From contig JAGOTH010000005.1 in assembly GCA_018061865.1 (NCBI GenBank), positions 1 through 46,398 of the forward strand: a stretch of DNA of 46,398 nt, read 5' to 3'. The position numbers and the translations under genes were made by a program. The notes beneath the pieces were generated by a model. The model was given only the letters and a program-made list of their open reading frames with translations, had not been told where the DNA came from and did not search any database. Source of the stretch: Minisyncoccota bacterium. Its GTDB lineage: Bacteria > Patescibacteriota > Minisyncoccia > Phycocordibacterales > UBA9973. Shown piece after piece: positions 1 to 46,398 of the stretch (position 1 is its first letter; every line of letters starts with the position of its first letter).

Positions 1-1103
1 TTTAGGTTATCAGCAAGAGATTTTAGAGCTCTCTTTTGCGCTTGGCTTGCATTTTGGTCTCCTTGTTTTGAAGAAGATCCATCAATCAAAGTATCAACCG
101 CTTCTTGAAGAATTCTTTTTTCGTTTCGTAGAATAACATCAGGTGCTCCGATTTCTTTTAGTTTTCTTAGACGATTGTTTCGGTTTATAACTCTTCGGTA
201 AAGGTCGTTCAAATCACTTGTTGCGTGTCGTCCTCCTTCAAGAGCAACCATAGGTCGGAGTGCTGGTGGGATAACTGGAACAGAAGTCAAAAACATCCAT
301 TCAGGTCTTATTTCTGAGTGAATCATTGATCTGATCAGTGACAGTCTTTTGTTTAGTTTTTCTTTTTCAGCAGCTCCAGCTTTTTCAAGACTTTTTTCTG
401 TTTTCTTTTTTAGTTCTTTTAGGTCTAGGTTGTTGAAAATATTGTAAATTGCCTCAGCTCCAATAGAAGCTTCAAAACAAGTTCCGTATTTCAAGCTGAA
501 GTGATGATATCCAACTTCGTTGAAAACCTTTCCTTCATGAATATCAGCGATCTCTTTCTTTGTATTAACAAGAGCTTCTTTTAGTTTTTCTTTTGTATCT
601 TCATCAGAAGCTGATTTAACTTTTTGTTTGTATTCACGATCAAGTTCTTCAAGAATTCTATTCTTTTCTTCTTCGTAAACTTTTATAACAATGTATCCAG
701 CGAAATAAATTACTTTCTCAAGATCAGTAACTGTAATTCCAAGTAATGTGCTCATTCGACTTGGTACTCCACGAAGGAACCAAATGTGAGCAACTGGAGT
801 TGCAAGTTCAATGTGACCAAATCTTTCTCTTCGAACGATAGCCTTTGTAACTTCTACTCCACATTTTTCACAAACGATACCAGCGTAACGAATTCTTTTG
901 TATTTTCCACAGTAACATTCGTAATCCTTTTCTGGACCGAATATTCTTTCGTCAAAAAGTCCACCTCTCTCACTTCTTCCAGTTCGGTAGTTAATTGTCT
1001 CTGGCTTTGTAACTTCACCATAAGACCATTCTTTTATTCTGTCTGGAGACGCGAGTTTTAGAGAAATACTTTCAAAGTCGCTTCCTAAATCTATTGTTTT
1101 CAT
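1..1103 (-). CDS. rpoC: RNA polymerase subunit beta' (N-terminal part, cut by window edge)
   Basis: This is the first ~367 codons of the beta' subunit of RNA polymerase, which forms the catalytic clamp with beta. The start ATG is at 1101-1103 and the frame stays open to base 1, so the gene is truncated only by the window. The N-terminal zinc-binding domain is visible, with cysteines 63, 65, 78 and 81 (CYC ... CEKC), followed by the conserved GHIELATPVAHIWF region and a VPVIPPALRPMV segment. The catalytic NADFDGD motif lies further on, outside the window. The start follows the rpoB stop by one base, so the two genes are almost certainly co-transcribed and probably translationally coupled. Identification is by family recognition and is very secure. 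Confidence 0.98.
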   Translation of the reverse strand, partial: MKTIDLGSDFESISLKLASPDRIKEWSYGEVTKPETINYRTGRSERGGLFDERIFGPEKDYECYCGKYKRIRYAGIVCEKCGVEVTKAIVRRERFGHIELATPVAHIWFLRGVPSRMSTLLGITVTDLEKVIYFAGYIVIKVYEEEKNRILEELDREYKQKVKSASDEDTKEKLKEALVNTKKEIADIHEGKVFNEVGYHHFSLKYGTCFEASIGAEAIYNIFNNLDLKELKKKTEKSLEKAGAAEKEKLNKRLSLIRSMIHSEIRPEWMFLTSVPVIPPALRPMVALEGGRHATSDLNDLYRRVINRNNRLRKLKEIGAPDVILRNEKRILQEAVDTLIDGSSSKQGDQNASQAQKRALKSLADNL

Positions 1104-1104
1104 A

Positions 1105-4100
1105 TTATTCACTTTCTTTTGTTAGTTTTTCTTTTCGACCGTCATTTTCAACATTAAGTGTTACATCAAGAGATAGTCCTCGTAGGTAGTTCAACATCAC
1201 ACCGAGAGAAGCTGGGGCATTTGGGGCTTTAAGCTTTTCTCCTTTGATTATCGAATCAAATGTCTGTGACCTTCCCATTATGTCGTCAGATTTTACTGTA
1301 ATCATTTCTCTTAGAGTATATGCGGCACCATATCCTTGAAGTGCCCACACCTCCATCTCTCCGAATCTCTGTCCTCCACCTTGCGCTCGCCCTCCGAGAG
1401 GTTGCTGAGTGATAAGAGAGTACGGACCGATTGAACGCATGTGGATCTTGTCTTCCACCATGTGGTGCAGTTTCAACATATACATGTATCCAACAGCGAT
1501 GTCTTGTCCGAAAGCCATTCCGTTTCTTCCATCATATAGAGTTACTCTTCCTGTTTCTGGCCATCCTGCTTTTACAAGTTCTTCTTTGATTTCTTCAGCT
1601 GTTGCTCCAGCAAATGGAGGAACGATAGCTTGATAACCAAGAGAGTTCGCAGCAAGTCCTAGGTGCATTTCGAAAATTTGTCCTAGGTTCATACGAGAAG
1701 GAATACCAAGTGGTGTAAGAAGAATGTCGATTGGAGTTCCGTCCGCCATGTATGGCATATCTTCTTCTGGAAGAATTGTAGAGATAACTCCTTTGTTTCC
1801 GTGTCGTCCAGCAAGTTTGTCTCCCACTGAGATGTTTCGTAGTTGCGCTACTTCAACAATAACTTTTTTCAAAACACCAGATTCTAGTGAATGCCCTTGT
1901 TCTCTTGAGAAAACTTTTACGCTGATAACTCTTCCCTTTTTTCCGTGATCAATTCTCATTGATGTGTCTTTTACATCACGAGCTTTTTCAGAAAAGATTG
2001 ATCTAAGAAGTCTTTCTTCTGCTGTTAGTTCTGTCTCACCTTTTGGTGTGATTTTTCCAACAAGAATATCTCCTTCAGAAACTTCCGCTCCCATTCGAAC
2101 GATTCCATCTTCATCTAGGTCTTTTAGTTTTAGTTCTCCAACGTTTGGAATATCTCGAGTTGTGATTTCCGGACCAAGTTTTGTGTCACGAACAACACAG
2201 ACAAATTCTTCTATGTAGATTGAAGTGAAAACGCTATTTTTAACAAGTCTTTCAGAGATAACAATCGCGTCCTCGTAGTTGTGTCCGCTCCAAGAAAGGA
2301 ATCCAACAAGAATGTTTTGCCCAAGAGCGATTTGTCCGTTAACAGAAGTGCTTGTGTCAGCAAGAACTTGTCCTTTTTTAACTTTTTGTCCAACAGAAAC
2401 ACTTGGTCTTTGGTGGTGAGCAGAAAATTGGTTTGTTCTTGAGAAGTTAACAAGATTGTATCTGTGAATTTTGTCTTTGCTGTCTTTAACAATAACTTTC
2501 TTTGAGTCAGCGTGAGTTACTTCTCCATCGCTTTCAGAAACAACTAGTCTTCCTGAATCTCGAGAAGCAAATCCTTCCATACCAGTTGCCACAAGTGGAG
2601 CCTCTGGAGCTACACAAGGAACAGCTTGTCTTTGCATGTTTGATCCCATCAGCGCACGGTTCGCGTCGTTGTGTTCTAGGAAAGGAACCATTGATGTCGC
2701 AATAGAGAATGCTTGGTTAGGAGCTACGTCAACATAATCAACTTCATCTTTTGAAATAAGTCCTGGTTGAGTTTTTATTCTAGCTTCAACTGTTGCATCT
2801 GTAATTTTTCCGTCTTTGTCATATCGGAGTCCAGCGTGTGCAATAACTCGCTCTTCTTCTTCGAGAGCGTTTAGGTATTCAATCTTTCCTGTAATTCTTC
2901 CTTTTTCTACTTTTACATAAGGAGTTTCGATAATTCCGAATTCGTTAACTCGAGCATATGTAGACAAGTGAAGGATAAGTCCAATGTTTGGTCCTTCAGG
3001 AGTGTTAATAGGACAAACTCTTCCGTAGTGAGAAGTGTGCACGTCACGAACTTCAGCTCCTGCTCTCTCACGAGTAAGTCCTCCGGGACCTAGCGCTGAT
3101 AGAGTTCGAAGGTGTTCCACCTCGTCCAGAATATTGTCTTGTCTCATGAATTGAGAAAGCTGGTTTGTAGTGAAGAATTCTTTAATTCTTGCTTGAAGAG
3201 GTCTTTGGTTGATGATTTGAATTGGAAGAGCAGTGGCAAGATCAACTGTAGACATTCTGTCTTGAATGTTTCTCTTGATTTGCATCATTCCTGTTCGGAT
3301 TTTTTGTTCTAGAAGTTCTCCAACATATTTCACTCTTCGGCGTCCGAGGTGATCGATGTCTTCGATTTTTGCTCCTGGAGTAATGTTTAGTTCAAAAACA
3401 TATTTAACAATGTTAACTAAATCTTCTTTTGTTAGAGTTCTAACTTTTAGATCCTTTTCGTCTGTTCCTCCACCGAATTGTTGGTTAATTCTGAATCGTC
3501 CAACAGAAGAAATGTCATATCTGTCAGGACCAAATACTGTTCCATCTATAAATTCTTTTGCGTTGTCAGCAGTTGCAAGGTCTCCGTCTCGCAATCGCTT
3601 GTATACTTCTACGTAAGATTCCATTACTGTCTTTGCGCTATCTTTCGCAAGAGCTAAAGCAATAGATTTTTGTTCGTGTTCTTTTGTGAATAACTTCAAC
3701 ATTTCTGCATCAGTAATTCCTAGAACTCTAAGAAGTGACGTGATTGGGAATTTTCTCTTCTTGTCGATTCGGACATATAGAATACCGTCTGTATCAGTTT
3801 CCATTTCAATCCAAACTCCTCGTGAAGGTATGATTTTTGCCCCAAAGAGTCTCTTTCCCTTTAGTTCATTTTCTGTAAAAAATACTCCAGCTGATCGAGC
3901 AAGCTGAGGAACGATAACTCGTTCTACTCCGTTGATAACAAAAGTTCCGTGACCTGTCATTATTGGAATGTCAGCCATGAAAATTTCTTGCTCTTTTGTT
4001 GCACCGCCTAGTTTTGAAATAAGTTTAACTCGAGCTTTTATTGGAGCTTCGTAGTTAACCTTGTTTGCCTTGGCATCAAGTTCTGAACACTTTGGCTCTC

Positions 4101-4314
4101 CAACTGAGAAAGACAAAAAGTGAAGTTCAAACTTTTTACCTGAATAATCTGTAATCGGAGTGAATTCTTTCATCACTTCAACGATTCCTTTTTCGAGCAA
4201 AGCTTTAAATGAATTAAGCTGAGTCTCGATAAGACTTGGGAATGAGACAAAAGGTTCTCTATATTTAGAGAAGTGTTTTTGCTCGCGGACTGTTGTTGTT
4301 TTTTGTGGAGACAT
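1105..4314 (-). CDS. rpoB: RNA polymerase subunit beta
   Basis: This is the beta subunit of RNA polymerase, about 1069 residues from the chosen ATG, near the short end for the family. It contains the rifampicin-pocket region (QLSQFM ... SALGPGGLTRERAGAEVRD), the NTPEGPNIGLI segment, GDKLAGRHGNKG, and the C-terminal GGQRFGEMEVWALQ block. I prefer the ATG at 4312-4314 (MSPQKTT) to an in-frame TTG at 4345-4347, because no Shine-Dalgarno sequence supports the longer form and the extra residues overlap a leader hairpin. The usual upstream rplJ-rplL genes are absent; truB lies upstream instead. A promoter at 4454-4482 gives a leader of about 130 nt. The pocket carries Arg where E. coli has Asp516 (see findings). 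Confidence 0.98.
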   Translation of the reverse strand: MSPQKTTTVREQKHFSKYREPFVSFPSLIETQLNSFKALLEKGIVEVMKEFTPITDYSGKKFELHFLSFSVGEPKCSELDAKANKVNYEAPIKARVKLISKLGGATKEQEIFMADIPIMTGHGTFVINGVERVIVPQLARSAGVFFTENELKGKRLFGAKIIPSRGVWIEMETDTDGILYVRIDKKRKFPITSLLRVLGITDAEMLKLFTKEHEQKSIALALAKDSAKTVMESYVEVYKRLRDGDLATADNAKEFIDGTVFGPDRYDISSVGRFRINQQFGGGTDEKDLKVRTLTKEDLVNIVKYVFELNITPGAKIEDIDHLGRRRVKYVGELLEQKIRTGMMQIKRNIQDRMSTVDLATALPIQIINQRPLQARIKEFFTTNQLSQFMRQDNILDEVEHLRTLSALGPGGLTRERAGAEVRDVHTSHYGRVCPINTPEGPNIGLILHLSTYARVNEFGIIETPYVKVEKGRITGKIEYLNALEEEERVIAHAGLRYDKDGKITDATVEARIKTQPGLISKDEVDYVDVAPNQAFSIATSMVPFLEHNDANRALMGSNMQRQAVPCVAPEAPLVATGMEGFASRDSGRLVVSESDGEVTHADSKKVIVKDSKDKIHRYNLVNFSRTNQFSAHHQRPSVSVGQKVKKGQVLADTSTSVNGQIALGQNILVGFLSWSGHNYEDAIVISERLVKNSVFTSIYIEEFVCVVRDTKLGPEITTRDIPNVGELKLKDLDEDGIVRMGAEVSEGDILVGKITPKGETELTAEERLLRSIFSEKARDVKDTSMRIDHGKKGRVISVKVFSREQGHSLESGVLKKVIVEVAQLRNISVGDKLAGRHGNKGVISTILPEEDMPYMADGTPIDILLTPLGIPSRMNLGQIFEMHLGLAANSLGYQAIVPPFAGATAEEIKEELVKAGWPETGRVTLYDGRNGMAFGQDIAVGYMYMLKLHHMVEDKIHMRSIGPYSLITQQPLGGRAQGGGQRFGEMEVWALQGYGAAYTLREMITVKSDDIMGRSQTFDSIIKGEKLKAPNAPASLGVMLNYLRGLSLDVTLNVENDGRKEKLTKESE

Positions 4315-4330
4315 ATAAAACGCAAAAACG

Positions 4331-4417
4331 CGGGAGATCCCGTTCAAGATAGGTTATTTTATTATTCGCACTCGATAGTATGCAAAACCCTCTTTTTTAT
4401 TGATAATAAAGGGGTTT
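4331..4417 (-). promoter_or_regulatory. rpoB 5' leader with two stem-loops
   Basis: The predicted rpoB leader contains two inverted repeats. One pairs AAACCC (4385-4390) with GGGTTT (4412-4417) across an AT-rich, partly paired interior. The other is CGGG-AGAT-CCCG at 4331-4342, about 17 nt before the start codon. They could act in attenuation or shape translation initiation; this is inference from sequence symmetry only. Confidence 0.35.
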
Positions 4418-4453
4418 GAAATGGGCAAAACTCAATCAGCCAAACCGACACTT

Positions 4454-4482
4454 ATCCTAAACTAAAAACGGGAAATGGTCAA
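4454..4482 (-). promoter_or_regulatory. Promoter of rpoBC
   Basis: On the minus strand, TTGACC (4482-4477), a 17-bp spacer and TAGGAT (4459-4454) form a good sigma-70-like promoter. The -35 box overlaps the truB stop codon. It lets rpoBC be transcribed separately from truB. Confidence 0.6.
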
Positions 4483-5306
4483 GAGGAAAAATCCCCAACC
4501 CTCACCCTCTTTATTCTTAAGGCTAAAGCAGGACATCCGAGAGACTTCCCTATTTTTTCAGCAAGCACTCGCATATACGCACCACTCTCACAGGAAACTT
4601 TTATTGAAATAACTAAAACATTTTCATTACCTGAAATATTTTTTAGATTATTCCATCCAGAAATTATTTCTTCTTGTCGGAAATCTCCTTTTACTTTTTT
4701 TATTCTTTCAACAGACTCGTCCGCCACTTCCATCACTTTCATCATTCTAGTGTTTTGCAAAATACTAGAATGAATTATGACGGTATGTTTTGGGATATTA
4801 GTATTAAAAATTTTTCCTAAACGAGCCAGAGAAAAAAGTGGTTTTCCATCAACGGGCTTTGAAGAATACTTCGGATACTCTTCCTCAAATTCCCCTTCAC
4901 AATCCTTTAATGTCTCTTGTATTTTTCTTAAAAAACTCCCGTCTAATAATTTTTCATGGTCTGGCCCCGCTTCTTGCGGGGAGACCCAAGGACCTGAAAA
5001 ATTATTAGATAAAAAAGAAAGATTTGAATCTTGTATTACACCAAGAATATCTCCCGTATCACTCGATACACCCAAAAGCACTTCTACCTCGTATTCCTTT
5101 GAAAGCTTTAAATATTCCTCTTTCTTGTGAACAGACTCTCCAGTCAGAATAATCAAAAGCCCTTCTGCCATTGGATCAAGCCGTCCTGCATAAGTTGCCT
5201 TTTCTTCTTTTGGAATTACCCCTTCTTCTTTTGCACGATTAATACACTCAAGCGGAGTTTCCCCTTCTTTTTTGTATAAAACAATTACTTTTTCCCTTTC
5301 TTCCAT
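4479..5306 (-). CDS. truB: tRNA pseudouridine(55) synthase TruB
   Basis: TruB makes pseudouridine 55 in the T loop of tRNAs. The catalytic motif YAGRLDPMAEG is present, with Asp44 as the expected nucleophile, and the length (275 aa) fits short bacterial TruB. The start overlaps the end of trmD by 22 bp; a TTG about eight codons downstream is an alternative start. Two palindromic elements lie in frame inside the gene. A GC-rich hairpin at 4958-4986 encodes part of a WVSPQEAGPDH stretch, and a 28-bp palindrome at 4744-4771 encodes about ILQNTRM. Both fall outside the recognisable catalytic motif. TruB-TrmD adjacency suggests a tRNA-modification operon. Confidence 0.93.
   Translation of the reverse strand: MEEREKVIVLYKKEGETPLECINRAKEEGVIPKEEKATYAGRLDPMAEGLLIILTGESVHKKEEYLKLSKEYEVEVLLGVSSDTGDILGVIQDSNLSFLSNNFSGPWVSPQEAGPDHEKLLDGSFLRKIQETLKDCEGEFEEEYPKYSSKPVDGKPLFSLARLGKIFNTNIPKHTVIIHSSILQNTRMMKVMEVADESVERIKKVKGDFRQEEIISGWNNLKNISGNENVLVISIKVSCESGAYMRVLAEKIGKSLGCPALALRIKRVRVGDFSS
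4744..4771. repeat. 28-bp palindromic repeat inside truB (ATTCTAGT family)
   Basis: The sequence starts ATTCTAGTG, has TTTTGCAAAA at its centre and ends TACTAGAAT. It is self-complementary except for one G/T pair. A relative with three differences lies at 31467-31494 between genes. This copy is translated in frame within truB. Confidence 0.75.
4958..4986. repeat. GC-rich hairpin element inside truB
   Basis: The arms GGTCT + GCCCCGC and GCGGGG + AGACC pair around a TTCTT loop, with a one-base bulge. The element is in frame in truB and more GC-rich than the surrounding coding sequence, which suggests an inserted REP-like palindrome. Confidence 0.65.
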
Positions 5307-5983
5307 TCTTCTATTTTTTTATGATCTCCAGAAAGCAGAACTTTCGGTACACGATATTTTTTACCTTTATGCTCAAGAATTTCTGGTCGAGTATAAAATT
5401 CACTTGAAGAAACTCTTTCTTCTTCTAGAGACTCAAACTTTCCCAAAACTCCCGGAACTTGTCTCGACATACAATCAATAACAACCATCGCAGGCAATTC
5501 CCCGCCAGTTAAAACATAATCTCCAATTGAAATTTTTTCAGTCTTCAATATTTTATCTACTCGAGCATCTATTCCTTCATACCTTCCACAAATAAGAATA
5601 ATATCTGTATATTTACGAGATGCTTGTTTTGCGTATTCTGTTGTAAACTTTTTCGCTGAAGGATAAAAATTTATAATTTTTATCCGAGGCGTTCTGCGAA
5701 GCTTAAGCGAAGCAGAATTTATTTTATTTATCACACTCTCAACAGCCTTTATAACTGGCTCTGCACGCAGAATCATTCCAGGACCTCCAGCGTAAGGACG
5801 ATCATCAACCTGAGCCGATATATTTCCATCAGGCCAAACTTTTTTGTATTTTCCAGTCACAAATTTTCGGGGATTATAAAAAGCTACTTTTATCTTTTTT
5901 TCCTTTATAGCCCGAGCAATAATAGAGCTACCGAAATAACTTTCAAAAGACTCTGGGAATAATGTAACTATGTGAAATCTCAT
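5285..5983 (-). CDS. trmD: tRNA (guanine(37)-N1)-methyltransferase TrmD
   Basis: TrmD is the SPOUT-fold enzyme that makes m1G37 next to the anticodon using S-adenosylmethionine, and so prevents +1 frameshifting. The 232-residue protein has the N-terminal MRFHIVTLFPE strand, GGPGMILRAEP, and the knot motifs LICGRYEGID and IGDYVLTGGELPAMV. It is slightly shorter than typical (about 240-250 aa). In the variable region before the knot, a 26-bp palindrome (5692-5717) encodes about SASLKLRR. truB overlaps its 3' end. rimM and rplS, often neighbours of trmD, are not here, while khpA and rpsP are about 1 kb upstream. A CATAAT sequence ends 8 nt before the ATG. Confidence 0.96.
   Translation of the reverse strand: MRFHIVTLFPESFESYFGSSIIARAIKEKKIKVAFYNPRKFVTGKYKKVWPDGNISAQVDDRPYAGGPGMILRAEPVIKAVESVINKINSASLKLRRTPRIKIINFYPSAKKFTTEYAKQASRKYTDIILICGRYEGIDARVDKILKTEKISIGDYVLTGGELPAMVVIDCMSRQVPGVLGKFESLEEERVSSSEFYTRPEILEHKGKKYRVPKVLLSGDHKKIEEWKKGKK
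5692..5717. repeat. Palindromic element inside trmD (GAA-GCYTWRGC-GAA family)
   Basis: Arms TTCTGC and GCAGAA enclose GAA-GCTTAAGC-GAA. The core matches the intergenic element at 6004-6029 (GAA-GCCTTGGC-GAA), although the outer arms differ. The element is translated in frame in trmD. Confidence 0.7.
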
Positions 5984-6003
5984 TTTAATTGATTATGTGC
6001 TTA

Positions 6004-6029
6004 CCCGCCGAAGCCTTGGCGAAGGTGGG
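6004..6029. repeat. Intergenic palindromic element upstream of trmD
   Basis: CCCGCC-GAA-GCCTTGGC-GAA-GGTGGG has the same layout as the copy inside trmD: outer stem, GAA, inner stem, GAA, outer stem. Palindromes with this core are common in Parcubacteria genomes as far as I recall; I could not search for them. The remaining intergenic DNA to 6094 shows short tatagcgatta-type repeats and nothing else I recognise. Confidence 0.75.
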
Positions 6030-6094
6030 GGAATTCATAATATTAGTATATAGCGATTAGCGTATAGGGAATAGTGAAAAAATGCAAACAAAAA

Positions 6095-6110
6095 GGCGAT
6101 GGTGATCGCC
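6095..6110 (-). terminator. Terminator after hypothetical gene 6120-6665
   Basis: On the minus strand GGCGAT-CACC-ATCGCC is followed by TTTTTG, a compact intrinsic terminator 10 nt past the stop codon. Confidence 0.7.
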
Positions 6111-6119
6111 TTAAAAACT

Positions 6120-6665
6120 TTATCCGTTTATTACTAGAATTCGAAGGGAGAATGCAAATGGTACATTTTTCCTTTTTCTCCCAAAGCAAATTCGTGAGAT
6201 GAAATAATATATAACCTCATTTGGTATATCCTTTTCTTCTATACTGCCACCCATACCCTCATGTGAAAGCCAGTATTCCATTTCCTTTTTCTCTTCTTCA
6301 TTCAAGTTCCAACATAATTCCACAATATCTCCTGTTTCAAAAGAATCTACGGTAAAACTTGCGTTGGTGTCGTATGCGAGTTTTATTTTTTCAAACCCAT
6401 CAGCAACTGGATACACTCCATCTCTTCCACCGGGGCCGTCTAATTTTATTAGACCTTTATCAAAAAATAGAGAATTCCTGTATACACTTATTTCACTTCC
6501 TAGGGCAAAGATACTCACGTCGATATTTTTAAAATATACCGAATTGTCGTACTTACTTTCCTCTTCTTGATAAGGACTTTTTATGCAAAACTGTTTTCCG
6601 TAACCATCCTCTACCACAGAAAATTGTATTTTTTGTACATAAGATACTGTAATCAGCTTGTTCAT
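6120..6665 (-). CDS. Hypothetical protein, 181 aa
   Basis: I do not recognise this protein. It has no signal peptide or membrane segment and alternates short beta-rich and acidic stretches, with a Gly-rich turn (LDGPGGRDG) in the middle and a basic CFGRKRKN patch near the C-terminus, so a small soluble beta-rich protein is likely. It has its own promoter (6683-6710) and terminator (6095-6110), making it a single-gene unit set between khpA and trmD, genes that are normally close together. That placement and the self-contained promoter-terminator pair suggest an accessory insertion into the translation cluster. Confidence 0.8.
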   Translation of the reverse strand: MNKLITVSYVQKIQFSVVEDGYGKQFCIKSPYQEEESKYDNSVYFKNIDVSIFALGSEISVYRNSLFFDKGLIKLDGPGGRDGVYPVADGFEKIKLAYDTNASFTVDSFETGDIVELCWNLNEEEKKEMEYWLSHEGMGGSIEEKDIPNEVIYYFISRICFGRKRKNVPFAFSLRILVING

Positions 6666-6682
6666 CTTTAAAATTTTTCTTC

Positions 6683-6710
6683 ACTCTACTCTTTTCCATA
6701 GTTTTGTCAA
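6683..6710 (-). promoter_or_regulatory. Promoter of hypothetical gene 6120-6665
   Basis: Minus strand TTGACA (6710-6705), 16-bp spacer, TAGAGT (6688-6683). The -35 box directly continues the T-run of the khpA terminator. Confidence 0.55.
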
Positions 6711-6721
6711 AAAACAAAAAC

Positions 6722-6741
6722 CACCTCAGTTTCCTGAAGTG
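6722..6741 (-). terminator. khpA terminator
   Basis: Minus strand CACTTCAG-GAAA-CTGAGGTG followed by GTTTTTGTTTTTTG. It has a stable GNRA-type loop and a long U-tract. Confidence 0.85.
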
Positions 6742-6770
6742 ATTTTTCTTTTTACTATTCGCTTATTGTC

Positions 6771-7094
6771 TTAGATTCCTTTTAGGTCTTCCATCGCAGC
6801 GTCTACTGCAGAAGCACTTGCTCCCATTGTAGACACTCCTCCCATTCCGCCTTCTGGTTCATTAATCTTTAGGTTTACTCGAGCATTGTTTTTCATTCCA
6901 ATAACTCTTAGTAGTGTTCGGATTGCCTTTGCTGTGTTTCCTTGGCGACCAATTATTTTACCCATATCGTCCTTGTGAACTGTTAGAGAAACGAGAACTC
7001 CCATCTCATCAACTGTTCGATCAATCTTTACATCATTTGGGTTATCAACTAGCGCTTTTACAACATATTCGAGAAATGCTTTATCGTCGTTCAT
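6771..7094 (-). CDS. khpA: KH-domain RNA-binding protein KhpA
   Basis: This is a small single KH-domain protein (107 aa) of the KhpA/YlqC family, which binds RNA and in Firmicutes pairs with KhpB to influence cell elongation and division. The KH signature GKIIGRQG is at about residues 45-52, followed by the AIRTLLRVIG helix. The C-terminus has an extra Gly/Ser/Ala-rich tail (GGMGGVSTMGASASA) not needed for the fold. It follows rpsP, the usual order, but has its own promoter embedded in the rpsP terminator region, so it can be expressed separately. Confidence 0.92.
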   Translation of the reverse strand: MNDDKAFLEYVVKALVDNPNDVKIDRTVDEMGVLVSLTVHKDDMGKIIGRQGNTAKAIRTLLRVIGMKNNARVNLKINEPEGGMGGVSTMGASASAVDAAMEDLKGI

Positions 7095-7163
7095 AAATTT
7101 CTATCAAAATTCTTACCTTCTAATTTCTAGAGAAGCAGTCGGACCCGATTCTGCTCTACATTC

Positions 7164-7192
7164 ATTTTATCGTGCAAAGAAAAAGAGGTCAA
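7164..7192 (-). promoter_or_regulatory. Promoter of khpA
   Basis: Minus strand TTGACC (7192-7187), 17-bp spacer, TAAAAT (7169-7164), giving a leader of about 60 nt. The -35 box lies inside the rpsP terminator hairpin. Confidence 0.6.
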
Positions 7193-7216
7193 TCAAAAAA
7201 AGCTTGATAACCTCTT
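7183..7216 (-). terminator. rpsP terminator
   Basis: On the minus strand the arms AAGAGGT and ACCTCTT, with an inner ATCAA/TTGAT pairing, are followed by TTTTCTTTG. It starts just after the rpsP stop codon. Confidence 0.7.
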
Positions 7217-7221
7217 ATTCT

Positions 7222-7524
7222 TTATTTCTTAGCTTCTTTTCGAGGCTTTGTTGGAGCCTTTTTAGAAAGCACGTTCTTCTTCTTTCCTTCTTTCATTCCG
7301 TTCTTAACGAAAAGATTGTGAACTGTGTCAGAAACTTGAGCTCCGTTTTTTATATAAGAGTCAATTCTGTCTTTCTTAACTGTTAGAGCTTTAGAGTGTG
7401 GGTTATAAGTACCTACAACTTCCAAAAACTTACCAGTTTTTGCTGAATTTTTGCTGTCAGTGGCAATAAGGCGGAAATGCGCCTCGTTTTTTCTTCCTAT
7501 TCTTTGAAGTCTGATTATTATCAT
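7222..7524 (-). CDS. rpsP: 30S ribosomal protein S16
   Basis: S16 is a small-subunit assembly protein. The 100-residue product starts MIIIRLQRIGRKNEAHFR and contains the VVGTYNP motif typical of S16, followed by a Lys-rich C-terminal tail common in compact genomes. The ATG at 7522-7524 follows a TTGATA-17 bp-TAGTAT promoter with an 11-nt gap after the -10 box, so the leader is only about 5 nt. It is divergently arranged with rnr. Confidence 0.97.
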   Translation of the reverse strand: MIIIRLQRIGRKNEAHFRLIATDSKNSAKTGKFLEVVGTYNPHSKALTVKKDRIDSYIKNGAQVSDTVHNLFVKNGMKEGKKKNVLSKKAPTKPRKEAKK

Positions 7525-7535
7525 ATGTGTTTCTG

Positions 7536-7564
7536 ATACTACCAGACTTATGGAAAAATATCAA
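7536..7564 (-). promoter_or_regulatory. Promoter of rpsP
   Basis: Minus strand TTGATA (7564-7559), 17-bp spacer, TAGTAT (7541-7536). Confidence 0.55.
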
Positions 7565-7589
7565 TATCCCCAAAAATAACATAAAGTGA

Positions 7590-7595
7590 TATATT
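7590..7595 (+). promoter_or_regulatory. -10 box of rnr (leaderless type)
   Basis: TATATT ends 6 nt before the GTG start at 7602, which places the transcription start at or beside the start codon. No clear -35 box is visible. Confidence 0.45.
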
Positions 7596-7601
7596 GTAAA
7601 G

Positions 7602-9515
7602 GTGAATAATACTAACCAAAACGAGACCAAAGGACCTCAACTACTCGGGGTCATTTCTGTCTCAGCTAGAGGGACTGCAACAGTCTTTGATGATAAGAGA
7701 AATATATACTTTATAGACTTCGAAGACCGTAATTGTGCCCTACATGGAGACACAATTAAGTTCGAGTGGAAGCACAAAAACCGAGGACGAACATATGCCA
7801 AGGTTGTTTCTGTTGAAAAAAGAGGACGAACTGGTTTTGCTGGAACTATAGTAGAAAAAAATAAACTACTTTTCTTGCACCCCGATGATCCGAAGATTGA
7901 TACAGATTTCGAAATAATAAAAGACGACAAAAAGATAAAGCTTGGGATGTTTGTCTACTCAACACTAGATTCTTGGGAAAAAGGCCTAAGTCCTAAAGTT
8001 AAAATTGAAAGAATTCTGGGAGAAACTCTCACACACAACGCACTGATGGAAGGAATAGTTCTCGAGCGAGGATTTGATCCACACTTCCCACCAGAAGTTA
8101 TTGCAGAAGCGGATATTATAGAGAAAAGAGGAATCACAGAAGAAGATCTTGAGGGAAGACGCGACATGCGAGGAATTTTCACTTGCACAATAGATCCGGT
8201 GGACGCAAAAGATTTCGACGACGCTCTCTCTTTCCGAGAATTAGAAAATGGACACTACGAAATCGGAGTTCATATTGCCGATGTTTCTCATTTCGTTAGA
8301 CAAAAGACCGCTCTCGATCAAGAGGCTTATAATAGAGCCACTTCTGTTTATCTTGTTGACCGAACAATTCCGATGCTCCCTTCAGTTCTATCTGATAACC
8401 TTTGTTCTCTAGTTCCAAAACAAGACAGACTGACATTTTCTGCAATTATGGAAATGGACCTTGCAGGGAAAATTTATGACAAATGGATTGGAAAAACAGT
8501 CATTCACTCAGACAGAAGATTCTCTTATGAAGAGGCGGGAGAAATTATGGAAAAAGAAGCTGGAGAATATTCCAACGAACTTGTAACCCTAAATAAAATC
8601 GCAAAAGAACTCTTCAAAGAAAGAAGACAAAAAGGAACTCTCTCTCTTGAAGGAGAAGAATACAAATTCAGATTAGACGACAACGGATTCCCTGTTGATG
8701 TATACAAAAAAGTTCGAGGAGACTCTCACAAAATGATTGAGGAATTCATGCTTCTTGCCAACAAGGTTGTCGCTGAATTTATAAAAGAAAAAACTGGTGA
8801 AAATATTTTCGTATACAGAATTCACGATATGCCAGATAGAGATCGAGTTAGGGACTTGGTTCACTTTGTTTCCTCTCTTGGATATTCAATGAAAAAAGAA
8901 GAGGACAAGATTTCAATAAAAGACTTCAGTGCTCTTGTTGAAATGGTAAAAGACAAGCCAGAGCAAGCGATGGTTGAGAGTCTTGTGGCTCGAACAATGG
9001 CAAAGGCAATTTACTCTACAAAAAATATCGGACACTACGGACTTGGTTTCGAGGATTACACTCACTTCACTTCCCCAATTCGAAGATACCCAGACTTGAT
9101 AGTTCACAGACTACTTCAAACTTACTTAACTGGAAAACATATAGAGAAAGAATCTTGGAAATGGTACGAGAAGGCATCTCTTCATTCAAGTGAAAGAGAA
9201 AAACAAGCCTCTGAAGCAGAGAGAACTTCAATAAAGACAAAACAGGTAGAATATATGAGCTCATATATTGGACAAGACCGAGATGGAATCATAACAGGAG
9301 TCACAGCTTACGGATTTTTTGTTGCTGATCTTATTTCTGGAAGCGAAGGATTTGTTCATGTATCAAACCTACCAAAAGAAGAGTATGAATTCGACGAAAA
9401 GAAATACACTCTTTTTTCTCCAAAAAGAAAGTTCCGACTTGGAGACAAAATAAAAGTCAGAGTATTAAAAGCAGATCCAATATCTAGGACTGTTGACTAT
9501 GGCTTCTTTATTTAA
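7602..9515 (+). CDS. rnr: Ribonuclease R (RNB family 3'-5' exoribonuclease)
   Basis: RNase R degrades structured RNA from the 3' end and takes part in RNA quality control and trans-translation decay. Two N-terminal OB/cold-shock-like domains cover about residues 1-130. The RNB catalytic domain follows, with the acidic cluster TIDPVDAKDFDDALSF, and ends around the HFTSPIRRYPDL motif. A C-terminal S1 domain begins near GQDRDGIITGVTAYGFFV. At 637 aa it is shorter than the E. coli enzyme (about 813 aa) and lacks the N-terminal helix-turn-helix and the long basic tail. The start is a GTG. capA overlaps its 3' end, suggesting coupled translation. Confidence 0.96.
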   Translation: MNNTNQNETKGPQLLGVISVSARGTATVFDDKRNIYFIDFEDRNCALHGDTIKFEWKHKNRGRTYAKVVSVEKRGRTGFAGTIVEKNKLLFLHPDDPKIDTDFEIIKDDKKIKLGMFVYSTLDSWEKGLSPKVKIERILGETLTHNALMEGIVLERGFDPHFPPEVIAEADIIEKRGITEEDLEGRRDMRGIFTCTIDPVDAKDFDDALSFRELENGHYEIGVHIADVSHFVRQKTALDQEAYNRATSVYLVDRTIPMLPSVLSDNLCSLVPKQDRLTFSAIMEMDLAGKIYDKWIGKTVIHSDRRFSYEEAGEIMEKEAGEYSNELVTLNKIAKELFKERRQKGTLSLEGEEYKFRLDDNGFPVDVYKKVRGDSHKMIEEFMLLANKVVAEFIKEKTGENIFVYRIHDMPDRDRVRDLVHFVSSLGYSMKKEEDKISIKDFSALVEMVKDKPEQAMVESLVARTMAKAIYSTKNIGHYGLGFEDYTHFTSPIRRYPDLIVHRLLQTYLTGKHIEKESWKWYEKASLHSSEREKQASEAERTSIKTKQVEYMSSYIGQDRDGIITGVTAYGFFVADLISGSEGFVHVSNLPKEEYEFDEKKYTLFSPKRKFRLGDKIKVRVLKADPISRTVDYGFFI

Positions 9516-10503
9516 AAAATTATTTTTAATTTTATTTTTTCTATTAATAGTTATCTCTCTTACTGTCTTTGTAAACCCTAAACTATCTGACAGAATCGGC
9601 GCCGACTCTCCCATCAAAATAAAAAAACAACCAGAGACAACAAAACTTGTTTTCGTTGGTGACATGATGCTAGACCGAGGAGTAAAAAGTAGTGTCATTA
9701 ACAACTTAAATGGCTCATATCTCAGTCTTTTTGATTACACAAAAGAAACTTTATCTGGAGCAGATATTCTATTTGGTAATCTTGAAGGGCCAATTTCAGA
9801 CAAAGGAAATAATGTCGGTAGTAAATATTCCTTCAGAATGAGTCCTGAAGTTTTCCCCGCGCTAAAAGAAACTGGATTTGATGTTTTGTCTTTCGCCAAC
9901 AATCATGTCGGAGACTGGAACGTTTCCGCTTTTACAGACACGCTCGAGCGAGCAAGTAGTACAGAAATCATAATCACTGGCGCCGGAAAAACAAAAGCTA
10001 AAGCAAGCAAAGTTTCTATAATAGAAAAAAATGGAACAAAGTTTGGATTCTTAGCATTTAGTGATGTTGGTCCCGTTTGGATAAAAGCAGGAGAATCCTC
10101 CCCCGGCATTCTTCTTTTAGCCGACCCGTCTCTCTCTCAAATAATCTCGGAGGCAAAAATAGAAGTTGATGTTTTAATTGTCTCAATTCACTGGGGCGAC
10201 GAGTACAAAGAATACAATGAAAGACAGCAGGAATATGCACACAAAATAATAGACAGTGGGGCGGACCTAATAATTGGACACCATCCTCATGTGATTCAAG
10301 GAACAGAAAAGTATAAAGACGGTTTGATTTTTTATAGTTTAGGAAACTTTATCTTTGACCAAAAATTCTCTGAAGAAACAATGGAGGCTGGTGTGGTGGA
10401 AATTGCTTATGAAGGCAAAACCCCAATAAAAACAACCTTTTACACCTGGAAACTAAATAGTTTTTTCCAACCAGAAAAAATCATCCAAGAAGTTGCAATT
10501 TAA
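9499..10503 (+). CDS. CapA-family metallophosphatase, membrane-anchored
   Basis: This is a CapA/PgsA-type protein with a calcineurin-like fold, a family linked to capsule or poly-gamma-glutamate synthesis. An N-terminal hydrophobic segment (KKLFLILFFLLIVISLTVFV) makes it an anchored extracytoplasmic protein. Metal-site motifs are present in order: GDMMLDRGV, GNLEGPIS, FANNHVGDW, HWGDEY and GHHPHVIQ. The start ATG at 9499 lies within the last codons of rnr; an in-frame TTG six bases earlier is less likely. The glycosidase-like gene follows after 73 bp, so the pair may act together on surface polysaccharide (inference). The exact substrate is unknown. Confidence 0.88.
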   Translation: MASLFKKLFLILFFLLIVISLTVFVNPKLSDRIGADSPIKIKKQPETTKLVFVGDMMLDRGVKSSVINNLNGSYLSLFDYTKETLSGADILFGNLEGPISDKGNNVGSKYSFRMSPEVFPALKETGFDVLSFANNHVGDWNVSAFTDTLERASSTEIIITGAGKTKAKASKVSIIEKNGTKFGFLAFSDVGPVWIKAGESSPGILLLADPSLSQIISEAKIEVDVLIVSIHWGDEYKEYNERQQEYAHKIIDSGADLIIGHHPHVIQGTEKYKDGLIFYSLGNFIFDQKFSEETMEAGVVEIAYEGKTPIKTTFYTWKLNSFFQPEKIIQEVAI

Positions 10504-10517
10504 AAACGAATCTCTGC

Positions 10518-10523
10518 TATAAT
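10518..10523 (+). promoter_or_regulatory. Extended -10 promoter of the glycosidase-like gene
   Basis: TGC-TATAAT is an extended -10 element. A TTGCAA lies 18-20 bp upstream in the end of capA. The predicted leader is about 47 nt and includes a GGTGGCACCGCC motif and a CCGC-CAAA-GCGG hairpin. Confidence 0.45.
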
Positions 10524-10576
10524 TTAATCAAAGGTGGCACCGCCAAAGCGGAAATAGAGCGTCACTACATTAAACT

Positions 10577-12796
10577 ATGGAAGATAAAAAATATATTTCC
10601 CAGAACAATACAGACCATCCCGAAAAAGATGCTGTAAAATTATTCGGAGGAGTAGTAATACTTGCAATTCTGGCGATAATCGTCGGATTAATAACAAAAG
10701 ACGGTAGAAACTTTCTACTTGGTCTTGTGAATCCAACAGATACAACTGGCGTAACTTTAAACATAAACACAGAAGATGCCCAGTCTGTTAATAAAAACCT
10801 TTATGGTAGTTCTTCAGCTCAATATTTTGAACTATTCGATTGGGGTAATGACACTGATATGCAGAATCTTGTTTCTGAACTTGGAACACCTCTTTTGAGA
10901 TTCCCGAGTGGAGGAAACACCAAGTGGTACCACTTCAAGGCGCCCATAAATGCAGAAAGTGTCCTTACAGCTGAAGAAATAGCCAACTTGGTTGATGGAA
11001 ATGAAATACGTGGATACGGAAACATAGAAGCCGATCGAGTAGAAGCAGACGAAGAAATAGGTGGCGTAGGATATAAAGACGAAATATATGACTTCATAGG
11101 TCAACCAGGAACTGACCAAAATAAATCGGATCAAGCAAAGCAAAACTTAGAACCAAGAAACTACATTCATGATTTCGCAGAAATGGCCAACGACCTAGAC
11201 GCCGGTGTTTTGTTTGTAATGAATATAAAAAATAACACTCCCGCCGAAGTTGCAGAACAGGTTCAATTCTTAGTTGATGAAGGTGTGAATATTGTTGGAA
11301 TTGAAGTTGGAAATGAACAGTACTCAAAAAGTAATTTTTATCTACCTGGAAACCCTCTCGTTATGGCACCAACAGCTGTAACAAACTATCTAAATCACGC
11401 AGCCGCCTACAAAACAGCGGTAAAACAAATTCTTCCTAATGTTCCTTTCGCTGTAACAGCAGCACCTAAGAAATCTTTTGGGGAAACAGAAGGAATCGAA
11501 GGTGGAGGATTTGATGCTGATGGAGACTTCAACTCACAATGGAATATCGCACTTGCAAACCAAATGGACACTTATGGATACGACGATTATGTTTTTCATT
11601 ACTACAGTGGATTTGATGACTGTACAACCATTCCGACAGAACAAGAAAATGTTACTGAATGGTTTGAGTGTGGAATATTAGAACTAGCTGATATATTTGG
11701 AGACACTGATGCCAAATCTTTTCCAAAACTTCTAGATTACTACGCCGACCTTTTTGGTGCTGACAAAGGAATGTGGTTTACCGAATGGAATGTTAACCAA
11801 GATCCGAACAAGACAGATGCAATCTTCGGCAATACAATGTTGCACGCAATACACACAACAAATATCCTAAATGCCCTAGTTAGCTCAAATATTGAGCACA
11901 ATGGATTCATAAAATTCTCAACTTACCACACAATGGGAACAGAGGGCGTAAAGAACGCAATGATCTCTCCTAGAAAGGGTGGAGAATCTTTAGATGAATT
12001 CCCAGGCTCACCATCTCACCCAAACAGAAGAGCTTCTTATTTTGCCTTTTTGACAATGAAAGATATCTTCTGGGATCAAATGGATAAAGTGTCCGTTACT
12101 TCAGAATTTGATAACGATCCAGGTATTATATTTATTAACACATTCAAAGACGGAACAACATACGTTATTCATATTGCTAACACAACAGCAAAAACACTAA
12201 CCTTGAACAACGTAAATATTGATGGACAAACTGTAAACATGGGCACAACCGAAGCTGAATATTATTTCGCCGAAGGAAACTCTATAAAAGCGAGCCATGG
12301 AAAAAGTCGATTTGAAGATAATCCATTAGAACAAATTTCACTGTTGGATGGATCTGAAATGCTAGAAAACTTAATGTTACCTGGTTTTAGTGTTGGTTAT
12401 ATAAAAATCGAAAACCCGTTATTCTTAGCTGTTGAAGAGACTGATAATACCGAAGAAGATAACAACTGTGGGCCGATAAACAGCTTGTTTGGTGGATGTG
12501 ATGAGGACGACCCACAAGAAGACACTAAGGGTCCTAGGGTTACAATAACTTCACCTGCAGACAAAAGTACTGTTTTAAGTGGTGTTGTAGAAATACAAGC
12601 AGAAACAAATGATGCCAGTGGAATATCCAGAGTAGATTTTTATCAGGGACAAACTTTACTCGCCTCAGACACAAGTGCTCCATATAAACACGGATGGGAC
12701 ACAACAAACCTTTCCTCAGGAATGTATTCTATTCGCGCTGTTTCCTACGATAATGCAGGAAACTTTTCGACAGCAGATATCAAAGTAAGAAAATAA
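10577..12796 (+). CDS. Membrane-anchored clan GH-A glycoside hydrolase-like protein with C-terminal Ig-like domain
   Basis: This is a 739-residue cell-surface protein. A single transmembrane segment (about residues 22-42, GGVVILAILAIIVGLI) is followed by a TIM-barrel-like region with the two carboxylates expected in clan GH-A: Glu247 in EVGNEQ (acid/base) and Glu403 in WFTEWN (nucleophile), 156 residues apart. This layout resembles GH30, GH51 and GH79 enzymes, but I cannot assign a family. A beta-sandwich follows the barrel (about 500-620), then an acidic Cys-containing linker (NNCGPINSLFGGCDEDD), then an Ig-like domain of the VTITSPADKSTVLSG type (about 648-739). It probably cleaves or binds surface or host polysaccharide, as its neighbour capA also hints. 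The substrate is unknown. Confidence 0.82.
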   Translation: MEDKKYISQNNTDHPEKDAVKLFGGVVILAILAIIVGLITKDGRNFLLGLVNPTDTTGVTLNINTEDAQSVNKNLYGSSSAQYFELFDWGNDTDMQNLVSELGTPLLRFPSGGNTKWYHFKAPINAESVLTAEEIANLVDGNEIRGYGNIEADRVEADEEIGGVGYKDEIYDFIGQPGTDQNKSDQAKQNLEPRNYIHDFAEMANDLDAGVLFVMNIKNNTPAEVAEQVQFLVDEGVNIVGIEVGNEQYSKSNFYLPGNPLVMAPTAVTNYLNHAAAYKTAVKQILPNVPFAVTAAPKKSFGETEGIEGGGFDADGDFNSQWNIALANQMDTYGYDDYVFHYYSGFDDCTTIPTEQENVTEWFECGILELADIFGDTDAKSFPKLLDYYADLFGADKGMWFTEWNVNQDPNKTDAIFGNTMLHAIHTTNILNALVSSNIEHNGFIKFSTYHTMGTEGVKNAMISPRKGGESLDEFPGSPSHPNRRASYFAFLTMKDIFWDQMDKVSVTSEFDNDPGIIFINTFKDGTTYVIHIANTTAKTLTLNNVNIDGQTVNMGTTEAEYYFAEGNSIKASHGKSRFEDNPLEQISLLDGSEMLENLMLPGFSVGYIKIENPLFLAVEETDNTEEDNNCGPINSLFGGCDEDDPQEDTKGPRVTITSPADKSTVLSGVVEIQAETNDASGISRVDFYQGQTLLASDTSAPYKHGWDTTNLSSGMYSIRAVSYDNAGNFSTADIKVRK

Positions 12797-12815
12797 AAAG
12801 TAGAATCAAAAATAA

Positions 12816-12841
12816 AAATCACCTCAACAATGAGGTGATTT
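12816..12841. terminator. Bidirectional terminator between glycosidase-like gene and smc
   Basis: AAATCACCTCA-ACAA-TGAGGTGATTT is flanked by A- and T-runs on both sides, so it can end the two convergent genes. Confidence 0.85.
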
Positions 12842-15037
12842 TTATTTTGCGTAAGATTTTGCTTCTTCAAATTTTAGAGACAATAGTTTTGATGCTCCAT
12901 CGAGACCAATTGTTACCCCATAGAGAGATGAGGCACGAGACATTGTTTCTCTGTTGTGAGTTACCACAATTAGTTGCGAATGTTTTGATAACTTCTCTAG
13001 CATATCTCCATAACGTCGTGAGTTTGATTCGTCTAGCGCCGCATCTGTTTCATCAAGTACTAAAAATGGAGGCGGGTTAACTGCTGACATTGCGAAAAGT
13101 AATGCAATAGAAACAAGAGATCTCTCTCCTCCAGATAACATCCCAAGCTCTCTAACTTTTTTCTGAGGCAAAGAAACACCAATCTCAACTCCTCTTTCAA
13201 ATTTATACTCAGCACCTGCATCTTCCGGGTCTTCACCTCTTCCGTGTTCAACGGTAATAGTTAAGTGGGCCGAACCTCCTCCAAACATTGTTTGGAAAAA
13301 TTCATTAAAAGATTTATTAACCTCTGAGACTCCTTTTTTAAACTCATTATCAAGAGTGTCACGCAAATCTTTTATAAGTGCTTTCAAATTTTTTATACTA
13401 GACTCCAGATCTTCTACCTCCCTTTTTAGAAATGCGTCTCTTTCTTCTGTTTCTTTGTATTCTTTCAAGACATCTCCACTTCCAGCTCCACCAGAATCCT
13501 CAAGTCTTATTTTTAGTCTTTCGATGTCTCGCTTTAGTGTTTCTTGGATTCGTGCGTCATATTCAATCTGACTAGATGTTGTTCCATCAAAAGAACGTCC
13601 GACAATCATTTGAATAGATTTCCTGTCTTCTTCTAGGTTTGTTTCTCTTATTAAAATAGAATTGAGATGTTCTTCAAGCCGAGATTTTTCCCCTTCCAAT
13701 CTTACGAGTTTTTCCTTTTCTTCATAATATTTTCTCTCGCTCTCTCTCTCCTCTTCTCTTTTTGAAATTAATCTCTGTTCAAGACTCCTTATCTTACTTC
13801 GAATATCTGAAACTTCTATATCCAAAGCTCCGAGCTTTTTCTTTTCTTCTTCTAGTTCAACAACAAGTCCTGAAACAATGCCTGAATTAACAGAAGAAGT
13901 ATCTTCTCCACCAAATTCTTCTCCTTCTTTTATTATCTGAGAAAGAAGTGAAATAGCTTCTTCTTTTTCTCCATTTTCTTGCAATATCTGACTTACTTTT
14001 TTTATTTTAGATATAATTCCAAAAAAGAAAGAAGCTGGATATGTTTTCTCGTTCTTTTCTTTTTGACTATCTCGAATAGCCTCTAGCCTTCCTTCAAGCT
14101 TACCGAGATTTTTTGCAATATCATTCTTTCTAGACTCAAGACTTCTCTCTTGATCTCTCAGACTTAATATCTCAATCTCTTCTTCTGATTCTTTTTTTAC
14201 AGAAGGTTCCGCTCTATCTACTGTTATTCGGTTCGCATTTTTTATATCTTCATTTAAATTCTTAATTCTCTCACTAGTCTCTCCCCTTTCTCTCTTTAAT
14301 TCTTTTGACTCATCACTAAAATACTTATCAAATTTCTCTGAAAGTTCTCTGCGAAGCTCTTCTGCTTTTTCGATTTTCTCAACCTGTTTTTTTAAGAAAG
14401 TTAAATGTGGAGAAAGTTCTCGGCGCAAAGATCCAACTTCTTTTATATTTATTTCTGATTTTTCCAGCTTTCTCTCACTTTCTTTTATTCTGTATTGATA
14501 GATTTTCAATCCGAGAGCGTCTTCAAGGATTTGTCTTCTGTCTTTGTTATTGGAAGAAAGGATTCTGTCAGCCTCTCCCTGAGAGATAATATGGTGACCA
14601 GTCGAACCAATATGAACAGAGGCAAGAAGCTCGACAATGTCCTTGAGTCGAACTTCTGAATTATTTATTTTGTAAGTATTGGCCCCGTCAGAGAAAACCT
14701 CTCTCGAAATAGTTATTTCATCAAAATCAACAGCAATAGTTGACCCTTCATTATTAAAAGAAAAAACCCTGTCTTTGTTATCAAAAGAAATCGCAACATA
14801 AGCTCTTGAGGCAGAAGGTACACCTTTTGACCCCTTAAAGATCAAATCACTTCCTCCTTTCCCTCTAAGAGACTTCATCGACTGTTCTCCCAGAACAAAT
14901 CTAATTGCTTCTACTACATTAGACTTACCAGAACCGTTTGGACCAACAATACATGTGACGCGACTTTGAAAAGAAAGATTTGATTTCTTTGCGAACGATT
15001 TGAATCCAGAAATTTCTATTTCTTTTAGTCTCATCAT
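12842..15037 (-). CDS. smc: Chromosome segregation ATPase SMC, short form
   Basis: SMC proteins compact and segregate chromosomes as coiled-coil ATPase dimers. Both head halves are intact: Walker A GPNGSGKSN (about residues 32-40), the signature LSGGERSLVSIALL, and Walker B FLVLDETDAALDE. The whole protein is only 731 aa, against about 1150-1200 for bacterial SMC. The coiled-coil arms are short, and the middle has only a small segment (TYPASFFFGIISKIKK ...) where the hinge should be, with no conserved hinge glycine motif that I can see. It is one uninterrupted frame, so it is not a frameshift remnant. It follows rnc by 6 bp, the classical rnc-smc order. Confidence 0.92.
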   Translation of the reverse strand: MMRLKEIEISGFKSFAKKSNLSFQSRVTCIVGPNGSGKSNVVEAIRFVLGEQSMKSLRGKGGSDLIFKGSKGVPSASRAYVAISFDNKDRVFSFNNEGSTIAVDFDEITISREVFSDGANTYKINNSEVRLKDIVELLASVHIGSTGHHIISQGEADRILSSNNKDRRQILEDALGLKIYQYRIKESERKLEKSEINIKEVGSLRRELSPHLTFLKKQVEKIEKAEELRRELSEKFDKYFSDESKELKRERGETSERIKNLNEDIKNANRITVDRAEPSVKKESEEEIEILSLRDQERSLESRKNDIAKNLGKLEGRLEAIRDSQKEKNEKTYPASFFFGIISKIKKVSQILQENGEKEEAISLLSQIIKEGEEFGGEDTSSVNSGIVSGLVVELEEEKKKLGALDIEVSDIRSKIRSLEQRLISKREEERESERKYYEEKEKLVRLEGEKSRLEEHLNSILIRETNLEEDRKSIQMIVGRSFDGTTSSQIEYDARIQETLKRDIERLKIRLEDSGGAGSGDVLKEYKETEERDAFLKREVEDLESSIKNLKALIKDLRDTLDNEFKKGVSEVNKSFNEFFQTMFGGGSAHLTITVEHGRGEDPEDAGAEYKFERGVEIGVSLPQKKVRELGMLSGGERSLVSIALLFAMSAVNPPPFLVLDETDAALDESNSRRYGDMLEKLSKHSQLIVVTHNRETMSRASSLYGVTIGLDGASKLLSLKFEEAKSYAK

Positions 15038-15043
15038 AATATT

Positions 15044-15739
15044 TTAATCTAACCAATTGTTTATTTTAAGAGCACTCTCTGCAGCTTTTTGTTCTGCCTC
15101 TTGTTTTGATTTTCCTTTACCTTGAGCAATAAGTTCTGCACCGAAATATACTCCAATAGTAAACTGCTTGTCATGATCTGGTCCGGTTTCAGAAATTACT
15201 TTATAAGAAGGAGTGTGCCCAACATATTCCTGAGCTTTTTCTTGGATCAAACTTTTTGCATCTCGCCAAAGTTTTTTTGTAATTATCTCATCAAGCAGAG
15301 GTAGGGCATTTTCACTTATAAACCTATCTGCGGTCTCATATCCTTGGTCCAAATAAATTGCTCCGATCACCGCTTCGTAAGTGTTAGCCAAAATATACAT
15401 TCTAGCTTTTCCTGTATCTTTTGATTCTCCTTTTGAAAGAAGCAAATATTTATTCATATCAAGCTTTTCTGCAAGAGATGCAATCGTAACCGCATTAACA
15501 AGAGCTGCACGATAAGAAGTCATCGCTCCCTCAGGTTCGTTTGGATATTTTTTATAAAGATAATCTGTAACTGACAACTCCAAAACTGCGTCTCCGAGAA
15601 ACTCGAGTCGTTCATTGTGAGAGAGCCCTGTATTACCATTCTCATTTATATAAGAACGGTGAATGAAGGCTTGTTTTAATAATTTTTTATCAGAAAAAAC
15701 GATTCCTATCGCGTTTTCAAATTCATTAAAGTCCGGCAT
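15044..15739 (-). CDS. rnc: Ribonuclease III
   Basis: RNase III cleaves double-stranded RNA during rRNA and mRNA processing. The catalytic domain carries HNERLEFLGDAVL and the downstream acidic site NTYEAVIGAIYLD. A C-terminal dsRNA-binding domain covers about the last 75 residues (AQEYVGHTPSYKV ... SKQEAEQKAAESAL). I chose the ATG at 15737-15739 (MPDFNEFE), which gives about 231 aa and matches family N-termini. A GTG at 15788-15790 would add 17 unrelated residues. The gene sits between nusB-nudix and smc in an rpmF-nusB-rnc-smc run. Confidence 0.96.
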   Translation of the reverse strand: MPDFNEFENAIGIVFSDKKLLKQAFIHRSYINENGNTGLSHNERLEFLGDAVLELSVTDYLYKKYPNEPEGAMTSYRAALVNAVTIASLAEKLDMNKYLLLSKGESKDTGKARMYILANTYEAVIGAIYLDQGYETADRFISENALPLLDEIITKKLWRDAKSLIQEKAQEYVGHTPSYKVISETGPDHDKQFTIGVYFGAELIAQGKGKSKQEAEQKAAESALKINNWLD

Positions 15740-15822
15740 ATTATTTAGAATCAAGTTCCAGATACCAGGCATCGCACTCTTGCAATACACGGTAACTGCT
15801 ACCTGTCATTTTAACTTTTAAT

Positions 15823-16737
15823 CTAGTCTTTGTTCAAAGACTCTTTTCTACTAATAATTTCAATTGAACGAGTAATCAATACAACAATATCGTCATACAT
15901 TCGTAGTGGTGCAACTTCAGCAAAAGAAAACCACTTTGCATTATCAAGCCCTCCGCTTGATTCGAGTTTCAATTCTTGATATTCCGCTCGAACCAAGAAA
16001 TAGTGAACATGCTTTCTTAGTTTTCCTTTTTCTGGATGAGAAGCAATATATTCGTTCTCTCCAAGCTTCTGCTCCACCTCCACATCAATTCCAATTTCTT
16101 CTTTTATCTCTCTCATCATTCCAGAGACTGGATCCTCTCCTGCCTCAATCTTTCCCTTTGAAAGAGTCCAGTATCCGAACACGTCATGCACCATGGCTAG
16201 ATAAGCCTCACCTTTATAAATTGCATAAACAACAGCTCCTCCGAGTTGTTCTATTGGTAGTTTTGTTAGATCAATTGGCTCGTCAATTTTTTTCTTAGAA
16301 ACCTGATCTTTTCCTGGTTCTCCAATTTCTTTATAAACCGCTCCCAAAACTCCATTTATAAATCGACTTGAATTCTCTCCTCCAAAAGCTTTTGCAAGTT
16401 CTATCGCTTCATTGATTGCAACTTTTGGTGGAACGTTTTCTCTGTCTCCAAAAAGAAGTTCAGCAAGACCTAAACGAAGAATATTTCTATCTATTCCATT
16501 TATTTTTTCAATTGGCCATTCTGGCGCAGCCTTCTCAATTATCTCATCGAGAATAGTTCTTTTTTCTTTTACTGTATTAACTAATTCATTCAGAAAAACA
16601 TCAGTCTCCATTCCGGGACCAAACTCATCAACATTCTTTTGGAGGATGTCTTTTACTTCCTCGTCTTTGTAACCATTAAAATCCCACTCAAAGAGGGTTT
16701 GTAACGCTATTGATCTTGAAAGATGTCTTGAAGCCAT
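15823..16737 (-). CDS. nusB: NusB-Nudix fusion protein
   Basis: Residues 1 to about 135 form a NusB domain (SRSIALQTLFEWDFNG ... INEAIELAKAFGGENSSRFINGVL), the antitermination and rRNA-processing factor that binds boxA RNA with S10. A Lys-rich linker leads to a second domain (about 160-304) with a perfect Nudix box, GX5EX7REUXEEXGU, starting GKIEAGE and ending REIKEEIGI (about 195-217), typical of hydrolases of nucleoside diphosphate-linked compounds. The two halves are one continuous frame, about 304 aa against about 140 for NusB alone. I use the ATG at 16735-16737; an upstream TTG would add three residues. It lies 21 bp downstream of rpmF. Confidence 0.9.
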   Translation of the reverse strand: MASRHLSRSIALQTLFEWDFNGYKDEEVKDILQKNVDEFGPGMETDVFLNELVNTVKEKRTILDEIIEKAAPEWPIEKINGIDRNILRLGLAELLFGDRENVPPKVAINEAIELAKAFGGENSSRFINGVLGAVYKEIGEPGKDQVSKKKIDEPIDLTKLPIEQLGGAVVYAIYKGEAYLAMVHDVFGYWTLSKGKIEAGEDPVSGMMREIKEEIGIDVEVEQKLGENEYIASHPEKGKLRKHVHYFLVRAEYQELKLESSGGLDNAKWFSFAEVAPLRMYDDIVVLITRSIEIISRKESLNKD

Positions 16738-16758
16738 AAAGAACAAAAAAACCCACTC

Positions 16759-16977
16759 CTATTTAGAGCGAGCCTTCTTTTTTGCCTGCTTTTTTTCGAC
16801 TTTTTTAACAGTGTCTACAACGTTTCTACCCTTGTATGTTCCGCATTTAGCGCAGGCAACATGAGGAAGAACCTTGTTTCCGCAGTTTTTGCAGACATTC
16901 AACTTCTTGTCTATTAATGCGTGATGAGAGCGTCTATTTGCTGTGTGCGCTCTCGTATGTCTCATTCGTACAACCAT
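16759..16977 (-). CDS. rpmF: 50S ribosomal protein L32
   Basis: L32 is a small zinc-binding large-subunit protein. The product (72 aa from the ATG at 16975-16977) starts MVVRMRHTRAHTANRRSHHA and has the zinc ribbon CKNCG ... CAKCG, followed by a Lys-rich tail. The frame is open further upstream to 17238, but those residues run through GC-rich hairpins and look nothing like L32, so I reject the longer form. It leads the rpmF-nusB-rnc-smc run. Confidence 0.95.
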   Translation of the reverse strand: MVVRMRHTRAHTANRRSHHALIDKKLNVCKNCGNKVLPHVACAKCGTYKGRNVVDTVKKVEKKQAKKKARSK

Positions 16978-17024
16978 ATGAAAAAAGAATATCACGAAAG
17001 GGTAAAAAAGCAAAGCCCAGGCAA

Positions 17025-17106
17025 GCCCCCGCACCTTTCTTTGAAAGGTGCGGGGGCAAACAAAAAACCCACACACCAAAACATTGATGTGCGGGCATGC
17101 CCCACC
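17025..17106. repeat. Cluster of GC-rich hairpins upstream of rpmF
   Basis: 17025-17057 is a near-ideal stem of 15 bp with a TTT loop (arms GCCCCCGCACCTTTC and its complement). 17090-17106 (GTG-C-GGGCATGCCC-CAC) is a second, smaller palindrome. Further GC-rich sequence runs to about 17121. On the minus strand the big hairpin is followed by T-rich sequence, so it could also end the gene at 17144-17992. Confidence 0.7.
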
Positions 17107-17143
17107 TTTCGCGCGGGGCTTCAAAATAATATTCAATTTTTTA

Positions 17144-17992
17144 CTACAACATTGCTGGTGGGTTCTTCTTATCCCAGTAAGGATAGGGATTGAAGCAATA
17201 AGAATCATATAAAAAACTGAATTTTTTATCTTCCACACACTTAAGATATCCAGCGGTTCTCAAGGCACTTTGATGAGGAGGGAACAGTACTGTTGAGGCA
17301 TTTTCTTTGGTTTGATCCTTCAATGCCTGATCAAATTTCAAACCCAAAGAAAAAGCAATTTCCTTGTCAGCAGACCTAAATCCTTCTAATAATTTAAAAT
17401 TTTTCATCAAAACTAATTCCCCATTCTTTTCACAATAAAGCTCCTTAACCCAAAAAAAGAAACGGTGCCAGTTTTTTATTTTTTGGTATTGGTACCAACA
17501 TAACTCCAAACCAACCGGGTAACAGCCAAGCTCCTCGATAAATTCTAGAACAAGATTTCTCTTGCTTATCTTATTCTTGTCCCTAATATTATCGCGACGT
17601 TGTTCCAAGCTGATAATTTCTAAAATAACTGACTCAGAGTAAACTTTTCCAGTCTCTTTTCCCTCTTCATTAAATATTTTACAGCCTTCTAAAGCACTCC
17701 TTACAGCTGCAAGATACGAGTTGTCATGAAATATTACCTCCTGAGTCATCCCTCCAGGCAACTTTGGGTTTCTCATTCCATTACCAACCTTGTCCATCAC
17801 CGTTGGAATGGAGTAGTCTTCGCCAATAAATATACCGGCGGTAAAAAATCTGCCTTTCAACTCCAATTCATTTGGAACCGGAGAAAAGGCCCAATTACTG
17901 TCATTGTTTAAACTGCTAGAATTTTCTATAAAAAACTCTTTAGTTTCTTCTTCAACAGAATTGAGAATCTTTTTTACTCTAAAATTCTTCAT
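17144..17992 (-). CDS. Divergent Nudix-like protein, 282 aa
   Basis: I do not recognise this with certainty. The middle of the protein has KLPGGMTQ, a Nudix-like glycine turn, and about 70 residues later LEFIEELGCYP, which matches the EXXEEXGU half of a Nudix box. If these belong together, the box is split by a long insertion (NSYLAAVRSALEGC ... RDNIRDKNKI) and the usual Arg before the first Glu is Leu. The Trp/Tyr-rich segment CWYQYQKIKNWHRFFFWVKE could be a strand-rich sheet next to it. There is no signal peptide. An inactive or specialised Nudix protein is the best guess. Confidence 0.65.
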   Translation of the reverse strand: MKNFRVKKILNSVEEETKEFFIENSSSLNNDSNWAFSPVPNELELKGRFFTAGIFIGEDYSIPTVMDKVGNGMRNPKLPGGMTQEVIFHDNSYLAAVRSALEGCKIFNEEGKETGKVYSESVILEIISLEQRRDNIRDKNKISKRNLVLEFIEELGCYPVGLELCWYQYQKIKNWHRFFFWVKELYCEKNGELVLMKNFKLLEGFRSADKEIAFSLGLKFDQALKDQTKENASTVLFPPHQSALRTAGYLKCVEDKKFSFLYDSYCFNPYPYWDKKNPPAML

Positions 17993-18054
17993 TTAGTTAT
18001 CAATTTTTTTTCCACAAACATATGTGGTCTGAACTGATTATACTACAAAATAAC

Positions 18055-18642
18055 CTATAAGTCAAATGACGTTAGAAAGCTCTTTCTGTGTATGGGAGAG
18101 GCGCCAAAAAGCCTTATATTTTCAGCGTGTTTTCTGGTTCCATAGCCCATATGACTATCGAAGCCATATTTGGGGTATTTTTTGGCAAAAGAGAGCATTT
18201 TACGGTCCCGTTCAGTCTTTGCCATTATTGAAGCTAGCGATATAACAGGTATTTTCTCGTCCCCTTTTATGACTGTCTCTTGAAAAAGAAAGGTTTTATC
18301 AAGCCGAAGTCCCCCGTCTAAAAATATTTTATCCTTCTTTCCAATTTTCAGTTTTTTAATTCCCTTTTCAATTCCAAATTTTATAGAATTGTGAATTCTG
18401 TTTTTATCTATATGTTTTTCTGAAACAAGAACAACACTAAAATCGGCAATTCCCTCTTTCTTCATTTTCTTTATTTTTTCTCGCCACTCTTCCCTCTTTT
18501 TTTTAGATAATTTTTTAGAATCTTTTAGTCCAGTTAAATCTAACTTTTTTAGTTTATTTTCGGCAATTACAAAAACCCCAACCGCAACCGGTCCAGCAAG
18601 AGGCCCTCTGCCCGCTTCATCAATTCCTACAATATATTTCAC
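18055..18642 (-). CDS. rnhB: Ribonuclease HII
   Basis: RNase HII removes RNA from RNA-DNA hybrids, including single ribonucleotides in DNA. The 195-residue protein begins with GIDEAGRGPLAGPV, which holds the first catalytic Asp-Glu pair. It has FLDGG in the middle and ASIMAKTERDR with the later catalytic Asp, and it ends with HRKSF. The length and motif order are typical. It reads away from the 58-codon gene upstream, whose terminator separates the two. Confidence 0.96.
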   Translation of the reverse strand: MKYIVGIDEAGRGPLAGPVAVGVFVIAENKLKKLDLTGLKDSKKLSKKKREEWREKIKKMKKEGIADFSVVLVSEKHIDKNRIHNSIKFGIEKGIKKLKIGKKDKIFLDGGLRLDKTFLFQETVIKGDEKIPVISLASIMAKTERDRKMLSFAKKYPKYGFDSHMGYGTRKHAENIRLFGASPIHRKSFLTSFDL

Positions 18643-18665
18643 TTATCTATTATAAAACAAAAAAA

Positions 18666-18679
18666 CCGCATTAAAGCGG
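18666..18679 (-). terminator. Terminator of the 58-codon gene
   Basis: Minus strand CCGC-TTTAAT-GCGG followed directly by TTTTTTTG. Confidence 0.75.
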
Positions 18680-18681
18680 GA

Positions 18682-18858
18682 TTATTTCATAGTTGTTCTG
18701 TTAAATTTTGTTTTACTTACTACATTAGACCTTTTTTCGAATCTATAGTTTTTTTGTTTTATTTTTACCACCGAACTTGGTGGCAAAATAGAGCTCTGTC
18801 TTAGCGGCTCAAAAGCTAACATTAGACCCAAGAAAAACGCGTTTATTTTAGCTCTCAT
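18682..18858 (-). CDS. Small protein, 58 aa, unannotated type
   Basis: An ATG at 18856-18858 opens a 58-codon frame to TAA at 18682-18684. The product starts MRAKINAFFLGLMLAF, a short hydrophobic segment, and continues with a strongly basic half (KIKQKNYRFEKRSN, then KTKFNRTTMK). It has a near-consensus promoter (18876-18904) giving a leader of about 11 nt, and an intrinsic terminator 2 bp past the stop. Together these make a real gene likely despite its size. The hydrophobic start and cationic tail suggest a membrane-associated peptide; the function is unknown. Without this gene, 18643-18938 would be an empty 296-bp gap. Confidence 0.6.
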   Translation of the reverse strand: MRAKINAFFLGLMLAFEPLRQSSILPPSSVVKIKQKNYRFEKRSNVVSKTKFNRTTMK

Positions 18859-18875
18859 AAAATAACATTTTGCAA

Positions 18876-18904
18876 ACTATAATTGAAAAATTATATTTTG
18901 TCAA
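18876..18904 (-). promoter_or_regulatory. Promoter of the 58-codon gene
   Basis: Minus strand TTGACA (18904-18899), 17-bp spacer, TATAGT (18881-18876). Its -35 box overlaps the dnaE -35 box on the other strand. Confidence 0.65.
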
Positions 18905-18927
18905 AGCTTCAATTTGCCTGTTATAAT
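18898..18927 (+). promoter_or_regulatory. Promoter of dnaE
   Basis: TTGTCA (18898-18903), 18-bp spacer, TATAAT (18922-18927). The ATG follows 11 nt after the -10 box, so the leader is only about 5 nt. The -35 region is shared with the divergent small gene. Confidence 0.7.
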
Positions 18928-18938
18928 CAATTCATCTT

Positions 18939-21900
18939 ATGAGCTTTATTCACCTCCATACTCACTCACACTATTCACTTCTCGACGGGATGAGTAAAAT
19001 TCCTGACCTTGTTAAAAAGGCAAAATCTTACGGTGCCACAGCTCTCGCTCTTACCGACCACGGAAATATGTATGGAGCTATCGAGTTTTATAAAGAGTGT
19101 GAGAAAAATGGAATCAAGCCAATAATCGGATGTGAGATTTATATGGCTGAAAGGACACGCAAAGATATGGAGTCCGGCACTGACAACAAAAGCTATCACC
19201 TAACACTTCTAGCAAAAAACGAAACTGGTTACAAAAATCTAATGAGGATTGTTTCTCGGGCATACTTGGAGGGATTTTATTACAAACCTCGAGCCGACCA
19301 CGAGCTACTCCGCGAACACGGCGAGGGAATTATTTGTCTATCTGGCTGCCCAGGAAGTAAATTCATTTCACTGCTTCGTCAGGGAGCTGAGGAAGAAGCA
19401 AAAAAACTTCTACAATTCTATATTTCTGTTTTCGGAAAAGAAAATGTTTTTGTTGAAATAATGAATCACAAAGAAGTTGATTGGTATCTTCCACTTATTC
19501 CAAAAATAAAAGCCCTCGCAGAGAGCCTTTCTCTTCCCCTTGTTGCAACTTGGGATTCTCATTATCTAAACGAAGACGACAAAGAAGCCCACAACACCCT
19601 TCTTGCGATAAACACCAACAATAATAATTTCAAAATGGATGGAGACTATTCTTTTATCTCTCCAAAAGAAATAGACCAGATTTTCAAAGATTATCCCGAA
19701 GCTGTAAAAAATACAGAAAAAGTTGCCGAATCAATTGATCTGAAATTAAATCTAGGTTCTTGGTATTTCCCTAACTTCGAAATCGAAGGTGGACAAGGAG
19801 CTGATGAACATCTAAAACAACTAGCTTATGCTGGTTTTGAAAAAAGAGGTTTGCCTCAAACAAAAGAATACACTGATAGACTGGAATACGAACTTGAAAT
19901 TATTAAGAACAAAGGATTTTCGAAATACATTTTGATTGTGGCTGACTTGCTTCACTATGCTGAAAATAATGACATCTATACAAACATCAGAGGATCAGTT
20001 GCTGGAAGCTTAACAACGTTCTTAACAGGAGTTACAAAGGTTGATCCGATTGATTACAAACTTCCATTCGAGAGATTCCTAAACCCAGAGCGTCCTTCTG
20101 CTCCAGATATCGATATGGACTACGCCGACGACAAACGAGACATGATGCTTGATTATGTTCGAGCAAAATACGGAGAAGACAAGGTGGCACAGATTGGAAC
20201 ATTCGGAACAATGATGGCCAGAGGAGCTGTCCGCGATGTGGCGCGAGCACTTGGATATCCATATTCTGTTGGAGATAAAATTTCAAAAATGATTCCAATG
20301 GGAAGCCAAGGATTTCCAATGACAATAAAACACGCACTTGAACTTGTCCCCGATTTAGATGACGCTTACAAAAATGACCGGAACACAAAATTTATTCTAG
20401 ACATGGCAATGAAGATTGAAGGCTGTGCCCGACACATTTCTGTCCACGCGGCCGGAGTTGTTATCTCCCCTACTCCACTAACAGACTTCACTCCAATCCA
20501 GCTTGATCCAAAGGGTGGAAAAGTTATCAGTCAGTACGACATGTATACGATTGAAGAGGCCGGACTTATTAAGTTTGATTTCTTGGGACTCCGAAACCTT
20601 TCAATTCTTCATGATGCAATTGCTATTGTGAAAAAACTATATGACATAGAAGTCGACATAGAAAAAATTCCCCTTGATGACAAAAAAACTTTCGAGCTTC
20701 TAGCCAGCGGACAAACAGAAGCTTTGTTCCAACTTAACGGATCTGGAATGACAAGATTTCTAAAAGAACTAAAGCCATCTAGTATTCACGATATAAACGC
20801 GATGGTGGCGCTATACCGTCCGGGACCAATGCAATTCATCCCTGACTATATCGCCCGAAAACACAACCCTTCTTTGGTTAAATATTTCGATCCACTACTC
20901 AAACCGATTCTTGAACGAAGTTATGGAATTCTTGTTTATCAAGATGACCTTCTTTTTATCGCAAAAGACATCGCCGGATATTCTTGGGGAGAGGTGGATA
21001 AATTCCGAAAAGCCGTTGGAAAAAAGATTCCAGAAGAGATGGATGCTCAGCACGACAAATTTACAAAAGGTTGTATTGAAAAATCAGGATTTAGTAAAGA
21101 AAAAGCAGAAGAGCTTTGGAGTTGGATTGTTCCGTTTGCCGCTTACGGATTTAACAAAGCTCACGCCGCCAGCTACGGACGAGTGGCTTATCAGACAGCT
21201 TATATGAAAGCGAACTTCCCTGTTGAATATATGTCAGCGGCACTTTCTGCAGAATCCGGAGATATTGAAACTGTTACAACTTACATAAAAGAATGTGAGC
21301 GAATGGGAATTCCTGTTTTACCACCTGATGTAAATGAATCACTTTATCCTTTCACTGCAATAATGGGCTCTGAAGGTAAGAGTGAAAAAATCCGCTTTGG
21401 ACTAAGCTCAATAAAAAACCTCGGACACGATATCGCTGAAGCCGTTATTGAAGAGAGAAAAGCTGGCGGAAGATACACCTCAATCGAAAACTTTTTAGAC
21501 AGAGTTCACCATAAAAATCTAAACAAAAAATCTCTCGAAGCTATGATTATGAGCGGATCGATGGATGCCTTTGGAGAAAGAGGTCAGTTGGTTGCAAACT
21601 TTGAAAAACTTCTGGAATACAACCGTGGAGTAATTGCCGGCAAGGCACAGGAAAGCCTGTTTGGTGACATGCAAGTTGGAACTGGATTAAAACTTGATGA
21701 CGCTCCTCCTGCCACAAAATCTCAAAAACTTCTCTGGGAAAAAGAACTTATTGGTCTTTATATTTCTGGACACCCTCTTGAAGAAAAAGCAGACTTGATA
21801 GAAAAAACCGGAATGACAATAAGCAAGGTGATAGAAATTGCAAAACACGGATATCCAATCACTTTGATTGCCCATGTTGATGAAGTGAAAACAATCATTA

Positions 21901-22094
21901 CAAAAAAACAAACTAGAATGGCTTTTGTTAAAATCTCTGACCTAACTGGAAATATTGAGTGTGTAATTTTCTCAGATACATTCCAAAAGAGTGGTGCTGA
22001 TCTAGAAGAAGGAGTTCTGGTCGCAATTGAAGGTAAAATTGCAATTCGTGAAGGAGAAAAAAGTATCCAGGTTGATAAAATAAGAAAGATATAA
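18939..22094 (+). CDS. dnaE: DNA polymerase III subunit alpha
   Basis: This is the replicative C-family polymerase, 1051 aa against about 1160 in E. coli. The N-terminal PHP domain is intact in its metal ligands (FIHLHTHSHYSLLDG, LTDHGNMYG), as in polymerases that keep PHP nuclease activity. The palm has the catalytic PDIDMDYADDKR motif, with GSVAGSL and ARGAVRDVARALG nearby. The C-terminal part has a helix-hairpin-helix region (KSLEAMIMSGSMDAFGERG), the PolIIIalpha OB fold (ITLIAHVDEVKTI) and a short tail. It is a single-gene unit; no clear terminator follows before the convergent gene at 22113. Confidence 0.97.
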   Translation: MSFIHLHTHSHYSLLDGMSKIPDLVKKAKSYGATALALTDHGNMYGAIEFYKECEKNGIKPIIGCEIYMAERTRKDMESGTDNKSYHLTLLAKNETGYKNLMRIVSRAYLEGFYYKPRADHELLREHGEGIICLSGCPGSKFISLLRQGAEEEAKKLLQFYISVFGKENVFVEIMNHKEVDWYLPLIPKIKALAESLSLPLVATWDSHYLNEDDKEAHNTLLAINTNNNNFKMDGDYSFISPKEIDQIFKDYPEAVKNTEKVAESIDLKLNLGSWYFPNFEIEGGQGADEHLKQLAYAGFEKRGLPQTKEYTDRLEYELEIIKNKGFSKYILIVADLLHYAENNDIYTNIRGSVAGSLTTFLTGVTKVDPIDYKLPFERFLNPERPSAPDIDMDYADDKRDMMLDYVRAKYGEDKVAQIGTFGTMMARGAVRDVARALGYPYSVGDKISKMIPMGSQGFPMTIKHALELVPDLDDAYKNDRNTKFILDMAMKIEGCARHISVHAAGVVISPTPLTDFTPIQLDPKGGKVISQYDMYTIEEAGLIKFDFLGLRNLSILHDAIAIVKKLYDIEVDIEKIPLDDKKTFELLASGQTEALFQLNGSGMTRFLKELKPSSIHDINAMVALYRPGPMQFIPDYIARKHNPSLVKYFDPLLKPILERSYGILVYQDDLLFIAKDIAGYSWGEVDKFRKAVGKKIPEEMDAQHDKFTKGCIEKSGFSKEKAEELWSWIVPFAAYGFNKAHAASYGRVAYQTAYMKANFPVEYMSAALSAESGDIETVTTYIKECERMGIPVLPPDVNESLYPFTAIMGSEGKSEKIRFGLSSIKNLGHDIAEAVIEERKAGGRYTSIENFLDRVHHKNLNKKSLEAMIMSGSMDAFGERGQLVANFEKLLEYNRGVIAGKAQESLFGDMQVGTGLKLDDAPPATKSQKLLWEKELIGLYISGHPLEEKADLIEKTGMTISKVIEIAKHGYPITLIAHVDEVKTIITKKQTRMAFVKISDLTGNIECVIFSDTFQKSGADLEEGVLVAIEGKIAIREGEKSIQVDKIRKI

Positions 22095-22112
22095 AAAATC
22101 TCGCGCATAAAG

Positions 22113-22589
22113 CTAACGGGTATTTTGTGTGACAATGATTATAGTCACAACGACAGCAACGAGGGCGGCTCCGGCAGTTGCCCAACCCAGATCGTTCAGA
22201 GTTTGTTGCTCGGACTTCCTCTCAATAATTTCATACCTTACCTTCCCGGTCTTTTTTTCCAAATATACTTTTTCTATATTTGTTTTTTTAACTCGGATAA
22301 ATAAAGATATGTTTTCATAATAAGGTTCACCAATTGTATCTCCATAGACAATTTTGTCTCCCAGAAATATTTTCTTCACGGCCTCTTCCTCCACATTGTC
22401 TCCGGAGTAAGTCTTGAGAACTTTCATATTAAGTGAATCGTTTATCGGATACGATCTTTCGCAAACATAATAAACAAATTCCATATTTTCGAAAGTCTTC
22501 ACCACAACAAGGTCTGAGTCGTTGAGGTTGCTGTTTTGGGAAAAAACAATGCTCGGCAAAAGCCAGAGAAAAAACATTAATTTTTTCAT
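22113..22589 (-). CDS. Exported or membrane-anchored hypothetical protein
   Basis: I do not recognise this family. From the ATG at 22587-22589 the 158-residue protein has an N-terminal signal sequence (MKKLMFFLWLLPSIVFSQ) and a C-terminal transmembrane segment (GWATAGAALVAVVVTIIIV), with a mostly beta, charged middle that includes an EKVYLEKKTGKVRYEI hairpin. It is probably held at the membrane by its C-terminus with the middle outside. An upstream TTG in frame is really the -35 box of its promoter (22606-22634), so the longer version is wrong. Confidence 0.75.
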   Translation of the reverse strand: MKKLMFFLWLLPSIVFSQNSNLNDSDLVVVKTFENMEFVYYVCERSYPINDSLNMKVLKTYSGDNVEEEAVKKIFLGDKIVYGDTIGEPYYENISLFIRVKKTNIEKVYLEKKTGKVRYEIIERKSEQQTLNDLGWATAGAALVAVVVTIIIVTQNTR

Positions 22590-22605
22590 ATTAACAATTT
22601 TGAGC

Positions 22606-22634
22606 AATTTATAATAAAAAGAGAACAATGTCAA
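22606..22634 (-). promoter_or_regulatory. Promoter of 22113-22589
   Basis: Minus strand TTGACA (22634-22629), 17-bp spacer, TAAATT (22611-22606); predicted leader about 10 nt. Confidence 0.65.
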
Positions 22635-22660
22635 TCCAAAGACGAAAACAAAAAATATGT

Positions 22661-22666
22661 TAATAT
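22661..22666 (+). promoter_or_regulatory. -10 box of thrS (leaderless type)
   Basis: TAATAT ends 6 nt before the thrS ATG. No good -35 box is visible. Confidence 0.45.
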
Positions 22667-22672
22667 AGCCTT

Positions 22673-24427
22673 ATGACAGAACAAAAACTAGAACACATCC
22701 GCCACACTCTCGCCCACCTTCTAGGGGCATCTGTGATGGACCTTTATCCAGGAAGTAAGCTTACTCTCGGTCCTGCAATCGACAACGGCTTTTATTACGA
22801 CATAGATGTCGAGGGTAAAATAACAGACGCCGATCTAGAAAAAATAGAGGAGACGATGAGAAAACTTCTAAAAGATTGGAATAAATTCTCTCATAAAGAG
22901 CAGGCAAAGGAAGAAGCTCTAGAATACTACAGCGAAAACGAATACAAAAAAGAACTGATCGAAGAGATTTCTGAAAGAGGAGAGAAAATAACTTTTTATA
23001 CAGTTGGAGACTTTACAGATCTTTGTCGTGGAGGCCACACTGAAAATCCAAAAGAAGAAATTGCAACAGACTCTTTCAAACTAGACCGAGTCGCAGGTGC
23101 ATATTGGAGAGGAGACGAAAAAAACAAAATGCTAACTCGTATCTATGGACTGGCTTTTGAATCAAAAGAAGCTCTGGATGAATACCTGAAAAATCGTGAA
23201 GAAGCTCAGGCTCGAGATCACAAGAAGTTAGGAAAAGAACTTGATCTATTCGTTTTCTCCCCTGTTGTTGGAAAAGGTCTACCACTCTGGACTCCGAAGG
23301 GATCAACTATTCGTCGAGAACTAGAAAGATTTATTGTCGACGAAGAAATCCGCCGAGGATATCTTCATGTTTACACTCCAGACATTGCAAAGCTCGATCT
23401 ATACAAAAAAAGCGGACACTATCCTTATTACAAAGAATCAATGTATGCGCCTATTGTGATTGATGACGAAGAATTTATGCTTCGCCCAATGACTTGTCCT
23501 CACCACTTCGAACTTTATTCTTCAAAACCTCACAGTTATAGAGATCTGCCAATGAGAATTGCAGAGCTTGCTCAATTATATCGATACGAACAATCAGGAG
23601 AACTTTCTGGCCTTCAGAGAGTGAGAACTTTCTGCCTTGCTGACGCCCATATTATTTGTGCCGACGAGAATCAAGCAGTTTCCGAAATTGCCGGAGCTTT
23701 AGACTTGATTGAGTTTATTACAGAAAAACTCGGACTAAAAAAAGGAGAAAACTACTGGTATAGATTATCCCTTGGAGACCGAGAAGATCAAGAAAAATAC
23801 TACAAGGATGATGAAGCTTGGGAAAAGGGAGAATCTCTTATGCGTGAACTCCTAGAAAAAAGAGGTGGTAAATTTGTTGAAGCTAAAGGTGAAGCGGCTT
23901 TCTATGGGCCAAAGATTGATATCCAAATGAAAAACGTGAATGGAAAAGAAGATACAGCCTTTACTGTTCAATACGACTTCTGTATGCCAACAAGGTTTGA
24001 TCTTACATACAAGGCAAGCGACGGAACAGACAAGAGACCTTTTGTGGTTCACCGCTCTTCAATCGGAGCAATCGAGAGAATTATGGCATTCCTAATTGAA
24101 TACTACTCTGGAAACTTCCCTACTTGGCTCTCTCCTACTCAAATCGCCATAATCCCAGTTAAGGAGCAACACCAAGATTACGCAAACGCGCTGGCTGAAA
24201 AATTAAAAAATATAAATGCTAGAGTTGTTGTATACGGAGACAATGGAAATCTTGGAACAAGAATCCATGAAGCTAAGAAAGAAAGAACTCCTTACATTCT
24301 CGTAGTTGGAGACAAAGAAATAGAAAATAATGCTCTGTCTGTAGAAAAACGAGATGGAACAAAAGAGATAATTGAAACTGACCAATTCCTCGCAGTCATC
24401 GATCACGAAATAAAAAATAGAATCTAA
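22673..24427 (+). CDS. thrS: Threonyl-tRNA synthetase without TGS domain
   Basis: ThrRS charges tRNA-Thr. At 584 aa it begins directly with the editing domain (HIRHTLAHLLGASV ... TDLCRGGHTENP), lacking the N-terminal TGS domain of the roughly 640-aa E. coli type. The class II core has motif 2-like RYEQSGELSGLQRVRTF, the catalytic and zinc residues around MTCPHHFELY, and motif 3 HRSSIGAIERIMAFLIEYY. A C-terminal anticodon-binding domain (QIAIIPVKEQHQDYA ...) completes it. A strong terminator follows. The ATG is fixed by a -10 box 6 nt upstream. Confidence 0.97.
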   Translation: MTEQKLEHIRHTLAHLLGASVMDLYPGSKLTLGPAIDNGFYYDIDVEGKITDADLEKIEETMRKLLKDWNKFSHKEQAKEEALEYYSENEYKKELIEEISERGEKITFYTVGDFTDLCRGGHTENPKEEIATDSFKLDRVAGAYWRGDEKNKMLTRIYGLAFESKEALDEYLKNREEAQARDHKKLGKELDLFVFSPVVGKGLPLWTPKGSTIRRELERFIVDEEIRRGYLHVYTPDIAKLDLYKKSGHYPYYKESMYAPIVIDDEEFMLRPMTCPHHFELYSSKPHSYRDLPMRIAELAQLYRYEQSGELSGLQRVRTFCLADAHIICADENQAVSEIAGALDLIEFITEKLGLKKGENYWYRLSLGDREDQEKYYKDDEAWEKGESLMRELLEKRGGKFVEAKGEAAFYGPKIDIQMKNVNGKEDTAFTVQYDFCMPTRFDLTYKASDGTDKRPFVVHRSSIGAIERIMAFLIEYYSGNFPTWLSPTQIAIIPVKEQHQDYANALAEKLKNINARVVVYGDNGNLGTRIHEAKKERTPYILVVGDKEIENNALSVEKRDGTKEIIETDQFLAVIDHEIKNRI

Positions 24428-24433
24428 CAAAAA

Positions 24434-24453
24434 AACCTCACAATTGTGAGGTT
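24434..24453 (+). terminator. thrS terminator
   Basis: A perfect AACCTCACAA-TTGTGAGGTT palindrome followed by TTTTTG, 7 bp past the stop codon. Confidence 0.88.
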
Positions 24454-24463
24454 TTTTTGTTGT

Positions 24464-24492
24464 TTGACAAGTATATTAAATTGCTTTATATT
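24464..24492 (+). promoter_or_regulatory. Promoter of 24509-24940
   Basis: TTGACA (24464-24469), 17-bp spacer, TATATT (24487-24492). It starts about 5 bp after the thrS terminator U-tract; predicted leader about 10 nt. Confidence 0.75.
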
Positions 24493-24508
24493 ATTAAAAA
24501 CAATATAA

Positions 24509-24940
24509 ATGAGTACTTTAAAAAATCCACTAATAAGTAGACTTCATCAAGAAACGAATTCTGCTAAGAAAAAAGCCCGTGAGGAAGAAGAGACAAGAAG
24601 GTCTGAAGAAAAAAATAGAGAAATTCAAAATCTTCAAATTCAGGCAAAGGAGCTTTTTGATTCTGAGGTAACAGAGGAGAAACTTTTTAAATTTGCACAA
24701 GCAGGGGAAAATAAGTATCCGATCCTTTTTTTGGAAAGTAAAAGACGCCACATAGTAAAAAATAAAAAAACTGGTTATAAATACAATACTGGAAGTAAAT
24801 TAGGGGAATTACTTTGTGGTGTACTGGAGGAAAATAATTTTAATCCGGAAATAGTAGAGATATGTGACTACCACATAGAAGGACTTAAAAAACTAATACC
24901 TGACATAAAAGAAGGTATTTACATAGGAATAAAGTGGTAA
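24509..24940 (+). CDS. Hypothetical protein with N-terminal coiled coil, 143 aa
   Basis: I do not recognise this. Residues about 12-50 are rich in Glu, Lys, Arg and Gln with a heptad-like pattern (KKKAREEEETRRSEEKNREI), which suggests a charged helix or coiled coil. The rest is a small mixed domain containing CGVLEENNFNPEIVEIC and ending GIYIGIKW. There is no signal peptide or membrane segment. It has its own promoter and terminator and is transcribed alone, like other small genes in the window. Confidence 0.75.
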   Translation: MSTLKNPLISRLHQETNSAKKKAREEEETRRSEEKNREIQNLQIQAKELFDSEVTEEKLFKFAQAGENKYPILFLESKRRHIVKNKKTGYKYNTGSKLGELLCGVLEENNFNPEIVEICDYHIEGLKKLIPDIKEGIYIGIKW

Positions 24941-24948
24941 CAAAAAAT

Positions 24949-24965
24949 ATGCGCAAATCGCGCAT
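24949..24965 (+). terminator. Terminator after 24509-24940
   Basis: ATGCGC-AAATC-GCGCAT followed by TTTTTT. Confidence 0.75.
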
Positions 24966-25016
24966 TTTTTATTTTCTTAATTTCTATGACCTAACAGCTA
25001 ACAGCTACAACCTTCT

Positions 25017-27071
25017 TTATATATCTATCTCCGCGTATTTTGCGTTTGTTTGAATGAAATTCTTTCGTGGACCAACTTCTTTACCCATCAACATATCAAA
25101 CACTTGATCAGCTAGTTCAGCGTCTTCAATGTTTACTTGCTTCAACACTCTTCTAGCTGGATCCATTGTTGTCTCCCATAACTCTTCTGCGTTCATTTCT
25201 CCCAAACCTTTATATCTTTGAATATTCCATTTTGTAGACTTTGGTTTTGAAGATTTTGTCTTTGTTTCTTCCTCTTCATTTTCTTCTTCACCTTCTTCCA
25301 TATCTTCTTCAGCTTTTTCTAACAGCTCTTCAAGTTCAGGAGCGTCTTTACCTATGATTGCAAACTTTTCTTCATCAGAATAAACATAATGAAGTTCTTT
25401 TCCTCTTTTTATTTTATAAAGTGGTGGTTGAGCAATGTAGATATGTCCCGCATCAATAAGCGGTCGGAAATATCTAAATAGTAGTGTCAGAATAAGAGTT
25501 GTAATGTGAGAACCGTCCACGTCCGCATCTGTTGCGATAATTATTTTGTGATATCGAAGCTTGCTAATATCGAACACATCTCCAATGGCTGTTCCAAAAG
25601 CAACAATCAAGTTTCTCACCTGTTCTGATTCCATCATCACATCTAGTCTTGCTCTTTCTGTATTCAAAATTTTTCCTCGAAGTGGAAGGATTGCTTGCGT
25701 TCTTCTGTCTCGCCCCATTTTTGCTGTTCCTCCAGCAGAGTCTCCCTCCACAATAAACAACTCAGCTTCTTCTGAAGATTTCACCTGACAGTCAGCGAGT
25801 TTTCCTGGAAGAGTCATTCCGTCTAGTGCCCCTTTTCGGAGGATTGAATCCTTGGCTGCTTTGGCAGCTTTTCGAGCTCTAACCGCCAAAATAACCTTGT
25901 TTATAATTGCCTTAGCTTGGTCTGGGTTTTCTTCTAGGAAGCTCTCAAACGCCTCTCCAAAGGCCGTAGCTGTCGCTCCTTGCGCCTCGGGAGACCCAAG
26001 CTTCGCCTTTGTCTGTCCTTCAAATTGAATCTCTGGCAACTTAACAGAAATAACCGCAGTAAGTCCCTCAAGAACATCGTCTCCTGTGAAAGCCCCGTCC
26101 GCTTCTTTTATTAAATTATTTTTCTTGGCATAAGAGTTAAGAAGACGAGTTAGTGCCATCTTAAATCCTGTAACCTGTGTTCCTCCTTCTGAGTTGTAAA
26201 TGTTGTTTGCAAAAGCAACGATCTTCGCAGAAATATCATCTACATATTGGAGAGCTACCTCAACACCGACTCCGTCAACTTCTTTTTCAAAATAAAAAAT
26301 ACTTTCTTGAACGGCTTTTTCGTTTCGGTTATAAAAACGAATAAGAGAAGCCAGTCCTCCTTCAAAGTAAAATGAGTAGCTTGGATTATTTTTTAGAATA
26401 TCCTTTGCCCAGAATGTATCATCAAGATTTATTTTTTCGGTAGATTCTCGTGCGTCTACGATATTAACCCGAAGACCCTTCACGAGATATGCTTGCTGAC
26501 GAAATCTGTTAACAATAGTGTTCCATTCAAATTTTATTTCTTTAAAAATTTCTGGATCTGGCTCGAAGCTAATTATTGTTCCTCGGAGTTTTGAAGGACC
26601 AACTTTTTTCACAAGAGCTTTTCTTTTTCCTTGAGAATATTCTTGAACAAACTTCCCTCCTTCTCTGTGAACTTCTGCTTTTGTGTAAATTGAAAGTGCG
26701 TTAACCACAGAAGCTCCCACTCCGTGAAGACCTCCAGAAACTCGGTATCCATCTCCACCGAACTTTCCTCCGGCGTGCAAAACAGTCATAACTGTTTCAA
26801 GTGCAGAAACTTTTGTTTTTGGGTGAATTCCAGTTGGAATTCCTCTACCGTTATCTACGATTCTTATTCTGTTGTTTGGAAGTAGTGCAATTTCGATTAG
26901 GTTTGCGTGGCCCGCCATCGCCTCATCGCGACAGTTGTCGAAAATTTCCCAAATCAAATGATGAAGACCCTCTATACCGGTGCCTCCTATGTACATTCCT
27001 GGACGACGCCTTACCGGCTCAAGCCCTTCTAGAACTGAAATATCTTCTGCTCCATATTCCTTTTTTGACAT
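25017..27071 (-). CDS. gyrB: DNA gyrase subunit B
   Basis: GyrB is the ATPase and TOPRIM subunit of DNA gyrase, which introduces negative supercoils. The GHKL ATPase domain has EIFDNCRDEA, VDNGRGIPTGIH and SGGLHGVGASVVNALS. The TOPRIM domain has LFIVEGDSAGGTAK and ATDADVDGSHI, and the C-terminus has QRYKGLGEMNAEELWET. Before that last motif is an acidic insert (EEDMEEGEEENEEEE followed by KTKSSKPKSTK). ParE is the alternative, but sequence style and length (684 aa) favour GyrB; gyrA is not in the window. I use the ATG at 27069-27071, which has TATAAT 6 nt upstream. A longer TTG start runs through the promoter. Confidence 0.95.
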   Translation of the reverse strand: MSKKEYGAEDISVLEGLEPVRRRPGMYIGGTGIEGLHHLIWEIFDNCRDEAMAGHANLIEIALLPNNRIRIVDNGRGIPTGIHPKTKVSALETVMTVLHAGGKFGGDGYRVSGGLHGVGASVVNALSIYTKAEVHREGGKFVQEYSQGKRKALVKKVGPSKLRGTIISFEPDPEIFKEIKFEWNTIVNRFRQQAYLVKGLRVNIVDARESTEKINLDDTFWAKDILKNNPSYSFYFEGGLASLIRFYNRNEKAVQESIFYFEKEVDGVGVEVALQYVDDISAKIVAFANNIYNSEGGTQVTGFKMALTRLLNSYAKKNNLIKEADGAFTGDDVLEGLTAVISVKLPEIQFEGQTKAKLGSPEAQGATATAFGEAFESFLEENPDQAKAIINKVILAVRARKAAKAAKDSILRKGALDGMTLPGKLADCQVKSSEEAELFIVEGDSAGGTAKMGRDRRTQAILPLRGKILNTERARLDVMMESEQVRNLIVAFGTAIGDVFDISKLRYHKIIIATDADVDGSHITTLILTLLFRYFRPLIDAGHIYIAQPPLYKIKRGKELHYVYSDEEKFAIIGKDAPELEELLEKAEEDMEEGEEENEEEETKTKSSKPKSTKWNIQRYKGLGEMNAEELWETTMDPARRVLKQVNIEDAELADQVFDMLMGKEVGPRKNFIQTNAKYAEIDI

Positions 27072-27077
27072 AAGAAT

Positions 27078-27083
27078 ATTATA
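27078..27083 (-). promoter_or_regulatory. -10 box of gyrB (leaderless type)
   Basis: A consensus TATAAT on the minus strand, ending 6 nt before the gyrB ATG. No TTGACA-like -35 box is at the expected distance. Confidence 0.55.
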
Positions 27084-27194
27084 CCAAAAACCAGGCTTTC
27101 CGCCTAGTCTTTCTGCCTTGCAAAACAAGGATTTTATGTTGATTTTGGGCTATAAATTCTAGTGAGTTTTAGGGCCTTTGTCCTGCCCCTCGCG

Positions 27195-28328
27195 CTATCT
27201 AATCTCAGCGTTGAAAACCTTGGCTGTCTCGTTCTCTAACTGCTTGTGTAGGGCATTAACCTCGTCGTCTGTGAGGGTCTTCTCTAGTGATCTATAAGTT
27301 ACACGATAAGCGTAGCTCTTATTCCCTGCCCCAAACTTTTCATCATTTTCGTATTCATCAAGAAGTGCCATTTCTTCTGCCAAATCTCCAATCACATCAC
27401 GAGCAAGATCAAAATAATCGTTTGGAGTAAATTCACTTTTGTTAACAATAAAAGAAATATCTCTTTTTATCGGAGGATATTTGCTAACCTCTTTGTATGT
27501 TTGACCCAAGACGAGTTGTTTTTTTACTCGTTCGTCGTTTGACCAAAGAAGACGAATGTCTGGCAAGTTTAGAGATAATATTGCAAGTCTTTCAATTCCA
27601 AAACCGAAAGCCCATCCGTTGTATCCTTCGATTCCCATTTTAGACAAAACTGAAGATTTAATCATCCCCGCTCCAAGAATTTCAACCCACTCACCATTTA
27701 CCTTCACTTCAATCTGAGTTGATGGATCAGTGTAAGGAAATGTGTCGTCCAAGAATCTATATTCTGTTTCTTTACCAAAAACAGTTTCTACAACTTCAGA
27801 AAGAACTCGCTTTAGCTCATCTAGTGGCATCATTCCTTCTTCGTTTGGAATTACTTTCCATCCATCTATCTGATGAAAGACATTCATGTGTCTGCGGTCT
27901 ATCTCATCCTTACGATAAACTTTTCCAAAACATAAAGCACCCAAGTGTTCTTTGTTTTTTACTCGCTCTTTTATTTCTTCATTATTAAAATAGTAATACC
28001 AAGAAACGGTATTGTGTGTTCGCAAAATATTATTTTCATCAACATAGTATGTATCTGATTTACTTCGCGCTACGTGATTTGCAGGAAAATCAAAAAGATC
28101 AAAAGTAATATCACAAGGGACAATTTCTGGAATATTGATAACATCCAGTCCGTGAAGTGCCTCTACTTCTCGCACCCTTTTTACTATTTCGTGCAGTGGG
28201 CTTCCTTCTGTTTTAGACAAATCCGGCATAGACAGATAATTCCTAATACGATTAGCTTCCGCATCTGTTCGTAGGTTGAGGACTTCAATCAATTCTTTTT
28301 CTTTATTTTTATCTATATTTATTTCCAT
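27195..28328 (-). CDS. pheS: Single-chain phenylalanyl-tRNA synthetase (PheS core plus FDX-ACB domain)
   Basis: PheRS charges tRNA-Phe. Residues to about 270 are the class II catalytic core, with HNTVSWYYYFN, motif 2 GKVYRKDEIDRRHMNVFHQ, and motif 3 YNGWAFGFGIERLAIL followed by PDIRLLWSNDER. The last ~95 residues (YPPIKRDISFIV ... YRVTYRSLEKTLTDDEV) are a ferredoxin-fold anticodon-binding (FDX-ACB) domain, which in ordinary bacteria is the C-terminus of PheT. The combination, 377 aa, is the layout of monomeric mitochondrial PheRS (FARS2), and the motif 3 region closely resembles it. No pheT lies nearby. The ATG overlaps the trhO stop; TAAAAT ends 6 nt before it. Confidence 0.93.
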   Translation of the reverse strand: MEINIDKNKEKELIEVLNLRTDAEANRIRNYLSMPDLSKTEGSPLHEIVKRVREVEALHGLDVINIPEIVPCDITFDLFDFPANHVARSKSDTYYVDENNILRTHNTVSWYYYFNNEEIKERVKNKEHLGALCFGKVYRKDEIDRRHMNVFHQIDGWKVIPNEEGMMPLDELKRVLSEVVETVFGKETEYRFLDDTFPYTDPSTQIEVKVNGEWVEILGAGMIKSSVLSKMGIEGYNGWAFGFGIERLAILSLNLPDIRLLWSNDERVKKQLVLGQTYKEVSKYPPIKRDISFIVNKSEFTPNDYFDLARDVIGDLAEEMALLDEYENDEKFGAGNKSYAYRVTYRSLEKTLTDDEVNALHKQLENETAKVFNAEIR

Positions 28329-29257
28329 AAATTTATTTTATCACGAATAATCTGAAAAAAATTTGAGCGGATTGATTTACCACTTCTCGTTCTGTGGCAA
28401 CCTTTTGGACACATTGGTTTTCCATCTTTTTTATTTAAACAGTCATCACAAACAAGAATATGGTTATGACACATATTGTCTGCACAGTTTTTGTAACGAT
28501 CACATGGCGTCTCACAAAAATCACATCGTCCGATTATTTCGTGTCTTGGATCATCAGTATAAAAACCAACAACAATTCTTCCGTCAAAAACATAAAGCTT
28601 TCCTTTGAAATCTTCGTTTGGATATTTCTCCATATAAGAAACTATTCCTCCATCGAGTTGGTATACATCTTTAAATCCTTGAGTTATGAGGTATCCAGAT
28701 GCTTTTTCGCACCTTACTCCTCCGGTGCAAACCGTTAAAACTGTTTTGTCTTTCAAGTGAGATATTTGTTTTAGAAGTTTTGGAAGATCTCTAAAGTTAT
28801 TCATTGGAGGACAAATAGATCCTTCGAAGTGCCCTACTTTGTGTTCATAAGCATTTCGCATATCAACAATATAAAATTCTTTTCCGTTTTTTATCCATTC
28901 ATGAAGCTCTTCTGGTTTTAGATGAATTCCAGTTGTTTCGTTTGGATCTACATCACAAGTTCCAAGATGCAGAGACACAATCTCAGGTCTAACTTTTACT
29001 GAAAGACGAGGGAAAGCATTCCCTGTTCCAACACTTTTTTTCCAATGAATATTTTGAAAACGCGGGTCTTTCTCCACTTCACGAATATATTCTTCGGTCT
29101 TATCTTTTTCTCCTTCAAGAGTTATATTAACCCCCTCTTTAGCTATTATGGTTCGCCCTTTGAATCCAAATTTAGACTGAAGCTCTCTCTGCCAAACCGC
29201 TACCGCCTCCGGATCCTCGATGTGGACATATTTATAGAATAAAAGTATTTGATACAT
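28319..29257 (-). CDS. trhO: tRNA uridine(34) hydroxylase TrhO (YceA family, rhodanese)
   Basis: TrhO makes 5-hydroxyuridine at wobble position 34 of some tRNAs independently of prephenate. The 312-residue protein has the N-terminal YceA domain (KYVHIEDPEAV ... IIAKEGVNITLEG), a central rhodanese domain with the active-site loop CTGGVRCEK (Cys177 and Cys183), and a Cys-rich C-terminus (CDFCETPCDRYKNCADNMCHNHI, then CDDC and CPKGC) that probably binds zinc. It lies just upstream of pheS, overlapping by 10 bp. A TAGTAT at 29270-29275 could be its -10 box. Confidence 0.93.
   Translation of the reverse strand: MYQILLFYKYVHIEDPEAVAVWQRELQSKFGFKGRTIIAKEGVNITLEGEKDKTEEYIREVEKDPRFQNIHWKKSVGTGNAFPRLSVKVRPEIVSLHLGTCDVDPNETTGIHLKPEELHEWIKNGKEFYIVDMRNAYEHKVGHFEGSICPPMNNFRDLPKLLKQISHLKDKTVLTVCTGGVRCEKASGYLITQGFKDVYQLDGGIVSYMEKYPNEDFKGKLYVFDGRIVVGFYTDDPRHEIIGRCDFCETPCDRYKNCADNMCHNHILVCDDCLNKKDGKPMCPKGCHRTRSGKSIRSNFFQIIRDKINLWK
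28335..28340 (-). promoter_or_regulatory. -10 box of pheS (leaderless type)
   Basis: TAAAAT inside the last codons of trhO, 6 nt before the pheS ATG. It could give pheS its own leaderless transcript in addition to read-through from trhO. Confidence 0.4.
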
Positions 29258-29313
29258 AGTTGTATTTAGATACTATCACTTTTACAGATTATTTGAAGTA
29301 GTTTATTATTTTC

Positions 29314-29342
29314 TTGACCAAAAGTCTCTTTGGTGTTATTGT
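29314..29342 (+). promoter_or_regulatory. Promoter of 29365-29694
   Basis: TTGACC (29314-29319), 17-bp spacer, TATTGT (29337-29342). An apparent TTG start at 29314 is this -35 box. Confidence 0.6.
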
Positions 29343-29364
29343 GGTTGAAACCAAAAAAAAGAAT

Positions 29365-29694
29365 ATGAATAATCCAATAGACATCACCTCTGTTATTCCG
29401 ATAGGTATGAACAGAGAGCAGGCCGAGAAGCTGGCTCAAAATATAGCAAATACAATGAGAAAAATGTGGGAAGAAAATAAAGAAAAAGGAAAATTACATC
29501 CCAAAAATTTTTTAACAAATTCACTCAGTTATTGTAAAACACTTGAAAGCCAAAAGTTCCTTGCTGAAAGAATTAATAAAATCTTCTCAGAAAACGTGAT
29601 TGAAAAAATCATCCAATCAAAAAACGATTTCGTTACCTTCACTTTCAAAGACGAACAGGTAACAGTAAACGCGAAAGCTCCTCAACCCGCATAA
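29365..29694 (+). CDS. Hypothetical protein, 109 aa
   Basis: I do not recognise this. From the ATG at 29365 the product begins MNNPIDITSVIPIGM, followed by an amphipathic helical stretch (REQAEKLAQNIANTMRKMW), a basic section, and a short beta-like end (DFVTFTFKDEQVTVNAK). There is no signal peptide. The upstream promoter sets the start: the in-frame TTG 51 bp earlier belongs to the -35 box. A terminator shared with the convergent alkyltransferase-like gene follows. Confidence 0.7.
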   Translation: MNNPIDITSVIPIGMNREQAEKLAQNIANTMRKMWEENKEKGKLHPKNFLTNSLSYCKTLESQKFLAERINKIFSENVIEKIIQSKNDFVTFTFKDEQVTVNAKAPQPA

Positions 29695-29703
29695 AATGCA
29701 AAT

Positions 29704-29738
29704 AAACCCCCAAATCGAAACCCTTGGTTTGTGGGTTT
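29704..29738. terminator. Terminator between 29365-29694 and the alkyltransferase-like gene
   Basis: AAACCCCCAAA pairs with TTTGTGGGTTT with one mismatch, followed by TTTTTATTTA on the plus strand. A-rich sequence on the other side may let it work in both directions. Confidence 0.7.
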
Positions 29739-29739
29739 T

Positions 29740-30123
29740 TTATTTATATTCAAAAAGTATATCTTCGAAGTTTTTTATTTTCCCAGTTTTTGGATCAACC
29801 TCAATTCCCTCTTTTTTATATAAAGCCATTCTTTCTTTCTTGATCCTGTCATCCCTGCCCGACTGAACGAGATCAGTCGTTCGGGCGGGAATCCAAACTT
29901 TTCCACCAGAATAAACTATTCTGTGCCATGGTATACGCTTTTCACCCGCTTCATATGCCTTACCAAGTATTGTCGTAATGCTCTGACTCGCCATAGGCCC
30001 CGCACCGCACGCACGTGTAATAGCACCATAAGTTGTGACTTTACCTTTTGGAATAGCGAGTGCAGCTTTTAGGACCCTATCAGAGAAAGTATGTTTATTT
30101 TTAAGATTTTTCTTATTTAACAT
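29740..30123 (-). CDS. Alkyltransferase-like protein (ATL, MGMT-fold DNA-binding protein)
   Basis: This has the DNA-binding fold of O6-alkylguanine-DNA alkyltransferases (FSDRVLKAALAIPKGKVTTYGAI, then GKAYEAGEKRIPWHRIV). The reactive Cys of the PCHR motif is replaced by Trp66 (PWHRI), as in alkyltransferase-like proteins. Those cannot transfer the alkyl group but bind O6-alkylguanine and recruit nucleotide excision repair. A 37-bp palindromic element (29853-29889) is in frame and encodes about PARTTDLVQSGRDD between the core and the C-terminal helix. The length is 127 aa. Confidence 0.9.
   Translation of the reverse strand: MLNKKNLKNKHTFSDRVLKAALAIPKGKVTTYGAITRACGAGPMASQSITTILGKAYEAGEKRIPWHRIVYSGGKVWIPARTTDLVQSGRDDRIKKERMALYKKEGIEVDPKTGKIKNFEDILFEYK
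29853..29889. repeat. Palindromic element inside the alkyltransferase-like gene
   Basis: Outer arms CCCTGCCCGA and TCGGGCGGG pair with one wobble, and an inner ACTGA/TCAGT hairpin sits between them. The element is GC-rich and in frame. Confidence 0.65.
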
Positions 30124-30160
30124 TGCCTAAATATATCAAATATACCAAGGACTCCCTTCC

Positions 30161-30189
30161 TTGACTATATCTATATTATATGATATAAT
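30161..30189 (+). promoter_or_regulatory. Promoter of lipoprotein gene 30214-30753
   Basis: TTGACT (30161-30166), 17-bp spacer, TATAAT (30184-30189); predicted leader about 17 nt. Confidence 0.75.
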
Positions 30190-30213
30190 ATACACAAACA
30201 AACGTATTGAACT

Positions 30214-30753
30214 ATGAAAAAATTATTATTGGTTGTATTTAGCTTGGTTATGGTACTTACTGCTTGTGAAAAAAGTGAAAGTAATAATCAGGGTGCTCGG
30301 GGGCGAGCACACAAAACTCCCGCACAAGATTCTTTGGACATGCAGGCGTTCAGAGAGTATGTTTCGATAAAATTCCCGGAAACACTTAATGAGTCAATCA
30401 ATTTTTTAATTGATGACTTAAAAAGCAAAGTGTCTGGAGACACTGCAAAAGATCTTCAAAATACTATTGTGTGGAATCACCAAAAAAACTTTGGTGGTGT
30501 AATATACATTGAAGCTGATGGAAAACCCCTCAGTATTAGTATTACCGACTACACCGGAAAAGGGTATAGGTGGTTGATGGACATGGGGGCGGATGGACTC
30601 CAGCCAGATGATCCAGATGAGATGTTTTATAGTGACGCTATAGGGGGTGACATCAATAAATCTATCTATCCCGAGGAGTTAAACAAATTGAACATACAGT
30701 ACAAAGAAATGATTGTTAATGTTTACTCCGAGTTTAACTACCCGGAAAAGTAA
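30214..30753 (+). CDS. Putative lipoprotein, 179 aa
   Basis: The N-terminus MKKLLLVVFSLVMVLTACEK is a typical lipoprotein signal with a TAC lipobox, so the mature protein would start at Cys18 and be lipid-anchored outside the cell. The rest is unrecognised: a Gly/Arg-rich linker, a helical region and a beta-rich part (GGVIYIEADGKPLSISITDYTGKGYRW), then an acidic DPDEMFYSDAIGGD loop. It is a single-gene unit with strong promoter and terminator. Confidence 0.78.
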   Translation: MKKLLLVVFSLVMVLTACEKSESNNQGARGRAHKTPAQDSLDMQAFREYVSIKFPETLNESINFLIDDLKSKVSGDTAKDLQNTIVWNHQKNFGGVIYIEADGKPLSISITDYTGKGYRWLMDMGADGLQPDDPDEMFYSDAIGGDINKSIYPEELNKLNIQYKEMIVNVYSEFNYPEK

Positions 30754-30770
30754 GTTCTTTTAACTTAAGA

Positions 30771-30795
30771 AAGCCGTGCAAAATCTGCATGGCTT
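30771..30795 (+). terminator. Terminator after the lipoprotein gene
   Basis: AAGCCGTGCA-AAATC-TGCATGGCTT (one G/T pair) followed by TTATTTTTATTT. Confidence 0.8.
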
Positions 30796-30809
30796 TTATT
30801 TTTATTTAT

Positions 30810-30837
30810 TTGACAAAAAGTTTATTAAGAGTATTCT
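30810..30837 (+). promoter_or_regulatory. Promoter of 30856-31095 (twin copy A)
   Basis: TTGACA (30810-30815), 16-bp spacer, TATTCT (30832-30837). Together with its flanks it is nearly the same sequence as the promoter at 31126-31153. Confidence 0.7.
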
Positions 30838-30855
30838 GAAAGAAAATTGAAAATT

Positions 30856-31095
30856 ATGAAAAATATATCAATTATACTTTTAAAGACTGTAGTAACAATT
30901 TCCTTAATTTTATTGGCCACTGGATTTACTGTGATTGGATTTCTCTTATCATCAACCTTGGTTATAAAATATTTTGTACTTGGAATGTTATCCATGTTTA
31001 TTGCCGGATTTCTGGGAATGCTTGTAGTCTACACCTGGAAAGGAAAAGAGGCCTGGATTGCTTCTTTAAAAGAATTTGGTAAAGCTCCTAACTAA
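30856..31095 (+). CDS. Small membrane protein, 79 aa
   Basis: From the ATG at 30856 the protein has two transmembrane segments (about residues 5-30, LLKTVVTISLILLATGFTV, and about 35-60, VIKYFVLGMLSMFIAGFLG), then a short soluble tail with Trp and Lys (TWKGKEAWIASLKEFGK). I do not recognise the family. A TTG nine bases upstream is a less likely start. It has its own promoter and terminator. Confidence 0.7.
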   Translation: MKNISIILLKTVVTISLILLATGFTVIGFLLSSTLVIKYFVLGMLSMFIAGFLGMLVVYTWKGKEAWIASLKEFGKAPN

Positions 31096-31117
31096 AACCG
31101 GAATAATTTCCGGTTTT
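31094..31117 (+). terminator. Terminator after 30856-31095
   Basis: AAAACCGGAA-TAAT-TTCCGGTTTT plus further Ts, overlapping the stop codon. Confidence 0.85.
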
Positions 31118-31125
31118 TTATTTAT

Positions 31126-31153
31126 TTGACAAAATACTTATTAAGAGTATTAT
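31126..31153 (+). promoter_or_regulatory. Promoter of 31171-31407 (twin copy B)
   Basis: TTGACA (31126-31131), 16-bp spacer, TATTAT (31148-31153). It begins just after the preceding terminator's T-run. Confidence 0.75.
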
Positions 31154-31170
31154 GAAAGAAAATAGAACTT

Positions 31171-31407
31171 ATGAAAAAATTAATATTATTTTTTGCTATA
31201 GAAGATATTTATTTTAACATATACATATTTATTAAGTCAGGATTACCAATTTTGTCTCCCATCCTTTCAATCTGTGGTGCAATTATTCTTATAATTACGA
31301 CTTTGGAAATAAAAGAGGGGCTAATTGGTAAGAGGTATAAAACTCTCAATATTGTTGCATGCTCAATGTTTGCAGTATCAATAATTATTAAAACATTTTT
31401 CTGGTAA
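31171..31407 (+). CDS. Small membrane protein, 78 aa
   Basis: A hydrophobic protein with about three membrane segments (MKKLILFFAIEDIYFNIYIF, then SPILSICGAIILIITTLEI, then IVACSMFAVSIIIKTFF). I do not recognise the family. It shares its promoter sequence, but not its coding sequence, with the gene just upstream. A short loop GLIGKRYKTL separates the last two segments. Confidence 0.65.
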   Translation: MKKLILFFAIEDIYFNIYIFIKSGLPILSPILSICGAIILIITTLEIKEGLIGKRYKTLNIVACSMFAVSIIIKTFFW

Positions 31408-31431
31408 TTTAAAACTAAAAACTAGGACTCC

Positions 31432-31452
31432 AAAGGTAATTTAATTACCTTT
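31432..31452. terminator. Terminator after 31171-31407
   Basis: AAAGGTAATTTAATTACCTTT is a near-perfect palindrome followed by TTTATTTT. The A-rich flank on the other side may let it act for the convergent uvrD gene as well. Confidence 0.75.
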
Positions 31453-31466
31453 TTTATTTTCTCCTT

Positions 31467-31494
31467 ACTCTAGTATTTTGCAAAAAACTAGAAT
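31467..31494. repeat. 28-bp palindromic repeat, intergenic copy (ATTCTAGT family)
   Basis: ACTCTAGTA at one end, TTTTGCAAAA in the centre and ACTAGAAT at the other end. It matches the truB copy (4744-4771) at 25 of 28 positions. Confidence 0.7.
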
Positions 31495-31532
31495 AACGCA
31501 TATGTAAAAATTATTTTTCTACTACCTGTTTA

Positions 31533-34514
31533 CTATTCTCTCTTTTTATAAATCTCTCTTGCCAACTTGCAATGCTCACATTCGTCTCCCCCGCCGTATT
31601 GTTTTGCATTACAAGGTCGCTCTGTCCACTCACCGCTTTTTAGAAGCTTGTCATAGTCTGCGATATCCCGAACAAGTAGATCAATCTGCTCCTCTCCCAC
31701 TCGTGTCGCATAAATCATATTCTTGTCTCCCTCTTTTGATTCCAAGAAATATAGCTTCGAAGATATTACTTCTTTTTTGTCAGAACCTTGAACTAGATAC
31801 GAATACATAGCGAGCTGTCGCATATATGAAGACAATCTATTTTCATCATCTAGTTTTTCTATAACACCAGAAGTTTTAGATGAGCCAGTTTTGAAATCGG
31901 TCACAGCAACTTCTCCTCCTGGGAATCTCTCTGTGAGGTCGATCTTTCCATAAAAATTTAGATGCGGGAATCGAGGATCCTTAAAAGAAACAGATCTTTC
32001 ACTTTCTCTGTTTGGTGCAATATCTTTGAAAGATACTTCGATCCACTTTGAGACGATCTCTACAGCGTCTGCTGTCATCTTTTTCAAAGTTCTCTCGTCG
32101 TTTACCCCTTCTTTTTTGAAACTATCCTCAACGCAGTCTCGGATCATTTTTTCTGTTGGGATTTTTTCAGATTTCAAAACAAACTCTATAGCCGAGTGCA
32201 CAGCGGAACCAAGGGCAAGTGAGTCAGATTTTATTTCTGGAAGCTTCAAGAAATTTCGGAAATACCATTTCCAAGGACACTCAAAAAAGTTATTTAGAAG
32301 AGAAACAGAAACTCGTGTCTCATCATACTCGTCCGCTACGAGAGTTTTCATTTTTTCAAAATCTTCTCCTTCTGGTGCTTCAAAATTCTTCACGTAAACT
32401 TCAGGTCCATATGAGAGAAGTTCTTCTTCTGTCTCATCAGCAGACTTACTTACAAAGTGAACTTCTGGAAGTTCTCTGATAACCTGGGCTAAGTTTAGTT
32501 CCGCTCCCTTAACATCACCTCTCGCATATGAGATAGTACAGAACTTCTTTGCTCGGGTTATCGCAACATAGACTTCCCTCTTCGCTACAGCAAGACTCTT
32601 CTCCTCGATCTTCTCTTTTACAATTTCCGGCAAAGTGAATCCTCCCTTCTTCTCGGCCATCAATGTCTCCTCGTTCATGTGAGCAATCCAGACTGCCTCG
32701 AATTCAAGCCCCTTTGATTTGTGTAGGGTCATTACAGAAACACCTTTGTGCTCACCGAATGTCGCAAGTGGGATGTGCATATTGTAACCCTCAAGCCTAC
32801 CAATATATTCCAGAAAATCTTTAAGAGTTTGGTGAGGGTTATTTTGAATTTGCATTTCTGCAAGATGAAAAAATGTTCTAAGTGCCTCTGCATTCTCTAG
32901 AAGTTTTTCGTGCCCATCTGCATTTTTTATAAGTAATTCATTCCCAGCAAAACTAAGTATTTGAAGTAAACCAACTGAACTAGACTCATCTATGAAAGAA
33001 ATAAGTTTCTTCCCCCAAACAGATATAGGATTTTGTCCCTCGAAAAGCCCATTCCCTTCTCCATAACGAACCAAGTCTTCAATAGAAAGATCGTTCAATT
33101 TTTTATCTCGCAAAAATTTGTGGGCTTCGATTGCAGGAACTCCGGATATACTATCTACCAAAGTATTGGAAAGAGAGACAATATCGTTTGGATTACTGAT
33201 TACTTTCAAAACTTTTCTAAAACTTGCCACTGCTCGTGAGTCGAAAAAAGACTGACTGTCTCCACCAGAAACTGGAACACCAGCGCGTCGCAAAATATTC
33301 ATCGCATTTCGAACATGGTAATTTTTTGGAACAAGAAGAGCACACTCTTTTGGGTTCAGCCCTTCTTCGATAAGTTTCTTGAAATATATTCCGCTCGCGA
33401 TTATCTCGTCCCTCGGATATGAATATTCTGACAGATAAATATCATGCGAATCAGGTCGATTACTTTTTAGTTTTTCTTTTGTTAGATCACTAGAGAGTAG
33501 TGTGTCTGCGAGAGAGAGTATCGGAGCAGTGGAACGATAGTTCTCAACAAGAGTTATGAGCTTTGCTTTTCCAAAAGCGGTTTTGAATTCTTCAAAATAT
33601 GAGAGCGACGCTCCCCCGAAACCATAAATAAGCTGACGATCGTCTCCCACGACGAAAATATTTGGTTTTTCTGTTTCTCCCCAAACAGCCTTTAGGAAAT
33701 TATTTTGCACCCCAGAAGAATCCTGATGTTCGTCGACAAGGATATACTGTGAATCTTCTCTTATGTCGGCACAGATATCTTCAGATCCTTCGACGAGCTC
33801 CACGGCGTATTCGAGAACATCATCATAATCCATGAGAAGTTGTTTTTGCTTTTCTTCTTCATAGGCTTCATAAAAATCCACAATCTCCCTTGTTCTCTCT
33901 AGTGCTTCTATCTTTTTTATAATTTCTTTTTTCAACTCCCCCTTTGATGCACCACGGGAAGAAACACTTTCTGGATCACTTTCTAGACTTTTTATTTCCT
34001 TTTCAATTTCTTTTTGAAAATCACTCGGAGACATTCGTTCTCGTTTCAAAAGTGAGATAAGAGATTTTATATCAGAAAAATAAGTCGCAGGATTGCCTCT
34101 CGGACGGAGATGTTTCCATTCACGAACATAGAGTAACTTGTCTACCAGAAAAACAGCCTCCCTCTCGTCCAAAAGTTTTGGAATATTTATAAAACCGAGA
34201 CTTAAGTGATGTTTTTCTATTAGCGATATTGCATAGCTGTGAAATGTTGATATTTTTACATTGTTTGCCTCTGCTCCAATATATTTTTCCAGTCTCTTTT
34301 TCATAGCAGTTACTCCAGAACGAGTGAACGTTAGACAAAGAACACCAGATCCTCCTATGTCTGTTTTCTTGAGAATATTCCCGATACGGAGAGCAAGAAC
34401 CTGAGTTTTCCCAGTCCCAGGACCGGCAATAACCATAACAGGGCCTTCGATAGAGTCGACAGCATCCTTCTGCTCTTTGTTTAGTTTTTTGTATTCGTCC
34501 TCGAAGATATTCAT
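31533..34514 (-). CDS. UvrD/Rep-family helicase fused to an AddB/Cas4-type nuclease domain
   Basis: A 993-residue superfamily 1A helicase-nuclease. Helicase motifs: Walker A AGPGTGKT (about 31-38), CLTFTRSGVTAMKKRL, STFHSYA, DEHQDSS, GDDRQLIYGFGGA, TLHKSKGLEFEAVWI and VAITRAKKF. The C-terminal 250 residues form a PD-(D/E)XK nuclease, with His in LGSAVHSAIE, Asp-Lys in VTDFKTG, and Gln in RQLAMYSYL. Cys746 before the domain, with Cys968, Cys979 and Cys982 at the end, has the spacing expected of a four-Cys iron-sulfur cluster, as in AddB and Cas4. It resembles AddA-like repair enzymes in one chain and is probably involved in double-strand break processing. A TATAAT ends 9 nt before the ATG. Confidence 0.92.
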   Translation of the reverse strand: MNIFEDEYKKLNKEQKDAVDSIEGPVMVIAGPGTGKTQVLALRIGNILKKTDIGGSGVLCLTFTRSGVTAMKKRLEKYIGAEANNVKISTFHSYAISLIEKHHLSLGFINIPKLLDEREAVFLVDKLLYVREWKHLRPRGNPATYFSDIKSLISLLKRERMSPSDFQKEIEKEIKSLESDPESVSSRGASKGELKKEIIKKIEALERTREIVDFYEAYEEEKQKQLLMDYDDVLEYAVELVEGSEDICADIREDSQYILVDEHQDSSGVQNNFLKAVWGETEKPNIFVVGDDRQLIYGFGGASLSYFEEFKTAFGKAKLITLVENYRSTAPILSLADTLLSSDLTKEKLKSNRPDSHDIYLSEYSYPRDEIIASGIYFKKLIEEGLNPKECALLVPKNYHVRNAMNILRRAGVPVSGGDSQSFFDSRAVASFRKVLKVISNPNDIVSLSNTLVDSISGVPAIEAHKFLRDKKLNDLSIEDLVRYGEGNGLFEGQNPISVWGKKLISFIDESSSVGLLQILSFAGNELLIKNADGHEKLLENAEALRTFFHLAEMQIQNNPHQTLKDFLEYIGRLEGYNMHIPLATFGEHKGVSVMTLHKSKGLEFEAVWIAHMNEETLMAEKKGGFTLPEIVKEKIEEKSLAVAKREVYVAITRAKKFCTISYARGDVKGAELNLAQVIRELPEVHFVSKSADETEEELLSYGPEVYVKNFEAPEGEDFEKMKTLVADEYDETRVSVSLLNNFFECPWKWYFRNFLKLPEIKSDSLALGSAVHSAIEFVLKSEKIPTEKMIRDCVEDSFKKEGVNDERTLKKMTADAVEIVSKWIEVSFKDIAPNRESERSVSFKDPRFPHLNFYGKIDLTERFPGGEVAVTDFKTGSSKTSGVIEKLDDENRLSSYMRQLAMYSYLVQGSDKKEVISSKLYFLESKEGDKNMIYATRVGEEQIDLLVRDIADYDKLLKSGEWTERPCNAKQYGGGDECEHCKLAREIYKKRE

Positions 34515-34546
34515 GATTCTTTAATTATATCAAAAGAATCACAAAC

Positions 34547-34575
34547 TTGACTACTCAATATAATCAGTGTATAAA
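34547..34575 (+). promoter_or_regulatory. Promoter of 34593-35021
   Basis: TTGACT (34547-34552), 17-bp spacer, TATAAA (34570-34575); predicted leader about 11 nt. It is divergent from uvrD. Confidence 0.65.
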
Positions 34576-34592
34576 TTCATAAAACTGTAAAA

Positions 34593-35021
34593 ATGATATT
34601 AAAAACCGCATACTTGGAAATTAAAGAGCCTACTAAAGACTGCCCTTTTCTCCATGGGGAAATCCATTTTTCAAACGACACAAAGTGTCCTGTTTATTCA
34701 AAAAGTGACGGAGAATTCGTTATACAAAGAGCAAAAGAGCTCTCTCTTATTGATGACGTTGAACTAATGATTTTAGAGGGTGATATCAAAAAGTCTGACC
34801 TGATACCTGAAATGCATTTCACTGTCATTGAAAAAAACAAGCGGACAGATCTAGGGGTACCGTTTGGTATCATGATAATCGGATTGCTTGAGGAAATTTT
34901 GACAAAGGCAAAAAATGGAGAAATCCTGGAAATAGACTTGAACAGTCATGTCCAAAAAAAATTCAAAGACCTAACGAGCGAAGAAGGTGGAAATGAAAAT
35001 TATGTAGTCTATAATGCCTAA
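34593..35021 (+). CDS. Hypothetical protein, 142 aa
   Basis: I do not recognise this. It is soluble, with CPFLHGEIHFSNDTKCPVYS near the N-terminus (two Cys and two His that could hold a metal), an acidic helical middle and a hydrophobic stretch FGIMIIGLLEEILTKA that is too short and charged to be a clear membrane helix. It is a single-gene unit with its own promoter and terminator. Confidence 0.72.
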   Translation: MILKTAYLEIKEPTKDCPFLHGEIHFSNDTKCPVYSKSDGEFVIQRAKELSLIDDVELMILEGDIKKSDLIPEMHFTVIEKNKRTDLGVPFGIMIIGLLEEILTKAKNGEILEIDLNSHVQKKFKDLTSEEGGNENYVVYNA

Positions 35022-35027
35022 CAAAAA

Positions 35028-35050
35028 ACCCGCAAACGCGGGATTTTTTA
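35028..35050 (+). terminator. Terminator after 34593-35021
   Basis: AACCCGC-AAAC-GCGGGATT followed by a T-run. A-rich flanking sequence may let it act for the convergent doxX gene as well. Confidence 0.8.
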
Positions 35051-35064
35051 TTTTGAAAATTTAA

Positions 35065-35565
35065 TTATTTTCCTTCGTGTCCTGTGCAACCATTCTTACA
35101 CATTTCACATCCGTCACACTTCATCCCTTCTCCTCCTTTGCAGTGCATACAAGCTGAACCTTTGCACATCATACAGTTTCCACCACAGCTACACTTTGAG
35201 TGCATTGAGTATTTTCCAGCTCCTGCAAGTGCTACTCCTAGTGCTGTAAGCATAACCATTAGTTCGAATTCAAAAGCAAAGAATCCTGCTCCTGATTTAA
35301 CTAGAACAATTGAGAAGAACATTATGATTGCAAGCGCTATTCCTGCAACAAAAGTAAATGCTCCGAAAAGCATTGCTACTCCACCTAGAGTTTCTACAAC
35401 CGCAACCACCCAAGCCATAAATGCAGGCAAACCTAGACTTGAGAAAAATCCTATAGTCATATCCATATCCATCAACTTGCTAATTCCGTGAAATAGGAAT
35501 ACCGCAGCCAGTCCAACTCTAATTAGGAGAAGTCCCCAATTTTTACAATTACAATTTTTTAACAT
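35065..35565 (-). CDS. DoxX-family membrane protein with Cys-rich metal-binding tail
   Basis: Four transmembrane helices of the DoxX type (LLLIRVGLAAVFLFHGISKLM, AFMAWVVAVVETLGG, FVAGIALAIIMFFSIVL and LMVMLTALGVALAGA) make up residues ~10-120. DoxX proteins are small quinone/redox-linked membrane proteins, often near oxidative stress genes. The unusual part is the tail, about the last 45 residues, with 11 Cys plus several Met and His (KCSCGGNCMMCK, ACMHCK, CDGCEMCKNGC), and two more Cys at the N-terminus (NCNCKN). The spacing suggests copper or zinc binding. An NlpE-like gene lies just upstream. Confidence 0.87.
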   Translation of the reverse strand: MLKNCNCKNWGLLLIRVGLAAVFLFHGISKLMDMDMTIGFFSSLGLPAFMAWVVAVVETLGGVAMLFGAFTFVAGIALAIIMFFSIVLVKSGAGFFAFEFELMVMLTALGVALAGAGKYSMHSKCSCGGNCMMCKGSACMHCKGGEGMKCDGCEMCKNGCTGHEGK

Positions 35566-35609
35566 CTTAAATTATTTCGAAACTTATAATACCTATATTT
35601 TACCACAAT

Positions 35610-36056
35610 CTACCTCTCTTCTTGCAAAATGTACTTGTCTTCAGTCATATCTGGAGATATTCGAAGTGTAGCCGGAACCAAGAATCCACCGTTGTCTAAA
35701 GCACTGTAGGAGAAATTATCAAATTCCTCAGCCTTTGGGTCAAACACAATCTGCTCACCAACCCTTGTCCAAGAGCCACTTTTTATATATGGACCTCCCT
35801 CTTCTCCAAGGTATAACTCACTATAAGTAAACTCTCCGTTGTCATTTTCAAAATTAAAATCAGACAGAACAAGAGATACCAAAATCCCCTCACAGTCTAC
35901 GCAAGGCAGAACCCCGCTCCAGACTCGCTCATTATCCTTTAGAACCTCACGAATTTGGTATTCATTTTCTAGATCCACAGAAGAATCTTTTTTTGTAAAA
36001 AAGAAATATCCACCCAAAGCCACCGTCAATATTAAAATAATCACCACCTTTTTCAT
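35610..36056 (-). CDS. NlpE-like exported protein
   Basis: The protein resembles the N-terminal domain of the copper-responsive lipoprotein NlpE: VWSGVLPCVDCEGILVSL with the CxxC motif, then a beta-barrel-like run (GEFTYSELYLGEEGG ... SGSWTRVGEQIVF). An N-terminal hydrophobic segment (KKVVIILILTVALGGYFFF) without a lipobox Cys anchors it. I choose the ATG at 36054-36056, because TAAAAT ends exactly 6 nt before it; the ATG two codons upstream directly abuts that box. It precedes the Cys-rich DoxX gene on the same strand, consistent with a metal or redox envelope role (inference). Confidence 0.82.
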   Translation of the reverse strand: MKKVVIILILTVALGGYFFFTKKDSSVDLENEYQIREVLKDNERVWSGVLPCVDCEGILVSLVLSDFNFENDNGEFTYSELYLGEEGGPYIKSGSWTRVGEQIVFDPKAEEFDNFSYSALDNGGFLVPATLRISPDMTEDKYILQEER

Positions 36057-36062
36057 TGTCAT

Positions 36063-36068
36063 ATTTTA
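36063..36068 (-). promoter_or_regulatory. -10 box of the NlpE-like gene (leaderless type)
   Basis: TAAAAT ends 6 nt before the preferred ATG at 36054-36056. Confidence 0.45.
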
Positions 36069-36082
36069 CACCAAAAAACAAA

Positions 36083-36105
36083 AAATCCGGTAGTGAACCG
36101 GATTT
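36083..36105 (-). terminator. Terminator after 36119-36496
   Basis: Minus strand AAATCCGGT-TCAC-TACCGGATTT followed by TTTGTTTTTTG. Confidence 0.82.
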
Positions 36106-36118
36106 ATAAAAAAATAAC

Positions 36119-36496
36119 TTACACCTGATCAATGGGCTTGTTTTTTTCAGTATTAAAATTATTTTTAACAAAAATAATTACTATTGCCTGAATAAAGAAA
36201 ACTGATAAGGCTAAAATTAAACATATCACTAACGCACCCATCGTAAATTCCCCAAAATAGTCAAAAGACACTTGTAAGATTATCATTCCTGAGGCATACC
36301 CCCAGCAAAAACAAAAAAGTATTGTAAATAAACTATATTTGGTTTTAAAACGACTTTTTGCCAAGAGGGCTCCCGACACCCAAAAAAGTATGGTGGCAAG
36401 GATTGCCGCATAAAAATATATTCGGGTATTCAAGTTGTTAGAGATTCCCTGATCGATGGCATCACAAATCAGTTTGATTTGATCCATTGTATTCAT
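36119..36496 (-). CDS. Small membrane protein, 125 aa
   Basis: Three transmembrane segments are visible (IYFYAAILATILFWVSGALL, LFTILFCFCWGYASGMIIL, GALVICLILALSVFFIQAIVIIF), with a short helical N-terminus (MDQIKLICDAIDQGIS) and a Lys/Asn-rich tail. I do not recognise the family. The start is the ATG at 36494-36496. It has a perfect-consensus promoter and its own terminator, so high expression is possible. Confidence 0.7.
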   Translation of the reverse strand: MNTMDQIKLICDAIDQGISNNLNTRIYFYAAILATILFWVSGALLAKSRFKTKYSLFTILFCFCWGYASGMIILQVSFDYFGEFTMGALVICLILALSVFFIQAIVIIFVKNNFNTEKNKPIDQV

Positions 36497-36513
36497 AGTT
36501 TTCAATTTTTCTT

Positions 36514-36542
36514 ATTATACAAACAAAAAAGAGCCTTGTCAA
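36514..36542 (-). promoter_or_regulatory. Consensus promoter of 36119-36496
   Basis: Minus strand TTGACA (36542-36537), 17-bp spacer, TATAAT (36519-36514): both boxes match the consensus exactly. The TTGACA begins in the terminator loop and overlaps the first bases of its descending stem. Confidence 0.82.
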
Positions 36543-36555
36543 CGCAAGGCTCTTT
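36528..36555 (-). terminator. Terminator after the DUF1761 gene
   Basis: Minus strand AAAGAGCCTTG-CGTTGA-CAAGGCTCTTT plus Ts. The loop and descending stem contain the next gene's -35 box. Confidence 0.85.
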
Positions 36556-36574
36556 TTCTAGCTAAATTATTTAA

Positions 36575-36997
36575 TTACTGCCAAGATCCCAAAATAAAAC
36601 CAAAAACCACAAAAAGAACTAATTGGTAACCAGCTGAAATAAGAAACACCTTCCAAGCATCCTTTCTTGGACGACTGCTCCACATAGAACTTCCCGCCAC
36701 TGTTGGCATTATGAATCCAAGCCAGATCCATAGAGCATTAGTAACACCACTCGCCTCTTCCCATCCAGCTATATACTGAGCAAGAATAAATGCTTGCAAA
36801 AGAGCAAGCAAGAACTGAGTTAGATACAATTGCCACATTTTTTTCTGAATCACGGCCATTTTCTCTGGAGTCATTCCAATGTCCATTCCAGAAGCCTTTA
36901 TGAAGCAATCTCCAAACAAAAGCTTTGAGTGCCACAAGAATCCTATGAACATAGCTGCCACTCCACAAACCAACACTGCAAGATAATTTATTTCCAT
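36575..36997 (-). CDS. DUF1761 family membrane protein
   Basis: The 140-residue protein fits the DUF1761 pattern: INYLAVLVCGVAAMFIGFLWHSKLLFG at the N-terminus, a central GMTPEKMAVIQKKMW helix and WIWLGFIMPTVAGSSMWS, then the final helix AGYQLVLFVVFGFILGSW. Four transmembrane helices are likely. The family function is unknown. It is followed by a terminator that overlaps the next gene's promoter. Confidence 0.85.
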   Translation of the reverse strand: MEINYLAVLVCGVAAMFIGFLWHSKLLFGDCFIKASGMDIGMTPEKMAVIQKKMWQLYLTQFLLALLQAFILAQYIAGWEEASGVTNALWIWLGFIMPTVAGSSMWSSRPRKDAWKVFLISAGYQLVLFVVFGFILGSWQ

Positions 36998-37047
36998 AAT
37001 TTAAATTAAAAAATATTAATACTTACAAACTAATTATAACCAAAAAA

Positions 37048-37569
37048 CTAAATGGCGAAATCAAGGGTGATTGTTTGTTCTTTCTGAATGAATATTGCTT
37101 CTGCTTTTTCTCTTTCCATTCCTGGCTCAACCATTATGTAATAAGCCCCTTCTGCAATATACATTTCGAAAGTTCCGTCTGGATTTATTTCCACTCTTTC
37201 TTTTTCATCCCATTTCTCATAACTATAAGCAACTACTTCCGCCTTTCCATTCAAAACAACGTATGAAGCAACCTTTCCCTTTATTATCCCGTCCGCCATT
37301 TCTTTACCACCGACTGGAGCACCTTCAATCTGAGAACCATCAATAAACTGAATCGGGTTCGTAAAGTGCTTGCCATCTGGTGTATTACATTGCTCCGGAT
37401 AACTCTCCATCACAGGATAAAGCGCCGCACATTCCTCAAAGCTATTAACAACAGGTACCGGCTTCTCTAAGGTGCCATTTTTCATGGCATTAAATCTCCC
37501 CCAAAAAGCAAGGATAATAAGCCCAATAACTATTACAACAGAAGCTTTCATAGATAATTTGTTTTCCAT
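37048..37569 (-). CDS. Membrane-anchored protein with a FEEC/PEQC motif domain
   Basis: An N-terminal membrane anchor (ASVVIVIGLIILAFWGRF) is followed by a compact motif, SFEECAALYPVMESYPEQC then DGKHFTN, which I have seen as a recurring extracytoplasmic domain in bacteria, probably with a disulfide between the two Cys. The C-terminal half (GIIKGKVASYVVLN ... VEINPDGTFEMYIAEGAYYIMVEPG) looks like a carboxypeptidase-regulatory or transthyretin-like beta-sandwich. The ATG lies 6 nt after TAAAAT. The left 40-bp palindrome is 76 bp upstream of the start. Confidence 0.75.
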   Translation of the reverse strand: MENKLSMKASVVIVIGLIILAFWGRFNAMKNGTLEKPVPVVNSFEECAALYPVMESYPEQCNTPDGKHFTNPIQFIDGSQIEGAPVGGKEMADGIIKGKVASYVVLNGKAEVVAYSYEKWDEKERVEINPDGTFEMYIAEGAYYIMVEPGMEREKAEAIFIQKEQTITLDFAI

Positions 37570-37575
37570 TCTTTT

Positions 37576-37604
37576 ATTTTACCCCAAATAAAAATCCGCG
37601 TAAA
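37576..37604 (-). promoter_or_regulatory. Promoter of 37048-37569
   Basis: Minus strand TTTACG (37604-37599), 17-bp spacer, TAAAAT (37581-37576). The -10 box ends 6 nt before the ATG, so the transcript is probably leaderless. Confidence 0.55.
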
Positions 37605-37644
37605 ACCACATTATCTTTCCCTACTACCTATCCAGACTTTTACT

Positions 37645-37684
37645 GGTGACCAACAACTATACGATCGTATAGTTGTTGGTCACC
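37645..37684. repeat. 40-bp perfect palindrome, left copy
   Basis: The half-site is GGTGACCAACAACTATACGA followed directly by its exact complement, with no spacer. It is identical to the copy at 42139-42178. It lies 33 bp past the stop of 37718-38713 and upstream of 37569. Confidence 0.95.
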
Positions 37685-37717
37685 TCAATTTTTAATCTTT
37701 AAATCAGTATTTAATTA

Positions 37718-38713
37718 TTATTCCAAAACATATTTCTTCGTTTCTCCGTTGGAAGTTTTATATTCCAGAGTTTCATCATCCAGCCATTTTGGATAATGCC
37801 ACCAGGTTGTATCTGTAGTTTTTTCCAAATCAATCTTTTGTTTTGAAAAAATATTGTATATGGAGAAAGTAACAAAATCGCCGGCTTCCTCCCACTCTTG
37901 TTGATACTCTTCTTCAAACTCTCTAACCCCTGTCCACGGAGGTCCATCGTCATAAGTAACCCAGCCGGTGTTCACATTGAAAGCATCTTGATTCATTGTT
38001 CCAACAGGAGCTTCAAAAACACCGAAGTCACCATTTTCCATGTTTACCCTCACATAAGCCAAAACATTTGCCTGGTCAAAAAGGCTAAACCAGAAATATT
38101 TTTCGTCTTCGCTCCAACCACGAAATTCCACATCTCCGGCAATATTCGGATATTTTATAAATAAATCACTCGTTAAGTTCACCTCAACAATATTTTCTTT
38201 TGTTTCAATGTCTTTTATGTGGAGGGCATAATCCTCAGATCCAACATAACCTTGAACTAGAGAGATATATTTTTCGGAATTGGAAACGTCGAATTTATAT
38301 TGATATAAGATATTTGTTTTACCACCTTGTTTATTGGCCAGATTAACTAATAAGTACGGTTCTTTTAAAAAATGGTACACCCAAATTGAATAATCAAAAT
38401 CATCTAAAGATTTGTAGCTTTTATAATCAAAACCTTTATATTTAATAACATAAAGAGCGCATTCTTTTAATTTATATACGGATGACTGATTTGGTGGAAT
38501 ATTATCAATAACCTGGGTATTGTTATTAATAATCAAGTCTAAAGTAGCAGGAGTTGTTTCCTTATGTAAAACAACTGTCTTTTCTATACCAAAACAGCTG
38601 GTTTTATCAGAAAAAACATCCTCATCTTTTCTAAATATAAAAACTATAGATATACTTGAAATTATTATAGTTAATATTATTATTTTTTTAATGTGTGACT
38701 GTAATTGAATCAT
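37718..38713 (-). CDS. Membrane-anchored hypothetical protein, 331 aa
   Basis: I do not recognise this. An N-terminal membrane anchor (IKKIIILTIIISSISIVFIF) is followed by about 300 extracytoplasmic residues with repeated beta-rich stretches (KYISLVQGYVGSEDYALHIKDI, VEFRGWSEDEKYFWFSLFDQ), reminiscent of propeller-like blades but without a clear signature. Many aromatic residues (Trp, Tyr) are exposed, as in surface-binding proteins. Its ATG overlaps the end of the C39 peptidase gene by 26 bp, so the two are probably translated together. It is the last gene before the left palindrome. Confidence 0.8.
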   Translation of the reverse strand: MIQLQSHIKKIIILTIIISSISIVFIFRKDEDVFSDKTSCFGIEKTVVLHKETTPATLDLIINNNTQVIDNIPPNQSSVYKLKECALYVIKYKGFDYKSYKSLDDFDYSIWVYHFLKEPYLLVNLANKQGGKTNILYQYKFDVSNSEKYISLVQGYVGSEDYALHIKDIETKENIVEVNLTSDLFIKYPNIAGDVEFRGWSEDEKYFWFSLFDQANVLAYVRVNMENGDFGVFEAPVGTMNQDAFNVNTGWVTYDDGPPWTGVREFEEEYQQEWEEAGDFVTFSIYNIFSKQKIDLEKTTDTTWWHYPKWLDDETLEYKTSNGETKKYVLE

Positions 38714-41516
38714 TTTGTATGTTTATATCCATTGGCACAACCCCCGCCAAGATTGTTTTAACCGGCAATAGGCCAGGTAGAGTGTCCCAAATCGTTGTGG
38801 TTGTTTTCTGTAATTTATAATTTGCAGTACTGTATGTTCCATCATTAATATCAACTATCTGTTTATACATCTTTATTGTACCATCTGGTTTTGTTGTCCA
38901 AGTATAATAAAGGCTTCCATTCAAAGCACTGGGTATACCACCATAGGAAATATTAGAAATTAGTAAATTTATAGGCTGAACTGCGGGGATGTAATCACCT
39001 GTCAAATCAAAAGAGGTTGTATCTCCCTCTCCATCTGTCAGCTGGTAACCTGTTGGTGTCTGCTCTACCAAAACTCCAATGTCTGCGCTAGAAACAACTA
39101 ACGATTTCGACGAGGTACTAAAAGATATTTTTGCAGATGGATATGTTGGGATGGGATCTGGAGCAGGAACCTCCAAAGAAGCTTCTGTTATTCCACCTTC
39201 ATTACTATAAGTAGCCTCATAATTAATAACTTCATTTTCTTCAATCACACCACTTTCACTATCAGAGGAAAATCCACCACCCCCGTTACCTGACACGCCA
39301 ACCGTATAAGAACCAGACCCTGTTCCTAAAACATACATTTTATATTCATCTTCTGAGGCATCTGGAATATAAGCAATCTTCCATTCATGTTCAGATGGAA
39401 CACCTTCTGGGTCATCATACATTTCACTAACATAAGATGAGTTTGGTATTTCGTTATAAGAAGTATTAGAAATTGGATCATAACCCAACCGACGACCGAG
39501 AGAGTCTTCTATAACCAAGTGAGCAGGAGACGCTACATTGGCACTAAAATATGACTGAGCCAATCCTTCACCTGGTTTAAATAATCTCAGTCCATCAAAA
39601 CCATTTTCATAAGCCCTAACTTTTCCAACAGTAGAAGGCTCGTTTAATGTTTTAGTGTCATACCAAGCAGGATCTCTAACTTCATATGTATCCGCTAGCT
39701 TATTTGAAATAACAATGAAATGACTTCTCGGGGAACCACCTCTTCCCTTTGCTATTTTTGCAATTGCAGGTCTTTCTAAGTTTAAAAATTCATCAAGTAA
39801 TGGGTAGTTATTAAAACCATCGCCAGACCTTCCGTCATAAGCCAATTGGTTATCGGTATACTCAACAACCTTTAACCAGTTTATTGCTCCTCCCGGATAA
39901 TATCCATTATTATTCTGGAGCCAAGCATTCACCGTTCCTGGAGTAACATCTCCTCCTCCAACTTCTGTTATCCCATAATATCTGGCAACCATAACTCCAG
40001 AAGTCATGGCGCAACCACAGGCGGCGATTGTCGCCCCACATCCTGTGTTTGCTGGACCAAAGGCATAATCTTGAATAGCCCAAGCAAGAGTTGCTGCCTC
40101 ATCCGGATACGGCGATTGATTTTGCGTATAATGTGGAACTTGATGAACAACAAAATCAATATTTCCGTCTGTCCCATATTCAACCCAATCAGATTCATTT
40201 CCAAACTCATCCACAATTCTAGCTCTCCAGTGGTAACTGCCATCGATCAAACCAGAGACACCTTTTTCTACGGCAATACCGTCAGAAGCAAACTCTGTTT
40301 CCTGGCTAACGATTCCATCAAATGGAACATCGAAACTTTTTATTTCTAACTGCATTTTTGCCTGACCAAATGGAGAGGTTAATGTTCCCTTAAAAGTAAC
40401 GCTGTCACTCATGTTTGTTCCTGTTTCAGCAATTGAGGCGACTCCGTCATATTTGAATTGACCAAGACTGCCAATCTCGACTTCTGTTGCTTCGAATGGA
40501 TTAGCTAGTAACCAAGGGTCAAAATCTTCATCTGCCGTTTCAAGAATGTCCCCTTCGCCAGATGTATTATAAAAATAATGATATGGACCAGTTGGACTTC
40601 CCCACCAATTGTTTTCAAAATTTAAAGTAGGCTCCTCTTCATCACTATTTGTCCAGGCTGCAGCAGAGTTACCATAAATCGCATTATTATTAATATTTCC
40701 ATAAGAATTTCTTTCCAAAATTAAACCATAATTATTATTTGTAATTAAAGAATTAGACAAATAAATTTCTTCATCTTCAGATTCGGGCAAACGACCAATT
40801 GGTTCAATAAAAATATTTTTAATCCCCGCCCCAGAAAAGTTTTGGAAAGTGCTGTTCGTTATATTTACATCAGTTTCTCCTGTAAAAGCAAAACCTATAT
40901 CTCCATCAGAAAAAAATAAACCCTCGGCGGTTATGTTTGCGTTTCCTGTTCCGTATAGAGCCTTGTCACTAGTGTTTTCGACGGAAACATTGTTTAGTAA
41001 ATGATCTCCTTGATAAAAATCAATTCCATTTTGGCAAGAAGAAATTTCTGAATTAGATAGATCCAATGAAACACCTTCTGAACTTAAGCAAGTGCTACCA
41101 TATTTAATTTTTATATTATTCAAAATAGAACCAGAACTTGTACTCCAAAAATCTAAACCAGTCCAATCCCCCTCTAAGGCAGAACTGGAAGCACCGTCAG
41201 CATTTGTGTCTCCACCGATAGAGTCATCTTTTATGGAGGTGAAGCTTATAGGATTTTCGGTTGTACCATTTGCAACCAAAGCACCTTTAATTTTTATTGA
41301 TTTACCCGACTTAGCCTTTACCACAACCCCTGGCTCTATGGTTAGAGTTACCCCAGAATTTACACTTGGGCTTATTTCTAAAATATAAGGACTACCGACG
41401 AGAGTCCACGTTGTGTCAGTTGTTACACTAGAAGAAATATTTGTAGAAGCCAAAACATTATTATTAAAAAGAAAAACCGAAGCTAAAAATACAAGTAAAA
41501 ATATTTTTAATCTCAT
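38688..41516 (-). CDS. Secreted beta-helix protein with C39-like cysteine peptidase domain
   Basis: A 942-residue exported protein with a signal peptide (MRLKIFLLVFLASVFLFNNNVLA). Residues ~30-340 form a right-handed beta-helix of the TLTIEPGVVVKAKSGKSI type, with many Asn/Ser turns. An Ig or fibronectin-like segment follows (SYHWRARIVDEFGNESDW). Residues ~465-650 are a peptidase C39-like fold: Cys500 in ACGCAMTSGVMVARYYG, His599 in SHFIVIS and Asp615 in VRDPAW make a plausible catalytic triad. The C-terminal ~270 residues are beta-rich, with a Gly-rich break (GNGGGGFSSDSESG). It probably cleaves or binds surface peptides outside the cell; the target is unknown. TATAAT ends 9 nt before the ATG. 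Confidence 0.85.
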   Translation of the reverse strand: MRLKIFLLVFLASVFLFNNNVLASTNISSSVTTDTTWTLVGSPYILEISPSVNSGVTLTIEPGVVVKAKSGKSIKIKGALVANGTTENPISFTSIKDDSIGGDTNADGASSSALEGDWTGLDFWSTSSGSILNNIKIKYGSTCLSSEGVSLDLSNSEISSCQNGIDFYQGDHLLNNVSVENTSDKALYGTGNANITAEGLFFSDGDIGFAFTGETDVNITNSTFQNFSGAGIKNIFIEPIGRLPESEDEEIYLSNSLITNNNYGLILERNSYGNINNNAIYGNSAAAWTNSDEEEPTLNFENNWWGSPTGPYHYFYNTSGEGDILETADEDFDPWLLANPFEATEVEIGSLGQFKYDGVASIAETGTNMSDSVTFKGTLTSPFGQAKMQLEIKSFDVPFDGIVSQETEFASDGIAVEKGVSGLIDGSYHWRARIVDEFGNESDWVEYGTDGNIDFVVHQVPHYTQNQSPYPDEAATLAWAIQDYAFGPANTGCGATIAACGCAMTSGVMVARYYGITEVGGGDVTPGTVNAWLQNNNGYYPGGAINWLKVVEYTDNQLAYDGRSGDGFNNYPLLDEFLNLERPAIAKIAKGRGGSPRSHFIVISNKLADTYEVRDPAWYDTKTLNEPSTVGKVRAYENGFDGLRLFKPGEGLAQSYFSANVASPAHLVIEDSLGRRLGYDPISNTSYNEIPNSSYVSEMYDDPEGVPSEHEWKIAYIPDASEDEYKMYVLGTGSGSYTVGVSGNGGGGFSSDSESGVIEENEVINYEATYSNEGGITEASLEVPAPDPIPTYPSAKISFSTSSKSLVVSSADIGVLVEQTPTGYQLTDGEGDTTSFDLTGDYIPAVQPINLLISNISYGGIPSALNGSLYYTWTTKPDGTIKMYKQIVDINDGTYSTANYKLQKTTTTIWDTLPGLLPVKTILAGVVPMDINIQNDSITVTH

Positions 41517-41543
41517 ATACTTAAAATTATAATTCTTTTTAAA

Positions 41544-41557
41544 AGGGTGGTTACCCT
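41544..41557 (-). terminator. Possible weak terminator after the PaaX/Cas2-like gene
   Basis: Minus strand AGGGT-AACC-ACCCT followed by TTTAAAAAG. The stem is only 5 bp and the T-run is short, so it is more likely leaky than a full stop between the first two genes of the block. Confidence 0.35.
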
Positions 41558-41586
41558 CTTTAAAAAACCTTGTGGAAAACTGAATT

Positions 41587-42120
41587 CTAAAGTTTGAAAT
41601 GCTTCCTTATCCTCTTGTCTCCAGAAATTTTCTCCGCCAGGATATACTGCATATTTTTCCCAAAATTGTGCTCCACCCTTAGAATTTCAATGTACTTCTC
41701 ACAAGGATACGGAGACACCCAGACACTCCTCTGCATCTGAATAAATCCAAGACTCTTTAGCTCATCCCGAAAAATATCCCTCTTATTCCTTTGGTTCTCT
41801 CTGACATCAAAAGAAACAATCCTCCACTTCCCATCCCATTTGGGTCTTTTTATTAAAGTAGGATTTACCTTCATCAAAACAATTTCGCCCTTTGGAGTCA
41901 ATTCAAACTTAGCTCCTTTATTTTTTATGTATCCGGCGTCCACTAAAGATTTAAACTTTTTATTTACCTTATATCTAGATTCTTTTTTATTTAAAACTTT
42001 TTTAATAAACGGGATTACCTGAACAATATTCGGAGCAGCTGAAATAACAAAGATTCCACCTGTTATCGCAACAAGAATTAAAATATTTTTTGTTAATACC
42101 CCCAGTCGAATATTTTTCAT
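41587..42120 (-). CDS. PaaX/Cas2-like protein with N-terminal membrane segment
   Basis: From the ATG at 42118-42120 (177 aa) there is a hydrophobic segment (KNILILVAITGGIFVISAA), then a winged-helix-like part (RYKVNKKFKSLVDAGYIK ... FELTPKGEIVLM), then a ferredoxin-fold domain of the PaaX C-terminal/Cas2 type (KWRIVSFDVRENQRNKRD, LGFIQMQRSVWVSPYPCE, and YILAEKISGDKRIRKHF). The VSFDV strand keeps the Asp found in Cas2. No CRISPR array or cas1 is present, so a regulator or DNA-binding role is more likely. AAGGGGAG upstream is one of the few Shine-Dalgarno-like sequences here. The right palindrome ends 18 bp before the ATG. Confidence 0.82.
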   Translation of the reverse strand: MKNIRLGVLTKNILILVAITGGIFVISAAPNIVQVIPFIKKVLNKKESRYKVNKKFKSLVDAGYIKNKGAKFELTPKGEIVLMKVNPTLIKRPKWDGKWRIVSFDVRENQRNKRDIFRDELKSLGFIQMQRSVWVSPYPCEKYIEILRVEHNFGKNMQYILAEKISGDKRIRKHFKL

Positions 42121-42138
42121 ATAACTCCCCTTTACCGC

Positions 42139-42178
42139 GGTGACCAACAACTATACGATCGTATAGTTGTTGGTCACC
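42139..42178. repeat. 40-bp perfect palindrome, right copy
   Basis: Identical to 37645-37684: two exact complementary 20-base halves, GGTGACCAACAACTATACGA and its complement, without a loop. It lies between the msrB stop and the PaaX/Cas2-like start and would be in that gene's 5' region. Confidence 0.95.
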
Positions 42179-42217
42179 AAGAATTTCTATATTTATAATA
42201 CTAATAAATATTGTATC

Positions 42218-42622
42218 TTAAATAATCTCTCTTTGTAATTTCAAACTCGCCGAATTGGTGCAAAATCTTTTTCCTGTTCCCTGTTTTCCATTTTCCATTG
42301 TTCCAGTTGGGCCGTCGTCGAAAACATGACCGAGGTGTGCCCCGCAGTTTGCGCACACCACTTCTGTTCTAACCATTCCATGACTTTCGTCAGTTATATT
42401 TTTTGTTGATCCGGGAATTGCATCAGAGAAACTTGGCCAACCAGTCCCTGAATCAAACTTGGTATCTGAGGAAAAGAGCGGAACATCACAAACTTTGCAA
42501 TGATACATTCCATTATCATGAACATTCCAGTATTCATTTTGGAAAGGAGCTTCTGTCCCCTTCTCTTGAGTTACTTTGTATTCTTCTTCTGTGAGTTTTT
42601 GTTTTAGTTCATCTTTATTCAT
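42218..42622 (-). CDS. msrB: Peptide-methionine (R)-S-oxide reductase MsrB
   Basis: MsrB repairs R-form methionine sulfoxide in proteins. The 134-residue product has the zinc ligands CKVC and CANC, the substrate motif GTGWPSF, and the catalytic Cys in RFCTNSASL (Cys, not selenocysteine). I use the ATG at 42620-42622 (MNKDELKQK), with TATAAT 6 nt upstream. A longer in-frame version would start inside the promoter. The size is typical of stand-alone MsrB. Confidence 0.95.
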
Positions 42623-42628
42623 AAAAAT

Positions 42629-42634
42629 ATTATA
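42629..42634 (-). promoter_or_regulatory. -10 box of msrB (leaderless type)
   Basis: TATAAT ends 6 nt before the msrB ATG; no clear -35 box. Confidence 0.5.
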
Positions 42635-42643
42635 CCCCAAAAC

Positions 42644-42675
42644 AAAACAACCCCGACTTTCGTCGGAGTTGTTTT
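42644..42675 (-). terminator. Terminator of the RRM gene
   Basis: Minus strand AAAACAACTCCGAC-GAAA-GTCGGGGTTGTTTT, a 14-bp stem with one wobble, and a GNRA-type loop. Confidence 0.85.
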
Positions 42676-42682
42676 AGATAGA

Positions 42683-42943
42683 TTATCTTCGGTCTTCCAT
42701 TGGGCGGGCGATGTTCACGTTAAGTGTTCGTCCGTCAAAATCTTTACCATTCATTCCATCAATCGCTTTGTTTGCTTCTTCTTCTGAAGACATTTCAACA
42801 AAACCGAAACCTCGTGGTCGGCCTGTCATTTTGTCTGTGATGATCTTTGCAGATGCAACACTTCCAAAAGCTGAAAAAGCGTTTGTTAGAGAAGACTCGT
42901 CTGTTTTGTAAGAAAGATTTCCTACGTATAGTTTTACTGCCAT
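42683..42943 (-). CDS. RRM-domain RNA-binding protein
   Basis: This is a single RNA recognition motif in 86 residues, starting MAVKLYVGNLS with the RNP2 motif LYVGNL and continuing to RNP1 RGFGFVEM. The tail (ARPMEDRR) is short and lacks the Gly-rich extension of cold-regulated cyanobacterial Rbps. It probably binds mRNA as a chaperone. An extended -10 promoter at 43043-43048 gives a leader of about 90 nt, long for this window, which may carry regulation. Confidence 0.93.
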   Translation of the reverse strand: MAVKLYVGNLSYKTDESSLTNAFSAFGSVASAKIITDKMTGRPRGFGFVEMSSEEEANKAIDGMNGKDFDGRTLNVNIARPMEDRR

Positions 42944-43042
42944 TTGAAACAAGTGAGCTAACTAATAATTGTAATCACCTCACATGTTCCCCGACAAAGA
43001 GACCGCCTTGACTAAGAAACTAGAACTGTGACTAACAGAAGC

Positions 43043-43048
43043 ATTATA
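43043..43048 (-). promoter_or_regulatory. Extended -10 promoter of the RRM gene
   Basis: Minus strand TGC-TATAAT. No convincing -35 box. Predicted leader about 90 nt. Confidence 0.5.
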
Positions 43049-43107
43049 GCACGAATAGATTAGAAAGTATAGGCTAGGCAAACACCTTGTCGAATAAAGG
43101 CTTTCTG

Positions 43108-43195
43108 CGGAGGATGAGGGATTCGCCTCTCGTCGTTGCTACGACTCGAAACCTTCGTCAGCCAAGCTGACTGCGGCCCGCGGTTCGAATCTTCT
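43108..43195. other. Hairpin-rich, tRNA-3'-end-like stretch
   Basis: On the minus strand the left end reads CGAATCCCTCATCCTCCGCA, like the T arm and acceptor 3' strand of a serine tRNA, and the other end carries GATTCGAACC. Between them are two clean hairpins, GTCGT-TGCT-ACGAC (43132-43145) and GTCAGC-CAA-GCTGAC (43157-43171). A full tRNA does not fold: D and anticodon arms are missing. It may be a repeat derived from a tRNA end or an old integration site. From 42944 to 43565 there is no gene I can support. Confidence 0.4.
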
Positions 43196-43244
43196 TTTTC
43201 TTTCAATATTTTTAAAAATCAAATAACGAAAGTTATCAATTTTG

Positions 43245-43540
43245 GCGGTATTCATTGTACAAAATTCGAACTTATTTTGAAAGTAATCCTGATGATACCG
43301 AATACTAGCGTTCCCCGCGCGCTACGCGCCTCTGTGCGAAGCACAGAGCTTCTGCAAAGCAGAAGTGCGGGAAAACGCTAAATGCAAATGCGGACTCGGT
43401 TTTGCGAAGCAATTTTGCGGGAGGAGGATTCGCAAAAACGAGACTAAGTTTTTTGAAATTCGGCGGGATTGGGTTTCTGCCCCGCAGGAGGGTGCGGGAG
43501 GAATGCGGGGCGGGCATTTCGGAATTTTGGCGGGCGGGCT
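43245..43540 (+). repeat. 296-bp inverted repeat, left arm
   Basis: This arm matches the reverse complement of 46003-46298 as far as I can compare by eye, over the same length. It is GC-rich and packed with small hairpins, including CTCTGTGC-GAA-GCACAGAG and CTTCTGC-AAA-GCAGAAG. Open frames within it (for example 43305-43517 minus and its mirror 46026-46238 plus) are low-complexity by-products of the palindromes, not believable genes. Confidence 0.93.
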
Positions 43541-43565
43541 TAAAAAGAAAAACTTTTGAATCAGG

Positions 43566-44141
43566 TTATTTTGTTTCTTTCAGGAAAAGTGAGAACGAAG
43601 TAAAAATGTCTAGCATATTATCATAAAGTTTTTTCTTTTTCGAAAAATCCATTTTTTGTCTTTTTGTAAAGACGGAATCATTATGTCCAAAATCAAGACG
43701 AGCAACCCCATCCTCAAATTGGGTAACTTGAAGCAATAGTGACTTTCTTTGTTTATTAAACCTAGATAATAGAGATTGTATTAAAATAAATTTCTTTTGA
43801 TTGGCTTTCCTCCAATTTTTGTATTGTAAAGTCTCACCATTTTTTATTGACTCATTTATATAATCTATATATTCATTATTATTCATTTTACTAACAGATT
43901 TTTTACCAATTTTAGCCAAGTATGTTTTAAGAAATTTATTTTCATTCAAAAATCTTGATTTGGGTCTTTTACCTAATTCAAAAATAACACATGGAACAAT
44001 CAGACTTTCTTTATCTATAATTCCACCTGAAACCTGCACGTCTAATTTCAAATTTTCTAAAAATAAGGCAGTGTTTAGAAGTCCAGCATGTTTGACTTTA
44101 AATTTTTTCTCTAATTGTTTAATTTTTAAATTTACTTTCAT
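43566..44141 (-). CDS. Hypothetical protein inside the inverted-repeat module, 191 aa
   Basis: I do not recognise this. It is a strongly basic, Lys-rich protein (KVNLKIKQLEKKFKVKH at the start, KRQKMDFSKKKKLYDNM near the end) without signal peptide or membrane segment, so nucleic-acid or ribosome binding is possible. The middle has a SGGIIDKESLIVPCVIFELGKRPKSRF stretch that looks like a beta-rich core. It starts 22 bp after the phosphoesterase stop on the same strand, so the two probably form an operon. Its 3' end is 26 bp from the left repeat arm. Confidence 0.75.
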   Translation of the reverse strand: MKVNLKIKQLEKKFKVKHAGLLNTALFLENLKLDVQVSGGIIDKESLIVPCVIFELGKRPKSRFLNENKFLKTYLAKIGKKSVSKMNNNEYIDYINESIKNGETLQYKNWRKANQKKFILIQSLLSRFNKQRKSLLLQVTQFEDGVARLDFGHNDSVFTKRQKMDFSKKKKLYDNMLDIFTSFSLFLKETK

Positions 44142-44163
44142 AGTTTTTTAAAATATTCGCAAA

Positions 44164-45981
44164 TTATTCTGGCAATTTAACAATGCCATCAGTAGAGATG
44201 GTTGAGTATGCTAGAGTCTTTTCAATACTTACTCCTTCATTTTTGTATACGCTTCTATCGATAGAAATTATTGGAAGATCAGCAAACCCCTTAATGGCAG
44301 CATTTTCATCACTATGCCCATGTGTAACAATGTTAATTCCTGAATCTTTTAAAAACTTTTTTAAATTATCTTTTTCTTCACTAGAAATAGAATTTGATTC
44401 AGAGAAATTTTCTCTTGAATATGAGGATGTGGAAATAAACTCATCGCGTAAAACATTAAAATATTTTTTTTCTTGATCAGTTAATTTATTTTGAGGGTCG
44501 TCATTTTCTAAGTATACACGTAAGACTTTTTGATAAAACATATTTATCTTATCTATGCCTTCTTTTATTGAAGAATCTTTAGAAAAATCTTTAATAATTC
44601 CCACCATTCGTGGAGTTAGATTTGTATGTGTGTATAAACTATCATCATGAAGTGTAATTAATTTTTGATTAACAAAAGCATCTTTAAACAAAGCATATTC
44701 TTGTTTGTTGTTTATACTTTCCTTAATTACACTTCTATTTGCAATAATAGTACTTCCAATTTGGTTTTGATATTTTTTATCGAGAGTGTCTATAAAAGTA
44801 AACAATGTTTTTCCTGCTTCTTCGTAGCTGTTATTTTCAAGTAAAGCGCAAAATTTTTCTAAGCTAATTTGCTTATCCAGCATATCTTGATAACCTCTTT
44901 CGTATGCCTCAATCACATTTGGAGGATAATCAGGGTTATTTCTAATTCTGTCTAAAGTAGCTTTCTTTTTTTGAACATTTTTTTGAAAATCTTGTCCAAA
45001 GACTTCATCTTTATTTTTTTTAATATTTTCGTACAAATCTCTTGTACTTTCAAGGGGTAAAAATTTTAGAAGTTCAAGATTCCCAGTATAACCTGACAAC
45101 CTATATGCCATATCTTCTTCTACTGGCTTACCTTGTTCTGTACTAAAACCACACAGTACGGCATTGAACATATTTTCATGATTCCCTGAAATCCAATCTA
45201 TATTACCACCTTGTATTTTTGCTTGATTCTGTAATTCTTGTAGTTTTTCATATACGTCCATTCCTTCCGGTGACCTATCTCCTAAAATGTCTCCGATAAA
45301 AACAACATTTTCATTGCCTCCACTCCAAACAATATTTCCGTTTTGGTCACTTGAAATAAGATTTTTATATTTTAGGTGTTCTATAAAACTTTTATAGGAA
45401 CCATTCAGGTCGCCAATTGCAGTAATATTTGTAGATCGCTCCATCGTTGGCAATGTAATTTCTTTTTCTAGAATAACTTCAGGGGACGCAAGAGTCTCAG
45501 TGGGAACCGCCGCCTCAATACGTTCCTTATTTTCTGAAACTTTACTTTTTTTAGCATACTCTTGCGCATATGCGATTCCGCGCACTTTCCATGCTTTGAG
45601 CTTCTCGTACTGCTTTTCATCAACAGGAATTGCAAATGTCCACATCTCTTCAAGAAGTTCAGGTTCATTTATTAGTGACGACCATTTTGATGGAATCATC
45701 GGCATATCAGAAAGGTCAATAGATTTCTCATTTTTAGGCAAACCTAAATTTTCACGGATTTCTTCAATCTTCTTTTCATCTTCTGTTTCTCTATTCTCTT
45801 TGACCTGTTCTGCAAGTCTTTTTTCAACATTAGATTTAAATGATTCTGGCAAATCTTGAAAAATGGAATCTTTAGATTCTCCGCTTTTTATACGATTTAC
45901 ATATTCTTCAATTTTCTTCTCTCCGCCAGTAAGAGGTTTGTTGTTATCTAAAGATTCCATAAAGTATTCATACTTTATCAT
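44164..45981 (-). CDS. PPP-like metallophosphoesterase inside the inverted-repeat module
   Basis: From the ATG at 45979-45981 this is about 605 aa. The first ~170 residues are charged and helical. The phosphoesterase domain then shows GDLNG (about 190-194), GDILGDRSPEG, SGNHENMF and a late THGHSDENAA, the order of the PPP serine/threonine phosphatase fold. The first motif has Asn193 where the family normally has His (GDxHG), so metal binding may be altered. The long insert between GNHE and the last His contains a coiled, Lys/Glu-rich part. There is no signal peptide, so it is cytosolic. Frames extending further upstream enter the right repeat arm and are not coding. Confidence 0.85.
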   Translation of the reverse strand: MIKYEYFMESLDNNKPLTGGEKKIEEYVNRIKSGESKDSIFQDLPESFKSNVEKRLAEQVKENRETEDEKKIEEIRENLGLPKNEKSIDLSDMPMIPSKWSSLINEPELLEEMWTFAIPVDEKQYEKLKAWKVRGIAYAQEYAKKSKVSENKERIEAAVPTETLASPEVILEKEITLPTMERSTNITAIGDLNGSYKSFIEHLKYKNLISSDQNGNIVWSGGNENVVFIGDILGDRSPEGMDVYEKLQELQNQAKIQGGNIDWISGNHENMFNAVLCGFSTEQGKPVEEDMAYRLSGYTGNLELLKFLPLESTRDLYENIKKNKDEVFGQDFQKNVQKKKATLDRIRNNPDYPPNVIEAYERGYQDMLDKQISLEKFCALLENNSYEEAGKTLFTFIDTLDKKYQNQIGSTIIANRSVIKESINNKQEYALFKDAFVNQKLITLHDDSLYTHTNLTPRMVGIIKDFSKDSSIKEGIDKINMFYQKVLRVYLENDDPQNKLTDQEKKYFNVLRDEFISTSSYSRENFSESNSISSEEKDNLKKFLKDSGINIVTHGHSDENAAIKGFADLPIISIDRSVYKNEGVSIEKTLAYSTISTDGIVKLPE

Positions 45982-46002
45982 TTTTAGAGTATTTTTTCCA
46001 GT

Positions 46003-46298
46003 AGCCCGCCCGCCAAAATTCCGAAATGCCCGCCCCGCATTCCTCCCGCACCCTCCTGCGGGGCAGAAACCCAATCCCGCCGAATTTCAAAAAACTTAGT
46101 CTCGTTTTTGCGAATCCTCCTCCCGCAAAATTGCTTCGCAAAACCGAGTCCGCATTTGCATTTAGCGTTTTCCCGCACTTCTGCTTTGCAGAAGCTCTGT
46201 GCTTCGCACAGAGGCGCGTAGCGCGCGGGGAACGCTAGTATTCGGTATCATCAGGATTACTTTCAAAATAAGTTCGAATTTTGTACAATGAATACCGC
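46003..46298 (-). repeat. 296-bp inverted repeat, right arm
   Basis: Inverted partner of 43245-43540. The arms face each other across 2462 bp holding the hypothetical and phosphoesterase genes. The phosphoesterase start codon lies 21 bp from this arm. Confidence 0.93.
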
Positions 46299-46398
46299 AA
46301 ATTTTCGAAAAGGGTTTCAGAACCAAAAATATGGTCGGCGCGAAGCGCCGTCTGTTCTGCATTCCCCCCACAAAATCCTGATTCTGCAAGGATTCGCC
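46299..46398. other. Unassigned sequence at the right window edge
   Basis: No gene is supported here. There is a GGCGC-GAA-GCGCC hairpin, and the window ends with GGATTCGCC, the same nine bases found near the left arm at 43119-43127 (inside GGGATTCGCC). That may be the start of another repeat copy cut by the edge. Confidence 0.4.

Follow-up and report, generated by a model that had tools for sequence, protein, structure and literature searches.

Genes for a small protein, predicted to combine a winged helix with a Cas2-like (PaaX_M) fold, run through Paceibacteria (Patescibacteria), and most of them are bracketed by two copies of their own palindrome. Of 87 related genes fetched, 77% carry two copies of the same palindromic motif, one just before the start codon and one just after the stop, against 2.4% of 467 control genes. 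Whole units and lone palindromes come and go between genes, which looks like an undescribed kind of repeat-spreading, or at least self-regulating, genetic element.

A three-gene cassette between identical palindromes

The starting point was a stretch of 46,398 nucleotides (contig JAGOTH010000005.1, assembly GCA_018061865.1, from a Minisyncoccota bacterium), hereafter the window. An earlier note had reported two identical 40-bp palindromes enclosing three same-strand genes led by a PaaX/Cas2-like protein, and this observation proved correct. Both copies are exactly GGTGACCAACAACTATACGATCGTATAGTTGTTGGTCACC, perfect and without a spacer, and they enclose exactly three minus-strand genes. The half-site has four matches in the window with up to 3 mismatches, compared to a mean of 0.00 in shuffled windows, and chance was rejected. 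As single-stranded DNA, the 40-mer folds into an 18-bp stem with a GATC loop (-18.4 kcal/mol, z -9.4). The features of the locus are as follows:

42218..42613, minus strand: msrB, left neighbour of the insertion (SelR, E 3.4e-48)
42139..42178: palindrome copy 2 (upstream copy), 40 bp, perfect; ends 18 bp before the ATG of the PaaX-like gene and lies 39 bp beyond the msrB stop
42150..42177, minus strand: possible promoter of the PaaX-like gene (GTGACC-16-TATAGT), inside palindrome copy 2
41587..42120, minus strand: 177-aa predicted winged-helix and Cas2-fold (PaaX_M) protein, the presumed palindrome-binding protein of the unit
38688..41516, minus strand: passenger gene for a 942-aa secreted-type protein; the beta-helix and C39-like reading is that of the earlier note, and there is no Pfam match
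37718..38713, minus strand: passenger gene for a 331-aa membrane-anchored protein, overlapping the previous gene
37645..37684: palindrome copy 1 (far copy), identical 40 bp, 33 bp beyond the stop of the third gene
36575..36997, minus strand: DUF1761 gene, directly downstream of msrB in relatives that lack the cassette

The PaaX-like gene is best read from the ATG at 42120; the TTG start at 42150 lies inside the palindrome. Its product matches PaaX_M (PF20803, E 1.9e-21; 76.4 bits vs. a gathering cut-off of 24). The AF2 model (pLDDT 83) shows a winged helix (residues 1-89) followed by a Cas2-like ferredoxin fold (96-177). The best whole-length fold match was E. coli PaaX (8a39), while the C-terminal half matched Cas2 proteins; a structural family missing from the VIA-align list was not taken as excluded. 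The membrane segment proposed in the earlier note is modelled as helices of the winged-helix domain, although residues 27-30 are of low confidence and a membrane role is therefore not excluded. The note had also stated that neither copy has a T-run; copy 1 does have a short T stretch (TCAATTTTTA) on the plus strand, but the genes lie on the minus strand.

The note had counted two copies, but the genome (G000) has a third, slightly changed one, GGTGACCAACAACGGTACGATCGTACAGTTGTTGGTCACC, on another contig (C6:18661-18700). It lies between convergent genes for a uracil-DNA-glycosylase-like and an NADH-dehydrogenase-like protein (names from our reading of the translations), with no PaaX-like gene beside it. 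One pair has changed on both sides (A-T to G-C) and one is mismatched. Its flanks share nothing with the other copies, so the repeated unit is the palindrome itself. Outside the window, only stretches around matches were examined. The only other PaaX_M gene of this genome lies between grpE and dnaK and has no palindrome. The window also contains a further spacer-less, near-perfect palindrome within an ORF (4742-4773, TCATTCTAGTGTTTTGCAAAATACTAGAATGA).

A search of Rfam gave nothing at 36000-44000 and PHROGs gave nothing; PADLOC gave only weak Cas2-type matches, which we read as the shared fold. The exact 22-bp core was found in none of 84,980 GTDB genomes, and no relatives were confirmed in IMG/VR viral contigs.

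Palindromes and PaaX-like genes across Paceibacteria

Relatives of the protein (P0001) occur in 142 of 145 genomes of the family, with up to 19 per genome, which makes this one of the larger repeated gene families in these very reduced genomes. GTDB contigs place them in Candidatus Nomurabacteria, Zambryskibacteria, Taylorbacteria, Kaiserbacteria and other Paceibacteria. In 20-kb stretches around 88 homologues, long spacer-less palindromes of different sequence lie right next to the gene. To quantify this, we compared the 150 bp before each gene with the 150 bp after it, counting matching motifs with a score >=16 (77% of 87 genes vs. 2.4% of 467 control ORFs; Fisher p 9e-56). A second set from GTDB contigs, partly overlapping in genomes and drawn from Nomura-, Zambryski-, Taylor-, Kaiser-, Vogel-, Taga-, Moranii-, Staskawicz- and Yonathbacteria, gave 59/73. 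The upstream copy usually lies 0-30 bp before the start codon and the downstream copy 0-50 bp after the stop, and the copies are mostly in direct register (50 direct, 17 inverted). Ordinary terminator hairpins are common in these genomes and had to be filtered out; long non-terminator hairpins were nonetheless enriched beside the gene (27/84 vs. 44/848, p 1e-12), and terminators were rejected as an explanation for most copies. Two other ORFs among the controls (L124 1227-2500 and L105 13067-13764; L numbers denote the stretches examined) are also bracketed by long matching repeats (TTGACAAATATACTCAATATGCTATAAT; an 82-nt ATACGAATAT repeat), unrelated to the PaaX-like family as far as seen.

A control exists within the family. 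The PaaX-like genes between grpE and dnaK gave 0/19, and in a 103-protein tree the palindrome-bracketed genes (73 of 80 rows) separate from this clade. Seven members of the palindrome clade lack a detectable pair, including the window gene on its own immediate downstream side. The unbracketed gene is a conserved single-copy PaaX-like regulator in most genomes of the family (G000:C18, L014 1471-2013, and L130-L150), and is a candidate heat-shock regulator of these bacteria. The palindrome core (GCATATGC, CGGCCG, CGACCG, GCTATAGC, CAGGGG and others) follows the protein tree, with 19 changes compared to a shuffled mean of 45.4 (0 of 200 shuffles as low). This is what recognition of the palindrome by the protein would produce; binding itself is inferred.

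Each motif that was searched is private to one or two genomes. The window type (26-bp core) was found in 1 of 147 genomes and the type of genome G057 in 1 of 145, while the type shared by G044 and G045 was found in those two of 24, plus one weak hit that is itself PaaX-linked. The earlier note had named in advance two findings that would count against a link, namely palindromes scattered widely without this protein family, or the family routinely without palindromes; neither was observed, and the link is strongly confirmed.

In the GCATATGC clade, 24 of 26 upstream copies run directly into a -10 hexamer (TATAAT type), compared to 2 of 27 downstream copies read along the gene. In 10 of 27 downstream copies of this clade, a -10 box points back into the gene, suggestive of an antisense promoter or an inverted end repeat (L082, L084, L086, L089, L093, L095, L097, L105, L115 and L123). 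In the window, the GTGACC-16-TATAGT pair is as a consensus match no better than chance (19 such matches found, 18.3 expected), and so rests on the relatives.

Whole units are present or absent between orthologous genes. A unit lies between ychF and the next gene in G068 and G080, but only 5 bp separate these genes in G083; similar filled and empty pairs were seen for units in G074 (compared to G077 and G086), G115, G086 and G087. Between host PaaX and grpE, G065 has a palindrome-gene-palindrome unit, G057 a solo palindrome, G066 another, and G062, G043 and G058 nothing; a unit of the same kind lies beside host PaaX in G052. In one conserved intergenic site G045 carries one PaaX-like type, G066 and G046 another, and G044 and G049 unrelated genes. 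Short open frames of PaaX-like genes with the Cas2-like half only (L077 9884-10147 and L071 9825-10154; 87 and 109 aa) may be decaying units, the one in L071 still being bracketed by palindromes.

The note had also proposed comparing loci with and without the cassette beside msrB. In G002, G005, G004, G011 and G023, msrB is followed directly, about 35-90 bp on, by the DUF1761 gene, whereas in the window genome the palindrome-bounded cassette and one further gene stand between them. In most relatives the unit holds a single gene. A pair homologous to the two extra genes of the window exists in G019 with no PaaX-like gene or palindrome within 1.5 kb, and homologues of the 942-aa protein mostly occur without a PaaX-like gene in the loci examined, so that an association as cargo was not upheld. 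The two genes are best seen as passengers, or as neighbours caught between a unit and a solo copy. In G024 the nearest relative of the window protein stands next to another large secreted-type protein, divergently, beside an atpC-like gene.

Solo palindromes of the same sequence as a genome's unit were also found. G045 has its unit plus four identical 34-bp solos, G044 has two, G057 one plus a local cluster, and G000 one; the G045 and G044 motifs are confined to the genomes that hold the unit. Of nine solos read in detail, eight lie between convergent genes (one of these sites being shared by G044 and G045) and one directly after a stop codon. The downstream neighbour of the units was convergent in 29/63 cases, compared to a 12% background. 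A solo after recG in G045 is absent in G043, while G044 has an ordinary terminator hairpin there. In G057, six copies of one palindrome within 4 kb alternate with small secreted-protein genes and one PaaX-like unit (L087 6361-10355, contig C12), which looks like a growing array. In G044 (L165 1911-1998, contig C5), two solos of two different PaaX-like types lie side by side after a ribosomal protein L27-like gene.

Interpretation

The reading we favour, with moderate confidence, is that the window holds one member of a family of small palindrome-bracketed units (about 0.6-0.75 kb in all), each a gene for a winged-helix and Cas2-fold protein with a unit-specific palindrome immediately before and after it, forming a self-regulated, REP/RAYT-like mobile palindrome system, here with two passenger genes. 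The sequences themselves establish the bracketing, the split from the unbracketed grpE-dnaK clade, the parallel change of palindrome core and protein, the -10 box in the upstream copy in one large clade, the presence or absence of units between orthologous neighbours, and the solo copies, mostly at 3′ ends between convergent genes. It is by inference only that the protein binds its palindrome through the winged helix and so represses its own promoter (neither binding nor repression was assayed, and the promoter overlap of the upstream copy is suggestive only), and that, perhaps with host enzymes, it acts on the palindrome, possibly extruded as a hairpin, so that palindromes and units are copied or moved into intergenic sites.

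Some of the data speak against strong mobility. No near-identical units were seen within one genome and many orthologous units are syntenic, so movement is slow or mostly vertical. Solo copies are few, unlike the hundreds of REPs. We searched for exact junctions and target-site duplications, but the flanks of most filled and empty pairs are too diverged and the best case, the solo after recG, shows no obvious duplication, which leaves this point undecided. No catalytic activity can be read from the sequence. Invariant residues of the Cas2-like half include an Asp at the end of its first strand (D105) and W95-DGKWR100, but invariance does not prove nuclease activity, since PaaX-type regulators have a similar motif. 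The stronger proposal, that the Cas2-fold protein is itself the enzyme of a new class of mobile palindromes, recognising its own palindrome, probably as a hairpin, and integrating or copying palindromes and units into 3′ intergenic sites, is not excluded but is tentative, and we consider it less likely than not. This would be an analogue of REP-RAYT that arose independently from the fold of the CRISPR adaptation protein.

The interpretation given in the earlier note was partly supported. It had offered an operator pair or, alternatively, an exchangeable cassette ended by palindromes as in RAYT-REP systems, and each holds in part. The operator reading fits the upstream copy, but does not explain the downstream copies or the solos, most of which sit at the 3′ ends of genes. 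The cassette reading is supported by the filled and empty sites; however, the general unit is palindrome-single gene-palindrome.

The strongest alternative is a non-mobile autoregulator, in which the upstream palindrome would be the operator, the downstream copy a second operator (for looping, or blocking of antisense or convergent transcription) and the solos a small regulon, with units spreading only by ordinary horizontal transfer and gene loss. The PaaX/PadR/MarR-like fold is that of transcriptional regulators, so regulation alone would explain the upstream copy; the promoter overlap, the inward-facing -10 boxes, which hint at regulated antisense promoters, and the mostly syntenic orthologues are also consistent with this view. 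However, solos lie mostly between convergent genes or right after stop codons rather than at promoters, they are 34-40-bp exact or near-exact copies, longer and more exact than operators need, and the motifs are private to one or two genomes. We consider this alternative possible but unlikely. Less likely still is a 3′-end element, with the palindromes acting as protein-dependent terminators or road-blocks at the ends of transcription units and the PaaX-like protein as the factor that binds them. The position of the solos, the convergent downstream neighbours and the terminator of G044 at the recG site are in its favour, and palindromes may be kept for a 3′-end function, but the upstream copy overlaps the gene's own promoter, units and solos are absent from most comparable 3′ ends, and sequences are private per genome. 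That the palindromes are ends or MITE-like leftovers of an unrelated transposon, or ordinary terminators that happen to lie nearby, is very unlikely, despite the abundance of long hairpin terminators, given the bracketing, the co-variation, the clean negative sister clade and the lack of terminator features in most copies.

Cas2 is a partner of the Cas1 integrase and has a fold shared with regulators and RNases. A stand-alone Cas2-fold protein tied to its own private, rapidly changing palindrome in the large majority of a family would offer a new model for how short palindromic repeats spread, and for what Cas2-like proteins could do before or outside CRISPR. It also provides a natural series of dozens of protein/palindrome pairs with readable specificity. 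In the open-access literature, which includes papers on PaaX itself, we found none joining PaaX with Cas2, Patescibacteria or palindromes, although an earlier description in preprints or subscription papers is not excluded.

Comparison with known systems

The PaaX repressor of phenylacetate catabolism has the same winged helix followed by a Cas2-like middle domain and is the best whole-length structural match. The window protein (177 aa), however, has no PaaX C-terminal domain and scores far below the NCBIfam PaaX equivalog cut-off (TIGR02277; 26.6 vs. 264.55 bits), and its family differs in its bracketing palindromes, its solo copies and the up to 19 homologues per genome. The C-terminal half superposes on Cas2 (Z about 8-9) and shares with the Cas2/VapD ferredoxin-fold nucleases an invariant Asp at the end of the first strand (D105). 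It is fused to a winged helix, however, and falls just below the Cas2 cut-offs (21.8 vs. 23.8 and 23.7 vs. 24.5); no dedicated scan for a cas1 neighbour or CRISPR array was run.

IS200/IS605 elements are likewise single-gene units of about 0.7 kb with palindromic sequences at both ends, but the Y1 HUH transposase TnpA is not present here and no recent multi-copy bursts were seen. In REP/RAYT (REP-associated tyrosine transposase) systems, a single small gene is bracketed by two copies of its own palindrome, palindrome and protein diverge together, and further palindromes occupy intergenic sites of the same genome (PMC2817692). The units share these features, with the second copy lying after two passenger genes in the window, and with additional copies in G000, G044, G045 and G057, far fewer than classical REPs. 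They differ in having a Cas2/PaaX fold in place of the Y1 HUH transposase with its HUH motif and catalytic tyrosine (an HUH motif occurs in only 3 of 70 aligned proteins, and Pfam hits are to PaaX_M and Cas2), in palindromes that are nearly perfect with a tiny loop or none, and in copies that lie mostly in direct register, whereas REPs flank RAYT genes in inverted orientation.

What the first reader, a model, noticed from the sequence alone, without database searches (positions are those of the whole stretch)
43245..46298. Phosphoesterase/hypothetical gene pair between 296-bp near-identical inverted repeats
The arms (43245-43540 and 46003-46298) have equal length and are inverted, enclosing 2462 bp with two same-strand genes that stop or start 21-26 bp from the arms. 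The arms are GC-rich and full of small hairpins, unlike the AT-rich genes. There is no transposase. This could be an invertible segment (orientation switched by recombination between the arms), a non-autonomous composite element, or a toxin-antitoxin-like or defence cargo. The near-identity of the arms implies recent duplication or ongoing gene conversion.
Basis: partly seen in the sequence, partly recalled or inferred. Interest (0 to 1): 0.76.

Follow-up and report, generated by a model that had tools for sequence, protein, structure and literature searches.

The report
Cargo half of twin-attP integrative element
The two-gene segment between near-identical mirror-image repeats is the cargo half of a mobile element, common in tiny-genome bacteria, that a serine recombinase inserts mostly at tRNA gene ends and that carries a second, inverted copy of its own attachment site.

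Summary
The repeats are real: 299-nt inverted arms (one mismatch; 296 nt exact) around 2.46 kb with a metallophosphoesterase gene and a hypothetical gene. They are not a stand-alone element. Contig C2 breaks inside a second arm pair (B) encoding the C-terminus of a large serine recombinase (LSR); the other end of B opens contig C17.

Relatives show the whole plan: X | A-cargo-A' | B'-LSR-B | tRNA 3' end (25 complete elements, one in a closed genome). All 52 relatives with enough flank carry the B arm pair (two further out); 0 of 12 more distant LSRs do. Left, middle and right junctions read as attL, a complete inverted attP, and attR. The half-site motif sits 5 bp further out in attP than in attB, the serine-integrase signature. 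A sister genome shows the empty site.

So the arms are half-sites of attP, and the excised circle should carry two inverted attPs. One cassette occurs in two genomes core to core, 98.6% identical but inverted, beside LSR modules only 84% identical. Arm hairpins covary strongly. An LSR integrative element is well supported; what the second attP does (cassette exchange, 2-micron-like amplification, ssDNA folding) is inferred. No excision was observed.

The parts
43242..43540 (+). Outer arm A; its outer end is the attL junction X-GCGG-A
   Evidence: 299-nt inverted repeat; attL-type junction as in 25 complete elements
43245..43248 (+). Core GCGG of attL
   Evidence: Boundary shared by left, middle and right junctions in related elements
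43306..43380 (+). Three-hairpin cloverleaf in arm A (TAGCGTT...AACGCTA)
   Evidence: DNA fold; covariation in 13 related arms
43566..44141 (-). Cargo gene 2, hypothetical protein, 191 aa
   Evidence: ORF; no Pfam, NCBIfam or PADLOC hit; no relative in the 59 other genomes
44164..45981 (-). Cargo gene 1, calcineurin-like metallophosphoesterase, 605 aa
   Evidence: PF00149; homologues at 71%, 40% and 40% in G001, G034 and G002; none of those genomes gives an arm hit
46003..46301 (-). Inner arm A', inverted copy of A
46270..46330 (-). Middle junction read on the minus strand: B-TTTGCGG-A, a complete inverted attP
   Evidence: attP-type middle junction as in related elements; TTCGAA motif 16 nt beyond the core
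46299..46398 (-). Start of arm B (97 of about 120 nt), encoding the C-terminal end of a large serine recombinase; cut by the contig end
   Evidence: 97% over 74 nt to the LSR-coding arm of L055; second copy at C17:24-127, 98%

Best explanation
The segment is the cargo module of an integrative element moved by a large serine recombinase (LSR). Integrated order: X | A-cargo-A' | B'-LSR-B | target (usually a tRNA or tmRNA 3' end). B plus core plus A is the attP site. The element carries it twice in inverted orientation, so the integrated copy shows attL on the left, an intact inverted attP between cargo and LSR, and attR at the target. The LSR joins attP to the target attB; excision would need attL x attR and a directionality factor that was not identified. 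The inverted second attP makes the cargo (core-A-cargo-A'-core) a unit bounded by two inverted crossover sites, which can be exchanged or inverted independently of the LSR module; recombination between the two copies also keeps the arms identical. Shown by sequence: anatomy, junctions, target, an empty site, one exchanged and inverted cassette, covarying arm hairpins. Inferred: that the LSR uses the second attP, the circular intermediate, and regulation by the small HTH gene often found next to A'. My confidence applies to the LSR element with two inverted attPs; cassette exchange as the use of the second copy I hold at about 0.4.
For: Window end and C17 start are the two outer ends of one B arm pair. 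25 complete elements with attL/attP/attR triples. B arm pair in 50 of 52 LSRs with enough flank; in the other two (L131, L165) an inverted pair lies further out. 0 of 12 more distant LSRs; on a FastTree tree the trait needs 2 changes against a mean of 11.6 in shuffles. tRNA on the opposite strand within 150 nt of the LSR 3' end in 58 of 80 loci, tmRNA in 2 more. Empty site: tRNA-Ser(cga) and tRNA-Val(gac) adjacent in G029, separated by the 4.1-kb element in G020. attP/attB motif offset peaks at 5 bp (0.52 against at most 0.41 at any other shift, 19 elements), as in serine integrases (PMC3783163, passages). Cassette exchange and inversion: L053 versus L101, 98.6% core to core, LSR module 84.3%. 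Two further such elements in the own genome (C9/C12 and C5/C6).
Against: The LSR of this very element is missing from the assembly; it is inferred from both ends of its B arms. The right flank on C17 is not a tRNA that ARAGORN or Rfam recognises; three other loci are alike (L108, L110, L143). If both attPs were used alike, LSR orientation at the tRNA should be about 50:50, yet only L121 and, on one side, L098 depart from the convergent form. Several B pairs are diverged (77-94%), so identity is not always kept. The window element lacks the small HTH gene seen in 19 of 25 others. Serine integrases are reported not to recombine other site pairings such as attP with attP (start of the abstract of PMC3783163).
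Confidence: 0.83

Rival explanations
1. The second inverted attP is there for copy-number amplification. The excised circle has the plan of the yeast 2-micron plasmid: two long inverted repeats holding the recombinase site, the recombinase gene in one half with its 3' end inside the repeat, cargo in the other half. Inversion during replication would give double rolling-circle replication.
For: Same geometry in all 25 complete elements; LSR C-terminus encoded in arm B; combined A+B repeat of roughly 200-500 bp in most. Double rolling-circle replication of the 2-micron plasmid: abstract of PMC3147054.
Against: No replication gene was recognised in the cargo genes scanned; serine integrases are reported not to recombine attP with attP; cargo and LSR orientation are strongly biased, not mixed.
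Confidence: 0.12
2. The inverted copies serve a single-stranded stage: the whole element as ssDNA (for instance after DNA uptake) folds so that A pairs with A' and B with B', giving one continuous double-stranded attP with cargo and LSR as loops, like the folded attP(+) of phage CTXphi.
For: Inverted attP copies nearly identical; arm hairpins covary with almost no G-T intermediates, which points to DNA rather than RNA; CTXphi carries two inverted attP sites folded in ssDNA (PMC4246890, passages).
Against: A serine recombinase cuts both strands, so joining a folded ssDNA to a chromosome would leave hairpin ends (inference); no ssDNA stage was observed; perfect hairpins can also arise by palindrome-correcting template switches.
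Confidence: 0.1
3. The segment is a phase-variable invertible island: the arms exist so that cargo can be switched by inversion (by homologous recombination or a resident invertase).
For: L053 and L101 carry the same cassette in opposite orientation; the arms are long enough for homologous recombination.
Against: 71 of 82 cargo ORFs point one way; LSR modules of that pair differ by 16%, so exchange, not simple inversion, is needed; one of the two orientations could be an assembly choice.
Confidence: 0.15
4. Assembly artefact: the inverted copy at the contig end is a false join.
For: The second arm lies 97 nt from the contig end (contig length); many related contigs also break in the arms.
Against: Same plan inside long contigs of many assemblies and in the closed genome AP024682.1; the two arms lead to different outer sequence, and the outer B sequence has its partner on C17.
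Confidence: 0.02

Closest known systems
Genomic islands and prophages integrated by large serine recombinases (phiC31/A118/SCC type)
   Same: LSR with Resolvase, Recombinase and zinc-ribbon domains; attP/attB with the 5-bp motif shift; attL and attR at the ends; cargo such as restriction-modification genes
   Different: A second, inverted, complete attP and long arm copies flanking both cargo and LSR; mostly tRNA/tmRNA 3' ends as target, which are usually tyrosine-integrase targets (start of the Islander abstract, PMC4383910)
Yeast 2-micron plasmid family (Flp/FRT)
   Same: Two inverted repeats containing the recombinase site divide the circle into two unique halves; recombinase gene end inside the repeat (2-micron details recalled)
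   Different: Serine, not tyrosine recombinase; integrates into the chromosome; no replication or partition genes recognised
CTXphi attP(+) (two inverted attP sites folded in ssDNA)
   Same: Two inverted attP copies in one element
   Different: Own serine recombinase instead of host XerC/D; copies kilobases apart; no phage genes recognised
Recombinase-mediated cassette exchange (engineered; recalled)
   Same: Cargo between inverted attachment sites, exchanged as a unit in either orientation
   Different: Natural; partners of the exchange are not known

Membership tests
Serine-recombinase integrative element | Large serine recombinase gene in the element | tested here: inconclusive
   Missing from the assembly for this element; its C-terminal codons lie at both contig ends; present in all 25 complete relatives
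Serine-recombinase integrative element | attL/attR hybrid junctions and an attP with motif offset of 5 bp from attB | tested here: met
   in the window itself attL and the middle attP are seen, attR on C17
Serine-recombinase integrative element | Empty target site in a relative | tested here: met
   For the related element in G020 against G029; not shown for the window's own site
Serine-recombinase integrative element | Excision and integration catalysed by the LSR | not testable with these tools
   Needs an experiment
Inverted-repeat transposon (IS or composite) | Transposase between or beside the arms | tested here: not met
   Only the two cargo genes in the segment; LSR beside it in relatives
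Inverted-repeat transposon (IS or composite) | Target-site duplication | tested here: not met
   Left flank and C17 right flank share only the core; junction triples in relatives alike
Phase-variable invertible segment | Both orientations found | tested here: inconclusive
   One pair of genomes, with the LSR module also replaced; strong orientation bias overall
2-micron-type plasmid | Two inverted repeats holding the recombinase site, recombinase gene end inside the repeat | tested here: met
   As the predicted excised circle of complete relatives
2-micron-type plasmid | Autonomous replication | not testable with these tools
   No replication gene recognised among the cargo genes scanned

The most novel reading that the evidence does not exclude
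A distinct class of integrative elements ('twin-attP' elements) in Patescibacteria and some other phyla whose recombination site is carried twice, inverted, in long structured arms, and whose serine recombinase uses both copies: cargo cassettes bounded by inverted sites are swapped and flipped between elements, a natural form of recombinase-mediated cassette exchange, with the covarying DNA hairpins of the arms serving a single-stranded or replicative stage.
Probability: 0.33. Interest if true: 0.82.

Novelty: new variant of a known kind. Interest (0 to 1): 0.7.

Why it matters
It would explain recurrent mirror-image repeats, contig breaks and variable gene pockets beside tRNA genes in small, mostly uncultured bacteria by one mobile-element plan, and it gives a ready set of tRNA-targeting serine integrases with their attP and attB sites. 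If the second attP is used, it is a natural cassette-exchange system, and whether serine integrases can act on paired inverted attPs becomes directly testable.

Tried and rejected
Transposon with terminal repeats: no transposase, no target duplication. Misassembly: rejected by recurrence in many assemblies and in a closed genome. Toxin-antitoxin or defence cargo in the window: no Pfam, NCBIfam or PADLOC support for the 191-aa protein, only Metallophos for the other. RNA families: none at gathering score in the window. Phage DNA: no match. Phage and plasmid tblastn with the related LSR gave only weak relatives, under 30% identity in the rows shown. IMG/VR gave 12 loci, the best of full length at 62%; no direct repeats marking an excised circle were found in the 8 of these 12 that I checked. 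Searching 397 genomes of the order (own included) for the window's metallophosphoesterase found one more relative at 40%, so the window cassette itself was not seen elsewhere. The search with the L053 cassette found a conserved stretch of about 200-305 nt next to A' in 8 of the 10 matching genomes, and longer matches of 67-72% in the other two (397 searched). Gene neighbours of L098 in 30 relatives were too distant to show its empty site. My list of elements abutting a tRNA was set by hand; L175 is in it on sequence, since ARAGORN does not call its cut tRNA. The HTH count of 19 of 25 is 16 by phmmer plus three (L125, L143, L051) by eye; of the three HTH genes sent to Pfam all three were confirmed. 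A first tree held two frame errors of mine and was redone; one search left out four rows (L148, L175, L176, L077) and counted L131 and L165 as having arms. L089, counted without arms, has a wider inverted pair of 88%. Some genomes of the relatives set and the genome contigs set are the same (for example L053 and L109 give identical hits), so loci are not all independent. Papers were seen as follows: PMC3783163 passages and start of abstract, PMC12884075 passages, PMC3147054 outline and abstract, PMC4246890 passages, PMC4383910 start of abstract only. That the twin-attP plan is not in print rests on searches of the held library only.

Full report
WHAT IS THERE. The window is the whole of contig C2 of an 18-contig, 614-kb genome. 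Near its right end lie two inverted arms of 299 nt, 43242-43540 and 46003-46301, with one mismatch beside the core. Between them are a 605-aa metallophosphoesterase gene and a 191-aa hypothetical gene, both on the minus strand. The arms fold strongly as single-stranded DNA on either strand (z -5.7 and -5.3).

THE ARMS ARE A FAMILY. Searching 60 genomes (own included) with one arm gave hits in 19, many as inverted pairs of equal identity a few kilobases apart with different contents. Fetching those places showed two nested facts: the arm pair around cargo (A, mostly 100-370 nt) abuts a second arm pair (B, mostly 94-182 nt), and the B pair encloses a large serine recombinase (Resolvase, Recombinase and zinc-ribbon domains) whose C-terminal codons lie inside B.

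THE WINDOW FITS. The nucleotides after the right arm match the LSR-coding arm B of L055 (97% over 74 nt). The only other copy in the genome, 98% alike, opens contig C17. The recombinase gene that should lie between is missing from the assembly, as expected when short-read contigs break in inverted repeats; a search of the genome with L055's LSR finds only two others, at 44-45%, which belong to two more such elements (C9/C12, arms 99.65%; C5/C6, arms 99.56%).

JUNCTIONS. A scan of genome contigs with an LSR alignment gave 80 loci from Patescibacteria, Elusimicrobia, Omnitrophota and others (names as in the record titles). Twenty of these and five relatives are complete elements. The left junction reads X-GCGG-A, the middle one (other strand) B-TGGCGG-A, and the right one B-TGGCGG-tRNA in most; the core letters differ for non-Ser targets. 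That is attL, a complete inverted attP, and attR. In 19 elements abutting a tRNA the similarity between attP arm and tRNA arm peaks at an offset of 5 bp: TTCGAA sits 16 nt from the core in attP and 11 nt in the tRNA in 8 of them. A 5-bp shift of this motif between attP and attB is the rule found for serine integrases (PMC3783163, passages).

TARGET. In 58 of 80 loci a tRNA gene lies within -30 to +150 nt of the LSR match end, always on the opposite strand (44 Ser, 9 Gln, 5 others); two more have tmRNA. In G020 the 4.1-kb element separates tRNA-Ser(cga) from tRNA-Val(gac), which are neighbours in the sister genome G029. The window's own right flank on C17 is not a recognised tRNA.

THE TWIN SITE IS UNIVERSAL IN THIS CLADE. 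Of LSRs with at least 400 nt upstream and 150 nt downstream, 39 of 41 from genome contigs and 11 of 11 relatives have the B pair, the two exceptions having an inverted pair further out; 0 of 12 more distant LSRs do (117 LSR loci were given, the rest lack flank). On a quick tree the trait needs two changes. A arms are at least 97% identical in 21 of 25 elements, B arms in 16 of 25.

CASSETTES. Cargo includes restriction-modification genes, an OLD-like ATPase, a D-Ala ligase and others. A small Cro/C1-type HTH gene stands next to A' in 19 of 25, counting L101 where it is inverted. Of 82 cargo ORFs of at least 120 aa, 71 point away from the LSR. One cassette occurs twice: L053 and L101 match core to core over 2703 nt at 98.6% (cargo interior 99.5%) but in opposite orientation, while their LSR modules are only 84.3% identical. 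So the unit between the two cores moved independently of the LSR. L098 has its LSR between two tRNA-Ser genes, as if both attPs had been used, and its genome holds an attL-type end elsewhere. L050, L052 and L061 are A-flanked cargo without an LSR beside it.

ARM STRUCTURE. In 13 related arms a cloverleaf of three hairpins plus a long hairpin show 22 of 40 pairs with changes on both sides, against 7.6 in shuffles and at most 6 in slid versions. There are few G-T cells (17 of 519, 13 of them one invariant pair), which suggests a DNA-level constraint or palindrome-correcting mutation rather than RNA.

MECHANISM. Shown by sequence: an LSR element with two inverted attPs. Inferred: the excised circle has two inverted attPs separating an LSR half from a cargo half. 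I think cassette exchange and inversion through these sites is the most likely use. A 2-micron-like amplification or an ssDNA fold are possible.

NOVELTY. The recombinase and its chemistry are known kinds; the conserved inverted attP copy in long structured arms was not found in my searches of the held papers. I call it a new variant of a known kind.

Noticed in passing
window 37645-37684 and 42139-42178: Two identical perfect 40-nt palindromes flank three ORFs, one a PaaX/Cas2-like winged-helix protein (41587-42150); perhaps operator or end sequences.
   Followed up: no
window 43100-43200: A degenerate tRNA-Ser-like stretch lies just left of attL; ARAGORN finds no tRNA there.
   Followed up: no
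L050 (G006:C5) 3101-6747: An A-flanked module without LSR carries what looks like a diversity-generating retroelement: reverse transcriptase, bAvd-like protein (below Pfam's cut-off), and an Lcl C-terminal-domain protein.
   Followed up: partly
L151 and L155, next to the LSR 3' end: In two Elusimicrobia the target is the 3' end of the tmRNA gene.
   Followed up: yes
L125, L137, L141: Tandem arrays: the LSR 3' arm abuts another element's A arm instead of a tRNA.
   Followed up: partly
C17 start (L183), L108, L110, L143: Right flanks at the core that are not recognised tRNAs; L143 and C17 look alike over some 40 nt.
   Followed up: partly
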